This document shows positions 1 to 64,000 of a DNA stretch of 64,000 bases, one piece after another. The notes below the pieces were generated by a model. The model made no database searches and was not told the DNA's origin. It saw only the letters and a program-made list of their open reading frames with translations. Position 1 is the stretch's first letter, and each line of letters opens with the position of its first letter. The position numbers and the translations under genes were made by a program. The stretch is taken from positions 151,645,748 through 151,709,747 of the forward strand of contig NC_080418.1 of assembly GCF_029873635.1 (NCBI RefSeq), given 5' to 3'. This DNA is from Malania oleifera. Taxonomy: Eukaryota > Streptophyta > Magnoliopsida > Santalales > Ximeniaceae.

Positions 1-835
1 GCACTAGTAGCTTCAGATGTGGCAGTAGCTGCATAACACACTAGGGCAGAGGGAACCTACTTGTATAGGTGGGTAGGATTCCCTATCTTTAGGGCTTTTG
101 TCGGTAAACTATTGTTGAACTGTGTGAGTACGAGATTAATCTACCACTTGAGGGCTTACTGAGTAAGGTGAGTGCTCTGATATGTTTTAATTGTGACCTT
201 AGGGTTACCTAAGTATCAGAGCAGAGGGGTGCTACTTGTATGGGCGGGTAATCACCCCTACCCTTGGGTAATCTCGTAGGTTAAATATTTGCATGTGATT
301 ATTTTGGTTCAGAAAACGATTTCAATGTTATATGATGATTTGCAAATGAAATAAAAATGATATCTATCTATCTCATGTTGGCCGCACGCTGAGTTTAATA
401 TATTGTTTCTTCCCTTACTGAGATGTGTATCACCCGAATATGAATTCATTTTTTTTCAGGATTTCTCAGGATCGAGCTTTGAGAGCTCGAGATTTTATAA
501 CATTTTTGGAAGATATAAGAAAAAGGGTATATTTTAATGTCAATTCTTATATGTATATTTTATGTTTTATATCTTTATGTTTTAACTCAGTTATGAAAGG
601 ATAGTTGTGAAATATACTGGTATTAGTGGATAATGTTTTGGAGACATGTATATATTTGAATACTGGTGGATGATTAATTTATTATGGTTGGAAGTTAGAA
701 TTAGTAAACTCTGGTATTATGTTATATGGAGATTATGGATATGTTTTCCGCTGCATGGATAATGGATTATGGATTTTCAGGGATATTATCAGGTATAACG
801 CACCCGACTCGGGTTTAAGGGTTCGGGGCGTTACA
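1..835 (+). mobile_element. LTR fragment K (gypsy-type, 3' portion)
   Basis: This is the 3' part of a long LTR entering from beyond the window edge and ending in GGGGCGTTACA. The same family recurs in reverse at 12567-14563 (B), 16718-17525 (H) and 37580-48133 (E), and in the same orientation at 20521-21599 (F). Shared landmarks include CACCCGACTCGGG near the end and the block around 380-480 containing ACTGAGATGTGTATCACCCG. No primer binding site follows the end, so this is a solo LTR or truncated end inserted next to the copia sequence that starts at 836. Boundary confidence is good on the right; the left is cut by the window. Confidence 0.8.
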
Positions 836-1404
836 ACGTTACTTGGTTAACATCCTAAAGATAAATTTACCAAGAGTTTATTTGAGTTCTAAGTATTAAG
901 AAGAGTGTAGATATTGTGTTGATTGAATGTTATATTGCACATCATATGGAAGAAGTAAAACCATATATACAGGGCTTACAATTTCATATCCAGGGCTGAC
1001 AACAAAAGATATTGTGATTGAATGGTATAAAGCTTGACATTGATTGGATAGTGTTTGTATTCCAAGAGTGCTAAATCTTGAATGATTTCATGAATTTAAT
1101 AATGCTGCAGTGAACTTATATTTGATAAATAAAGTGTGGTTGTGTTGGTGTGGAGATTGTGATTAATTGTTTGAATGTTTTATTAGCTTTGTGGTTCATT
1201 AAAGAGATTAAGTTGTTGTGCGATTGGTGAAATTAAACAAACAAGTTAAAGAATTGGTTAAGTGTTTAAAGATGTTAAGGATTCTTAAAAGAAGTTAAAA
1301 GAAAGTTTTAAAAGCCAATTCACCCCCCTCTTGGGAAGCTATTCCTAATTTCGATTGGTATTAGAGAGGGGTTATAGCAACTCTTAAACTAGAAGCTATA
1401 AAAA
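836..1404 (+). mobile_element. Copia-type LTR 3' end with primer binding site (fragment)
   Basis: No ORF. Near the right end the sequence reads CAATTCACCCCCCTCTTGGG (about 1316-1335) followed by TTGGTATTAGAG at 1355-1366. That arrangement, a C-rich stretch just before a sequence complementary to the 3' end of initiator tRNA-Met, is typical of Sirevirus-like plant copia LTR ends. The PBS has one apparent C-to-T change compared with TGGTATCAGAG. The fragment is bounded by LTR K on the left and LTR fragment L on the right, and no gag follows. Assignment to Sirevirus is an inference from the C-rich motif. Confidence 0.5.
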
Positions 1405-2750
1405 GATCTATTCTACTAGCACAAATACTGATAATACCATAATACACTATTTTGTTTGCCATTGTTTTGCATTTCTCAGCTGTTCATGTTTTCATCTTTT
1501 ACTTTTCATTTCATTTCACTTTACGTGGCTTTTTCCCATTTTACATTATTCACATTTCACATTTCATTTCCATTTCATTCATTTCCATTTTCATTTCATT
1601 TCATTTCATACCCAGCATCTTTCCGCTATTTTACCCACATCTTTCAGTTGTTTTACCCAACATTTTTTAGCTGTTTTACATGGTTGCATTAACAGTCATA
1701 TGCAACATGTTTCATATATCATTTTCATACTCAATTCATTTCTTGTATATTTTACATCTCATACACATAACATATTTCGACCAGAATTCCTATTTACTCA
1801 TTCCACACTATTTATCAGTAAAAATTCATAAATATTTCATATAAAATAAGCCAACCTACATTTAACGTTCACATACTAAAATAAAAAACCTTTAATTTCT
1901 TACATAATTATTCTGAAAAATATTTCACTTTCATTAGTTCAATTTCACATATACGTATCTAATAAGCAACCTTAAGCTTGGAAAACATAATTTAAATGGT
2001 TGGCATTTTAAACTCATACCGAAACATATACATGTATATATAACACAATTCTTTTCTCATTAAATTCATAAAAATTATGGTTTAATATATAATTTTTCCC
2101 TTACCTGACTTTCTGAACTACGCTGGCAGGATCCCGAAAAATGTCGGTGGATCTCACCCGAACCCTGAATCAAAAATTATAGTTCCATTAAATTAACCCT
2201 AAATAAAATACTATTTTAATATTTCCTATGGCCATAAATTCCAAATAAGTAGTTATACCCTCAAATATAACCAATTTGCCTAATTCCCCAAATCTCACTC
2301 TCGCTTTGGAGTGGGGCCTAGAAAACCAAAATTGGAAATTTACTCAAGCCAAAATGACGACAATCACGACTAGGACCACGTGGTGGTACCCGATCATTGA
2401 TTTAGAGGTATATTTAAAGAGAAATATAGAAATTAGGAAAAAGTTGTCTTACCCCAGGAATGATACCCACGCCACTCCCATGACAAATTCGCTCCAATAG
2501 AAATGTCGGTGGCGGAGTTAGGAACCCAACGACACCTTCTGTTTCCCGATCAGCCGCAAATCCATCAGGAAATTAAGGGGAGAAGGAGACGGAGATGGAG
2601 AAAGGTGTTGGGGGGGGGGGGGGCGCAGCTCTCTGTAAAAAAAATATTCTTCCTTAAGTTAACTTTATAATTATTATTTAATTAATTTAATTCTTAAATT
2701 TTTTAATTTAATTTTTTAAAATTTTACTTTATTTATTTATTTATTTATTT
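1405..2750 (-). mobile_element. LTR fragment L (gypsy-type, 5' portion, reverse)
   Basis: On the minus strand this corresponds to the first part of the same LTR family as K, B, E and F: the TTCATTTCATTT-rich block (1500-1610), the CCCAGCATCTTTC and AGCTGTTTTACATGG motifs (1610-1690), and the TTTCCCTTACCTGACTTTCTGAACTACGC-like block near 2096 shared with 14225 and 47165. The right end (2680-2750) is an AT-rich tract that breaks off directly into integrase sequence at 2751, so the 5' terminus is missing. A run of 14 G occurs at 2610-2623. The piece starts about where fragment K ends in LTR coordinates, but in inverted orientation. Confidence 0.7.
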
Positions 2751-4066
2751 TTTATCAGATGATGGAGCTCTGCAATTCCGTACTAGGCTATGTGTTCCTA
2801 CAGATACTGAGATCAGGAGAACTATACTGAAGGAGGCTCACAGATCCCTATACATGATCCATCCCGAAAGTACTAAAATGTACAGGGACCTACGAGAGTA
2901 TTTCTGGTGGAGTGAAATGAAGAGGGAGATAGCCGAATTTTGTCAGCAATGCTTGACATGTCAACAGGTTAAAGTTGAGCATTAGAGACCAGTAGGACAG
3001 TTGCCGCCATTATTCATTCTAGAATGGAAGTGGGACCATGTTTCGAAGGACTTTGTTATGGGGTTGCCACCAGTACGATAGGGATTGATTGCAATTTGGG
3101 TAGTGGTAGATTGTCTGACGAAGGCCGCTCATTTCATCCCTATTAAAATCGGTTATTCCATGGACAGACTGGCAGAGATATATGTTTAGGAGATAGTTCG
3201 TGTTCATGAAGTACCAGTATCCATAATCTCGAACCGAGACCCTCAGTTTACTTCACGATTCTGGAAAAGTTTTTAGGAGACTATGGGTACGCAGTTAGCT
3301 TTTAGCACTGCTTTTCATCCCCAGACAGATGGTCAGACTGGGAGGAAAATTCAGATACTAGAGGATATGCTTCGTGCTTGTGTTCTTGATTTTGGTGGCA
3401 GTTGGATCCAGTTTATGCCGTTAGTTGAATTTGCTTATAATAATAGCTATCAGGCTAGTATCGGCATGGCTCCATATGAGGCATTATATGGCAGGAGATG
3501 TCGTTCTCCTCTTTTCTGGGATAAAGTAGGTGAAAGGCGAGTTTTGGGTCAAGAGATAATACAACAGGCATCCGACAAAGCCCAATTAATTAGAGAAAGA
3601 ATCAGTACAACACAGAGCTGGCAAAAAAGTTATGTAGACACTCACCACCGAGAGTTAGAATTTGATGTGGGTGATCGAGTATTTTTGAAGATAGCTCCTC
3701 TAAAAGAAGTTATGAGGTTTGGAAAGTAGGGCAAGTTGAGCCCTAGGTATATTGGCCCTTTTGAGATACTTGAGATAATAGGGTCAGTTGCCTATAGGCT
3801 AGCTTTGCCGCCAGCTTTGGCTCGTATTCATGACGTGCATGTTGCCATGTTAAGGAAATACGTCCCAGACCCATCCCACATCATCAGCTATGCAGAGATA
3901 GAGCTTAAGGATTCATTGGCATACGAAGAAGTACCAATACAGATTTTGGACAGGAAGGTTCAAACTTTACGTACTAAAGAAATACAGTTAGTTAAAGTTT
4001 TATGGAGGAATCATGCTATAGAGGAAGCTTCTTGGAAGCTCGAGGAGCAAATTAGATAGAGATACC
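2751..4066 (+). pseudogene. Chromovirus I integrase with chromodomain-like tail (5'-truncated, dead)
   Basis: Ty3/gypsy integrase relic. Reading through stops in one frame shows the HHCC zinc-binding region (His ... His ... QQCLTCQQ, about 2830-2970), the DDE core from about 3045 (KDFVMGLPP), NRDPQF near 3231 and HPQTDGQTGRK near 3319, the GPFEILEIIG and RLALPPALARIHDVHV segments after 3736, and a chromodomain-like end (VKVLWRNHAIEEASW, about 3991-4035), as in Tekay/Del chromoviruses. The family's catalytic Glu in QTER is Gly here (codon 3340-3342). In-frame TAG codons lie at 2983, 3079, 3187, 3274 and 3727, four of them at expected Gln positions. Gag, protease, RT and RNase H are absent; LTR fragment L abuts at 2750. 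Confidence 0.92.
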
Positions 4067-4343
4067 CGCAGTTGTTCCAAGAGGTATAGAGGTACTCAGG
4101 TAAAGTATAATAGTTAGATAGGTTTCTTTTGCAGGTACATGTATTGACTTTAGTTAGTAGATGGTTTTGGTTTTACATGTGTAATTTTCCCAGAACGTAA
4201 ATGTAACCACGGTATTCCTCTGCCACAAGTGAGGACAGGTAATAAAATAAGTAGACCCCTTTTTCTTCTACAGAATGATGGAGTGTCTAGATGGGGATAT
4301 AGATAGTAAATTTCGAGGACGAAATTTTATAAGGAGGGGAGAA
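4067..4343 (+). other. Element I 3' untranslated tail and polypurine tract
   Basis: Non-coding stretch between the integrase stop and the 3' LTR. It ends in the polypurine tract AAGGAGGGGAGAA immediately before the LTR starts at 4344. The block CCACGGTATTCCTCTGCC at about 4207, with the following bases, recurs at 14566-14690 as the tail of element A. This shows that I and A belong to closely related subfamilies and lets A's tail be recognised behind the B insertion. Confidence 0.8.
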
Positions 4344-4493
4344 TGTAACAACCCAAAAATTGTTGATATTTAAATATTAAAGAGAGAGAAAAATGGAAAC
4401 AGGAACAGAAGGAGGCAGTAGAATTTAGCGTTCATCGATGACATCACATTCTGGAGATAATAATAATAATAATAAATTTAAGAAATTTTCAGG

Positions 4494-4719
4494 ACTCGTC
4501 GACGAATACAGGAGTTCGTCGACGAGCACATAAGGAAATTCGTCGACGAATATAGGGTTTCATCAACGAAGGCAAGATTTCATCGACGAGAAACTACCGA
4601 GCGAGGAATAGGCTACTCTGAATTTCGTCGATAAAAATACGTGGGTTTCGTCGACGAATTTAATAAAGGACTCATCGACGAGATGACGTGTCTTGTCGAT
4701 GAATCTGGCCTTATAAATA
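4494..4719 (+). promoter_or_regulatory. LTR I promoter: TCGTCGACGA palindrome array plus TATA box
   Basis: About nine exact or near copies of the palindrome TCGTCGACGA lie between 4494 and 4703, spaced by short A-rich linkers. TGACGTG (a bZIP-type ACGT core) is at 4684-4690, and TATAAATA is at 4712-4719 with CT-rich sequence downstream. The position in the first 400 bases of the LTR fits U3. Function of the array is an inference from position and repetition. Confidence 0.6.
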
Positions 4720-5414
4720 AGGAAATTTTGGATTTTTATCTCATTTCAGCGCCCCTCTTTCTCTCTCCTACGACTCTCTCTCCTTCTCTATTCGTTTTCG
4801 GGCTTGGTTTTCATCGAATCAAAGATCTAAGGCTACCACGGCGCTCCTAACGAAATTCTTTGCAAGTCTGTCGGAGCTGATTGTTGGAAAAGTTGGGTTG
4901 GATTTTCTCCCAATCTTAGGGTAAGACATTTTATTCAGTGTTTGCCTTTCCCTCAGTTATGAGAAATGTTGTAGGTAAGAAAATATTAATATTTTGTTAT
5001 GGGGAATTTTGTTTTCAGGATGTTGAGTTAGGAACCCTGCGGGTATAGAGCTAGAGTTTTATAGGGGCTTTTCAGAGTTAAGGCAAGGGAAATATGCTAT
5101 GCTAGGAGTTTTCATAATGCTATTAGAGATTTCATGAACACATATTTATACCAGTTTATTATACAATATTTACAGAATATGAGTTTAAATGCTTGTGTGG
5201 CCTGAGTAGATTTTCATGTAATGAAGAAATTTATATAGCTTATATAAAGTATCATACTATACTAAATACACAAATATAGACAGTATATACAGTTTATATG
5301 GTTTTTCTAGTATATGAGATTATATAGAATATACAAATATAGATTTATATTCACAGAGAGTATACAGAGAAATGTACATGCATATACAACTTTATATGAA
5401 TAGTTTCATGAAAC

Positions 5415-5416
<2 letters not shown>

Positions 5417-5450
<34 letters not shown>

Positions 5451-5451
5451 G
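5417..5451. repeat. (AT)n microsatellite in LTR I
   Basis: An uninterrupted AT dinucleotide run of about 34 bases inside the LTR, in an AT-rich stretch with further TATA/CAGA-rich short repeats (5230-5620). Confidence 0.9.
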
Positions 5452-6589
5452 CATACAGTTTACTCAAATCAGTATTTATATTACAGTTTTATACAGAATA
5501 ATATATACAGAGTTATAACATGCCATGTTTCCTATTACCATAACATATAGAGTATACAGACAGAGTATATAGACAGAGTATACAGGCAGAGATACAGGGG
5601 TAGCATCAAGATGCTATAGATACAGTATTTACAATACATAAAGATAGAGTTATGGTAATTTGGAAACATTATGAAAACAGTAAAAGGGTATATATGTATA
5701 TATATAGTATTAGATCCCTGAGGAAAGGTTACAGACAAATACAGATAAAGATTACAAAGCACGGTACCGTTGCTAGATACAGATAGTGTGCAACCACATA
5801 TCTCAGATAGTGTGTGGGCACCGTCAGCCGTGCTCGGAGAGTATGCAGCTCCCCAGTTCACTAGGTGGAGGGGGCCGGTTTGAGGAAGTAGTAGCAAGTC
5901 CCGAGCTTAGGAGAGGATGCAGTTTGGCTGGGCTGAGGTAGTGTAGAGTATATGGACTTATCTGGAGGGTCGACCAGATGAAGTCCCGCCTACGGGCCAC
6001 ACAACCCTGTCATGAGGGGTCAAATCATGACGTACAAAGTCCCAGGGATAAAGCATAGATATGTATATGTATACAGTTTTACAGTATATGATAAGTATAG
6101 TATGATATTAGCAGTATGAAAAGTAGAAAATACAGATGATACAGTTATATTTTAAATTTTGAAAAGAAAGATATGCTTTATAGATTGTTTATTGCATTAC
6201 CATTCAGTTGCTATTTAAAAAGTATTCTTAACTTAGTTGCCACACACTAGTAATAGCATATTTCCACTTACTGAGCGTCGACTCACCCCATTACTTTAAC
6301 ATTTTTCAGGTGAGCCAGTTAGGCGAGCAGATTAGGCTCGCGGATAGAGAGTAGTTTGATTATCCTATTATAAGGTAAGTTTTTGACAGAGTTGTGTATA
6401 TTTTTGAGTAGATGATGCTGGGGGGTATTTTTTGTATGGTTATGGTCTGTATATACTGGATTCTGGTATTGTATAGTATATATTTGTGAATGGTTATATA
6501 ATATGTGTTCCCGCTGCTTAGGTATGGATGTAGATACACAGATATATATATATATATAAAAAAATGGCAAGAATTTTGAGGTCGTTACA

Positions 6590-6770
6590 AAATATGCTCA
6601 TATATGCCTAGAAGATACAACCCGTGCTGCAAACTTAGCATCATCACACTAATCATAACATACAACATGCTTCCCCCCATGACGGGTTGTGCAGCCTGAA
6701 GGCTGGACCTAACATATAGCTAGCCGACTATAGATAAATCAAACATAAAGTAGTACGATGGTTCCTACCC
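6590..6770. other. Pre-insertion DNA left of element A (degraded LTR-like)
   Basis: No ORF. The motif CATGACGGGTTGTGCAGCC (about 6678) matches a block in other LTRs on the minus strand (CATGACTGGGTTGTGTAGCC near 18147), so this appears to be an old LTR fragment into which A inserted. It continues after A at 16621, and the last five bases, TACCC (6766-6770), are duplicated at 16621-16625. Confidence 0.5.
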
Positions 6771-8654
6771 TGTAGTGACCCGAAAAATCATAGTATTTTA
6801 ATAATAAAGAGGGAGGAAAATGAAAACAGGAACAGAAGGAGGCGGTAGACTTCGTCGACGAATACAGGGGATCGTTGACGAGAAAATACTAAGAGGCGGA
6901 TTTAGGCTACTCTGAATTTCATCGACAAATACAAGGATTCGTCGACGAATTTACTGAAGGATTCGTCGATGAGGTTACGTGTCTCGTCGACGAATCATCT
7001 CGCCAACGAATCTAGCCCTATAAATAGCTAAAACCATATTTTTATCCATTTTCAACGGCGCTCTCTCTCTTTTTTCTCTCTCTTTACGCCCCTCTCTCAC
7101 TTCTCTCTTCATTTTCGGGCATTTTCCTTGCCGGATTGAAGATCTGAAGCCACCATGACGTTCCTAGCAAAGTTCTCTTCAAGTTTCTTAGGACGGATCG
7201 TTGGTGGAATCGAGTTGGAATTCATCCGAAATTCAGGGTAAGGCCTTTTAGTCCATTTTTGGCCTTTTTACAGTTATAAGAAATGATGTAGGCAGAGAAA
7301 TACTGATATTCTGTTATGAAAATGTTGTTTTTAGGGTGTTGTGTAGGAGGCCCTGCGGGTGTTAGGCTAGTAAACCATAGGGGCTTTCTAGTAGTCAGGT
7401 AAGGGAAATATGTTATGCTAGGTTTGTTTAAAATATCGTACACTTTATTAAATTATGAAAATTATGTATTAAAGTATGGTGTGGCTTGAGAATATGAATA
7501 TAGTATAGAGATATGTTTTACGAATTTTAGTATCCCGATTTTACGAATTTCAGTACTATGATCATACAAATTTTAGTACCATGATTGTATGAATCTCAGT
7601 ACCATGATTATACGAATTTCAGTACTATGATTTCACAGTTATCAGTGTTATGATTATACAGTTCTTAGTATTATGACATATGAATTATAATTACAATATA
7701 CAGCATCATGGTTATTACAGTTATTTCATAATCATGGTAAATCATATATTTGTATATAGAGATATAATATATAGTATCAGACCCTGTTGGACTATGCAGT
7801 TACAGAGCACGGTACCGTTACTACAGATATTTACGTTATGAGTGCAACCACCTATTTAGATAATACGTGGTAGTAGGTCAATCACCTAAGCCCTTGACAT
7901 GGGCAGGCTCCACATCATATATGAGTTGAGGTGGGCAGATCAGACCAATGGAGTATAGTGATTTATTCCTAGTTGGCCAGTCAGGATAAATCTCGCCTAC
8001 GGGCCGCACAATCCTGTCATGAGGGGTAAAATCATGACACATAGTTATCCACAGGGAAAGTCTTCAGTTACTATTACGTATGTACAGATTTACAGAAACA
8101 GGAAACATACTTATGTATAATAGAAGTATTTTGAATAGTATCCTACGATACTGTTATCTTAAGCAACATGGAAAGGGGGTGAATTTTGTTACTTATACTG
8201 TATTTACATATTCAGTTATACATGTTTATATGAAAATGGATTTTCTTAATATTGTAACTCATTTGCCACACACTAGTAATAGTATATTTTGTCTTATTGA
8301 GTGTTGGCTCATCTCAGTGCTGAACCATTTTTCAGGTGATCCAGGTAGGTGAGCAGACCAGGCTCGCAGATAGAGGGGCTTCAGTAGTGCCCTGTCAGTG
8401 AAGTGAGTGTTGTGGAGGATTTTTTTATATCCCAGTATAGTTTAGGGTATTTTGGGGAACAGATATATGTGTATATTTTGGGAAACATGTTAGTACTCTG
8501 GTATTGTATGGTATTGTATATAATGGTTTATGGTTATGTTTGTATGATTTCTACTTCTCGCTGCTTAGGTGAATGATTGGGTTTAATCTAGCATGGTATT
8601 AGAGCATGTAGAATGACATAGAAAAAAAAACATTGAAATTAAGTGAGTCGTTGC
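6771..8654 (+). mobile_element. 5' LTR of chromovirus A
   Basis: 1884 bases, TGTAGTGACCCG to GTCGTTGCA. It contains the TCGTCGACGA array (6851-7011), TATAAATA at 7019-7026 and CT-rich sequence 7065-7110. A run of about 27-base repeats built on CGAATTTCAGTACCATGATTAT spans 7520-7690. It is clearly homologous throughout to 14693-16620, with visible substitutions and array length differences, so the insertion is not recent. Confidence 0.92.
6851..7026 (+). promoter_or_regulatory. LTR A (5') TCGTCGACGA array and TATA box
   Basis: Copies and one-base variants of TCGTCGACGA (for example at 6852, 6950, 6963, 6984) are followed by TATAAATA at 7019-7026. The order matches LTR I and the 3' LTR of A, supporting a shared U3 design. 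It has fewer units than the 3' LTR of the same element. Confidence 0.6.
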
Positions 8655-8676
8655 AGTTTGGTATCAGAGCCTAGGT
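8655..8676 (+). other. Primer binding site of element A (tRNA-Met type)
   Basis: TTTGGTATCAGAGCC begins three bases after the LTR end and is complementary to the 3' end of plant initiator tRNA-Met, the usual primer for Tekay chromoviruses. Confidence 0.9.
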
Positions 8677-8958
8677 TGTTAGGTTTTGTAAACTTCAGAA
8701 TACAGCAAAAGCAATACCAGAGTATAGGAAAAGGATTTGGGATTTGTTCTGTGTCTGGGTATAGGATTATCGTGGTGAATTCTATGTTTTTCTTGGGGTG
8801 ACGATTTCAGGAAAACCATAGTAAACTATTATTGGGTCGTGTGTTTAGGTGACAGAACTGGATATTAGTTAAGGTCAGGGAAGGTAGTTAATTGTAAGTT
8901 GGTATAGGATAGGTTCGTATAGGAGATAAAGTGCTCAAGTGTGTTTCTTGTTTTCAGG

Positions 8959-9905
8959 ATGGACCCAAGAAGCAGTGGCACGAATGCTGGGGAGGATAGG
9001 CCAGGACCTTCCAGCATAGGTGGAGGAGATACAGATGTTGTATTACGTAGCGTCACTTAGCAGGTGATGGCTGAGATGGCCAAGAGCTCCAAGGAGCATG
9101 ACTGTTTGATTGAGCAGTTTACGCAGATGAAGCCCGCATCCTTCGCTAAAGGAGATGACCCGATTGTAGCTGAGAATTAGGTCCAGGATACTGAAGAAAC
9201 ATTGGCAGTGCTTCCTTGTACAGATGAGTAGAAGGTAGCATTTGCAGCATTCAAGTTGACTGGGGAGGCGAAGCGCTGGTGGAGGGCAGCGCATCTTATA
9301 GAGGAGCAGAGGCCAATTCCAGTTCCAGTGACGTGGGACCGATTCAAGGATCTGTTCTTCGAGCGATATTTCCTCGAGTTGTCACGTTTTTCTCCACATT
9401 TAACACCTGATGAAGAGAAAAAGGTAAGGAAGTTTGAAGATGGACTGAGGCAGAATTTGTTTGAGCAAGTGATTGGTTTCAGGGCTCAGACATTCACAGA
9501 GGTTGTAGATAGAGCTGCGATCATTGAGAGTGGTAATCAAAAGGGTGTAGCAGCTCAGAGTCAGAGGAAGAGGCCTACGCCTTAGGGTTTTCAGGCTGGC
9601 ACGAGTAGGCGTCCATAGAGAGGAGGTCGCGATAGGGGGGACCAGAGGCAGATGGCCGACTTACCCGATGTGTCAGACGTGCAGGAGACATCATTTGGGA
9701 GAGTATTGGGTAGGCAGAGGTGTATGTTATCGTTGTGGGAGACCCAGTCACGTGATGCGGGAATGCCTAGGTCAGCAAGATTAGGTCCCAGGTCCCAAAC
9801 CCTATCAAGGAGGACATTAGGTAGCTCGGGGAAAATACCAAGCGCCTCGTGGTGGCCAACAGAGGAATGTGGCCTCAACGCGAGTATACGCTTTGACACC
9901 GTGTG
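8959..9905 (+). pseudogene. Gag of element A (broken)
   Basis: Capsid/nucleocapsid gene. The ATG at 8959 opens MDPRSSGTNAGEDRPG. The capsid signature KLTGEAKRWWR occurs near 9253-9285 and RFKDLFFERYF near 9341. About 30 residues usually present between FERYF and ELSRF are missing, an in-frame deletion at about 9372. In-frame TAG stops lie at 9058, 9178, 9229, 9583 and 9616. A frameshift after 9616 moves the zinc knuckle CYRCGRPSHVMREC (about 9727-9768) into another frame. No functional Gag can be made. All five stops are TAG and several sit where relatives have Gln or Trp. Confidence 0.9.
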
Positions 9906-10860
9906 ATGTAGAGGCTGCTAGGGATGTGGTGACAGGTACATTTACTGTTCTATCGTACCAGTTATTGTTCTTTTTAACTCGAGTGCTACTCATTCTTTCA
10001 TTTCTGCATCTTATGTTAAATTATTTGAGAGTGAGACCGAGTCATTAGATATAGCGTTGTCGGTAGCTACACCATCGGGATCAGCGATCAGATGTCAGAG
10101 GGTACTTAGGGGCTATCTGATAAAAATTATGGGGAAAGTACTACCAGCAGATCTTATTGTGTTTGATATGTGTGGGTTCGATATAATACTGAGTATGAAC
10201 TAGTTGGCTGTCAATCATGCTAGCATCGATTGTTTCCAGAAAGAAGTAATTTTCAGACCTCCTGGAGAGCAGGAATTCAAATTCGTTAGTTCACAGGTAC
10301 GTGCTCTAACGCAGTTGGAGTCAGCCGTGCAGGCGAGTAGATTACTCTTGGATGGAGGTCAGGGGTTTATAGCATTTGTGAAAAAAGTATCTGAAAATGA
10401 ATTGAAGATTGATAGCACTGCAGTAGTACGAGAATTTCTAGATGTTTTTCCAGAGGAGCTACCAGGGTTGCCTCTTGTGCGCGAGGTAGATTTTCCTATA
10501 GATTTACCTCCAGGGACTGCACCCATCTCTAAGGTTCCTTATCGTATGGCTCCAGCTAAGTTGGAAGAATTAAAAAATCAGTTGCAGGATTGGTTGAACA
10601 AGGGGTTTATACGACCCAGTGTATCACCATGGGGAGCTCCAGTGTTGTTCGTAAAGAAGAATGACGGGTCCATGAGGATATGTATTGATTACAGGGAGAT
10701 AAACAAAGTTACTATTAAGAATAAATATCCTCTACCCCGTATAGACGATTTGTTTGATCAGCTCCAAGGTACATGGGTATATTCTAAGATTGACCTCAGA
10801 TCCGGGTATCATAAAGTGAGAGTAAAAGCAGAGGACGTTGCGAAGACGACTTTCAGGACC
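9906..10860 (+). pseudogene. Protease and N-terminal reverse transcriptase of element A (truncated)
   Basis: The protease region carries LFNSSATHSFIS (about 9970-10005), where the family has a DSGA catalytic motif; the Asp codon is AAC (9976-9978) and the Gly is Ser. An in-frame TAG at 10201 falls at the expected Trp. From 10204 a clean 219-codon stretch contains the RT entry region: [30 protein letters not shown]-like [38 protein letters not shown] and [11 protein letters not shown]. It stops at TTFRT (10860), before the YxDD-type active site, where AT-rich B LTR sequence starts. Confidence 0.92.
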
Positions 10861-11012
10861 GTTTAATTAATTATTTAATTATTTAATTTATCTTAATTTA
10901 ATTTAATTTAATTTAATTTTTTCCACGCTAGTCCTTTTATTTATTTATTTATTATTTTATTTTTATTTTTTTCTAAATTATTTTAATCCTTTTAAATTTT
11001 CGGGTCTTTACA
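10861..11012 (-). mobile_element. 3' LTR of element B (first ~150 bases only)
   Basis: On the minus strand the LTR starts TGTAAAGACCCG (ending at 11012 in plus coordinates), directly after a polypurine tract and the tail motif GAGGACAAAATTTTATAAGG. It runs about 150 bases through T/A-rich repeats and is then cut off at the junction with element A's RT. The rest of this LTR is deleted. Confidence 0.7.
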
Positions 11013-11142
11013 TTCTCCCCTCCTTATAAAATTTTGTCCTCGAAATTTTACTAAATAATCATCCCTTTATTTCACTTAAATTCATTTGCTAACTATCACT
11101 ATAAAAAGTCAACATACATATCATCATTAAATTAAATCATCA
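11013..11142 (-). other. Element B 3' tail and polypurine tract
   Basis: The minus strand carries GGACAAAATTTTATAAGGAGGGGAGAATG, split here as GGACAAAATTTTATAAGG then AGGGGAGAA, directly before the LTR. Only about 130 bases separate the gag stop from this tail, so no pol gene fits between them. Confidence 0.75.
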
Positions 11143-12191
11143 TTATCTTAAATATACTTTCTTACCTGCATCCCTGATAGCATCCTCCTCAGCCTGAAGT
11201 GTGTACAGCCGGGGTGGACCGCCTCTTCCAAGTGGTACCTGCTGTTTTCCACGGTCTTGATTCTTAGCAGCTACCATAGGCAATGGTTCCCAGCAATCCT
11301 TTTTTATATGCCCTAGTTTACCGCACCTAAAGCAATTCGGAGTGCCAAACCAGCATTCGCCCCTATGTCTTTTATTACACTTCTGACATACAGAGCCTAC
11401 CATTTCCTTCCCTTTCTTCGCTGGTCCCTGACTGGCCTCAGACTGAAAAGCAGATGGTGCAGGTCTCTTCTTATGCTCTGAAGGCTCAGTGCTGCCCTGA
11501 ATACTCTTCTCCAACACCGATGCCTTATCAACTAATTCTGAAAAATTTTGAACCTTAAACCCCACCACTAGCTCATAAATCCTGCCCCTCAGGTCTTTCT
11601 CAAATTTCCTAGCTTTCCTTGCTTCATTTGGGATAAAAAATGGAGCAAAGCGTGACAGTTCTACAAACTTAGCCGCATACTCTGCAACTGTCATATCCCC
11701 CTAGATCAAAGTAGTGAACTCTTCAATCTTTTCCTCTCTGACAGATGAAGGAAAATACCTATCAAAGAATAGCTCCTTGAATCTTTCCCAGGCAAGGGCT
11801 ATCTTTACGGTCCTCTGATCCTCTAGTAGCTTTGCAGAACGCCACCAGCGCTTCGCCTCTCCTGTCATTTTGAATGCAGCAAATCGGACTTTCTACTTGT
11901 CCGTGCAATCAGGTACCTCCAATATCTCTTCTATCTGCTAAACCCAGTTCTCTACAATTACTGGATCAGGTCCCCCTCAAAAGTAGGAGGGTTCAACCTC
12001 ATAAATTCCTTGATGCTACTGCCTTTATCTGTAGGCGGACATTTCTGATCTTTAGGTTCTCTTTTCATCTCTGCCCTAACTTGACGAACTATACCCCGCA
12101 GCACCCTAGAGGTATCAATGTCCTCTTCTTCACTGGAAGTATCAGAACCTTCCCTTTCTTCAACCCCTACATTTTCATCTCCAGAATCCAT
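11143..12191 (-). pseudogene. Gag of element B (gag-only element)
   Basis: The minus-strand reading begins MDSGDENVGVEEREGSDT at 12191, with FMRLNPPTFEG near 12000. After a frameshift near 11965 and several stops come KMTGEAKRWWRSAKLL (about 11880-11835), and then from 11694 an open 183-codon stretch: EYAAKFVELSRFAPF, KARKFEKDLRGRIYELV, and two zinc-knuckle-like motifs, CQKCNKRHRGEC and CFRCGKLGHIKKDC (about 11395-11300). It ends with a stop just after KKVYLR. No protease, RT or integrase lies between this stop and the 3' tail. The order gag then LTR resembles terminal-repeat-with-GAG (TR-GAG) derivatives of plant gypsy elements. Confidence 0.9.
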
Positions 12192-12548
12192 CCTGAAAAA
12201 AGACAGAGAAGAGATAAAAATTTCATATCATAACTTCAAACAACATAATCATTAAATTAAATCCAATAAAATCCAAAATCCCCACATAAGGACCAATCTC
12301 ACGGTTAGGAAACATCACCGTTGATGGATTTATCATGGTTTTCTGAGACCGTCGACTGAATCAGAAAATCACAGAAGTCCGCCAAGGGATTTCTGCCTCC
12401 AAGCTATAAGACAAAATCCTATACTTCCCTACACCATACCTACTTTTCAATGACTAACCTTCCCATCTTTTATTTTTATTTTTTTTTTCCTAACTCATTC
12501 ATATACTCTGGTATAAATCATTTCCTAAATTCTCAAAATTCCAAAATA
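12192..12548 (-). other. Element B 5' leader
   Basis: Non-coding sequence between the PBS and the gag start on the minus strand; it includes an A-rich tract at 12475-12488. No ORF or other signal is seen. Confidence 0.6.
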
Positions 12549-12566
12549 ATTGCTTTGATACCATAA
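12549..12566 (-). other. Primer binding site of element B
   Basis: The minus strand reads TTATGGTATCAAAGCA immediately after the LTR end, one base different from the tRNA-Met match TGGTATCAGAGC. Confidence 0.85.
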
Positions 12567-14563
12567 TGTAATGCCCCGAAACCCTTAAACCCGGGTCCGG
12601 CGCATTATACTGGATAAAATCCTTGATAATCCATAATTAACATAACATACGCAGCGGAAAACATAAATAAAATCTCCATATAACACAATACCAGAGTTTA
12701 CTAATTTCTTTCTATAATCCAAAGTATCCATCCAACACCTGCATTTCCATATATACATACATCTCCAAAAGCATTTCAGTATTTTCACAACCATCCTGTT
12801 CTCAATAGGATTAAAACATAAAAACTTAAAACATAAATATCTACATTCCCCCAAAGTGTTTTAAAAATATACCCTTTCTCTTTAAGTCCCTCAAAATGCT
12901 AAATACCCTTGAGCTTCCTAAGCTCGACCTCGAGGATGTCCTGAAAAAGAAATAATCATATTCGGGTGAGACACATCTCAGTAAGGGAAGAAATATACAT
13001 ATTAAAACAGCGCGTGGCCAACATGAGATAGATAGATATCATTTTTATTTCATTTGAAAATCATCATATAATATTGAAATCGTTTTCTGAACCTAAATAA
13101 TCACATGCAAATATTTTACCCACGAGATTACCTAAGGATAGGGGTGATTGCCGTCCCATACAAGTAGCACCCCTCTGCTCTGATACTTAGGTAACCCTAA
13201 GGTCACAATTAAAACATATCAGAGCACTCACCTTACTTAGTAAGCCCTCAAGTGGTAGATTAATCTCGTACTCACACAGTTCAACAATAGCTTACCAGCA
13301 AAGGCCCTAAGGATAGGGAATCCTACCCGCCCATACAAGTAGGTTCCCTCTGCCCTAGTGTTTTATGCAGCTACTGCCATATCTGAAGCTACTAGTCCAC
13401 TCGCCTTACTCAGCAAGCCCTCAGGCGAAGAGTATACCTCGCCCAATCATAACATATTCTACATACATTCATACTTCTATTATCATAATACATCATTTTG
13501 TTCTATCATTATACATTCATACACATTCATTCCTGTTCATAACTTAACTTTGCATTTCATTTCACTTTAAGTGACTTTTTCCCATTTACATCATTTGCCT
13601 TTGTCATTTCATTTCATTGCCATTTCATCAGTCATTTCATTGCATAACATTTCATTTCATTACTTCGTACTACAGCTGGTCTTTAGCCATCATCAGTTAG
13701 TCTACGTAGAAATGTGCCAAATCTGCTAACACAGCTCCTTTTAGCTGTCATCGGTTAGTCTACACAGAAGTGTGCTAGATCTGCTAACATGGCTCTCTTT
13801 CAGCTGTCTTACATTTACATGGTTGCATTTAACATACACAGACAACATTGTTCATATCAAATTTTATTCTTATTTTTTTACTTACTTAGCCTGCATATCA
13901 TACATTTAACATATAATTTGCACAGATTCTTATGCCACACAATTAAGCAATAAAATTCATACATATTTCTCATAAAATAAGTCAACCCACATTTAACATT
14001 TACATGCTCAAAATACACTTCATTTCTTACATAATTCCTTAGAAAATTCCTTTCACTTTCGTTTGTTTACTTTCACACATACATAACTATATCAACAATC
14101 CTAGGCTCAGAAAACATAAATATCATGGCTGGCATTTTAAACCCACATAAAAAAAACATATGTACATAAATAACACATGTTCATTTTTAATTCATGAAAA
14201 ACCTGATTTAATATATAAATTTCTCCCTTACCTTGTTTCTTGAACTACGCCAACAGGGACCCCGAAAAGATGCCTGTGGCGTTCACCCGGGTCTTGAAAT
14301 TAAATTCCTAGTTTCAATAAATTATTCCTGAATAAAATATTATTTTAATAATTTCTAGGCCCATAAATTCTAAATAATTAAATATATCCTTAAATATAAC
14401 CAAATTACCAAATTTTCCAAATTAATTAATTCATTTCCCCAAAATACTACCCATCTAGCCTTCCCTAGGCTTCACACACCTCAAATTAACATTTAAACTA
14501 ATATTTAACACTCCCACTTAATTTTCCAAATTAATTAATTCTTTTCTCCCAAAACTATCCATG
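12567..14563 (-). mobile_element. 5' LTR of element B (5'-truncated)
   Basis: In plus coordinates it starts TGTAATGCCCCG, the reverse of the LTR's 3' end, and runs about 2.0 kb. Same family as K, H, F, E and L: the CATTTCATTTC-rich block (13550-13660), paired GTTAGTCTACRYAGAARTG motifs (13698 and 13755), and the AACCACGCCAACAGG-like block near 14250. The terminus expected to read CGGGTCTTTACA is missing; around 14560 the sequence passes into the tail of A. No TSD is visible, so both B termini have been lost or recombined. Confidence 0.78.
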
Positions 14564-14692
14564 CAACCACGGTATTCCTCTGCCATAAGTGAGGGCAGGT
14601 AATAAAATAAGTAGACCATTTGCCTTTATGGGATGATAGAAGGAAATAAAGATAGTAAATTTCGAGGACGAAATTTTATAAGGAGGGGAGAA
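14564..14692 (+). other. Resumed 3' tail of element A
   Basis: Matches the tail of element I (4205-4343): CCACGGTATTCCTCTGCC, then AAATTTCGAGGACGAAATTT and the polypurine tract AAGGAGGGGAGAA. This confirms that A's internal region resumes here after B. Confidence 0.88.
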
Positions 14693-16620
14693 TGTAATGA
14701 CCCGAAGAATAATAGTATTTTAATAATAAAGAGGGAGGAAATTGGAAACAGGAATAGAAGGAGGCAGTAAACTTCGTTGACGAATACAGGGGTTCGTCGA
14801 TGAGTGCATAAGGGAATTTGTCGACGAATACAGGGGTTCGTCAATGAGTGCATAAGGGAATTCATCGACGAATACAGGGGATCCTCAACGAGAAAATATT
14901 GAGGGGCAGATTTAGGCTACTCTGAATTTCATCGACGAATACAAGGATTCATCGACGAATTTACTAAAGGATTCGTTGACGAGGTGATGTGTCTCGTCGA
15001 TGAATATGGCCCTATAAATAGCTAAAAATCGGATTTTAATCCATTTTCAATGCCTCTCTCTCTCTCTCTCTACGTCCCTCTCTCACTTCTCTCTTCGTTT
15101 TCGGGCCTTTTCCTCGTCGGATCGAAGATCTGAAGCCACCACGACATTCTTGGCGGAGTTCTCTTCAAGTTTGTTAGGACGGATCGTCGGTGAGATCGAG
15201 TTGAAATTCATCCCAAATTCAGGGTAAGGCATTTTAGTCCATTTTTGGCCTTTTGACAGTTATAGGAAATGATGTAGGCGGAGAAATACTGATATTCTAT
15301 TCTGAAAAATGTTGTTTTTAGGGTGTTGTGTAGGAGGCCCTGCGGGTGTTAGGCTAGTAAACCATAAGGGCTTTCCAGTAGTTAGGTAAGGGAAATATGC
15401 AATGCTAGGTATTTTTAAAATAACATACACTTTATTAAATTATGAAAATTATGTATTAAAGTATGGTGTGACTTGAGAATATGAATATAGTACGAATATA
15501 TGTTTTACGAATTTCAGTACTATGATCATACGAATTTTAGTACCATGATTATATGAATCTCAGTACCATGATTATACGAATTTCTGTACTATGATTTCGC
15601 AGTTACTGGTGTTATGATTGTACAGTTCTCAGTATTATGACATATAAATTACAGTTACAATATTCAACATCATGGTTATTACAGTTATTTCAGAATCATG
15701 GTAAATCATATAGTTATATGTAGAGATATAACATATAGTATCAGACCCTGTTGGACTATGCAGTTACACAGCACGGTACCGTTGCTACAGATATTTATAT
15801 TATGAGTGCAACCACCTATTTAGATAATACGTGGTAGTAGGTCGGTCACCTAGGCCCTTTACGTGGACAGGCTCCCCATTAGATATGGGTTGAGGTGGGC
15901 AGATCAGACCGATGGAGTATAATGATTTATTCCTGGTTGGCCAGCCAGGGTAAATCTCGCCTACGAGCCGCACAATCCTGTCATGAGGGGCTAAATCATG
16001 ACACACAGTTATCCACAGGGAAAGTTTTTAATAACTATTACGTATGTATAGATTTACAGAAACAGGGAACATACTTATGTATAATATAAGTATTTTGAAT
16101 AGTAACCTACGATACTGTTATGTTATGCAACATGGAAAGGGGCTGAATTTTATTACTTATACTGTATTTACATATTCAGTTATACATGTTTATATGAAAA
16201 CGAATTTTCTTAATATTGTAGCTCATTTGCCACACACTAATAATAGCATATTTCGTCTTACTGAGCATTGGCTCATCCCTGTCTTGAACCATTTTTCAGG
16301 TGATCCAGGTAGGCGAGTAGACTAGGGTCGCAGAAAGAGGGGCGTCAGTAGTGCACTGTCAGTGAAGTGAGTATTCTGGAGGATTTTTGTATATCCTAAC
16401 ATAGTTGAGGATATTTTGGGGAACAGATATATGTGTATATTTTGGGAAACATGTTAGTACTCTGGTATTGTATGGTATTGAATATAATGGTTTATGGTTA
16501 TGTTTATATGATTTTTGCTTCTCGCTGCTTAGGTGAATGATTGGGATTAATCTAGCATGGTATCAGAGCATGTAGAATGACACAGGAAAAAAAAACGTGG
16601 AAATTAAGCAGGTCGTTACA
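14693..16620 (+). mobile_element. 3' LTR of chromovirus A
   Basis: 1928 bases, TGTAATGACCCG to GGTCGTTACA, followed by TSD TACCC (16621-16625). It contains the TCGTCGACGA array (14772-15005), which has two extra 44-base units compared with the 5' LTR, TATAAATA at 15013-15020, (CT)n at about 15054-15070, and the CAGTACCATGATTATACGAA repeat block (15505-15640). Confidence 0.92.
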
Positions 16621-16625
16621 TACCC

Positions 16626-16717
16626 GATGCCTGAAGGTAGAGTCATCCGGAATTACTGCATCTGATGGAGCCCTTGAATTTTTGCATCAAGGAGTATTTT
16701 ACCCAGGCCACCAGTCG
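16626..16717. other. Pre-insertion DNA right of element A
   Basis: Continuation of the target in which A inserted, up to the start of LTR H at 16718. No ORF of note. Confidence 0.5.
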
Positions 16718-17525
16718 TGTAACGCCCCGAAACCTAACACTCGAGTCCCGTGCGTTATACCTAATAAATCATAATCTATAACATACGCAGCGAAAAACAT
16801 AAATTGTAATCTCCATATAACGTATACCATAATAACAGAGTTTTCTATTTTCTATCTATAAATCCATAGAAACCAACCATCACCTACATTTCCATAAATA
16901 CATACATCTCCAAAACATTTTAGTATGTTCACAAACATTCCTTTCATAACTAACTTAAAACATAAAGACATAAAACATCAATTTTATACATCCCAAAATT
17001 AACATGGAAATATACCCTTTTCTTTTTTTATTCCCCAATAATGCTATAAAAACCTCGAGCTCTTGAAGCCCCATCTCGAGGAAATCCTCAAGAAGATAAA
17101 TTCATATTCGGGTAAGACACATCTCAGTAAGGGAAGAAACAAAATATTAAAACAGTGCGTGGCCAACATGAGTTTATATATGACATATTATCTAACATTT
17201 GAAAATCGTTAACATAATTTCTGAAATCATTCCCTGAACCTAATCAAACACATGCAAATATTTAACCCACGAGATTAGCCGAGGATAGGAGTGATTACTC
17301 GCTCATACAAGTAGCACCCCTTTGCTCTGATATTTAGGTAACCCAAAGGTCGCAGCTAAAGCATACTAGGGCACTCACCTTACTTAGTAAGCCTTCAAGT
17401 GATAAATTGATCTAGTACTCACACAGTTCATACAAAAGTTTATCAGCAAAGGCCCTAAGGAAAGGGAAATCTTTCCGCCCATACAAGTAGGTTCCTTCTG
17501 CCCTAGTACGTTATGCGGCTACTGC
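16718..17525 (-). mobile_element. LTR fragment H (left segment)
   Basis: Begins TGTAACGCCCCG, the reversed 3' end of the K/B/E/F LTR family, and contains the ACACATCTCAGTAAGGGAAG block (17117). It is interrupted at 17525 by solo LTR G and resumes for a short distance at 19776-19791 (CACATCTATAGGCTA, compare CATATCTGAAGCTAC at 13378). Beyond that H is truncated. Confidence 0.82.
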
Positions 17526-18514
17526 TATCATGACCTGCTCATTTTTCCACATTTTTTTATTTTTTTATAACATCAACGTCATACATTCCAGCTCAGTAGG
17601 TCACCATCCACCTGGACCCGTGGGTACTAGGGATATATCAGCACATACAACAGAAACCCTAGCAGCAGGAAACATACAATCATATTCATACCATCATATC
17701 ATACATCACAATGTACCAGAGTTACTACAATCACTGTACTTCCATATATACATCCCAAAAAATGAAATCTAGGGACAATTCCCACAAAACCATACTATCC
17801 CTACCAAAAACTTACCCTTAAAAAAGGGCAGATAAACCACTTTAGATCAGCGGGGCTTTTCCTGCTCTCCTATCTGAGGCTCTTGAAAAGTTAAGAAGAT
17901 TTAGGGGTGAGACAGCTCTCAGTAAGGGAAATAAATTAATACTAGTGTGTGGCAACATGAGTATTCTATGTTCAACATATATCATACATAACATGTTCAG
18001 TACTTGTTTATCAAATCTGGGAAAACATACATATACCATAAAAACATGGAAGAACATACTGCATTTTTCATAATCATATTTCATCTCATAATAATAACAT
18101 AAAACATTCCTGGTAGGTTAGCTGGCTGTTGTCATTTATTATCCCCACATGACTGGGTTGTGTAGCCCGAAGGCGAGACCTGACAATGGTTGGCCGACCA
18201 CTGCCAAGTCAAACATTAGTCTGTAGGTCCGATGGGTCTGCCAGACCTGGTCCGTAGACCAGGGGCGATCAGGACACTTCTTATAAACCACATCGACCAT
18301 CCAATCTCACACCACTCCGTACAGTCGCGTTAACACAAATATCACGATCACGAAGACCATGGACACATAGCAACGGTACCATGCAAGTGCTAGCCTAGAC
18401 CAAGCCAACCAGGTTCTGATATCATATACATATACTAAAAATCGAGATACATGAATATCTCATATCAATAATTATCAAATCAATCATATCATTTTTTACA
18501 TATACATATTTCGT

Positions 18515-18690
18515 GAAAATCATCGGCCCATACGCCGGAATTACACATTTTATCATAGCTCGGCCCGTACGCCAGCAAATAACATAGCACAGCCCGTACG
18601 CTGGCAAATCACATCCACATAGCACGGCCCGTACGCTGGCAAATCATATATACATATAAAAATATCTCAGCCCGTACACCGGTTTTCCCA
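18515..18690 (-). repeat. CCCGTACGCTGG tandem repeats in LTR G
   Basis: About five copies of a unit near 35-40 bases long with core GCCCGTACGCYGGCAAATCA. The reverse complement of the same unit forms the array at 27365-27650 in the related solo LTR. Confidence 0.8.
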
Positions 18691-19342
18691 TCATAAAAAC
18701 CCGTTCCATAATCACATTCTCAGAAAACAGTTTTTCATACATTTTATACTCATGCCATACAAACGAATTTTCACATATTCAATCATACGTTCATTTTCAC
18801 AGTATTTTGCAAATATAAAACATATATATAAATATATATACATTTTTCGCAAATCAGATGCTAAATATCTATATATACATACATTTTCTCAAAACAAAAT
18901 TAGTTTAGTTTATCCCCTTACCTGATTCCTGAAATGCCCTAAGAAAATTTTCCCGGCACGTGCAGGGTTCTCAACTCAACACCTTGAAAATGAAAACTCG
19001 CAAAATTAAAGTTTAGTATTTTCATACGTACAACATTTTCTATAACTACCACTAAGTCAAATTCGGCTTAAAAAGTCTTACCTCAACTTAGGGATGATTC
19101 CTAACTTCCTAATCGACACCCCTGGAAATGAAAACTCCTAGTATTAAACTTTAATATTTCAACGCGTATAACACTTTTCTCAACTGTCACAATTTCAAAT
19201 TTGGCTTTAAAAGCCTTACCTGAACTTAGGGATGATTTCCAAATTGCTTTCTCCAACGATCTGCTTCGGCAGATTTGCAGAGAACTTTACCAGGAGCGTC
19301 ATGGTGGCTTTGGTTTGTCGAACTGGCGTAAAACTGACCCGA

Positions 19343-19348
<6 letters not shown>

Positions 19349-19387
<39 letters not shown>
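19349..19387. repeat. (GA)n microsatellite
   Basis: About 39 bases of GA dinucleotides, continuing impurely to 19418. It lies in the U3 part of LTR G (minus strand). Confidence 0.9.
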
Positions 19388-19391
<4 letters not shown>

Positions 19392-19461
19392 TAGGAGAGA
19401 GAGAGGAGAGAGAGAGAACACACCAAAAATCAAAGCAAGCTTCCTGGAGAAGCTTGCACAA

Positions 19462-19608
19462 TTATATATATATATATATATATATTAATATCCTATTAAC
19501 TTGCTAATTAAAACAAAGCTTCTTGAAGAAGCTTGTACACTTTATATATATATATATATATATACCTTTAACTTATATATATATTACATATACACCATAA
19601 TAACTTAT

Positions 19609-19664
<56 letters not shown>

Positions 19665-19665
19665 T
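19462..19665. repeat. (TA)n / (CA)n microsatellite cluster with a duplicated AAGCTTC hairpin
   Basis: Runs of TA at 19464-19485, 19543-19564 and 19611-19625, a CA run at 19625-19649, then TA again. A unit holding AAGCTTCYTGGAGAAGCTTG or AAGCTTCTTGAAGAAGCTTG plus the TA run occurs twice (from 19437 and from 19516), a local duplication of about 80 bases inside LTR G. Confidence 0.85.
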
Positions 19666-19791
19666 CCTTATCATACTATTCATTTTACTTGTTAATTTAA
19701 TTAATTTATTTTATTTTATTCTTTTATTATTATTTTTTTTTAAAAAAAATTATTTTTCCCGGTTACTACAACCGCCACATCTATAGGCTAA

Positions 19792-19935
19792 GGTATATTA
19801 AAACAAAAATCCCTTTCATTTTCATCCCACTGCAGACATAAATCCCACGCTTCATTTTTTACCTGAATGGCTGAATCCTCATTTTGGCCAAACCCACCCA
19901 GACGTGTTCTACTATATATTCCCCCTTCTTTGCAC

Positions 19936-19981
<46 letters not shown>

Positions 19982-20329
19982 ATATGGTATTTCTTTTTTT
20001 TCAGAATCTCATTATATGGATACACAATAATAGAAACCCCGTAGAACCCATCTTTAGTTTTTTATTTGCAACCTTTCTCTTATGCACTCCGCTTCAGATA
20101 ATGCATGATGCAGATTGTTTCGTCTGTTCACCCACTCACTGCAGAGTAACAAAGGCTCCAAAAGATTGAAGTTCTGACCTTTTTCAAATATCTGGCGAAA
20201 CCTCGCCGGTTGGCAATTGTGCTTGACCCGCCGTAGATTTTGCCAACTGTTATTACATAGATTTTAACATAAATTGGAGCTTCTACCGCGGTTGACTTGG
20301 GATTGAGTAAAAAAAAAAAACACTGATCA
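19792..20329. other. Unassigned spacer with (CT)n run
   Basis: Not recognised as a repeat of the families above. Contains a CT run at about 19939-19977 and a short ORF beginning MAESSFWPNPPRRVLLY at 19867 that is mostly microsatellite-derived. The sequence TTTTTTTTCAG at 19996-20006 resembles a 3' splice site. It may be old host DNA, but no gene can be supported. Confidence 0.35.
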
Positions 20330-20516
20330 TGATTGTAAAAAAAATCGATTTAAAATCAAAAAATCGCAACCGAATAACCAAATTTTTGGTTTTTAGTTAA
20401 AGCATAATTTCGGTTCGATTTCGGTTTCAGTTCGGAGATCCCAAAACCAAAAACTTCGGTTCGATTTTCAGTTCTGGCCAAAACCGAATCGAACTGAACC
20501 GTGTACACCCCTAAGG
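20330..20516. repeat. CGGTTCG-rich repeat ending GTGTACACCCCTA
   Basis: Alternating TTCGGTTCGATTT and AACCGAATCGAAC motifs end in GTGTACACCCCTA. Such tracts ending in TGCACACCCCTA occur at the ends of many plant DNA-transposon relics. The other terminus is not seen, so only a fragment is claimed. Confidence 0.35.
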
Positions 20517-20520
20517 CTAG

Positions 20521-21599
20521 GTAAATGTGTGATAGCTGAAAAATGCTGGGTAAAACAGCCGAAAGATGCTGGGTATGAAATGAAATGAAATTAAAAGAGA
20601 AATGAATGAAATGGAAATGAAATGTGAAATGTGAAATGTGAACAATGTTAAATGGGAAAGAGTCACTTAAAATGAAATGAAGTGAAATGTTAAAGTTATG
20701 AACATGAACATAGGTGAATGGTTGACCAATGACTGAAAAAATAATTTATTATGGTATTAGCAGTATTTATGCTAGTAGAATATATTACGTTTGGGCGAGG
20801 CAAACTCTTCGCCCGAGGGCTTGCTGAGAAAGGCAAGTGCCCTGGTTGTATCATGTGTAACAGTAGGTTACATAACGTGCTTGGGTAGAGGAAAACTACT
20901 TGTATGGGCGGGTAGATTTCCCTATTCTTGGGAGTCTTCGCTGGTAAACTTTTGTATGAACTGTGTGAGTATGAGATCAATTTATCACTTGAAGCTTACT
21001 AAGCAAGGTGAGTGCCCTTGTATGCTTTAGCTGTGACCTTTGAGTTGTCTTGGTATCAGAGCAAAGGGGTGCTACTTGTATGGACAGGTAATCACCCCTA
21101 TCCTTGGGTAATCTCGTGGGTTAAATCTTTTGCATGTGTTTGGTTAGGATCAGATAATGATTTCAAATATTATGTTAACGATTTTCAAATGTTAAATTTT
21201 ATGTTGTTATATAAACTCAAGTTAGCCACACACTGTTTTAATATATTGTTTCTTCCCTTACTAAGATGTGTCTCACCCGAATATGATTATTTCTTTTTCA
21301 GGACATCCTCGAGGTCGAGCGTAGGGAGCTCAAGGGATGTAAATATTTTAGGTTTTATGTTTTACGTTTTAAGGCTGTGAAAATAACTAAATGTTTTAGG
21401 AGTTATGTAGATTTATGGAAATGCAGGTGATGGATGATTACTATGGATTATAGATAGATTTAGAAAACTCTGGTATTATATTTGTTGAAAGATTGTAGTT
21501 ATGTTTTCCGCTACATAAATGATATTAGAATGTGGATTATCAGGTAACTGAGTGGATTAGTAACACTTCGGGCCCACTTAGGGGGTTTGGGGCGTTATA
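20521..21599 (+). mobile_element. LTR fragment F (5'-truncated)
   Basis: Plus-oriented copy of the K/B/E/H family, starting inside the LTR at GATAGCTGAAAAATGCTGGG and ending GGTTTGGGGCGTTATA (expected GTTACA). It abuts copia sequence at 21600 with no TSD identified on the left, so an associated deletion removed the LTR start and the copia flank. Confidence 0.8.
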
Positions 21600-22206
21600 C
21601 ATCAAAATGGATTAAAGCAAAAATAATATCACTTCTATGCGTACTCAATGGATACGCAACGCGATGACTTTTTGCAAGAATGCAAGTATCACACTTAAAG
21701 TCAGCAGTTGATATATGTGAAAATAAATTAGGGAATAAATGTCGCATATACCCAAATGATGGGTGTCCTAATCAACGATGTAAAATCCAAATCTATTTCT
21801 CCTTGATGCCATTCGGATGACGCATATGATGTGCTCGACCCACACTGAAATCATCCATGCAGTATATATTCCCTCTTAGTACCACGCCCAATGATCTCCT
21901 TTGTAAGAATATCTTGAAGTAGACAAAAAGTAGGATAAATGAGCACAGCACAATTTAAGTCTGTTGTTACTTGGCTAACAGAGAGTAACTTATGAGACAG
22001 GGAGGGAACCAATAAAGTGTTAGATAATGTGAGAGAAGGTGACAAAGTCACTGTGCCAGTCGCAGTGACAGCAGTGGAGAAGTGTGTGAGAAATCATTGG
22101 GATCGAACATCATGTGATCGGTAGCCCCGGAGTCAAGTATCCAAATGTCACTATCAGCATTTCAGCGAGAATTAAATAAAACAGTACTCGATATGTCGGG
22201 GTTGCT
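21600..22206 (-). pseudogene. Copia protease/pre-integrase relic (second internal copy)
   Basis: The minus strand encodes SNTLLVPSLSHKLLSVSQ followed by CLLQDILTKEIIGRGTKR (about 22020-21870), the GAG-pre-integrase region of Ty1/copia, and then the start of the integrase region down to 21600, where LTR F truncates it. It is closely related to 48134-48620. The protease part is interrupted at 22206 by the solo LTR at 22207-23243. Stops and frameshifts are present. Confidence 0.85.
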
Positions 22207-23243
22207 TGTAACGCCCCAAAAAAAATTATTATAGGAGGATGTAGTGATTTAAAATAAAAATAAAAATAAAAATAAAAATAATAAATAAATAAATATTTAG
22301 GGTTAATTATTAATTAACTAATTATTATTAAATTGAATTAATTAAATTAAGTAATATGGTAATGATATATATATAAGTATATGATATCATATTATTATAA
22401 GTTTGAATAGAAAGAAGCTGCCCCACCCCCCTCAGCGTCTCTGTCTCTCTCTTCGTTCTCTCTCCCACTCTTCTCAATTTCTCCGCTGATATTCGCTTAA
22501 TCGAAAATCAGAAAATAACGCCGGACTCCATTCTCCACCACCGATATTTCTACTAAAATAGATTTGTCATAGGAGCGACATAGGCATATCTCCTGGGGTA
22601 AGGTATACCCCCTCTTTTTCCTGAATTTCTTCTTAAATTTTTGGCTAAATCGATGATCGAACACCACCATGGGGTCCTAGTCTCGATCGTCGTCATTTTG
22701 GCTGGAACAAATTTTCAATTTGGGGGTCCTAGGCACCACCCCAAAGCGAGAGTGAGATTTAGGGAAATAAGAAAATTTGTTGTTTTTGGGATTCTAATTA
22801 TTTATTTGGAGTTTATAGGCTTAGCAAATGTTAAATAATTATTGGGTATTTTATGTACACAAAATGCATGCTGACCATACATTGATATTAACTTAGTCTT
22901 TCCCTTACTCAATTGTGCCTCACCGCTACTTTACAAACTATCTTTTTAGGAAATCCTAGAGATCAGGTCTAGCAGGCTAGAGGAGTCGGGCTAGTGGTTT
23001 AAATTTATGTAGGTGGTGTGTATGGACAGAGATTTTATTTTTGTATAGTTTTATGAGATGTAATTATGTGAAAATGGAGATATTTGTGTATAAAGATAGT
23101 TAAAACTCTGGTAATGTAATTTGAGGATTTTGTATTTTATTTCTGCTGCTTATATGTGTTTCATATATGATGAATTGGTATCAGGTACACAGACGTCACT
23201 AAAGTGGCACCTTGGGCCCCACGTGGTAGGTCGGGGTGTTACA
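22207..23243 (+). mobile_element. Solo LTR (1037 bases) inside copia
   Basis: TGTAACGCCCC to GGGGTGTTACA with TSD TTGCT on both sides (22202-22206 and 23244-23248). The undisturbed target is present in the other copia copy (GAGGTTGCTTGTGTC near 48628). It has a CT-rich zone at 22440-22480 and a late CTTACTCAATTGTGCCTCACC block as in other LTRs here. No internal retroviral gene, hence a solo LTR. Confidence 0.93.
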
Positions 23244-23248
23244 TTGCT

Positions 23249-24016
23249 TGTGTCCTCCATTGATAAAACCTTATCACGAAAAAAACTCCAAAATAGCAAA
23301 ATTAATGCGTAAATCACACAATAAAAAATTTTCAAAAGCTCAAAAACACAACAAAAAACCGGGTAGCAAGTACAAATAAAATCGTTCATGGATTTAAAGC
23401 TCTCCAAAAGAGCAAAACTGCAAACCTCCCGTCTGTAACGAATTAGCTCAAGATTCGATTGAGCATTCACTGAAATCCTCATATTAATCCACGCCAAAAC
23501 TACAAGAAAAACACCAAAAAACAAAAAACAATAGGGTAGGGCAAGAATGGCCACGTGTAGAAGATCTCCTCGCAGTAGCAAACCCTACAGGTGATTCTGA
23601 ATGGTGACAACTTAGCGGTTAAGCAAGAGGCATGAACCACAATCCAACCTAGAAAATTTTCCCCGCAGATTTGGGGAAGGGTGCCCTTCCAAGTCAAATG
23701 GCCAATAACGATGTCGAAGGCAGAACGAAAACCGACAGCGACGGAGAAAGCTCCAGCGAAGGCGGAGGTGATGCGTCGGAAGATTAGATGCGTCGTTCAT
23801 GATTTCGGTGCCATGGGGGCAAATCGAGAAGAAAATGTAGAGTTTTTCCAGTGGAGAGGATGATGAAGGAGGGATTCGAGAGTTCAGATCTCTCAGGTGA
23901 CTTCAAATTTGAGAAGTTTGCTCAAGAGGCGTCGCGTCTCACTCCGGAAAGAGGGGATGCAGACAGTCGTCAGTGAGCAACTGTAGGGGTAGGGTTTATG
24001 TTTGGCTCTAATACCA
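23249..24016 (-). other. Copia PBS and non-Gag leader (second copy)
   Basis: The minus strand starts with TGGTATTAGAGCC directly after the LTR end at 24017 (tRNA-Met PBS with one change). About 770 bases then lead to the short start SMEDTSN just before the protease. The stretch has no gag signature and no CCHC knuckle. It is homologous to 48640-49453 but carries an internal deletion of roughly 50-60 bases relative to that copy. Confidence 0.7.
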
Positions 24017-25088
24017 TGTTAAAACAAGAAGAAAATACATGCGACAATTACGTGGTTCGGCTGACTCCAGCCTACATCCACAGGAAAGGTCTCTCCTCTT
24101 TTTTTTTCTCTTTTTTTTTTCACTTCATAAATATTACAAGTATAAATAGAGATATTTTACTCTCTATATTTGGTAATTTACAAAGCTTAAGGCTAGGATT
24201 ATGGCTAGGACTCTCTAACCCTTGATTGAAGGGAATTGTATCTATATTCTCCCTAATTTACAACTCAAGCTAACAAATGGTTTCAGGATTCAATAGGTGC
24301 TTCTTCAAAGGAAACAATTGATAATTCAAAATTCTAAAATTCAAAGAGTTGTTTCTAAGCCAGACTTGCTGCGGTATCCTCAAAGGAATAGTATAAGAGA
24401 ATTCTCAAAGAATCTTATCTTCATTCAAAAGTGATGACGATACTAATCCAAATTCAAGACCTCTCCAAACATAGTCTCAAATCATTTCTTAAGCATTTGT
24501 AGTGCAATAAATACAAATATATATTTTTATTTTAAAATATTATTTAATTCACGTCTTTCATTTATGCCATATTTGAGACTTCTTTGGCTATATTTTATAT
24601 TACTCACCAAAAAAAATATATGTCATTCTAGATATGAATTTGAATTTTATTTTTTAACTATAGTTTTGTGATATTAAACTAATTTTAGTTTATGAGCTAC
24701 AATACAAAGGATTGTAGTTTATTTAATATATGATATTCATATTTATGTTATGAATATAATGAACTAAAATATTCCTGATATGAAAAATAATGAAAAAAAA
24801 AAACATATTAAGGTTAATTTGATTGTTTTTTTTTTTTTTAAATTAGACTAAAGATTGAGATGAATTTGATAGATCTTATATTATTAATTATACATTTCAC
24901 CCATAACTAATTGTTGTATATTAATATTGCGTTTATTAATGTTCATGTTATCCTCTTTTTTGTTATAGTTGTATACTTATATTATTGTGAAGATTCTCCC
25001 CTAAGAAATATGATCTCTTATTTTTGATCACTAATCTCAAACCCAAACTTTAAAATACAAAAAGAATGACAATCATATTATTTATTCA
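24017..25088 (-). mobile_element. Copia LTR (shared between two internal copies)
   Basis: About 1.07 kb, minus orientation. The left end in plus coordinates, TGTTAAAACAAG, is the reversed LTR end (TTTTAACA). The right end is probably TTATTCA at 25088. It is homologous over its length to 49454-50496. It serves as 3' LTR of the upstream copia internal region (25089 and above) and as 5' LTR, with adjacent PBS, of the downstream one. Confidence 0.85.
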
Positions 25089-25544
25089 GGTGGGGTTGAT
25101 GTAGATGTTGCTGGTGTAGTTGTATCAGGTTCCCCCACTGACTACCGCATTTATGTCATCAACCTCTAGCCAATCAAGTCTTGACCAATTCTACTCCTCG
25201 ACTTGGATCTCCCCCTGAAGAGAAGAATTGGATACCAAGGAAGAGTAGAACATGTCGGATTCCAGGAACGTTACATCCATAGTTACATAGGTGCGTTTAG
25301 TGATCGGGTCATAGCACCGATGTCCTTTTTTATGTACGACATATCCTAGAAAAAGACATCAAACAACACATGGATCAAGTTTATTATGTTGATCCTTATG
25401 GAGATGTACAAAAGCTACACATCCAAAGACCCGAGGATGAATCATTAATATTGTAGGCAAGCACACATAAGTTGAAAAAGCCTGTAAAGGTGTCTTAAAA
25501 TCCAAAATTTTAGATGGCATACGATTGAGGAGGTGCATGGGTGT
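25089..25544 (-). pseudogene. Copia integrase C-terminal relic (segment left of C)
   Basis: The minus strand encodes HLLNRMPSKILDFKTPLQ and then RVFGCVAFVHLHKDQHNKLD (25540-25370), followed by GYVVHKKGHRCYDPITKR and a stretch ending near 25089 directly against the LTR. These are Ty1/copia integrase C-terminal motifs. RT, RNase H and the polypurine tract that should precede a 3' LTR are absent, so the element has a large 3' internal deletion. Confidence 0.87.
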
Positions 25545-26571
25545 TGTAATAACCCAAAAAAAAAGAAGAATAGGAATAATAGTCATTTAGTTAGTATCAA
25601 AACGAAAATGTTTCTCTGTTAGGATCCTTGATTCCATGTTTGATGCCTAAGAAAAACTTTGTCTAAGCGAGTGCTCAGAGACCATTGCGGCTTAGTCGCT
25701 CCCTAGAGGTCGGCCTGGTCAAAATGAAATTTCATAGGATAAAACAAGGTAGACACTGTTTGTATAAGTAATTAAGTACATAAAATAATGTTTGACTGAC
25801 ATAGTTTGAAGAAATATATGATAAAATAATAATAATATAGGTATCTTATGCGGGGCCCACAAGACTGTGTGGGAGCCACATGAGTCCTGAAGTCGTGTGG
25901 AGGTTCACATGAGTCTCGAAACTGTGTAGGGCTCATAAAATCGTATGAAGACCATTGAAGTTACCTAAGACCCACTTGGGTCTCAAAGTTGTGTGGGGCC
26001 CACAAGACCACGCGGGGTCGACATGAGTTTTCAAAATTCGAATTAAATTATTTAAAAAAAAACTAAAATATAGCTTAAAAGTAATAACAATGATTTAAAA
26101 AATAAAAAAAATAAAAAAAATTATCTAATTAATTAATTAAATAAATTAATTAAAAATTAATTAAATGGAAGTGTCGGCAAGCACTCCCATTTCCCCCACA
26201 TGATCCTCATCCCCATCCCATACTCAACCCATACCTAACTCATTCCATGCTTATTCTTTAATTTTAAACAAATTATAATTTCACCCTTCTTCCCACACTT
26301 TTACAAATTTTATTTCTTCCCCAAAATTTTCCTATAAATAGTAAGCTCTCAGCCTTCATTTTTCACAAAAATTTTCAAAGGAAGAGAAGGATTAGTGAGT
26401 GAGAGAATTAGTGGTGGAGAGAGAATTTTTGAGTAAGTTTGTAATAACCCAAAGAATAATGGTATTTAAATAATAAAGAAAGGGAAATGGAAATCGAAAA
26501 TAGAAGGAGGCAGTGCGTTCCTCGACGACATTGCATTTTGGAAAGGATAAATCCTAGGAATTTTTCAGTTC

Positions 26572-26758
26572 CTCGTCGACGAATACAAAGGACTCGTCGA
26601 TGAGGGTATAACAGGGGCTCGTCAACGAGGAAATACCGAAGGGATGATTTTGGGCTTTCTGAATTTTGTTGACGAAGGGGAGAGTTCGTCGACGAATTTT
26701 GTATTGACCTCGTCGATGAGGTGACGTGGCTCGTCGATGAAGGCCGTAGTTTAAATAG
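26572..26758 (+). promoter_or_regulatory. TCGTCGACGA array and TATA-like box of the solo LTR
   Basis: Copies of TCGTCGACGA and variants (26573, 26593, 26688, 26711, 26731) with TGACGTGG at 26721-26728, followed by TTTAAATAGG. The layout is the same as in LTRs I and A. Confidence 0.55.
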
Positions 26759-27364
26759 GCCTAAAACTCATTTTTGGTCGAAATATCTTGCACAACACCT
26801 CTCTCTCTCTCCTACTCTTCGGCCTCTCCTCCTTCTCTCTTCAATTTCGGGCCAGATTTCCACCAGTTTGATGATCTAAAGCCACCACAGCGCTCTTAGG
26901 AAAGTTCTCTGCAAGTCTGCCGGAGCGGATCGTCAGTGGGGCTGAAGTGGAAACCATCCCAAATCCAAAGTAAGGCTTTCTACTCAATATTTGGATTTTT
27001 GACAGTTGTAGAAAGTGTTATACGCGTAAAAATACTAAACATTAATTTTGGGGAATGTTGTTTCCAGGGTGTTGAGTTTGGAACCCTGCAGGTGCGGGGC
27101 AGATTTTCTTAGGGGCTTTTCAGGAATCAGGTAAGGGGATAAACTAAGCTAGTAATTTATGAAAAATATGTATATTGTTATAGCATTTTATTTCAGGAAA
27201 ATAAATATATTTATATACGAATTATATTTGGAAAAATACTGTTGAAAATTATGGTATGTTGAATATACGAAAAACCTGTTAGTGTGGTATTAGTAGAAAT
27301 TATTATGAAATATTATTTTCTAAAAATGTGATTATGATACAGATTTTTATAATGAAAAATCGGT

Positions 27365-27650
27365 GTATGGGCTGAGATTTTTATATATATTTGCCGGCGT
27401 ATGGGCTGAGTTATGTGTTTGATTTGCTAGCGTACGAGCTGAACTATGTATATGATTTTTTTAGCGTATGGGTCGTGCTATGATGTGATTTGCTAGCGTA
27501 CAGGCTTTGCTATGATATGATTTGCTAGCATACAAGCCAAACTATGGATGTGATTTTCCAGCGAACGGGCTGCGCTATGATTTGCCAGCGTACAGGGTGA
27601 GCTATAGTAAAATGTGTAATATCGGCGTACGTGCCGATGATTTTCATGAT
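27365..27650 (+). repeat. GCGTACGGGCTG tandem array
   Basis: Seven or eight imperfect units of about 30-40 bases with core GATTTGCYAGCGTACGGGCT followed by GAGCTATG-like sequence. Individual units have drifted. The reversed counterpart is at 18515-18690 in LTR G. Confidence 0.82.
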
Positions 27651-30025
27651 ATACATATATATGCAAAATCACATGATTGATTTGATAATTAACGTAATAA
27701 AATATCCATGTATCATAGTTTTAGTATATGTATATGATATCAGAACCTAATTGGCTTGGTCTAGGCTAGCACTTGCACGGTACCGTTACTATGTGTCCAT
27801 GGTCTTCATGATCATGATATCTGTGTTAACGTCGTTGTAGGGAGTGGTGTGAGATTGGATGGTCGATGTGGTTTTTAAGAAGTGTGTGAGCGCCCCTGGT
27901 GTACGAACCAGGTCTGGTAGAGCCATCACACTTACAGACTGTACTTTTGACTTGGCAATGGTCAGCCAACCATTGTCAGGTCCTGCCTTCGGGCCACACA
28001 ACCCAGTCATGTGAGGGTAATACATGACAACAACCAGCTAACCTACCAGGAATGTTTTTGTATTATTATTATATGAGTTGAGATATGTTTATGAAAATGC
28101 ACTATGGTCTGCCATGTTTCGATTATATATATGTTTTCCTAGATTTGACAAAACAGTTACTGAATAGGTTATGTATAGTATATGTGTAACACAGAATACT
28201 CATGTTTCCACACACTAGTATTAGTTTATTTCCCTTATTAAAAGGTGTCTCGCCCCAAAATTTTATAAATATTTCAGGAGCCCCAGATAGAAGAGCGGGA
28301 AAAGCCCTACTGATTTAGAACTGTTTGTCTGCCCTCTTTGAAGGGTAAGTATTTTAATAGGGTCAGTTGTATTTTGTGGAAATGGCCCTAAGACATCTTT
28401 TTGGGTTGAGTGTTGTGTGTATACATACAGTGATTGTAGTAACTCTGGTATTGTGATGTATGATGTAATGAGATGTATATGAATGTTTGTTTCCTGCTGC
28501 ATAGGCTTCCGTTTTGTGTTATGATATATCCCTGGTACCCACGGATCCAAGTGGATTATGATCTGCCGAGTTGGGATTTGTCATATTTATTTTATTATTA
28601 TATTTTGAATAAAATAATGTGAAAATTAAGCAGGTCGTCACAAAGTTCTCACTCGCCCACTCTTTCCGATCTCATTTCTCAGGGATAGTCATTGTGTTCG
28701 TGGCACAAGATAAAAGAAGAGGTAGGTAAATTTGATTATGTTAGAATTTTATTTAAAACTTATACCCGAGTTTTTTTTTAAAGTAAATTTCGACTATGTT
28801 AGTTTCTTTCATAAAATTTCTCTGAATCTATTTTTACACATTTAATTATACCAGTTTTATTTTTAATATATTTGCATTTATTTTTGGGTTAAGAAATGTT
28901 CTAATCCACTCGGGTAATTTTCAGCATTTCTTAGTATTCAAAAATAAATAAATAAATATTTTTAACATAAAAATTGCGTGACATAAGTTTATTTCTACGT
29001 TGCATGTTTCATGAAAATATGAGTAAAGATGAGATTTTCACGATATTATTTTAAATTGCATAAATTATAATAAGATGATTTTAAAACCCTTTATGACAGC
29101 GAAAGTTCAAAGTTACAGATTCTCGGTACCGCAACTTAAAGTTTAAACGGATCAGAGTGCACCCACACTATTTACATAGTGGTTATTTATGTTAGTAGAT
29201 TTCTCCTGAGTGCACACCTAGTTCCGGACCAGGACTTAATAAGGAAAATCTCACTTAAAGTTTACGTACGTTGATTTAGTTTGGTCGGCCAGCCAGCCGC
29301 ACAACCCAGTCATGGGGGTAAACATGACTTACGGCTAACAGGCCTAAGTGTGGTTTTTACAATATATATTTATACATATTTAATTACGTGTACAAGATTA
29401 TTGATGATTTGAAGGAAAAGTATAAGTTTACATGAAATTGGTCATTCTTGTCCTTAAATGACGATCTAAAGAAAACGTATAAGGAAAGGTATATGCATGT
29501 ATATCATTAAATATTTTTATAGTTTTAAAGTTAAAAGTTTAATTTAACAGTCACAGTATATGGTTATTAAATTTTACTATTATAGTTGATGGTAAAATTT
29601 TTATGTAGAAATTTTTAAATTTACATTTATTTTAGAAGTAGTTTTGAAGTTATAGTATTAAATATTGTTTTATGAAATTTTTAAAAGAACTCATTTTTGC
29701 CACACACTAATAATAATCTTATTTACTTACTGCGTGTCGTCTCACCCTAATCATATTTTTACATTTCAGATAACTCTGAAGGACATATCGGAAATTAGGC
29801 AAAGCAAGTATGCGGGTGGGAATAGAATAGAAAAATAAAACTTGATTAGAAATATTAGTATGATGTCAGATATTTATGCTTATGTAATTTTTCTTCTTTT
29901 GAAATAAATGATTATAATATGGATAATTAGCCCTCTGATTTAATAATAATTGAGTTTATTTACTTCCGCTATAAGTCAATGGTAAAAAGTAAATATCTCA
30001 GACCCTTCGAGGTTGGAGTATTACA

Positions 30026-30042
30026 TTTGGTATCAGAGCGAT
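30026..30042 (+). other. Primer binding site of element C
   Basis: TTTGGTATCAGAGCGA directly follows the 5' LTR end; it matches the 3' end of initiator tRNA-Met. Confidence 0.93.
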
Positions 30043-30210
30043 AGGTTATAAGTTCTGTAGGCTTTAAAAAATAATTTGACCAAAGCATAGGCATAACCAT
30101 GATGTGGGTATGATCGGGTAAATTAGGATGTTTTTCTTTTGTCTATAACTTTGATTAAACTTCAAAGATAAGGTAATGATTTTAAAATAACGTTATTCCT
30201 TTCCTTCAGA

Positions 30211-31325
30211 ATGGACTTGAAGAACAACGTAAGTGTTGAAGGAAACGAGAATAATGTGGGGACTTGCAATGGAGAAGACATCAATACTACTACGGTATTG
30301 CGTGATATGGCACAAGTCATGGTGGAACTTCTGCGGAACTCCAAGGAATGGAATGGTCCACCAACCTATGAAGGTTGTACGGTGGAATAGTTTAATCGAA
30401 TGCACCCTCTGACTTTTGAGGGAAAAGCTGATCCAATTGCTACAAAAGATTTGATGCAATTAGTGGAAGAAATACTATGAGTCCTTCATTGCAAGGATGA
30501 ACAAAAGGTGTTATATGTTGCCTACAAAATGACTAGTGAGGCCAAACGCTGGTGGAACTCGAAAAAGTTACTCCTAGAGGAAAGACCAAATCCAACAATC
30601 CTTACATGGGAGCATTTTAAGGAAGTCTTCTTTGAACAATTTTTCCCCAAAACCACTAGAGATGCTAAGGCCAGGGAATTTTTGGAGTTAAAACAGGGAA
30701 ATATGAATGTACAACAATATGCAGAAAAATTCATTGAATTATCCCGTTTTGCATCATATTTGGTTTCGCATGAATCAAAGAAAGCTCGAAAATTTGAAGA
30801 AGGTTTGAACTCAAGGATTTATGAAATGGTAACAGTATTCGAGCTCGAAGGATTCTTCAATTTGGTAAACAAAGCAACGAAGGCAGAAGAAAGTCTACAA
30901 AGGAGTGCTGAAATATTCAACTAGAGAAAAAGGCCCATGCCACAAGGGTTTCACTCTGGTAGAAATCAAGGACCTTGGAAAAGGAGCAACAACACAACAA
31001 TGTGGGGCAAGGGCAAACAACGAGAAATCCAAATAATGCACAAAGAACCCCTTGTCCAAAATGCAACAAAATGCATAGGGGTCAGTGTCGGGTCAGATTA
31101 GGGGTTTGTTATCAGTGCGGTAAACCTTGTCACATGCAACGAGAATGCCCACAGAACAACTACAACCAAAATCAACAAAGAAGAGGCAACCAGGCACCTC
31201 AAAACAACAATCAACAGAACACCGCTCAGGCAGGTGTCTATGCCCTCGCTCCAGGAGATTTCGAAAGTACTAATGATGTGGTGACAAGTATTATTCCCAT
31301 ATTCTCCAAGAAAGTAGTGGTATGA
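30211..31325 (+). pseudogene. Gag of element C (broken)
   Basis: Starts MDLKNNVSVEGNENNVG at 30211. Stops interrupt it near 30388 and 30478. The long open stretch 30508-30924 contains KMTSEAKRWWNSKKLL, HFKEVFFEQFFPKTTRD and KFIELSRFASYL, the usual capsid order. A stop at 30922 and a frameshift place the nucleocapsid in another frame (30975-31325), with CPKCNKMHRGQC, a CCHC knuckle CYQCGKPCHMQREC and a Gln/Asn-rich tail. Unlike A, C keeps the segment between FFEQFF and ELSRF, so that segment is the family norm. Translation of a full Gag is not possible. Confidence 0.92.
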
Positions 31326-33283
31326 TTTGATTCTGGAGTCACACACTCCTTTATATCTACAGCTTTTGTTAAAATATATGGGGTAGAGACTCAGCCATTA
31401 GAAACTGAGTTAGCCATTAGAAACTGAGTTATCTGTGGTTACACCAACGAGAATCTCGGTAGTATGTAGAAAAATACTTAAAGGTTACCCAATTTGTGTT
31501 AAGGAAAGAATACTACCATCTAACTTGATAGTATTTAGTGTGCATGGGTTTGACGTAATTCTTGGGATGGACGGCTAGCTTTTAGCTATGCTAGTATAAA
31601 TTGCTATAATAAGGAGGTGGTGTTTAAACCTCCTGGAGAGCAAGAATACAAGTTCAATGGAACTCGTGTATGCCCTTCACCACAAATATTGTCGGCTATC
31701 CAGGCAAAGAGATTACTCTTGAATGGATGTCAGGGGTACCTAGCATGGGTGGTGGAGGCACCAAAGGAAGAATTAAAGCTCGAGGATATCCCAATAGTAA
31801 GAAAATTTTCGGATGTATTCCCTGAGGATTTACCTAGGCTACCTCCTGACCGCGAAATCGAGTTTGTTATCGACCTACTACCAGGGACGACACCGATATC
31901 TAAAGCTCCATACAGAATGGCACCGATAGAATTGAAAGAACTAAAGGAACAATTACAAGAGTTGCTGGACAAAGGATTCATCAAACCCAGCGTGTCACCA
32001 TGGGGAGCACCGGTACTATTAGTTAAAAAGAAAGATGGATCGATGAGAATGTGTATTGATTATCGGGAAATAAATAAAGTGACCATTAAGAACAAGTACC
32101 CAATACCTCACATATATGACTTGTTTGATCAACTCCAAGGAACACAAGTCTTCTCTCAAATTGACCTCCGATCAGGGTACTATCAAGTGAAAATCAAATT
32201 AGAAGATGTTCCAAAGACTGCATTCCGAACAAGATATGGTCACTATGAATTCTTAGTCATGACATTTAGACTGACCAATGCTTCTGCTGCCTTTATGGAC
32301 CTTATGAATAGGGTATTTCGTGAATATCTAGATCAATTTGTGGTGGTATTCATTTATGATATTTTGATTTATTCAAAAAGCCCCCAGGAACATGAGAACC
32401 ATTTGAGGCTACTATTCAAAGTACTAAGAGAAGAGAAACTCTTTTCCAAACTTATGAAATGCGAGATCTGGCTAGAAAGAGTTGCATTCTTAGGGCACGT
32501 GATATCTAAGGATGGTATTTCTGTGGACCCAAGTAAAATAGAGGTAGTAGTGGATTGGGCGAGACCGAAGAATATTCATGAGATCAGGAATTTCTTAGGT
32601 CTGGCAGGATATTATTGTCGATTTGTGAAGGGTTTTCTAAAATATCTTGTCCTCTGACGAGATTGAAAAGAAAGAATGTGAAATATGAGTGGACTAATGA
32701 ATGTGAGCAAAGCTTTCAAGAATTAAAGCAACAACTCGTCACTGCCCCGGTGCTGACAATTCCATCAGGAGAAGATGCTTTTGTGATCTACAGTGATGCA
32801 TCTTGAAAAGGGCTCGGGTGTGTATTAATGCAACAAGGGACGGTCATTGCATATGCTTCTCGATAACTTAAGGAATACGAGAAGAATTATCCAACAAACG
32901 ATTTGGAATTAGCAATTGTGGTTTTCGCACTAAAGATCTGGAAACACTATCTCTATGGTGAAAGGTGTGAGATTTTCACAGACCATAAGAGTCTCAAATA
33001 CTTTTTCATGCAAAAGGAATTAAACATGAGACAGAGAATACGGTTAGAATTAATCAAAGATTATGGTTGCACTATCAACTATCACCCGGGAAAAGCCAAC
33101 GTGGTAGCAGATGCATTAAGTCAAAAGTCAATGAATGCGTCAGTCTCGGCAATGGTGACCCAACATCAAATTATGATGGACCTGGAAAGATTTGGTGTGG
33201 AAATAGTGGAAGGAAATCATCAAGCTCTCATTGCTAATATGATAATCCAACAGACCTTACCGGAAAAGATTAAGGCTGCATAG
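31310..33283 (+). pseudogene. Protease, reverse transcriptase and RNase H of element C (dead)
   Basis: Protease: FDSGVTHSFIS near 31328 keeps the catalytic DSG but is preceded by a stop, and a 19-base tandem duplication (31393-31430) shifts the frame. RT: open from 31617 to 32657 with [39 protein letters not shown] and [12 protein letters not shown]. The active site reads FIYDIL instead of FIDDIL; the first Asp codon is TAT at 32355-32357. RNase H: after a frameshift near 32640, IYSDAS then a stop, [16 protein letters not shown] and VADALS, so the acidic residues are present but the frame is broken. Confidence 0.94.
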
Positions 33284-34690
33284 ATGGAAAATGCAGAGCT
33301 AGTGAAGGTTATGGGTAAGGTACGAAGTGGACTGAAGGGAGACTTTAACATCTTTAACGATGGAGTTTTGAGATAACTAGGTTGTGTGTGCCGAATGACA
33401 AAGATATCAAAAGAACAATCTTAGAAGAAGCTCATCGATTTCTTTACACAGTGCATCCGGGAAGCATGAAGATGCTTCGGGACTTGAGAGAGTCTTTTTG
33501 GTGGAATAACATAAAGAGGGAGATTGCACAATTTGTGGAACAGTGTCTTACTTGTTAGCAAGTAAAGGCTGAGCATTAGAGACCAGCAGGACCACTGCAA
33601 CCAATCCATATTCCCGAGTGGAAATGGTAGCACATCTCCATGGATTTTGTAATTGGGCTGCCTCCAGCACTCCATGGACAGAACACCATCTGGGTGGTTG
33701 TTGATCGTCTAACGAAGACCACTCACTTTATTCTAATCAAAGTTAACTACTCTATGACCAAGCTTGTAGAGTTATATGTTCAAAAGATAGTTAGACTATA
33801 TGACGTGCCAGTGTCTATAGCATCAGATCGAGATCCACGATTCACATCACAATTCTGGAAGAGTTTGCAAAGAGCCTTGGGATCACAACTTACTTTCAGC
33901 ACGACATTTCATCCTTAAGATGATGGACAATCGGAGAGAACCATTTAGATATTGGAGGATATGTTGAGAGCTTGTGTACTGGATTTCAAAGGAAGTTAAA
34001 TTCAGTATCTGCCGTTAGTTGAGTTCGCCTATAATAACAATTATCAGTCCAGCATAGAGATGACACCGTATGAAGCGTTATATGGTCGAAAGTGCCAATT
34101 CCCATTATATTGGGATGAGGTTGGCGAACGACGAATTTTAGGTCCTAAGATTATACAAAGGACCTCTAAGGAAATTAAGCTCATCCGTTACAAAATAAAA
34201 ACCACTCAAAATCGGCAAAGGAGCTATGCGAATACCCATCAGCGTGAGTTGGAGTTTGAAGTGGGGGATAATATATTTTTGATAGTCACTCCAATGAAAA
34301 GAATCATGAGGTTTGGGAAAAAGGGCAAACTAAGCCCCAGGTATATTGGACCGTACGAGGTATTGGAAAAGATTGGTCCAGTTGCTTACAGAATTGCCCT
34401 ACCTCCTGCACTATCGAGAATTCATGATGTATTCCATGTCTCAATGTTAAAGAAGTACGTTCCAGACCCTTCTCATGTGATAAGTTATAAGTTGTTAGAA
34501 GTTAGTGACACTCTATCATATGAAGAAGTACCAATCCAGATTTAAGACGTGAAGGATTAGGAGTTGAACACAAAGAAAATTTCGATGGTAAAAGTGCTCT
34601 AGCACAACCATGACATTGAGGAAGCATCTTGGGAACTAGAAGTAGAAATATGCCAGAAATACCCACATTTTTCAACAATAGCAGGATCGG
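33284..34690 (+). pseudogene. Integrase and chromodomain-like tail of element C
   Basis: The zinc-binding region (33420-33560) is badly decayed. The core is readable from 33640: MDFVIGLPPALHGQNTIW, SDRDPRFTSQFWKSL (about 33820) and GQSERTI (about 33926), so all three DDE acidic positions are present, unlike in element I. Stops occur at 33916 and 33946. From 34060 it is open again: MTPYEALYGRKCQFPLYWDE, RELEFEVGDNIFL, GPYEVLEKIGPVAYRIALPP and MLKKYVPDPSHVISY. A stop after VPIQI precedes the chromodomain-like VKVLWHNHDIEEASWELE (about 34590-34640). Confidence 0.93.
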
Positions 34691-34770
34691 ATAAAAGCAC
34701 AACATTATACAAGGTACTCATTTAAATTTTTGTAAATTTAGAGAACGAAATTTTTATAAGGAGGGGAGGA
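34691..34770 (+). other. Element C 3' tail and polypurine tract
   Basis: GAACGAAATTTTTATAAGG then GAGGGGAGGA abut the 3' LTR. The sequence GTACTCATTT about 34713 and what follows are shared with element D's tail (40265-40330, minus strand). Confidence 0.85.
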
Positions 34771-37043
34771 TGTAATAACCCAAAAAAAAAAGTAGAATAA
34801 TAATAATGGTCATTTAGTTAGTATCAAAATAAAAGTGTTTCCCTTTTAGGATCTTTGATTCCATGTTTGATGCCTAAGAAAGACCTTTTCTAAGCGAGTG
34901 CTCAGAGACCATTGTGGATTAGCCGCTCCCTAGAGGTCGGCCTGGTCAAAATGGAATTTAATAGGATAAAATAAGGTAGACATTGTTTGTATACGTAAAC
35001 AAGTACATAAAATAATATTTTGACTGATATAATTTGTAGAAATATATGATAAAATAATAATAATATAGGTATCCTATACAAGACCCATAAGATTGTGTGG
35101 AGCCGACATGAGTCCCAAAGCCGTGTGGAGGTTCACATGAATCTCGAAACTGTGTAGGGCTTATAAAATCGTATGAGAACTATTGGAGTTACGTAGGACC
35201 CACTTGGGTCTCAAAGTTGTGTGGGGCCCACAAGACCACGTAGGGCCTACATGAGTTTTCGAAATTCGAATTTAATTATTTTAAAAAACTAAAATATAGC
35301 TTAAAAGTAATAATAATGATTTAAAAAGTTATAAAAAAAAATTCTCTAATTAATTAATTAAGTAAATTAATTAAATGGGAGTGTCGGTAAACACTCCCAT
35401 TTCCCCCACATGATCTTCATTCCCATCCCACACTCAACTCATACCTAGCTCATCTCATGTCCATTTTTTAATTTTTTTTTTTAAAATAATTTCACCCCTC
35501 CTTCGCTACTTTTACAAATTTCATTTCTTCCCCAAAATTTTCCTATAAATACGAAGATCACAGCCTTCATTTTTCATAAAAATTTTCAAAGTAAGAGAAG
35601 GATTAGTGAGTGAAAGAATTAGTGGTGGAGAGAAAATTTTTGAGTAAGTTCTCACTCACTCACTTTTTTGGATCTCATTTCTTAGAAATAGTCATTGTAT
35701 TCGTAGCACAAGGTAAAAAAAGAGGTAAGTAAATTTGATTATGTTGGATTTTTATTTAAAATTTAAGCCCGAGTTTTTTTTTTAAAGTAAATTTCGATTA
35801 TGTTAGTTTCATAAAATTTCTCTGAGTCTATTTTTATACATATTTAATTATACTAGTTTTATTTTTAATATACTTGCATTTATTTTTGGGTTAAGAAATG
35901 TTCTAATCCACCCGGGTAATTTTCAGCATTTCTTTCTATTAAAAATAAATAAATAAATATTTTTAACACAAAAATGGTGTGACATGAATTTATTTTTACA
36001 TTGCATGTTTCATAAAAATATGAGTAAAGATGAGATTTTCACTATATTATTTTAAATTGTATAAATTATAATAAGATGATTTTAAAACCTATGACAATGA
36101 AAGTTCAAAGTTACAGATGCTTGGTACCGCAACTTAAAGTTTAAATGAATTTGAATGTACCCACACTATTTACAGAGTGGTTATTTATGTTAGTAGATTT
36201 CTCCTGAGGGCACACCTAGTTCTGGATCAGGACTTAATAAGAAAAATCTCACTTAATGTTTACGTACGTTGATTTAGTTTTGTCGGTCAACCAGCTAGGT
36301 TCAGTCTTCGAACCGTACAACCTAATCATGGGAGTAAACATGACTTACGGCTAATAGGCCTAAGGGTGTCTTTTATAATATATGTTTATACATATTTAAT
36401 TACGTATACAAAGTTATTAATGATTTGAAAAAAAAATATAAGTTTACATAAAATTGGTCATTCATGTCCTTAAATGACGATCTAAATAAAACGTATAAGG
36501 AAAGGTATATGCATGTATATCATTAAATATTTTTATAGTTTTAAAGTTAAAAGTTTAATTTAACAGTCACAGTATATGGTTATTAAATTTTACTATTATA
36601 GTTGATGGTAAAAGTTTTATACAAATTTTTTTAAATTTACATTTATTTTAAAAGTAGTTTTGAAGTTATAGTATTAAATATCATTTTACGAAATTTTAAA
36701 AAAAAAACTCATTTTTGCCACACACTAATAATAATCTTATTTACTTACTGAGTGTCGTCTCGCCCCAATCATATTTTTACATTTCAGATAACTCTGAAGG
36801 ACATATCGGAAATCAAGCATAGCAAACATGTAGATGGGAATAAAATAGAAAAATAAAGCTTGATTAGAAATATTAGTATGATGCCAAATATTTATGCTTA
36901 TGTATTTTTTCTTCTTTTGAAATAAATGATTGTAAGATGGATAATTAGCGCTCTGATTTAATAATGATTGAGTTTATTTACTTCCGCTGTAAATCAATGG
37001 TAAAAAGTAAATATCTCAGACCCTTTGGGGTTGGGGTATTAGC
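34771..37043 (+). mobile_element. 3' LTR of chromovirus C
   Basis: 2273 bases, uninterrupted. It preserves the pre-insertion state of the solo-LTR site (TGAGTAAGTTCTCACTC near 35640). The terminal bases ATTAGC are mutated from ATTACA. Contains GTGTGGGGCCCACAAGACC at 35219 and a TATAAATA box at about 35544. Confidence 0.92.
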
Positions 37044-37048
37044 GCTGT

Positions 37049-37577
37049 AGTAACTGCATCAGCCTAGTGCCACTTGGGTACGTGGGGGCCAAGTAAAAGG
37101 TTACGAGAAATTTCAAGTATATGTCGGTTTTTTGTTCAGCAATACCATTTTGCCGAGGAATTCATGGGCAAAAAAGTTTCATGATTAATTCCATATTGTT
37201 GAAAATAATCAAGGAATCCCTAGTTAACATATTCACGACCATTATCGGACCGGAGAATCTATATCTTAGCTGAGAATTGAGTCTGAACCATGACATGGAA
37301 TGATTTGAACACACTTAATACTTCATCTTTATGTTTCAACGAGTATAGCCAAGTCATGCAAGTACAGTGATCAACAAATATTACAAACCAGCGAATTCAA
37401 GACGTAGTAGAAACAAGAGAGGGTCCCCACACATTAGAATGGATTAAAGAAAATTTAATATCACTTCTATGCATACTCAATGGATACGTAACGCGATGAC
37501 TTTTAGCAAGAATGCAAGTATCACACTTAAAGTCAACAGTTGATATATGTGAATAAATTATGGAATAAATGTCATAT
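37049..37577 (-). pseudogene. Copia integrase relic (segment right of C)
   Basis: The minus strand reads through the integrase core: THSTV- and ILRSDNGREYVN-like sequence (about 37265-37225), GINHETFLPMNS-like sequence and a Trp-His region before the C insertion point at 37049. The upper part (37434-37577) gives CDTCILAKSHRVTYPLSMH, the start of the integrase zinc region. Reading continues on the far side of C at 25544. At 37577 it is interrupted by LTR E, and the upstream part continues at 48134. Confidence 0.85.
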
Positions 37578-37579
37578 AT

Positions 37580-37757
37580 TATAATGTCCCGAGCCTCTAC
37601 GTAGGTCCGGAGAGCTACTAATCCATTCATTTACTTGATAATTCACATTCTAATATCATGTACACAACGAAAAACATAATTATAATCTTCCAACAAATAT
37701 AATACTAGAGTTTTCTAAATTTATTTACACACCATAATAAATCATGCATCCACCTAT
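37580..37757 (-). mobile_element. LTR E, left segment
   Basis: Starts TATAATGTCCCGAG, a mutated form of TGTAACGCCCCGA, and matches B at 12567-12740 up to CATGCATCCACCTAT, where element D begins. The other part is 45684-48133. Confidence 0.8.
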
Positions 37758-39893
37758 TGTAAGGACCCAAACCCGAATGGGTTCCTATATATAATTTTTT
37801 TAGTGGATGCAAATAAATCTAAATTATTTTTATTATCAGAGCACTAATTAACTTTATTATAAATATATGTCTCAACTATTAAAATGTAAATTTTTAAAAT
37901 TCTAAAATACACAAACATATTCTAAATTGTATTATGCTAAATTTTATTCTACTCTACTATTTCTATTCCCGCCCATGTACTTGTTACGCCAGATTTCTGG
38001 TATACTCTTCAAAATGATCTGAAATGTAAAATAATGATTGTGGTGAGATGACGCTCAGTAAGTAATAATAAGATTATTATTAGTGTGTGGCCAAAATGAG
38101 CTTTCATAATACTTTAAATTCATAAAATAATATTTAATACTATAACTTCAAAACTACTTTAAAAATAAATGTAAATTTAAAAAATTATGTATAAAACTTT
38201 TACTATCATCTATAATAGTAAAATTTTATAATCATATACTATAACTGTTAAATTAAACTTTTTAACTTTTAAAACTATAACTATAATACTCAATCATGTA
38301 TATATATACTTTTTCTAATTAAAATATTATCTAGGCACAAAAATGCCCCCGCTCACATAAACATATATTTTTCTTTCAATTCATCAATAGTTCTGTATAC
38401 GCAATTAAATATGTATATATACGTACTATAAAAATCACTTTTAAGTCTGTTAATCGTAAGTCATATTTACTCCTATGATTGGGTTGTATAGTCCGCATAC
38501 TAGACTTAACTGGCTGGCCGACAAAACTAAATCAACGTACATCATCATTAAGTGAAATTTTCCCTATTAAACTTTGATCCGAACCAGGTGTGCACTTAGG
38601 AGGAACTCATTACCATATAAAATCACTTTATAAACAGTGTGGGTGCATTGTGATCCATTTAAACTTTAAGTTGCGATACTAAGCATTCGTAATTTTTTGT
38701 ATCATCTGTGCCATAAGGCTTTTTGAAAATATCTCATTATAGAATTTATTAAATTACAATAATATAATGAAAATTTCATTTTTACTCATATTTTTAAGAA
38801 ATACACAACGTAAAAAAAAATTAACTCATGTCATTTTTAACTCATATTTTCATGAAACATGCAATGTAAAAATAAATTCATGTCACACAATTTTCGTGTT
38901 AAAAATATTTTTTTGAATAAAAATTAATGTTGTAAAACATTCAAGGGATTTAGAACATTTCTTAACTCAAAAATAAACATAAGTATATTAAAGATAAAAC
39001 TGATACTATTAAACATGCGTAAAAAATAAATTTGGGAGAATTTTATGAAAATAATTAGCAAAATCAAAATTTACTTACAAATAAATTCGGGTAAAAATTT
39101 TAAATAAAATCTAACATAATCAAATTTACTAACAAATTAATTCGGATATAAATTTTAAATAAAAATTTAACATAATCAAATTTACTTACAAATAAACTCG
39201 AATATAGATTTTAAATAAAAATCTAACATAATCAAATTTACTTACCACTTACTTAACCTTGTGCTACGATCACAACTAATATCTTTAAAAAAAAAAATGA
39301 AATCGGAAAGAGTGGGTGTGTGAGAATTTTAATTATAGTAAAAATTCTCCCTCCACTACTAATTCTTTTACTCACTAATCTTTTTCTTGCTTTGGAAATT
39401 TTTTTGTAAAAAATGAATGTTAAGAGTTTCATATTTATAGGAAAATTTTGGGAAAGAAAATTAAATTTATAAAAGTGTGGGGAGAGGGGTGAAATTATAA
39501 ATTTTTTAAAATTAAGGAATGAGCATGGATGGGTTAGGTATGGTATGAGAATGAGGATCATGTGAGAGAAATGAGAGTGCTTGCCAACACTTCCATTTGA
39601 TTAATTTTCTAATTAATTAATTAATTAATTTTAATTTTGTTTAAATTATTGTTATTATTTTTAAGCTATGTTTTAGTTTTTTTTTAAAAAAAATTAATTA
39701 AATTCGAATTTCAAAAACTCATGTGAGCCCCATATGGTCTTGTGGGTCCCACATAACTTTGAGACCCAAGTGGGTCCTACATAATTTCAATAGTTCTCAT
39801 ACGATTTTATGAGTCCTGCATAGTTTCGAGACTCATGTGGACCCACACGACTTTAGGACTCATTTGGACCCCATATATGATACTTATATTATA

Positions 39894-39926
<33 letters not shown>

Positions 39927-40213
39927 TTACCATGTATTTCTACAAATTTTGTGTGTCAAAACACTATTTTATGTATATGTACTTATTTACGTGTACAAAT
40001 AGTGTTTATCCTGTTTATCTTATGAAATTTCATTTTAACTAGGCTGACCTCCAGGGAGCGACTGAGCCGCAATGGTTTTTGAGCACTCGTTAAGATAAGG
40101 TCTTTATTAGGCATCAAACATGAAATTAAGGATCCTACCAGAAAATGACTTCTAAATTGATATTAACTTAATGATCATTTTTATTATTTTATTATTATTA
40201 TTATGCTTTAATC

Positions 40214-40254
<41 letters not shown>

Positions 40255-40264
40255 GGTCATCACA
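37758..40264 (-). mobile_element. 3' LTR of element D
   Basis: About 2.5 kb. In plus coordinates it runs from TGTAAGGACCC to GGGTCATCACA (minus start TGTGATGACCC). The site TATGTATATGTACTTATTTAC near 39970 is the empty counterpart of the SINE insertion in the other LTR. (ATT)n occurs at 39892-39925 and (AT)n at 40216-40250. Confidence 0.9.
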
Positions 40265-40600
40265 TTCTCCCCTCCTTATAAAAATTTCATCCTCGAATTT
40301 GCTAACTTAAAATGAGTACTGTATAATTGGTTGCGTTATTTGAAAGAGTAAATTGATGAACGATTTGGTTAAGTCTTAGAATAGATTGAGGGTCAATTTG
40401 GCGAAATATTTTATTTTGAGAACTGAAGTGTGAATCGTCGATCTAATAGAGGTTGAAAGGGAAAAGAAATTCAGAAGATGTGGAAAAGAATATTTTTATA
40501 TATACATATATATATTATACATGTCTTATAAATTAAAAATATATATAAAAAACAAAATGAAACGAAATCTGGCCTTTAGAGCTTTAGTTCAACACCAACA
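40265..40600 (-). other. Element D 3' tail and polypurine tract
   Basis: The minus strand ends GAGGATGAAATTTTTATAAGG then AGGGGAGAA before the LTR, and contains ATTATACAGTACTCATTTT, matching C's tail near 34705. The part nearest the ORF (40430-40600) is AT-rich and unassigned; it could be the 3' untranslated region of the captured gene. Confidence 0.8.
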
Positions 40601-40601
40601 T

Positions 40602-41303
40602 CTATCGAAGTGCTAGCGGTGTTATTACTAACTGCTTGAGTTCTTTCTTGGCGGAATTGACCTCTTGTAATGTTACCGGCTTAGGTCGGAAAAAGGGAGA
40701 GAATGTTTGTTTGTTCAATGAGGAAAAACTGTCCTCTTCCCCTTGTGGCTTTTGGTGGGGATGCTTATAACAAGCCATCAGTGGAACATACATGAGTCTC
40801 AACGCGTTTTGGATCTCTTGGCAATGGTGGAGTAGGTTAGCATTATCACAAACCCTTATTGTGGTGACTCCGATGCTGCCATTGTAAGGGTTATGGTTCA
40901 TTGGTGTGATGTTAGTTGTAAGTTTCATAGACGAAATATTGTCGATAGGGAAGAGGGTACAAGTGGTTAGGAAAATGGTTGGGGCACTGCTCGGGGCAGT
41001 AGTGGCGGAGGAAGTAAGATGGATAATTGGTGGGGCAATAGTTAAAATAGTGACTTTTTCAACTGATCCTCGCTTACGCCTACGGTTTTCAAACCAAAAG
41101 CGTACATTTTTCGACTCAATTGGTCCATACCGTCGGAGTTGTACTGCAAGCAAGATAGCCCACTCCACAAAAAGGAGTTCCCCTTGACTGCTGCAGAAGG
41201 CTTCCTCTAAAATCTCTAACTGTGCCTTATTGGGTTTCCATCTTTGGATTGCCGATCTAGTGTTGTTCTTAGCAACTTGGGGAGTTGGGTGGTTTGACAA
41301 CAT
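40602..41303 (-). CDS. WUSCHEL-related (WOX-like) homeobox protein captured in element D
   Basis: Intact 233-codon ORF from ATG at 41301-41303 (an in-frame TTG six codons earlier is less likely as start). Residues about 16-79 form a homeodomain: RWKPNKAQLEILEE is helix 1, LRRYGPIESKN precedes the recognition helix, and NVRFWFENRRRKR is helix 3 with invariant W70, F71, N73 and R75. The RYGxIExKNV..WF wording is that of WOX family DNA-binding proteins; Gln before Asn73 is Glu here, and the region 37-54 departs from known members. The C-terminal two thirds is Ser/Thr/Pro-rich with QKPQGEEDSFSSL; no clear WUS-box was seen. The reading frame crosses the whole homeobox without an intron. It lies in sense orientation in D, replacing gag-pol. 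Whether it is expressed is unknown. Confidence 0.82.
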   Translation of the reverse strand: MLSNHPTPQVAKNNTRSAIQRWKPNKAQLEILEEAFCSSQGELLFVEWAILLAVQLRRYGPIESKNVRFWFENRRRKRGSVEKVTILTIAPPIIHLTSSATTAPSSAPTIFLTTCTLFPIDNISSMKLTTNITPMNHNPYNGSIGVTTIRVCDNANLLHHCQEIQNALRLMYVPLMACYKHPHQKPQGEEDSFSSLNKQTFSPFFRPKPVTLQEVNSAKKELKQLVITPLALR

Positions 41304-41439
41304 TTTCGAGTAATGAGACAACTAGGAGAAAAATTACAAAGAGGTAATCTCTGCAAACTGAAATGTGGTTGTTCAAGATGGTAGAAAGTTGTGATACTTA
41401 GAGTTCGAGGAGGACAGACCCTTTTTATAGAGAAATGGT

Positions 41440-41775
41440 CGCATGTTGTGGAAATCGAGAGAGAGCGACGTGTGCCACGAGAATCGAGAGAGAGCGACTC
41501 GTGTCACGGATATCGAGCGACGCTTTTAAATCGAGGGAGAATGACGCGTGCCGCGAGAATTGAGAAAGAGCGACGGGCGTCACCGATATCGAGCGATGCG
41601 TTTTACAAAAATCGAGTGAAAACGATGTGTGTCATGAAAATCGAAAGAAAGCGACGCGTGCCTCGAGTGACACGTTGTTTAAAAATTGAGGGAAAGCGAT
41701 ATATGTTGTGGAAATCGAGAAAAAGTGACACGTGCTGCGGAAATCGAGCGAGCGACGCGTATTACAAAATTTTTG
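41440..41775. repeat. GC-rich tandem array AATCGAGAGAAAGCGACGCGTG
   Basis: Roughly ten imperfect units of about 30-38 bases built on AATCGAGRGARAGCGAC followed by RCGTGYCRYGAG, with a higher-order period near 76 bases (GTCACSGATATCGAGCGA at 41503 and 41579). It lies directly upstream of the homeobox ORF on the sense strand of D and is far richer in G+C and CpG than its surroundings. Origin is unknown; it may be promoter-proximal sequence of the captured gene or an expansion inside the element. Confidence 0.85.
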
Positions 41776-41849
41776 GACTCAAGGTTTTGTTCATGTTTCT
41801 ACATCTTTATTAATGTTTTAATTATAATTAATTTCGTACTCAAATCACC

Positions 41850-42009
41850 ACTTGGGTGGGTGGCCTAGTGGTAAGGAACCAGCCGTGCATCCATGTGATC
41901 GCGGATTTGAGTCTCCACTATGTCCAAGTGGTCTCATGCCCTAATCTTGCTTCGGGGATAAGTAAGTTATAGCCGATGATTTCGACCCATGAGGCTATTT
42001 TTTTTTTTA
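41850..42009 (+). mobile_element. tRNA-derived SINE (Au-like) in element D interior
   Basis: GGGTGGCCTAGTGGTAAGG supplies a pol III box A (TGGCCTAGTGG) and GGATTTGAGTCTCC about 35 bases later a degenerate box B. The body then runs about 100 bases to a poly(T) tract at 41998-42009. This layout matches plant Au-type SINEs, which are tRNA-related and end in T-rich sequence. Length is about 160 bases. No convincing TSD was found by eye. Confidence 0.72.
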
Positions 42010-42039
42010 TCATATAAAGTTTATATATATATATATATA

Positions 42040-42395
42040 TATAAATAATATAGTAAAATTTAAGTTGTATTAACTTTTATAAATTTATACAAAATAAAAA
42101 TTAAAGATTCCGTCAAAATTTGTACTCCTAAATCAAACATGAATATTTGATGGGAATTGAATATGCAATGAATATATATTCATATTTAACTTGCACATGC
42201 TAAGGGTTTTTTTTTTTGAATTTAAATATAATATAGCAACATTTAAATTATGTTTAATTCCTTATAAACTAATACAAAATTAAAATTAAAGAATTTATCA
42301 AAATATATATTCCTAAATTAAGCTTGAATGTATTGATGAGAACTGAATATGTAATGTAAAAGTACATATTTGTATCTAACTTGTATATGCAAAGA
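42040..42395. repeat. Direct repeat of ~181 bases in element D interior
   Basis: Two diverged copies (from 42043 and 42224) share AATATAATATAG, AATACAAAATAAAAATTAAAG-like and CCTAAAT..A.CATGAATAT-like blocks and end in TATGCAAAG or CATGCTAAG. No coding potential. Confidence 0.7.
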
Positions 42396-42829
42396 AATTT
42401 TTGGTAAATCCAGATTTCAGAATAGAGTGTTTATTCATATCTATTTGTATATGTAACATCTCTAAATTTAGTAGGGTCAAATGTGTTATTTCTTATATTT
42501 TTAGTGAAAATAATAAAAATGAAAATAAATAAATCTCAGATATTATTATATTTTATATATATAAAAATTTTAAATTATTATTGCATCTGACAATTAATTA
42601 TGAATCATCAATATTGGTACGTGTTTCTACAAACATAAATAACATATTTAAACTAATTAACGTGTCATAAACAATACTACCATTTTTCTTAGAAAATTTA
42701 GAATTGTTACCTGTCCTTAGTAGCCTTCACATTAATCTCATTTCTTTCAATGTTACTGTCTTTATAATCCATTATTAAACAATGATCAAATGTTATTTTA
42801 AAATCATAAATCTATTGTTAACGTACAAT

Positions 42830-42956
42830 AATATAACAAACTAAAAGAAATATCCTAAACTACCCAATCCTATCTAAACCATGTTTTATGCCTAAGTTCT
42901 GATAAAATTTATATGTTAGAGTATGCAGAACCTATATCCTATGCTCCAATACAAAT
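42830..42956 (-). other. Element D leader and degenerate primer binding site
   Basis: The minus strand right after the 5' LTR reads TTTGTATTGGAGCATAGG, a decayed version of TTTGGTATCAGAGC, then GGTTCTGCA and AGGCATAAAACATGG, paralleling C's leader at 30026-30105 (GTTCTGTAGG, AGGCATAACCATG). Retention of leader plus tail is what packaging and reverse transcription in trans would require. Confidence 0.72.
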
Positions 42957-45599
42957 TGTAAGGACCCGAACCCGAATAGGTTCCTACATAAAATTTTTTT
43001 GTGGATACAAATAAATCTAAATTATTTTTATTACAATAGCACCAACTAACTGTATTACAAATATATGTCTCAACTATTAAAATATAAATTTCTAAATTCT
43101 AAAATAAACAAACATATTCTAAATTGTATTATGTTAAATTTTTATTCTACTCTGCTATTTCTATTCCCGCCCATGTATTTGTTATGCCAGATTTCTGGTA
43201 TATCCTTTAAAGTGATCAGAAATGAAAAATAATGATTAGGATGAGACGACGCTCTGTAAGTAAATAAGATTATTATTAGTGTGTAGCCAAAATGAGTTTT
43301 CATAATACTTTAAATTTGTAAAATAATATTTAATATTATAACTTCAAAACTGCTTTAAAAATAAATGTAAACTTAAAAATTTATGTATAAAACTTTTACT
43401 ATCATCTATAACAGTAAAATTTTATAATCATATACTATAACTGTTAAATTTAACTTTTTAACTTTTAAAACTATAACTATAATACTCAATCATATATATA
43501 TACTTTTCCTTATTAAATCATTATCTAGGCACAAAAATGCCCCCGCTCACATAAACATATATTTTTATTTCAATTCATCAATAACTGTGTATACGTAATT
43601 AAATATGTCTATAGTCGTACTGTAAAAACCACCCTTAAACATGTTAATCGTAAGTCATGTTTACCCCCATGACTAAGTTGTGCGATCCGAATACTGGACT
43701 TAGTTGGCTGGCCGATCAAACTAAATTGACGTACATCATCATTAAGTGAGATTTTCACTATTAAACACTGATTCGACCCAGATGTGCACTGAGGAGAAAT
43801 CCAATACCATATAAATCCACTTTGTAAACAGTATGAGTGCACTGTAATCCGTTTAAACTTTAAGTTGCGGCACTGAGCATTCATAATTTTTTGTATCGTC
43901 TGTGCCATAAGAGGTTTTTGAAAATATCTTAATATAGAATTTATTGAATTACAATAATATAATGAAAATATCATTTTTACTCATACTTTCATGAAATATG
44001 TAAAAAAAAAAAAAATTAACTCATGTCATTTTTACTTATATTTTCTTGAAATATGCAACGTAAAAATAAACTAATGTTACACAATTTTCATGTTAAAAAT
44101 ATTTTCTTGAATAAAAATTAATACTGTAAAATACCCGATGGGTTTAGAAGATTTCTTGACTAAAAAATAAACGCAAGTATATTAAAGATAAAACTGATAT
44201 AGTTAAACATGCGTAAAAAATAAATTTGGGAGAATTTTATGAAAATAATTAGCATAATCAAAATTTACTTATAAATAAATTTGGGTAAAATTTTTAAACA
44301 AAAATCTAATATAATCGAATTTACTTACAAATAAACTCGGATATAAATTTTAAACAAAAATCTAACATAATCAAATTTACTTACAAATAAACTCAAATAT
44401 AAATTTTAAATAAAAATATAATATAATCAAATTTACTTACCTCTTACTTAACCTTATGCTACGATCATAACGAATATTTTTTAAAAAAATGAGATCGGAA
44501 AGAATGAGTGAGTAAGAATTTTAATTATAACAAAAATTCTTCATCCACCACTAATTCTTTCACTCACTAATCCTTCTCTTCCTTTGAATTTTTTTTTTTT
44601 TTTATGAAAAATGAATGTTGAGAGCTTCCTATTTATAGGAACATTTGAAGGAAGAAAATTGAATTTATAAAAGTGTGGAAAGATGAGTAAAATTTTAATT
44701 TTTTAAAAGTAAGGAATGAACATGGATGAGTTAGGTATGATATGGGAATGATGATCATGTGGGAGAAATGGGAGTGCTTGCCGACACTCCCATTTGATTA
44801 ATTTTTTAATTAATTAATTAATTACATTTTTTTAAATCATTATTATTTTCATTATTTTTATTTTTAAGTTATGTTTTAGTAATTTTTTTTTTATTCGAAT
44901 TTTGAAAACTCATGTGGACCTCATATGGACTTGTGGGCCCCACGCAACTTTGAGACCCAAGTGGGTCTTATGTAACTCCAATAGTTCTCATAGGATTTTA
45001 TGAGTCCTACGTAGTTTTGGGACTCATGTGGACCCCACACGAATTCGCTACTCATGTGGGCCCCACATAAGATACTTATATTATTATTATTATTTTACCA
45101 TGTATTTCTATAAATTATATTTGTTAAAACATTATTTTATGTATATGTACTTATTTTTTTTGGGTACGTCCCGGGTGTCCACTACCGTCAACGATGTCCG
45201 TTTTACGGTCTGTCGCACCGGCCTGTGACTAATCCCACGCCCTGTAGTATGGCCCCACACACCACAGAGGGGTAAATTCAGGCGCGCAGCCACAGGAATC
45301 GAACCCGGGGTGGGAAGATCCCTGACCTCGTGAAAGGCAACCCCTGGAGTCCGCCCTGCCAACTGAGCTCAGCCCTGGGGGCTATGTATATGTACTTATT
45401 TACATGTATAAAGAGTGTCTATCCTGTTTATCTTATGAAATTTTATTTTGATTAAGCCAACCTCCAAGGAGCGACTGAGCCGCAATGGTCTTTGAGCACT
45501 AGTTAAGACAAAGTTTTTCTTAGGCATCAAATATGGAATTAAGGATCCTACATAAAAAGAACTTTTGAATTGATATTAACTTAATGACCATTTTTATTA

Positions 45600-45642
<43 letters not shown>

Positions 45643-45678
45643 GTACTTTAATCGTATATATATTTTTGGGTCATCATA
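42957..45678 (-). mobile_element. 5' LTR of element D (with SINE)
   Basis: TGTAAGGACCC to GGGTCATCATA in plus coordinates; the final ATA is changed from ACA. Without the SINE and its duplication it is about 2.48 kb, close to the other LTR. Differences from the 3' LTR are roughly one base in ten in the first 300 bases compared by eye. Contains GTGGGCCCCAC at 44934 and 45056 and (ATT)n at 45605-45643. Confidence 0.9.
45157..45382 (-). mobile_element. tRNA-derived SINE inserted in the 5' LTR of D
   Basis: On the minus strand the element starts GCCCCCAGGGCTGAGCTCAG, with box A TGAGCTCAGTTGG (45358-45372 in plus coordinates) and a near-perfect box B GGGTTCGATTCC (about 45295-45306), and ends in a short poly(A) (plus-strand T run at 45154-45160). 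It is GC-rich in an AT-rich host. The flanks TATGTATATGTACTTATTT are repeated exactly (45138-45156 and 45383-45401), a 19-base TSD typical of LINE-driven target-primed insertion. The other D LTR has the empty site. Confidence 0.95.
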
Positions 45679-45683
45679 CCTAT

Positions 45684-48133
45684 ACTCCCATGTATACACA
45701 TATCTCTAAAAAATATTCAGTATTCACAACACCAGCATGTTTCACAACCATTCATAAAATCCATAAGCCTTAAAACATAAAACATAAAATATTTACATTT
45801 CCAAAAACATCATTAAAATGTTTATACCATTTTTCTTATATCTCCAAAAAATGCTATAAAACCTAAAACTCTCTAAACTCGATTTCGATGAGGTCCTGAA
45901 AAAGATGCATTTATATTTTAATGAAACACATCTCAGTAAGGGAATAAACAATATATTAAAATAGAGTGTGGCTAACATGAGTTTATATAACAACATAATA
46001 TTTAATATTTTAAAATCGTTAACATAATTTCTGAAATCATTCTCTGAACCTAATCAATCACATGCAAAAGATTTAACCCATGAGATTACCCAAGGATATG
46101 GGTGATTACTTACCCATACAAGTAGCACCCCTATGTTCTGATACATTTAATAACCTGAAGGTCACTACTGAAGTATATCAGAGCACTCGCCTTACTCAGT
46201 AAGCCCTCTAGTGTTAGATTGTTCTTGTACTCACATAGTTCAAACAAAGGTTTACTAGCGAAGGCCACAAGGATAGGGAAATCTACCCGCCCATACAAGT
46301 AGGTTCCCTCTGTCATGGTGCATTATGCAGCCTACTGCTACATTTGATATTACTAGCACACTCGCCTTTCTCAGCAAGCCCTCGGGCGAAGAGTATCCCT
46401 TGCCCCAGTTGTAACATATTCTATTAGTATAAATACTTCTAATATCATAATATATTATTCTTTTTGTCATTATTCAACCATTCGCATATATTCATATTCA
46501 TAACTTTAACATTTCATTTCATTTTACTTTAAGTGACTATTTTCCATTTACATCGTTCACATTTCACATTTCATTTCATTGTCATTTCATTCCATTTTCA
46601 TTTTATTCATTCGTACTACAATTGTTTTTTAGCCGTCATCAGTTAGTCCACATAAAAATGCGCTAAAATCTGCTAACACAGCTCATTTAGGCTGTCATCA
46701 ATTAGTCCACATAGAAATGCGCTAGAATATACTAACACGACTTTTTTCAGTTGTCTTACATTTATATGGTTGCATTAACATATACAAACAGTATAGTTCA
46801 TATCATATTTCATTCTCAATACATTACTTACTTAGCATGTATCTCATACATTTAACATATATTTGTACAAAACTTACATTTACTCATGCCACACAATTTA
46901 ACAATAAAATTCATACATATTCATTGTAAAATAAGTCAACTCACATTTAGCATTTAAATACTGAAAATGTAATTTCCATTTCTTACATAATTTTTTAGAA
47001 AATACCTTTCATTTTCATCAGTCAATTTTCACATATACATAGTTAAATAAGCGGGTCTAGGCTCAAAAAACATAATTTACATGGTTGGCATTTTAAAACC
47101 TATACCAAAACATATACATAAGTATAACATAATTCATTATCTTTTATTTCATAAAACCTAATTTAATATATAATTTTCCTTTACTTGGTTTTTTGAACTA
47201 CACCAACAAGGATCTCGAAAAGATACCTGCAACGCTCACCCGAGTCCTGAAATAAAAATTCTAGTTCCATTAAATCATTCATAATTAAAATACTATTTTA
47301 ATATTTCCTAGGCCCTTAAATTCCAAATAAATAATTATACCCTCAAATATAACCAATTTACTTATTTTTTCAAATCTCACTTTCACTTTAGAGTGGAGCC
47401 TAGGAAACCCAATTTGAAAATTTACTCACGCCAAAATGACGACAATCGCGACTAAGATCATGTGGTACCAGCCTGATAGTTGATTTAGTGGCAAAATTAA
47501 AGAGAAATTGAGAAATTAGGAAAAAGTTGCATTACCCCCGGAATGACGCCTACGCCGCTCCTATGACAAATCCACTCTAGTATAAATGTCGGTGGTGGAG
47601 TTAGAAATCCAGCGGCACCTTTTGTTTCCCGATCGGCCGAATATCCGCCGAGAAATTAAGGAGAGAAGGAGACGAGACGAGAGAGATGAAAAAAGGAGAG
47701 AGTGAGAGGTGCGGAGAAGTAGAGAGAGATAGAGAGAGAGAGGAGGAAATGCTCTTGCAAATAAGTTGCAATTGGATTTCAAATTGAAATCCAATTCATC
47801 CTATTACATTTATTGAATTCTTTATATTATTTTAATATTATACATATATATATATATCCATTATATCGTTTATTTTATTTACTTTAATTTTATAATGTTT
47901 AATTAATTAATTGATTAATAATTTTAATTAAAAATGTTGTTTTTTTTTACTTTATTATATATTATAATAATATTATATTATATACTTATATATATATATA
48001 TATATTTATCACCCATCCTTATACATTTAGGCATATATATATTTAACATTCACATAACTTAATTTAATTAATTCAATTAAATAATTAATTAAATAATTAA
48101 TTAATAATTAATTTTTTTTCCCGAGTTACTACA
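45684..48133 (-). mobile_element. LTR E, right segment
   Basis: Continues LTR E past element D, from ACTCCCATGTATACACATATC to CGAGTTACTACA (minus start TGTAGTAACTCG). Shares with B and L the ACTGAGATG-type block, the CATTTCATTTC block (46505-46610), paired GTTAGTCCACATARAAATGCG motifs (46645 and 46700) and a purine-rich GAGAGAGAT stretch (47665-47750). With the left segment it makes an LTR of about 2.63 kb, apparently solo. TSD is unclear (TATAT or CATAT against CGTAT). Confidence 0.82.
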
Positions 48134-48640
48134 CGTATACCCAAATGATGGGTGTCTTAATCGACGATGTAAAAGCCAAATCCGTTTCTCCTTGATGCCA
48201 TTCAAATGACGCATATGATGTGCTCGATGCACACTGAAATCATCCATGTAGTAATCCCCCCTCTTGGTACCACTCTCAATGATCTCCTTTGTGAGAATAT
48301 CCTAAATAAGACAAAAAGTTGGATAAATAAGCACAACACAATTTAAGTATGTTGTTATTTGGCTAACAGAGAGTAACTTACGAGATAGAGAGGGAACCAA
48401 TAAAGTGTTAGAAAACGTGAGAGAAGGTGACAAAGTCGCTGTGCCAACCCCGGTGACCGAAGAAATAACTCCATTGGCATTTGCAATGTTTGTGCGTCGT
48501 AGTGGAGAAGCGTGTGAGAAATCATTGAGATCGAATGTCATGTGATCGGTAGCCCAGGAGTCAAGTATCCAAATGTCACTATCAGCATTTCGACGAGAAT
48601 TAAATAAAACAGTACTCGATATGTTGAGGTTGCTTGTGTC
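48134..48640 (-). pseudogene. Copia protease and pre-integrase relic (first internal copy)
   Basis: The minus strand opens MDDTSNLNISSTVLFNSRR, then DIWILDSWATDHMTFD (about 48575-48525) and SNTLLVPSLSRKLLSVSQ (about 48410-48360). The protease motif DSGATDHM reads DSWATDHM, with the catalytic Asp kept but Gly replaced by Trp. Reading continues beyond E and D at 37577. A stop lies near 48303. Confidence 0.9.
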
Positions 48641-49453
48641 ATCCATTAATAAAACTTTATCATGAAAACAACTCCAAAATAGCAAAATCAACGCGTAAAC
48701 CACACAATACAAAATTTTCAAAAGCTAAAAAACACAACCAAAAATCAGGTAGCAAGTACAAATAAAACCGTTCCTGAATTTAAAGCTCTCTAAATGAGCA
48801 AAACTACAAACCTCCAGTCTGTAACAAATCAGCTCAAGATTCAATTAGGCATTCACCGAAATCCTCGTATGAATCCATGCCAAAACTGCAAGAAAAACAC
48901 TCAAAAAAAAAAAAAAAACATCGTGGGGTATGGCAAGAATGGCCACGAGCAGAAGATCTCTTCGCAATAGCAAACCCTACAGGTGTTACTAAAATGGCGA
49001 CAATTCAGGGGTTAAGCAAAAGGCTTGAACCACAGTCTAACCTAGAAAACCGTCTCGACCGATTTGGAGAAGACATCTTTTCCAAGTCAAATGGCCAATA
49101 ATGACACTAAAGGCATAATAGAAACCGGTAGCGGCGGAGAAAGCTCCAGCGAAGGCAGGGGTGAGGGCGATCTTGTGGCCTGTGATTGGCAAAGAGTTGA
49201 GATCGCCGAAGTGTTTAAAGATCAGACGCGTGGTTCATGATTTCGGTGCCGTTGAGGCAAATTGGGACGAAGATTGAGAGTTTCACTAGTGGAGACGAAG
49301 ATGAAGAGGGATTCGAGAGTTTAGATCTCTCAGGCGACTCTAGATTCGAGAAGTTTGCTCAGGAGGTGTCGCGTCTCGCTCCGACAAGAGGGGATGTAGA
49401 CGGCCATCGGTGAGCAATTGTAGGGGTAGGGTTTATGTTTGGCTCTGATACCA
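48641..49453 (-). other. Copia PBS and non-Gag leader (first copy)
   Basis: The PBS TGGTATCAGAGCC is intact at 49441-49453 (minus strand). The following 800 bases should contain gag, but none of the usual copia capsid or zinc-knuckle signatures is seen. Instead there is CT-rich and GC-rich sequence, a hydrophobic short reading (ALTPAFAGAFSAATGFYYAF, about 49170-49110), and a T-rich tract followed by CTTGCAG (about 48920-48885) that looks like a 3' splice site. It resembles a piece of a cellular gene's 5' region. Same content in 23249-24016. Confidence 0.6.
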
Positions 49454-50496
49454 TGTTAAAACAAGAAGGAAATAAACGCGACAATTACGTTGTTCGGCTG
49501 ATTCCAACCTACATCCACAGGAAAGGTCTCTTTTTTTTTTTTTTTACCTTAGAAATATTACAAGTATAAATAGAGATATTTTTCTCTCTATTTTTGGTAA
49601 TTTACAAAGTTTAAGGCTAGGATTATGGCTGAGATTCTCTAATCCTTGATTGAAGGGATTTGTATTTATAATCTCCCTAATTTACAACTCACGCTAACAA
49701 ATGGTTTCGGGATTCAATAGGCGCTTCTTTAGAGGCAACAATTGATAATTCAAAATTCTTAAATTCAAAGGGTTCTTTCTAAGCCAGACTTGCTGCGGTA
49801 TCCTCAAAGGAAGAATATAAGAGAATTCTCAAAGAATCTTTATCTTCATTCAAAAGTGATGACAATACTAATCCAAAATCAAGATCTCTCCAAACATAGT
49901 GTCAATTCATTTCTTAAGTATTTGTAGTGCAATAAATACAAATATATTTTTTTATTTAAAAATATTATTTAATTCATGTCTTTCATTTATGCTATTTTTG
50001 GCTATATTTTATATTACTAAAAAAAAAGTTATGTCATGCTAGATATGAATTTGAATTTTATTATTTAACTATAGTTTTGTGATATTAAAGTAATTTTAGT
50101 TTATGAGCTATAATACAAAAGGATTGTAGTTTATTTAATATATGATATTGATATTTATGTTATGAATATAATGAACTAAAATATTTCTAATATGAACTAT
50201 AAAGAAAAAAAATACATATTAAGGTTAATTTGATTGTTTTTTTTAAAGGATTAGACTAAGGATTGAGATGAATTTGACAGAACTTATACTATTAATTATA
50301 TATTTCACCCATAACTAATTATTGTATATTAATATTGCGTTTATTAATGTTCATGTTATCTTCATTTTTGTTATAATTGTATAGTTAGATTATTGTGAAT
50401 ATTCTCCTCCAAGAAACATAATCTCTTATTTTTGATTACTAATCTCAAACCCAAACTTTAAAATATAAAAAGAATGAAAATCATATTATTTATTTT
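49454..50496 (-). mobile_element. Copia LTR (outer 5' LTR)
   Basis: About 1.04 kb, homologous to 24017-25088. The left end TGTTAAAACAAG is clear; the right end is placed where the two copies stop matching (after TCATATTATTTATT) and may be off by a few bases because the expected CA is not visible. Confidence 0.82.
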
Positions 50497-50909
50497 GTTA
50501 AATATTTACTTTTACTTGTTTGCAAATAGTCATTAACAAAACTATACAACTTCATTGAGAGCAAACTTTGTCCTTCATACCATAAATGTTTTAGATTAAT
50601 ATTTTAGTAGACATTGCTGATTTTATATATTTATACAAATAGATTGAGTGAAAAGTATACAATGGATCAAGTTATTCAATTTATATTTATTGTTTAAAAT
50701 TGTTTCAGAAAGTAAAATTAACATTGTTAAGTAATTTAATTATATTACTTTTAATCCTTAAAATAAAAATAAAAAAAATATTTTTTATTTTATAAGTCTC
50801 GCTCTAAATGTGGGTTATTATCTAGCAATTCATTATAATTCAACAAGTGTAAATATAATTTAATTTATAATTCTTTTTGTCAAAATAAATACAAATTTTT
50901 AAAAATAGC
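50497..50909. other. AT-rich spacer right of the nested block
   Basis: About 400 bases of AT-rich sequence without ORF, repeat or recognised element; probable pre-insertion flank of the copia array. Confidence 0.5.
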
Positions 50910-50942
50910 ACGTGCCGATGGCTAGAAAGACAGGGTATGTAT

Positions 50943-50989
<47 letters not shown>

Positions 50990-51258
50990 GAGGAGGAAGA
51001 AAGAAGGGTGGAGGAGAAGTTGTGACGACTTTGGTTTCCCCGGTTCCCCAGTCGCGGAAGAAGAAGGGAGAAGAATTCCCCAGACCCCCCTGCGGCGGTC
51101 GCAGCCCATGAAACCGTTGCTCCAAGTAAGACGAGTACAAGACCCTTGTCTTCTTCTGAATTTCACTACATCTGTCGACAGCCAAGAGCCCTAGAGATTA
51201 CCTTCATTTGAAAGCCGAGTGCCCTAAGTTTTCAATCAGAGAGCGAGGGAGGTAAGAC
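50910..51258 (+). other. Possible 5'-UTR-like exon with G-box and splice donor
   Basis: GCACGTGC (G-box core) at 50909-50916 precedes a (GA)n run (50944-50986) and GC-richer sequence, ending at GAGGGAGGTAAGACG (about 51244-51258), a good 5' splice-site consensus. No coding exon was recognised downstream before the LINE fragment at 51814. It could be the truncated first exon of a host gene or of another element; no product is claimed. Confidence 0.3.
50944..50986. repeat. (GA)n microsatellite
   Basis: About 40 bases of uninterrupted GA dinucleotides followed by GGA-type trinucleotides. Confidence 0.92.
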
Positions 51259-51813
51259 GATTCTCTCCTCTTTGCTTACCGAAAATTTTACTTACGGAAA
51301 AACGTTTTTTTTGAAAAATGGCTCCTGGAATATCTTTGAAAATTTTTCCATAGGCTGCTTCTTATTTTGCATTGTAAGTATCATAATTTTTTTATTATTT
51401 TATTTCCATCTATTATTCTAACTATTTTAGTTAAATTTGTTAATTGTTATGCTTATTTGGTTGTGTTGATTATTTGATATACTATCTTGAGATTTATGTG
51501 TTTAGTTGTTTATTTAAAATGCTGTATATTTATTGACTCTTGCTGCATAACAGCAGTAAGGGAGCTGTCCAGAGGAGACATAGGGCTTTAAATAGGGGAG
51601 AGATGAGGGGAAGAAGAGGAAGAAGGAAGAAAAAGAAGGAGAGATGAGGAGGAGGAGGGTGATGTTACAATCATACTAGGTTTGGGAAAAAATCACCAAT
51701 AATTGATCCTTACATAGTTTTCACATGCTATTTATAAGAAATCCTGAATTACAAAAAAACAATATTATAAATAGCCCAGAAGAATAGCATAAGGATACTA
51801 GAAATTACGAATA

Positions 51814-52335
51814 ACAATAGCAACAACAACAAAACCAAACCTTAAGTCCCACTAGGTGGGGTCGGTTATATGAATCCTTTTCCGCCAATTTATGCAATCA
51901 TGGACCATTTCTTTTGACAAATTCAGGGCTATTAAATCCTTACTCACTATCTCATTCCAAGTTATTTTAGGTCTACCCCTATTCTACAGCGTCCCACACT
52001 AACTCACTCACTCTTCCTCATTGGCGCACTATGTGACCTACGTTGCAAGTGTCCAAACCATTTGAGTCGTCCCTCCCTTATTTTATCTACTATAGGAGCC
52101 ACACCTAACTTACCGCAAATATGTTCATTCTTTAATTTATCTTTTAAGTGTTATACCACTCTTCCATCTAAACATTCTCATTTCGACAACTTTTATTTTT
52201 TGGATATTCTGTTTCTTCGTTGCCCAACATTCTGATCCATATAACATAGCTGGTCTTATAGCCGTCCTAGAAATTACCAATAAACTTGTAAATGATACAT
52301 CTTTACGCACAAACCCCCAAATACACATAAATCAA
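51814..52335 (-). mobile_element. LINE fragment, RT C-terminal part and 3' end
   Basis: The minus strand encodes RPAMLYGSECWATKKQNIQK and VVEMRMFRWKSGIT (about 52255-52145), a signature of the C-terminal part of a very common plant LINE reverse transcriptase, and then ends with CCCCACCTAGTGGGACTTAAGG and a TTGTTGTTGTTG tail (51814-51830). It is 5'-truncated as usual for LINEs, with stops. Nothing recognisable of the element lies upstream of 52335. Confidence 0.85.
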
Positions 52336-52682
52336 CTACAAATTAAACTAAACACTCGTAATGACTTCCAATTAACTAAACACATTTGGGTTTGAGACCC
52401 AATGATCCCTTGATCCTATTCTTTCAAAATTGTTCTCCCAATTAGGTTGAAGTTATCCATCTAATTACCCACTTGTCGTCCCACATGAATTAGCCCCTGT
52501 TTGGCACATCTTAAAAAATAAGTACTTATTATGAAAAGTACTTTAGTACTTGTATCAATAAGTAGTGTTTGATTTACACTTAAATAAGTACTTATTTAAA
52601 AAAAACCTTTTTCAAACTATTTTTCAATGAGGACCATCCACATATTTTAGGCATAGGTTAAGAAGGTTTAGGAAATATTGTC

Positions 52683-52990
52683 TGTGTAAGGACCTCCTTG
52701 TATTATTTTACTGACTTCCTTCAATATTTTGTAATTATGTGTTTAATTGGTTATTTTTGTAAAATATGTGTTTGTAGTAGTAGTGGGTTAAGTGTTGGAT
52801 ATGCAAGTTGATGCGCAATTATTTTAATTTCCCTCTTTGTCTATATCTCTCTTTTGTATGCTCTCTTCTTCTTCGTTCTTCTCCTTCTTCCTCCTTATTT
52901 TTCTAGTTTTCCCCCTAATTCTCTTAATTTTCTCTCTGTATCTAAATTCTATTACTTGTCCTACATCAATTTGGTATCAGAGCAAACCAC
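52683..52990 (+). mobile_element. Short copia LTR remnant with primer binding site
   Basis: TTTGGTATCAGAGC at 52970-52983 is a perfect tRNA-Met PBS. It is preceded by a possible LTR of about 286 bases, from TGTGTAAGGACCTCC (52683) to CCTACATCA (52968), with TTCTTCTTCC-rich sequence as in small plant copia LTRs. The following 300 bases show no recognisable gag. Probably a truncated copia element. Confidence 0.45.
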
Positions 52991-53330
52991 ATCAAAATTG
53001 CCAAGAATTGAACCACTGTTCATTTGTAACTTCTCAAATAATTACGGTTGTGCCCTTGGAAGTTGAGCATCCGTTTCTAGCATCATTTTACAACACCCTG
53101 CACACCGTTGAAGATAGAACCTCCTGAAACCCTGTACGAGCCAATTTTATTGCTATCCGACCACTGGTGAACCCCCACGAAGTTGGCTAAACTCTTCCTA
53201 GCTAATGGCTCTTGCTTTTCTCCTCACACTCGCCACCCTGACTAGAACCCCACTCCTCAATCTACCACCTATCGAAGCAGCATATCGGAGGCTTGCATGA
53301 CTCACGCGCCTGAAAAATATAGTGGTTAGT

Positions 53331-55139
53331 TTTTTATTATTATTTTAAAAAAAATTTGTGGATACTTTTATTTTAATTTTATTTTAATTCATATTATCAC
53401 TTTATTTTAGTTTTAATTAAAAGGTGTATATAGAATGAATGATTTAATCCAAGAAACTATTTTTGGATATTAAAATTTTTTGGCATGAGGTTGGCAAAAC
53501 AATTGAAAACAAAATGAAAGCAGAAAATAAAAACCAGCAACCATACCAAACATGCCCTAAAATAATAAATAGATATTAATTAGTAATAATGTATTTAAAT
53601 TAAATCACATGTCAATAAAATATTAAAAAATTTAAAATATTTATATAGATATTTAAATTGAAGTCCAAATAAAGATGGTTGTTATATATTAATATTAAAT
53701 AAATTAACTTTAATATATTTAAATTCTATATTTTTTTGGACAATAATGATAAATAAAATATACTAAAAGTATTCGTTCAATTTTTATATAAACATATATT
53801 AGTTATCTATAATCTATGATTTTAAAATATTAAATTTATTGTTGGGTTCACACTAAAAACCTTAAGACCTTTATTTTACTGTTAGAAATAGATAAAATAA
53901 AATGTTTGAACTTCATACAATTTTGTTTTTAAAATATATTGAAGGTCCTTGTATACATTTTACCGTTAAATATTTCAAACTCTTCGTAATTCATATAAAT
54001 TACTATTTTCAATAGTAACTTAAGATAAACCTGTTAAATTTACATAAATTATTTTTAAATTTATATTTAATTTTAGAATAAGAATTTATTTGCATATAAT
54101 ATTATTATATATTTGTTATGTATTTAAATTCTTTATAATTTATATGTTGATTTTAGAATATGTATTTTTAACTTGTGTAAGCATGGGATCTGTGTTAGTG
54201 ATAACAAATAACTACTGTCACATGGCTTATAATTCTTGTACGCACAAAACACATGATTACTAGAAATTGAAAAGTATACACATTATGTGTGTCCATGACC
54301 CGTTCAAAAATAGAAAAGGTGATTTCAATTGCAATGTTAATTTAAAATAATATGAAAACATAATAAATGCTTTTTCATAATAGATGTCACAATATTATGT
54401 TTTAATATTCTGGAACAAATATAAAGCACAGGTCCATATACATGAAGACCGCTGAAGTTTATATATATTAAAAACTACTGTTCCAAATTTAAATGAGTAT
54501 ATTAATACAACAATAACTTATCAAATGTGATATCAGTGTGAGGCCTAAATAATAACACAGTAAATCAGCTATACTGACCAAATTATGAATGTTCTAGAGG
54601 AAAAGCAAAAAATGTTTTGACTCAGCTTTCATTGTAAACTTTAAAAAAATGTGTAATTTGGTCAAATAAGAAGGAAAAAACATTGAAGTTGCCGAATCCT
54701 TGTCCTCATTGACTTCAAATCTGTTTGCCTCTCTCAAACCTAGAGGATTGAATCAAATTCTAACTTTGATTGACCTAAACTTAAAGGATAAACATGTTTA
54801 ACCAAACGTTTTAAATTGTCCGCATATAAATAAAAATTGAGTATATGTAGATTGATTAATTGATTCACATCAAAATCTCAAACCTGGTCAAGTTAAGAAA
54901 TACCCAATTCAAGAAATTTAGAGGTCCCTTTAAAATGTCATGTTCGAATCTTGTGGGTTCCAACATATCATTTGACACCTTAATATTTAAGTTAAAAAAG
55001 ATAGGGAGATGGACACTTTATTGCAGTGTTCAAAAGATCTCGATGTTTCAAAAAAAAAAAAATGTTATTAGATACTGGATAATGGTTGGGGTGGTTGTGT
55101 GCCTTCACTGACAGTGCACAGAAGAAGTGCCCACAATGG
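53331..55139. other. AT-rich intergenic sequence
   Basis: About 1.8 kb with only short ORFs, none with recognisable motifs; low-complexity A/T tracts dominate. I see no gene or defined repeat. Confidence 0.6.
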
Positions 55140-56264
55140 GCTGGAAAAGAAAGAAAGAATGAAAAAGATTACAGATTAATGCAGTGTACCAAAGGTCGAT
55201 GTCAAACTTTACCTGCATTCCCCCGATTCTTTTAATCTTATCCTTCTTCTGAAACTACTAAGAACTTCTTGGCATCTCTGCTGTGAGCTTCTCATCGCCG
55301 AAGCTGCTCCTCCTCAAGGGCAGGGGCCTAACAGGTTTGATTTATTGTCTTTTTCCCTCTGTATTGAGTTTTATCAGGTGCAAAATTGTGTACCGCTTTG
55401 GGTGATGTTAGGATTTGAGAAAAGTTGCAAAAAATTACTACAGAAGCTGAACTCTGGGATTCTAGATTGTTCTCCTTTCCTATGTTGTTATTGTTGTTGT
55501 AGAACTCTGTTCTGTGCGAATGCTCTTTTGCAATGTCATTTTAAGATTTGAGGATTTTACACTCCTTTTCCTCATGATCCTTGGTGTTCTTTTGTCGCTT
55601 TAGTTTCTTTTTTCTCTGTTAATCGAGTCTTCAGTTGTTCTATCTCTCAGATCAAAGACTTTGAGGCTCTCTCTTTATCTCTCTCTGCTTTCCTCCCTCC
55701 CTCCCTCTCTATCTCCTTCTCTGATCAAAGAGGCTGTGTTGCATCTTTCTGCATCTCAGAGCAAGTCAGTGTTTTCTAGTGTTTTGACATTTCAAAAATA
55801 TTTTAATCTTTTAAAAATTATTATTGATCTGGTCAGAGTTGTCAAAATTTTGGTTCTTTAGGCCTCTCTTTGCTTAAGTCTTGCTGAATATGAGTTGTTT
55901 TTGATGGTGCAGCGTGATTGGTTTTACTATATGCTATGAGGGAAAGCTTGTTTGTTATGTGAACTTGAGGACTCATGTTGATTCATTTTGGAGTAATTTA
56001 AAGACCTTAATGATATTTTTATAATTGATTTGGTTGTGTCACTGTTGTTGTAATGACTGCAATTATTGGCTAGCAAAATTTCCGAAGCTTTACTGCTATC
56101 TCAGATATGTTTCTGTTCTGCTTTTGTTTTTTTTTTTTTTGGGGGGGGGGGGGGGTGATGATGTATTAGTTAGTGAATAATGTATTAAAATTAGGCATAT
56201 ACATCTTAACTTGGGTTTAATACTTATTCCTTATTTCCAAAATTTCCCCTCATTTATGCATCTT
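55140..56264. other. Unassigned, possibly 5'-UTR and intron-like sequence
   Basis: GC content rises at 55200-55335 (CTCATCGCCGAAGCTGCTCC, CCTCAAGGGCAGGGGCC), then T-rich, intron-like sequence follows. There is a CT-rich stretch at 55660-55720 and a T14G15 tract at 56127-56155. The ORFs at 55345 and 55661 are short and have no recognised domain. No product can be assigned. Confidence 0.3.
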
Positions 56265-56434
56265 ACTTGGTCCCCACAGGATTTGTGATGGTGATGCTCT
56301 CAATCTTAAGAGAGAGAATACTTGCATGTTCAGACATGATAATGGAAAAATAACTTTATGAATAGCTAAGTCCAAGGTTACCTCCTTGGTGACAGTTTCT
56401 GGCATAAAAAATACTTGCAGGAATTTTGAAAAAA
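56265..56434 (+). pseudogene. Gypsy pol relic, linker before RT (left part)
   Basis: With stops ignored, the plus strand gives ERENTCMFRHDNGKITL and KSKVTSLVTVSGIKN, resembling the segment after the protease of Reina/CRM-type gypsy elements (NTYSF..DGKKITL). It connects with the RT relic at 57886 once the repeats and inverted-repeat element between them are removed. Confidence 0.5.
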
Positions 56435-56880
56435 GAGGGCGAACTGTCAATGTCCATATTAGCTTTGGCATCAAATGGGGAGTTAAGTTTGCCCTTGGAT
56501 CATAGTAGTTAAATGCACGCCTAAGCGCGAGGCACATAGTGCAATGGGGCTCGCATCTCAAAGGGGTCAAAGTGAGGTGAAAAAGAGGGTGACTGTCAAG
56601 GTCTATGGTAGCTTTGGCATCAAATGGGGAGTTAAGTTTGCCTTTGGATCATAGTAGTCAAAGGCATGCCTAAGCATAAGGCACATAGTGCAATGGAGCT
56701 TGCATCTTAAAGGGGTCAAGATGAGGTGAAAAAGAGGGTGAACTGCCAAGGTCTATGTTAGCTTTGGCGTTAAATGGGGAGTTAAGTTTGCCTTTGGATC
56801 ATAGTGGTCAAAGGCATGCATCAAGCACGAGGCACATAGTGTGATGGGGCTTGCGTTTCAAAGGGGTCAAGGTGAGGTGC
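56435..56880. repeat. Tandem triplication (~150-base unit) at an inverted-repeat element's left end
   Basis: Three copies start with GAGGG at 56435, 56585 and 56734 (periods 150 and 149). Each unit has about 70 bases of gypsy-like sequence (GTCAAGGTCTATG, AAATGGGGAGTTAAG) followed by about 80 bases beginning CATAGTAGTCAAAGGCATGCC, which is the left terminus of the element at 56798-57885. The third copy runs on into that element. Confidence 0.88.
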
Positions 56881-57885
56881 CATTCAACAAGCTCACTGAG
56901 GTGCAGTTATGCAGAGCGGTGCCAGGTGCAGTGAGGCACACCTCATGTATTTTTATCATATACCTTTTTTTCTCCTCATTTAATTTCATCCATCAAATTT
57001 ATGTCTACGACTATAATATGGGTGTAAAACAACGGATAATATCTTTTTTAATAGTGCATCTGAACTATCAGTATCTCTTGAACCCAAAAAACAGCAATGG
57101 TCTTATTTCTTGATCTTCTTCTTCTTCTTGTTTTGATCGACAAGGACTCCCTCTCATTTTTTTCTTGTTATTCTGTTTGATCGAACAAAATCAGGGATTC
57201 TGCTGCACAGCTTATCCCAGCTAGAGCTTCTGTGACCCTCTTGTTTGTTTATTTATTTATTTACTATCTGGGTTTTGGAAGTTCTGCTACTTTTGCCTGA
57301 AATGTCTGCTTTGCAGCTCTGCTGCCATTGATATTTTTTCTTTATTTCTTCTTCTTATTCTTTTTTCCGGCTCTGCTGTTGTTAGTCAGACTTGCTCTGA
57401 TCCAATGATCCCATTTTTTGATTTTTTTGGCTGTTTTTTTTTAAAAAAATATTATCTCTGCCACTTTTTCCTGAAATTCCTGCTTTGCTGCCCTTAGTCT
57501 TCTTCTTTCTTTTTATTCTAGCCTGCTCTGCTGCTTTCAGTCAGAGCTGCTGTGACCACTTTTTTGATTTTTTTCCTGTTTTTCCCCTGGACTTCCTGCC
57601 GCAAACACCGTGTGCTATTCCCGCTCCCGTCCTTTTTTCTGTCTCTTTCCCTGTTTCCCCCCTTCCTCTGCTGCTTGATAATCTGTAATTTCTATGCCCT
57701 TATGTTTTGGTATTGAATATTTAGTATTTTTAGATTCAAATATTAGTGCTCAGTGTTTACGCAAGAATCCATTATAATGAGCATTTTACTCAAAATTTTA
57801 AATTCTAGTGAATGTGCACCTCACCTTTGTGAGGCACACACCTTTGTGGCTTGGGGCACCTTGTGCTTTTGACTACTATGTGTGA
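56798..57885. mobile_element. Inverted-repeat (foldback-like) element
   Basis: The left end CATAGTGGTCAAAGGCATGC and the right end GTGCTTTTGACTACTATG (57868-57885) are inverted matches. Subterminal GAGGCACA and GTGAGGTGC motifs on the left mirror GCACCTCACC and GTGAGGCAC on the right (57806-57835). The interior (57120-57680) consists of T-rich sequence with repeated CTCTGCTGC and TCCTGAAAT phrases and no transposase. It interrupts a gypsy pol relic. Superfamily not assigned; no clear TSD. Confidence 0.62.
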
Positions 57886-58500
57886 ATTTGAAGACACTCA
57901 AATCTCCTGATATCATCAAACTGTTGAGTGAGTTTTAGGACGTCACTCCTAAGGAGATTTTTGAAGGGTTGTATCTTATGAGACATCCAGTGCGTATTAA
58001 CTTTTATCTGGGTCCCAGTTGTTAAATCTATTGCATTATAGGTTGAACCATAGGTAGCATGCTGAAATGAACAGACAGACAGGTGGAATTCAGGGGACAT
58101 TCTGTGAAACTTAGTTCTTTTACCCTGGATAATGTGGTTAATAGTAGAGCAATTAACAAAATTTCTTTCAAGTACATGCTTCCATTTAGATGAGTTGGTG
58201 GGTTCTGGGATCTATTCAAGCTTGATCTGCATAGCTGTTATTTGCAGCAGATTAGGATCTGACTTGGGGATGAGTGGAAGATTGGAAGGTCGCCTTCAAG
58301 TCCCGAGATAGTCTCTATGAGTGCATCGTCATGCCTTTAGTGCTGTCTAGTGGCCCTCTTATGGCAGAGCTTTGTCCATTCATAGAAAAGTTCCTTCTTG
58401 TCTATTTTCATGACATCTTGATTTATAGTTAAAGAGGAGCACTTTGGCCACTTTTGTGAGGTATTTGTTTCTCATGTATGCTTTTTCTTAATTGAAAAAC
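57886..58500 (+). pseudogene. Gypsy reverse transcriptase relic (right part)
   Basis: A plus-strand mosaic of frames gives SPDIIKLLSEF and DVTPKEIFEGLYLMRHP (57900-57990), SRAINKISFKY (58145-58175), QQIRI and GDEWKIG (58244-58290), a PFGL-like region, and VYFDDILIYS-like sequence decayed to FMTS around 58408, then EEHFGHL (58435). This order matches RT of Reina/CRM-type gypsy elements, a lineage different from A, C and I. Many stops and frameshifts indicate great age. Confidence 0.75.
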
Positions 58501-59129
58501 TAGACTTTATCTATAGATGACATAATATGCAAGTAAGGCAAGAAGTTCCCCTAAAATAATACAGAAAACACGAAGCAATAGGAAACAAAATATATAAAAG
58601 AAATCAAGCCCAACTGAAGAAATGAGAAACCGAAACACTCAAAAGATTCAGAAGAGAAGAACCATGATGACTTGGCCCACATCAAATTAATAGACATATA
58701 GCAATCATGAGAAGCGCAAGCATCCCTCTCGAGTCAACCCATCCGTAAGATGGCAAAAACTTCACACCATCATAAGCTCCTTGCTTCGTTTTTCTTCCCA
58801 GAACCTTTGAAAGCAATTGGCACCAAAGCCTCCAAAGGGTTAGGACCTATCGAGAGTTTACCAAATAATGTTATAAACTAAAAGGCTTGTTTCATAAAAC
58901 TCCAAGGACAAGCACTATGGAGAAGTGGACGAACATGGGTCTCATCGCTAGCATACTGCATTTCACAAATATTAGGAGACAAAGCCTTGTAAGGCCTTAT
59001 AATTTGAAACAAAGTGTTATTAATTCTCTTAAAAATGAATATCCAAACTCAGGATTTTTTCATTGGTTTTCTCTCATGCATAAAAACCTCTTCTTTCGTG
59101 TTGATGTGGTACTTTGTCATGGCTTTGGA
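58501..59129. other. Unassigned sequence
   Basis: No convincing ORF or repeat. GGCAAGAAGTTCCCCTAAAA (58538) vaguely resembles GGACAAGAAGTCCACCCCAT at 62330, which may mark related LINE-adjacent sequence. Confidence 0.3.
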
Positions 59130-61000
59130 AGATTTTGATGGTGGGGGTTCATTCGGTCTAGATAGAAGGGAAATCCTTCAACCTTAGGTTGGATAAAGTG
59201 GGGAAGGTGGTAGCTTTATTCATTCTTTGATGGGTAAGACTTTCATCGGTTGCTGCAACATGGTTCTCACTGGGATTTCGTCTCTTGATGGAAGGTCAAA
59301 CAGGGATTTTTGAAGATCTCGGGTGGGTTTTCCTAATTATTGGATGGTCATTCATGTGACGAGGGAAGGTAAGTTCTTGGAATTAGGGTGTGGTTGGAGG
59401 GGCAATTGGCACTTTCTATTGCTTCCTAAAGGATCCAAAGGCAATGGATGGCTTCGATTTGGGCAAGAATGTTAGTGCTCTGGTAAGCTCTCTTCATCCT
59501 GATATTAATGGTGTAGGGAGTAATAAGATCTTTGAGAATTGTTCATGGAGTCTGGTAGTTTCAGGAAGTAGAGTTGATGCTGGTGCTCGTGCAACTTCTA
59601 AGGGTACATTGGAGGTGGTGTGTGTTTGTTGTAGGGGGAAGATGCAAGAGGAAGTCCTTCGACCTGCTTCGTTCAATCAGTCAAGTTTGCTAAGGGCAAG
59701 GATTCTGGCAAGGGTTCCGATGGGGGGGCTGACTCCAGAGGCGGCTAGGGTTTCCTGCTTGGGTGAAGGATTGGTGAACATTGGATGGGTTGGGCCTTGG
59801 TCTTCACGATAACTTTATACTTGGGCTGGTTGTTTGATAGCAATATAGGCCATTTAAAACAGCTGATGGGCCTTTCGTTTAAGGTGGCTGAAAATCAGAA
59901 TTATGATCCTACTTTGGGCTTGCTTAATGAAAAAGAAAACAATCTGGTTAAGCCTCAGCTTGGCAAACTGAATGGGCAGGCCCAAAAGTTTATTCCTACT
60001 GGCTCAGTTGAAAGTTAGGTCCTCAATCTGAATGGAGGCCATAGTCTCTCTTCTAAATCTTGTGAGGTGGTAGGACTTCTTCCTTCGGAGCAGAAACAAG
60101 CTGTGACTGCATTAGCGTTTTGCTCGACCTCAAACCAGACCCATGGTTGCCAAAAAGGGAGGATTAGTTGTTTCAATAATAGAAAAGTGGTAATAGAAAA
60201 GTTGGTTTCAAAAGATTCAAATAATATTCTTGAGGGCGGTTTTTTAACTGTTCAGAAGAAGTATGCTAGTGGGAAAGGTTCTGAGAATGAAATTGGAGGA
60301 GATTCATCTAAGAATATTAATTCTTGTGTGAATGAAATTCAGGACTTTATTGTGGGTCGAGAAGGAATTTCATATGGTAAGAGAGCTAATTCAGATATCT
60401 GAGAGACCAAAAGGTTTACATACGGGGTAAGGAAGTGCAAAAGGGTTTTGAAACGAGGAAGCATCTTGAAGATACTTGATATACACCTAGTGAAATAACA
60501 AAAAAAATTCTTAAGAGAGATTTAAAAGGAGGGTTAAGTATAGTGGAGGAGCCAATTGGTGAGAGGGTTAGTAACTGCAAGGATAATAAGAGATGGGGGG
60601 ATATTGGATGATGATAGTGCAGACAGCAGTGATTTTGATTGTGACGGGGACTTACTTTTGGATCAAATTAGGGATTAGAATGGTTATTTTTCCGACTCTT
60701 CTTTTGATTGTCTCTAGGATTTACCTTATGTGCTGCTTCCTCCTCTAAATGGGTTAGATGGTATTAATATTTTTGAGGTAAATGTTTCTAATGAAGAGCA
60801 AAATGAAAAAGATGGAATTCAGCCTACTCCAGCTCAAGAAATGGGAAGGACCTTCAAATTCAGAGTTTGTTGGATAACTAGGGCCTCAGCTTGTTTGATC
60901 ATATAGAGGAAATGAAGTTAAGACTTTATGGTGGTAAATCTAAGGTGAAGAAGGTTGAGAGGGAATTAGCTAATTTGAGGTGTTTAGTTCAATAAACTAT
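59130..61000 (+). pseudogene. L1-type LINE ORF1 relic (plus)
   Basis: The plus strand, across frames, gives FLELGCGWRGNWHFLLLPKG and SKGNGWLRFG (59365-59470), like the N-terminal domain of plant L1 ORF1. A variable acidic/charged region follows, with repeated phrases such as GQAQKF and PSEQKQAV, and a C-terminal VERELANLRCLVQ (60955-60993). The last motif is matched by QRELANLKCS on the minus strand near 62500, which ties this relic to the inverted copy at 62440-64000. Frame is broken many times; no ORF2 follows directly. Confidence 0.65.
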
Positions 61001-61480
61001 AATGGAAGGGTTTATAGAGGGGATTTCTTGCCTGATTTTTATGTTTTTTAGTTTTTTTTTTTTCGATCTCTTTTCCTTTTGTTTCTTGATTTTGTTTTTT
61101 ATTTTTCTTTTTAAAGATTTTGTATCGTGCTGATTGTATAATCTCTCTCTTAACATATCTTCTCCCTTTGTTTTTTATTATTATTATTTTTAATTTTTAA
61201 AAATAATCTTCTATTTTTTATATAAAAAAATGAAAAAAATTCAATCTTCATCCACAAATGGAAAATTAGAAATAGGTGCATGCGGACACAAAATGATGTG
61301 AAAGAGAAAGAAAAATATTACAAAAGCATTGCTCTCCTAGCCACAGGTTTCCCTAGAAGTGGACTTAAGAACCATTCCCTGCCTTGTATTTAATACAAGG
61401 AGAGAAGGAAGGTGAAATCCGCAAGATAAATTTCCATGGATCTAACGCGAGAAACTTTTTTTTTCAATATCAGTATCACA
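61001..61480. other. T-rich junction between LINE relics
   Basis: T-rich tracts (61048-61110, 61165-61200) with no coding content; possibly the 3' untranslated region of one of the LINE fragments. Confidence 0.4.
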
Positions 61481-61485
61481 TTCAA

Positions 61486-62002
61486 TCACATGCAAACCAA
61501 ATTTGCCAAAATTATGAAACTTATTTTTGACAACTTATGCCAAGATACGTCAAGCTGACCAGTCGCAATGAATATCAGAGAGTCTGTATTGCCAAAATAC
61601 CTTGTACTTAATGCTTGCATGGGCACTAACAACATAATCCAGTCCCAAATGAAATTCATGTAAGACTTAGGATTATCTAAAATTGTGGACCCTTCTGACC
61701 AACCAAATAACCCAAGTAACAACAAAACTAGGACACTGCCACAAGATCTTGGCATTTTTATGCCTTCAAATCTTTACAATCAACTGTTAAGAAAGGCTCT
61801 AAAGACACACTCGACACTTTCCCAACAAACCAAAAATTTTGTTCCATGAGCACCAAGCTGCAGGGCAATTCAACAATAAATGAGCATAATAATTATTACT
61901 ACTATGACTATATAATGTACCACATATGTGGGGACGTAGCAATGTACAGTCTTCAACCTGAAACAAATCGTTGTTGTTAACTCTATTAATAATGGGATCC
62001 AC
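61486..62002 (-). pseudogene. LINE ORF2 C-terminal zf-RVT domain relic
   Basis: The minus strand reads NRVNNNDLFQVEDC near 61975, HICGTLYSHSSNNYYAHLL, then LNCPAAWCSWNKIFGLLGK (about 61865-61810), followed by AKILWQCPSF and VTWVIWLVRRVHNF (about 61750-61680). This Cys/His ... CP.AW..W...F...G pattern is the zinc-binding domain (zf-RVT) at the end of plant L1 ORF2. The first expected Cys pair is degenerate. Stops are present. Confidence 0.78.
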
Positions 62003-62089
62003 TCTAAAGAATTAGAAGAGGAAAAGAATTGGAAGAGATAGAAAGGAAGAAGGCATGACCCTTTCAGGGGAAGAGGCAAAAACAGTTTC

Positions 62090-62265
62090 CTTGAAAAACA
62101 TATTGGAAGAGCTGATCTTTAAGGAAATGAGAAGCTGGAGGGACAAGATGATGTTTAAATGAGTAAGAGATGGTGATTGTAATTCTAGATTTTTTCATAG
62201 GATAACTAGTGGGAAACCGAGAAAGAATTTGATAAGGGAGGTGGAGGTGGATAGTGGGGTTATTT
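62090..62265 (+). pseudogene. LINE ORF2 fragment between endonuclease and RT
   Basis: Plus-strand RDGDCNSRFFHRITSGKPRK (about 62168-62228) and LIREVEVDSG match the conserved EGDxNTxFFHR..... segment that precedes the RT domain of plant L1 ORF2. A short fragment of about 60 codons, opposite in strand to the neighbouring zf-RVT piece. Confidence 0.75.
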
Positions 62266-62439
62266 ATTTATTTATTTGATAATAAAAGAAGGTATATTAG
62301 ATAGAGAAAGAGAAATTACAACAAAAGAGGACAAGAAGTCCACCCCATAAAAATAAAATAAAATAAAATAAAATGAAAATGAAAAGCTAATAAAAGATAG
62401 AAACTAATAATTCAACAAAGAACCCCCTTTTTAATCCTT
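62266..62439. other. AT-rich junction
   Basis: (ATTT)n at 62263-62277 and (AAAAT)n at 62350-62375; no gene. Confidence 0.5.
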
Positions 62440-64000
62440 TTTCATCATAATTCATCGAACACTTCAAGTTAGCTAACTCCCTTTGACCCTTTTTAGCTCT
62501 ATTTTTACACCCATCAAAACTCACTCCATTTCCCCCAAGATCACAAAACTATAAATCCAATTTATCCATGAGATCTTGAACTTCTAAATCTTTCCTTGAA
62601 ATCTCCTCCATGGGTGTTGGTAAAATGCTATCCTTGCGCTGCATCTCATTAACCAAATCATCATTTTCAGATATAGAGACCCCTTGCAATCCTTCCAAAG
62701 GGGATGGATGTACATATGATAAATTCCCTAAAGTGTCATTGGAATTAGAAATATATCCACATTGTTCCTTATTTTCATCGAACAATAATCCCCTGCCACA
62801 ATCAAACTCACTCAGACCATTGCTTTCATTATTTGATAAATCCCCCCATTTCATTACCTCTTTTCCTTTGCTAATCCCATCACAAGAATTTCCCGTCTTT
62901 TTCTTAGCATTTATGTCTTCCACAATACCTAACTCTCCTTCTAAATTCCTCTTTATAATATTTGGCACAACCTCAGTTGAGTGCTTTCTCTTGTCTTCCG
63001 ACAATTCTTTCATTCCTGCACCCATCTGTGCAAACTTCCGACTAGTGTATGCCTTGGGATCCTTAGATCCCTTCGCCTTACTTTCTGAGGCATCAGATAA
63101 CCTACCCAGAACCCCCTCACCTTTATCCTCTTGCCCCTTTGTCAAACGAGAATCTTCAACCACTTTAACACTTTTAGTTATTTCCTTATTGTCATCGAGA
63201 AACTTTTCCGAAATTGGGCTGTCGGTTTACTGTAATTGCTCGATGATATGATCTGTTCCATTTGAATCTTAGGGAGCTGGAGAGAGATTTTGGCCTTCGT
63301 TTACAAATGGGTGACAATCCTGCTTCCCTATATTCACCACTTGCGTATTGGGGCTTGAAAATTGGGTATCTTGGGCCTGCCCATTATGATTGGCTCAATC
63401 CTCCTTTCCCTTACACTAGCTATCCAAAACAGGGACCTGAAAATCTTAGGTCTGCCCCTTGTGAGTGGCCCAATTGTCCTTTCACTTAGACTGGCCATCT
63501 GAAAAAGGGCTCTGCAAATTATGGGCCTGTTCAATTAATAAACCCATTTTATATAAAAATGAGGCCCCTCCTTTTTCCATCAACTTGCTCAGGTCCAATA
63601 CAATAATCAATTGGCCCAGTCCAGATTTCTTATCTTCCTCTTCCCCTACTGTAACCTTAGCCTCCTTAACTGGGCTGCACTATCATCCAAAATCCCAGTA
63701 GCCATTGCAATATCAGCATGTTTGACTGCCTATGCAATAAGAACATGCATCTTTTCCTGGAAGTCTTTGAGTGTCGGTTCCCCTGCAAGTTTGACTTGAG
63801 CTCAGGCCCACATTGAATGCACATATCATCTATCCCATTTGCAACATCCTGCTTTCCTTGTCGGAAGTTGCTTTCATAGCCTTCTCCTTCACCTGCCTTC
63901 CCTCTCATCACCACTTGACTCCATGATCTAGGCTCTAAAGGCCTACCCACACCGCACCTTGCGATTGAAACCCAAACTCTTTGGCTAATTTTCAGAACTT
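62440..64000 (-). pseudogene. L1-type LINE ORF1 relic (minus)
   Basis: The minus strand has VGRPLEPRSWSQVVMRGK near 63950, then repeated proline/arginine phrases (RTIGPLTRGRPKIF, RRIEPIIMGRPKIP, 63490-63370), an open 204-codon acidic stretch (62549-63163: MVEDSRLTKGQEDKGEG, NAKKKTGNSCDGISKGKEV, MEEISRKDLEVQDLMDK), a stop, and QRELANLKCSMNYDEK near 62500-62460. The C-terminal motif pairs it with the plus-strand relic at 59130-61000. The 5' end runs beyond the window. Confidence 0.6.

Follow-up and report, generated by a model that had tools for sequence, protein, structure and literature searches.

A stretch of 64,000 nucleotides of Malania oleifera (hereafter the window) contains, between the long terminal repeats (LTRs) of a retrotransposon that we call element D, an open reading frame (ORF) with a homeodomain. 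How such a frame came to lie where gag-pol would be expected, and whether it does anything there for the element or for its host, are the questions that this locus raises. The answer that we favor, and hold with considerable confidence, is that element D belongs to a non-autonomous family in which a captured WUSCHEL (WUS)-type mRNA has been mobilized in trans and amplified, that the family encodes what is likely to be a small WUS-type repressor, and that the copy in the window is a relic.

Element D and its homeobox reading frame

The features needed for the argument are given below; the polypurine tract was identified from the nucleotides themselves.

25544..36848 (approximate limits), plus strand: related gag-pol element with similar LTRs and leader, 5' LTR interrupted
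37753..37757, no strand: left target-site duplication, CCTAT, the identical 5-mer abutting both outer LTR ends
37758..40264, minus strand: 3' LTR of element D, 2.5 kb, in sense TGTGATGACCC...GGGTCCTTACA, pairing with the 5' LTR
40265..40277, minus strand: polypurine tract, in sense AAGGAGGGGAGAA, immediately preceding the 3' LTR
40602..41303, minus strand: WUS-type homeobox ORF, 233 aa (239 aa counted from an upstream TTG at 41321)
40684..40704, minus strand: DNA of the WUS-box-like motif (VLSLFPT in other copies), out of frame with the homeodomain in the window copy
41070..41246, minus strand: homeodomain, ORF residues 20-78, helix 3 WFENRRRKR (Pfam, PDB search and structure model)
41304..42938, minus strand: leader of element D, about 1.6 kb, without similarity to the gag or pol proteins of the window
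41452..41758, minus strand: tandem repeats with 76-bp and 29-bp units, upstream of the ORF
42939..42956, minus strand: degenerate primer-binding site, adjoining the 5' LTR
42957..45678, minus strand: 5' LTR of element D, 2.7 kb, pairing with the 3' LTR
45679..45683, no strand: right target-site duplication, CCTAT, the same 5-mer as on the left

Element D is an LTR retrotransposon, with its LTRs, target-site duplication, primer-binding site (degenerate) and polypurine tract all present in the window. The interior (42956-40265) lies between the 5' LTR (45678-42957) and the 3' LTR (40264-37758), and the element reads in the ORF's own direction, so that the ORF is in sense; an earlier note on this DNA had described a sense-oriented ORF between the LTRs, and the layout of LTRs, target-site duplication, polypurine tract and primer-binding site bears this out. 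The primer-binding site TTGGTATCAGAG, which we take to be of the plant tRNA-iMet type, is present in six of nine other copies displayed, and a simple pattern scan displayed a polypurine-like context in 13 of 20 other copies. When the interior was compared at the DNA level with the rest of the window, the only match was that of the leader to 30022-30258. The two LTRs are 88.3% identical over 2,474 aligned bases (K2P 0.129); at a rate of 1.3e-8, as used in PMC5664825, the element would be about 5 million years old, if that rate is valid for this tree species.

Some further observations concern the same DNA. The tandem repeat units (about 76 and 29 bp) in the leader just before the ORF read ATCGAG...GCGACGCGTG, and window position 52685 holds another instance of the D-type LTR terminus TGTAAGGACC, which hints at a further related LTR. 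A search for WUS sites in the window LTRs (37758-40264 and 42957-45678) found TAAT-type and TGAA-type counts at chance. Sites of the CACGTG/CATGTG type exceed those in shuffles in the LTRs of element D (z = 2.6 and 4.0), with a weaker excess in the LTR of the gag-pol element (z = 2.2).

The ORF comprises 233 codons on the minus strand (41303-40602), from an ATG at 41303 to a stop that ends at 40602, and the plus strand across 40602-41303 is full of stops. It encodes a WOX/WUSCHEL-type homeodomain. Pfam returns Homeodomain (PF00046) at E = 1.6e-5, which exceeds the gathering score, and the best PDB matches are the WOX proteins STENOFOLIA (1.4e-6) and WUSCHEL (2.6e-6), the next homeodomain reaching only 0.34. 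In the AlphaFold model (built from an alignment that included WOX proteins) residues 21-80 have block pLDDT of 85-96, and the homeodomain has three predicted helices (26-38, 46-59 and 64-82); Foldseek ranks 6ry3, the homeodomain of WUS, first for this model (TMt 0.87, rmsd 1.2, E = 2e-3), with no match reaching 1e-3. The uninterrupted 233-codon homeodomain ORF that had been proposed is thus confirmed by Pfam, PDB and structure, on the minus strand, and the protein search against WOX gives a significant homeodomain match with WUSCHEL and STENOFOLIA on top. Relative to other copies, the frame in the window is shifted near codon 200, and the WUS-box-like motif and the EAR-like end are both lost by this frameshift: the window copy is a decaying relic from which two repressor motifs have been removed.

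An amplified family and the origin of its cargo

We searched the genome of M. oleifera (1,494,336,490 bases in 510 contigs), for which PMC10199050 gives 1.5 Gb, 13 pseudo-chromosomes and an LTR-element content of 68.1%. With the window ORF as query (1,406 candidates), all 150 scored candidates match at E <= 6.7e-83, the window's own included; the 149 other window-type loci, whose identity to this query is 66-79%, show that it did not arise by chance, and 34 of the 150, counted by eye, are stop-free. A query with a young ORF (L095; 1,025 candidates) gave 150 of 150 scored loci at 84-100% identity over at least 226 of 230 residues, 122 of them stop-free over the 230-residue match and 28 with stops. 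No locus is common to the two lists of 150, which puts the number of loci with the ORF at 300 or more. From the protein identities in the second list, and from a pair of young copies that differ at 11 of 690 positions, we infer that this second subfamily is younger than the window type. The young query L095 itself came from a search with the Sarracenia WOX5 protein (P0109), in which WOX-like genes ranked first and numerous open copies of the element ORF, L095 among them, followed.

The ORF is the cargo of an amplified, non-autonomous LTR family in Malania oleifera. A D-like interior with the ORF was found in all 20 copies fetched at 10 kb, and a tblastn search (1e-5, eight window proteins) found no match to gag or pol within that interior in any of the 20; the gag-pol pieces of three copies (L015, L018 and L023) sit before the 5' LTR, outside the D-like interior. 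An LTR pair lies within the fetched stretch in 16 of the 20 copies, or 17 of 21 with the window included, and LTR divergence across these 17 elements spans K2P 0.063-0.132. Among young copies, a 2.4-kb stretch from one of them contains a D-like leader, the ORF and the start of the 3' LTR, and four neighboring pairs lie 5.6-5.8 kb apart, a distance that fits an LTR plus an interior without gag-pol. The earlier proposal that an LTR element captured a WOX-like cellular gene and amplified it as cargo therefore holds, with at least 300 loci, and the genome-wide search rules out both single-copy status and an ancestral locus. Amplification would have extended over a long time, given the LTR K2P of 0.06-0.13 among sampled window-type elements and a second subfamily that is younger.

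In the protein database the ORF alone, used as query, has one relative, LOC131144967 of Malania oleifera (P0001; 77% over 168 residues). Residues 59-227 of this NCBI gene model match C1:79445174-79445680 (L050, L089) at 99%, and the model can be assigned to the transposon ORF family; its first 58 residues, unmatched there, are probably upstream exons of the model. A further copy, at C8:90177980-90178579, lies inside an unusually long open frame of 1,069 codons.

A candidate for the type of helper that the D family would need is the gag-pol element at 25544..36848, which is classed as Ty3 type from its domains (Retrotrans_gag, RVT_1, RT_RNaseH and SH3_Tf2-1). Its LTR pieces are about 70-82% identical to those of element D and its leader about 70%, a similarity that suggests mobilization of the family in trans by the proteins of such a related element.

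The exon structure of a host gene and the anatomy of the element suggest that an ancestor took up a spliced WUSCHEL-type homeobox mRNA where gag-pol would lie. In the host WOX5-like gene the homeodomain (C10:5137710-5137961) and the C-terminal part (C10:5138661-5138867) are separate matches 0.7 kb apart, whereas in the element homeodomain and WUS box share one frame, as fits capture from a spliced mRNA, which we consider likely. The earlier note had looked to the open homeobox for a sign of cDNA capture; the two host homeodomains that we read (L096 and L097) are themselves uninterrupted, so that an open homeobox is uninformative on this point, and the part of the claim that stands is the likely spliced mRNA, the telling intron lying between homeodomain and WUS box and not within the homeobox.

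The phylogeny of plant WOX homeodomains bears out the unity of the family and leaves it outside every WOX group sampled. In a midpoint-rooted tree of 22 rows and 60 columns, whose placements are unsure, the retrotransposon rows form one group (100/100) whose branch is long (1.11 changes per column), this group falls in none of the WOX groups sampled, and a parent was not identified among the host genes, two of which were read. A likeness to WUS lies in the spacing: 49 residues separate the two tryptophans in all six retrotransposon rows and both WUS rows, whereas each of the 14 remaining WOX rows has 48. To host L097 the retrotransposon homeodomains have 23-26 of 60 identities. Separately, five homeodomain matches with 47-53% identity to WOX5 lie within about 30 kb at C1:44656754-44686242, and the one that was read (L096) is WUS-like, which suggests that WUS-like genes have multiplied here in tandem in Malania.

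What the intact protein may look like was judged from six young ORFs (L092-L095, L098 and L099). All six keep the homeodomain (Pfam Homeodomain E = 9.4e-9 for L095 and 1.6e-9 for L094) and contain LxLF, with LxLFP in five but without the T of the WUS box TLxLFP, and all six end in VDVDLRL, in which V replaces the first L of LxLxL. The two tail patterns, which were set post hoc, occur jointly in 1.5e-5 of shuffles of one tail; in a profile comparison the homeodomain aligns and the tail does not. The predicted young proteins have the WUS/WOX5-type layout of homeodomain, WUS-box-like motif and EAR-like end. WUS itself combines a homeodomain of 66 residues with a TLPLFPMH box and a C-terminus of EAR-like type (PMC7214502); the WUS box is the mark of the modern WOX clade, and the EAR-like motif marks the WUS and WOX5 subgroups, AtWOX7 excepted (PMC5977200). 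Among 81 older copies the box is readable in 42 (38 in frame with the homeodomain, four out of frame) and unresolved in 39, the window included, and core homeodomain residues are widely retained (F69 and F71 in 81/81, N73 in 77/81, W70 in 71/81). From these motifs, we predict that young ORFs are transcribed from the LTR and that their protein would most likely act as a small DNA-binding repressor of the WUS type.

Selection on the ORF and competing explanations

Purifying selection on the ORF is not established, since most tests look neutral and one codon-model subset does not. The explanation that the captured gene is passive cargo, without effect on host or element, its open copies being open through youth, has in our judgment an even chance of being right. 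For the older copies we read 80 of the 150 window-type loci, chosen by rank and partly for open frames, and dropped columns with few letters (fewer than 60 copies in the shared/private and codon-position tests, less than 70% for fixed differences, and fewer than 14 copies in the interior comparison). Private variants among the 81 older copies have N/S 301:101, as expected without selection, and fixed differences between old and young copies are near-neutral on small counts (14:4, 10:3 and 7:3 at three thresholds). The ORF evolves no more slowly than the non-coding interior (51/690 versus 73/1311 columns differ between old copies and L092, p = 0.12; 10/338 at the LTR start), and the share of window-type loci that are stop-free lies inside the 13-53% obtained in neutral simulations over K 0.06-0.13 (13-22% keeping all 233 codons at the window element's age), in which stops only and not indels were simulated.

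Passive carriage accounts less readily for the retention of the homeodomain, LxLF and the C-terminal LRL in six of six young ORFs, or for the net frame, which is kept despite three fixed deletions of 9, 11 and 19 bases. If indels struck the ORF as often as the LTRs, a stretch of 699 bases would stay free of them in only 2.5% of cases, although the window ORF itself did take one. A codon model with fitted transition bias gives omega 0.46 (p = 6e-4) for four young ORFs and 0.32 (p = 1e-4) for their tail, p values being uncorrected with six subsets tried; for all six young ORFs omega is 0.78 (p = 0.18). Variability is slightly higher at third codon positions (permutation p = 0.03), and fixed differences in the homeodomain are scarce (0-1), a scarcity absent in a second comparison (10 in 183 columns).

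Two candidate signals of constraint were dropped. The fall in N/S from private to shared variants (2.98 to 1.70, p = 7e-4) recurs when this DNA is read in five control ways, with p < 0.05 in four; and pairwise dN/dS of 0.26-0.28 for L094 against L092 and L095 (0 of 2,000 simulated nulls) was not upheld by further young ORFs, the nine pairs that involve two of these giving 0.42-1.00 and off-frame controls reaching down to 0.27. Of the suggestion that the ORF may have been under constraint, what speaks for it is the codon model of four young copies; against it, private changes are neutral, and control frames and non-coding controls show no slower evolution of the ORF.

That the ORF is instead a functional accessory gene that aids the spread of the element, for instance through activity in the shoot stem cells from which gametes derive, seems to us unlikely, and passive cargo ranks ahead of it. 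Such a role would suit the layout of homeodomain, WUS box and EAR-like motif, which is that of the class controlling stem cells (PMC7214502), as well as the large share of open young loci (122/150) and the codon-model signal in one subset; the selection tests conflict, however, and omega for the homeodomain is 0.82-0.83, not different from 1 (0.83, p = 0.60, in the four young ORFs). In its strongest form, which we offer as a speculation a little less probable still, the WUS-type protein would be a working accessory gene that acts in meristems, from which the gametes descend, so that a larger fraction of insertions is inherited; the element would then parallel, in a plant, the retroviruses with growth-control transcription factors.

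Neither of the remaining explanations weighs much against capture and amplification of a WUS-type mRNA. An unrelated helix-turn-helix ORF of the retroelement might be suspected from the low identity to WOX homeodomains (18-26 of 60 positions, 30-43%), but WUS and STENOFOLIA come first in both sequence and fold, well ahead of other homeodomains, and the tail motifs agree, so that this is very improbable. Least credible of all, to the point of being negligible, is a host homeobox gene family each member of which was hit by nested LTR insertions: several Malania WOX-like genes do lie outside the element family, some close together, but the boundaries common to copies contradict it, since all 20 ten-kb copies have one interior in common and in 17 of 21 the ORF is flanked by an LTR pair.

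Comparison with known systems

Acutely transforming retroviruses are defective LTR elements that carry a host growth regulator, transduced transcription factors among them, and depend on a helper. The Malania family differs from them in being a plant retrotransposon, presumably spread vertically, with no known phenotype. Our literature search, conducted in part on titles and the openings of abstracts, found no report of a WUSCHEL or homeobox gene captured by an LTR retrotransposon, nor of the Malania case.

Among plants, maize Bs1 is likewise an LTR element in which transduced parts of host genes give a new ORF; as described in PMC13317346, its segments come from three host genes, none of them a full-length ORF, whereas the Malania family carries one developmental transcription factor with all main motifs at no fewer than 300 loci. 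The retroduplicated NLR genes in LTR elements of pepper, potato, tomato and rice are also spliced host genes in mostly non-autonomous elements: according to PMC5664825, about 72% lie in elements without gag or pol, with introns lost relative to the parent. These number 86-123 per pepper genome, with purifying selection reported (PMC5664825), in contrast to a single homeobox cargo that is the sole recognized ORF of one family present at 300 or more loci. Genes captured by LTR elements in rice and sorghum (PMC3726574) are again host genes lying between LTRs and copied by retrotransposition, many of them neutral in rice; the main text of that paper does not mention homeobox, homeodomain or transcription factor. 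With WUSCHEL/WOX5-type proteins, as characterized in PMC7214502 and PMC5977200, the Malania ORF shares the homeodomain and the WUS-like homeodomain spacing, and its young copies have a WUS-box-like motif and an EAR-like end; it differs in a diverged homeodomain (WFEN for WFQN), in V or I for T in the box, in a tail that is otherwise unalignable, in having one frame and in being transposon-borne.

The principle is accordingly not new, being that of Bs1 and of the retroduplicated NLRs; the type of cargo and its scale are. Where the cases compared, as those accounts present them, involve pieces of genes (Bs1), genes of immune receptors (NLRs) or gene sets of mixed kind, the cargo here is a near-complete stem-cell transcription factor. 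Whether transposons enlist developmental regulators as a route to the germ line is a question to which this family lends itself as a natural test, and so is the consequence for a tree of carrying WUS-like ORFs by the hundred, which might affect host WUS in a dominant manner or through silencing.
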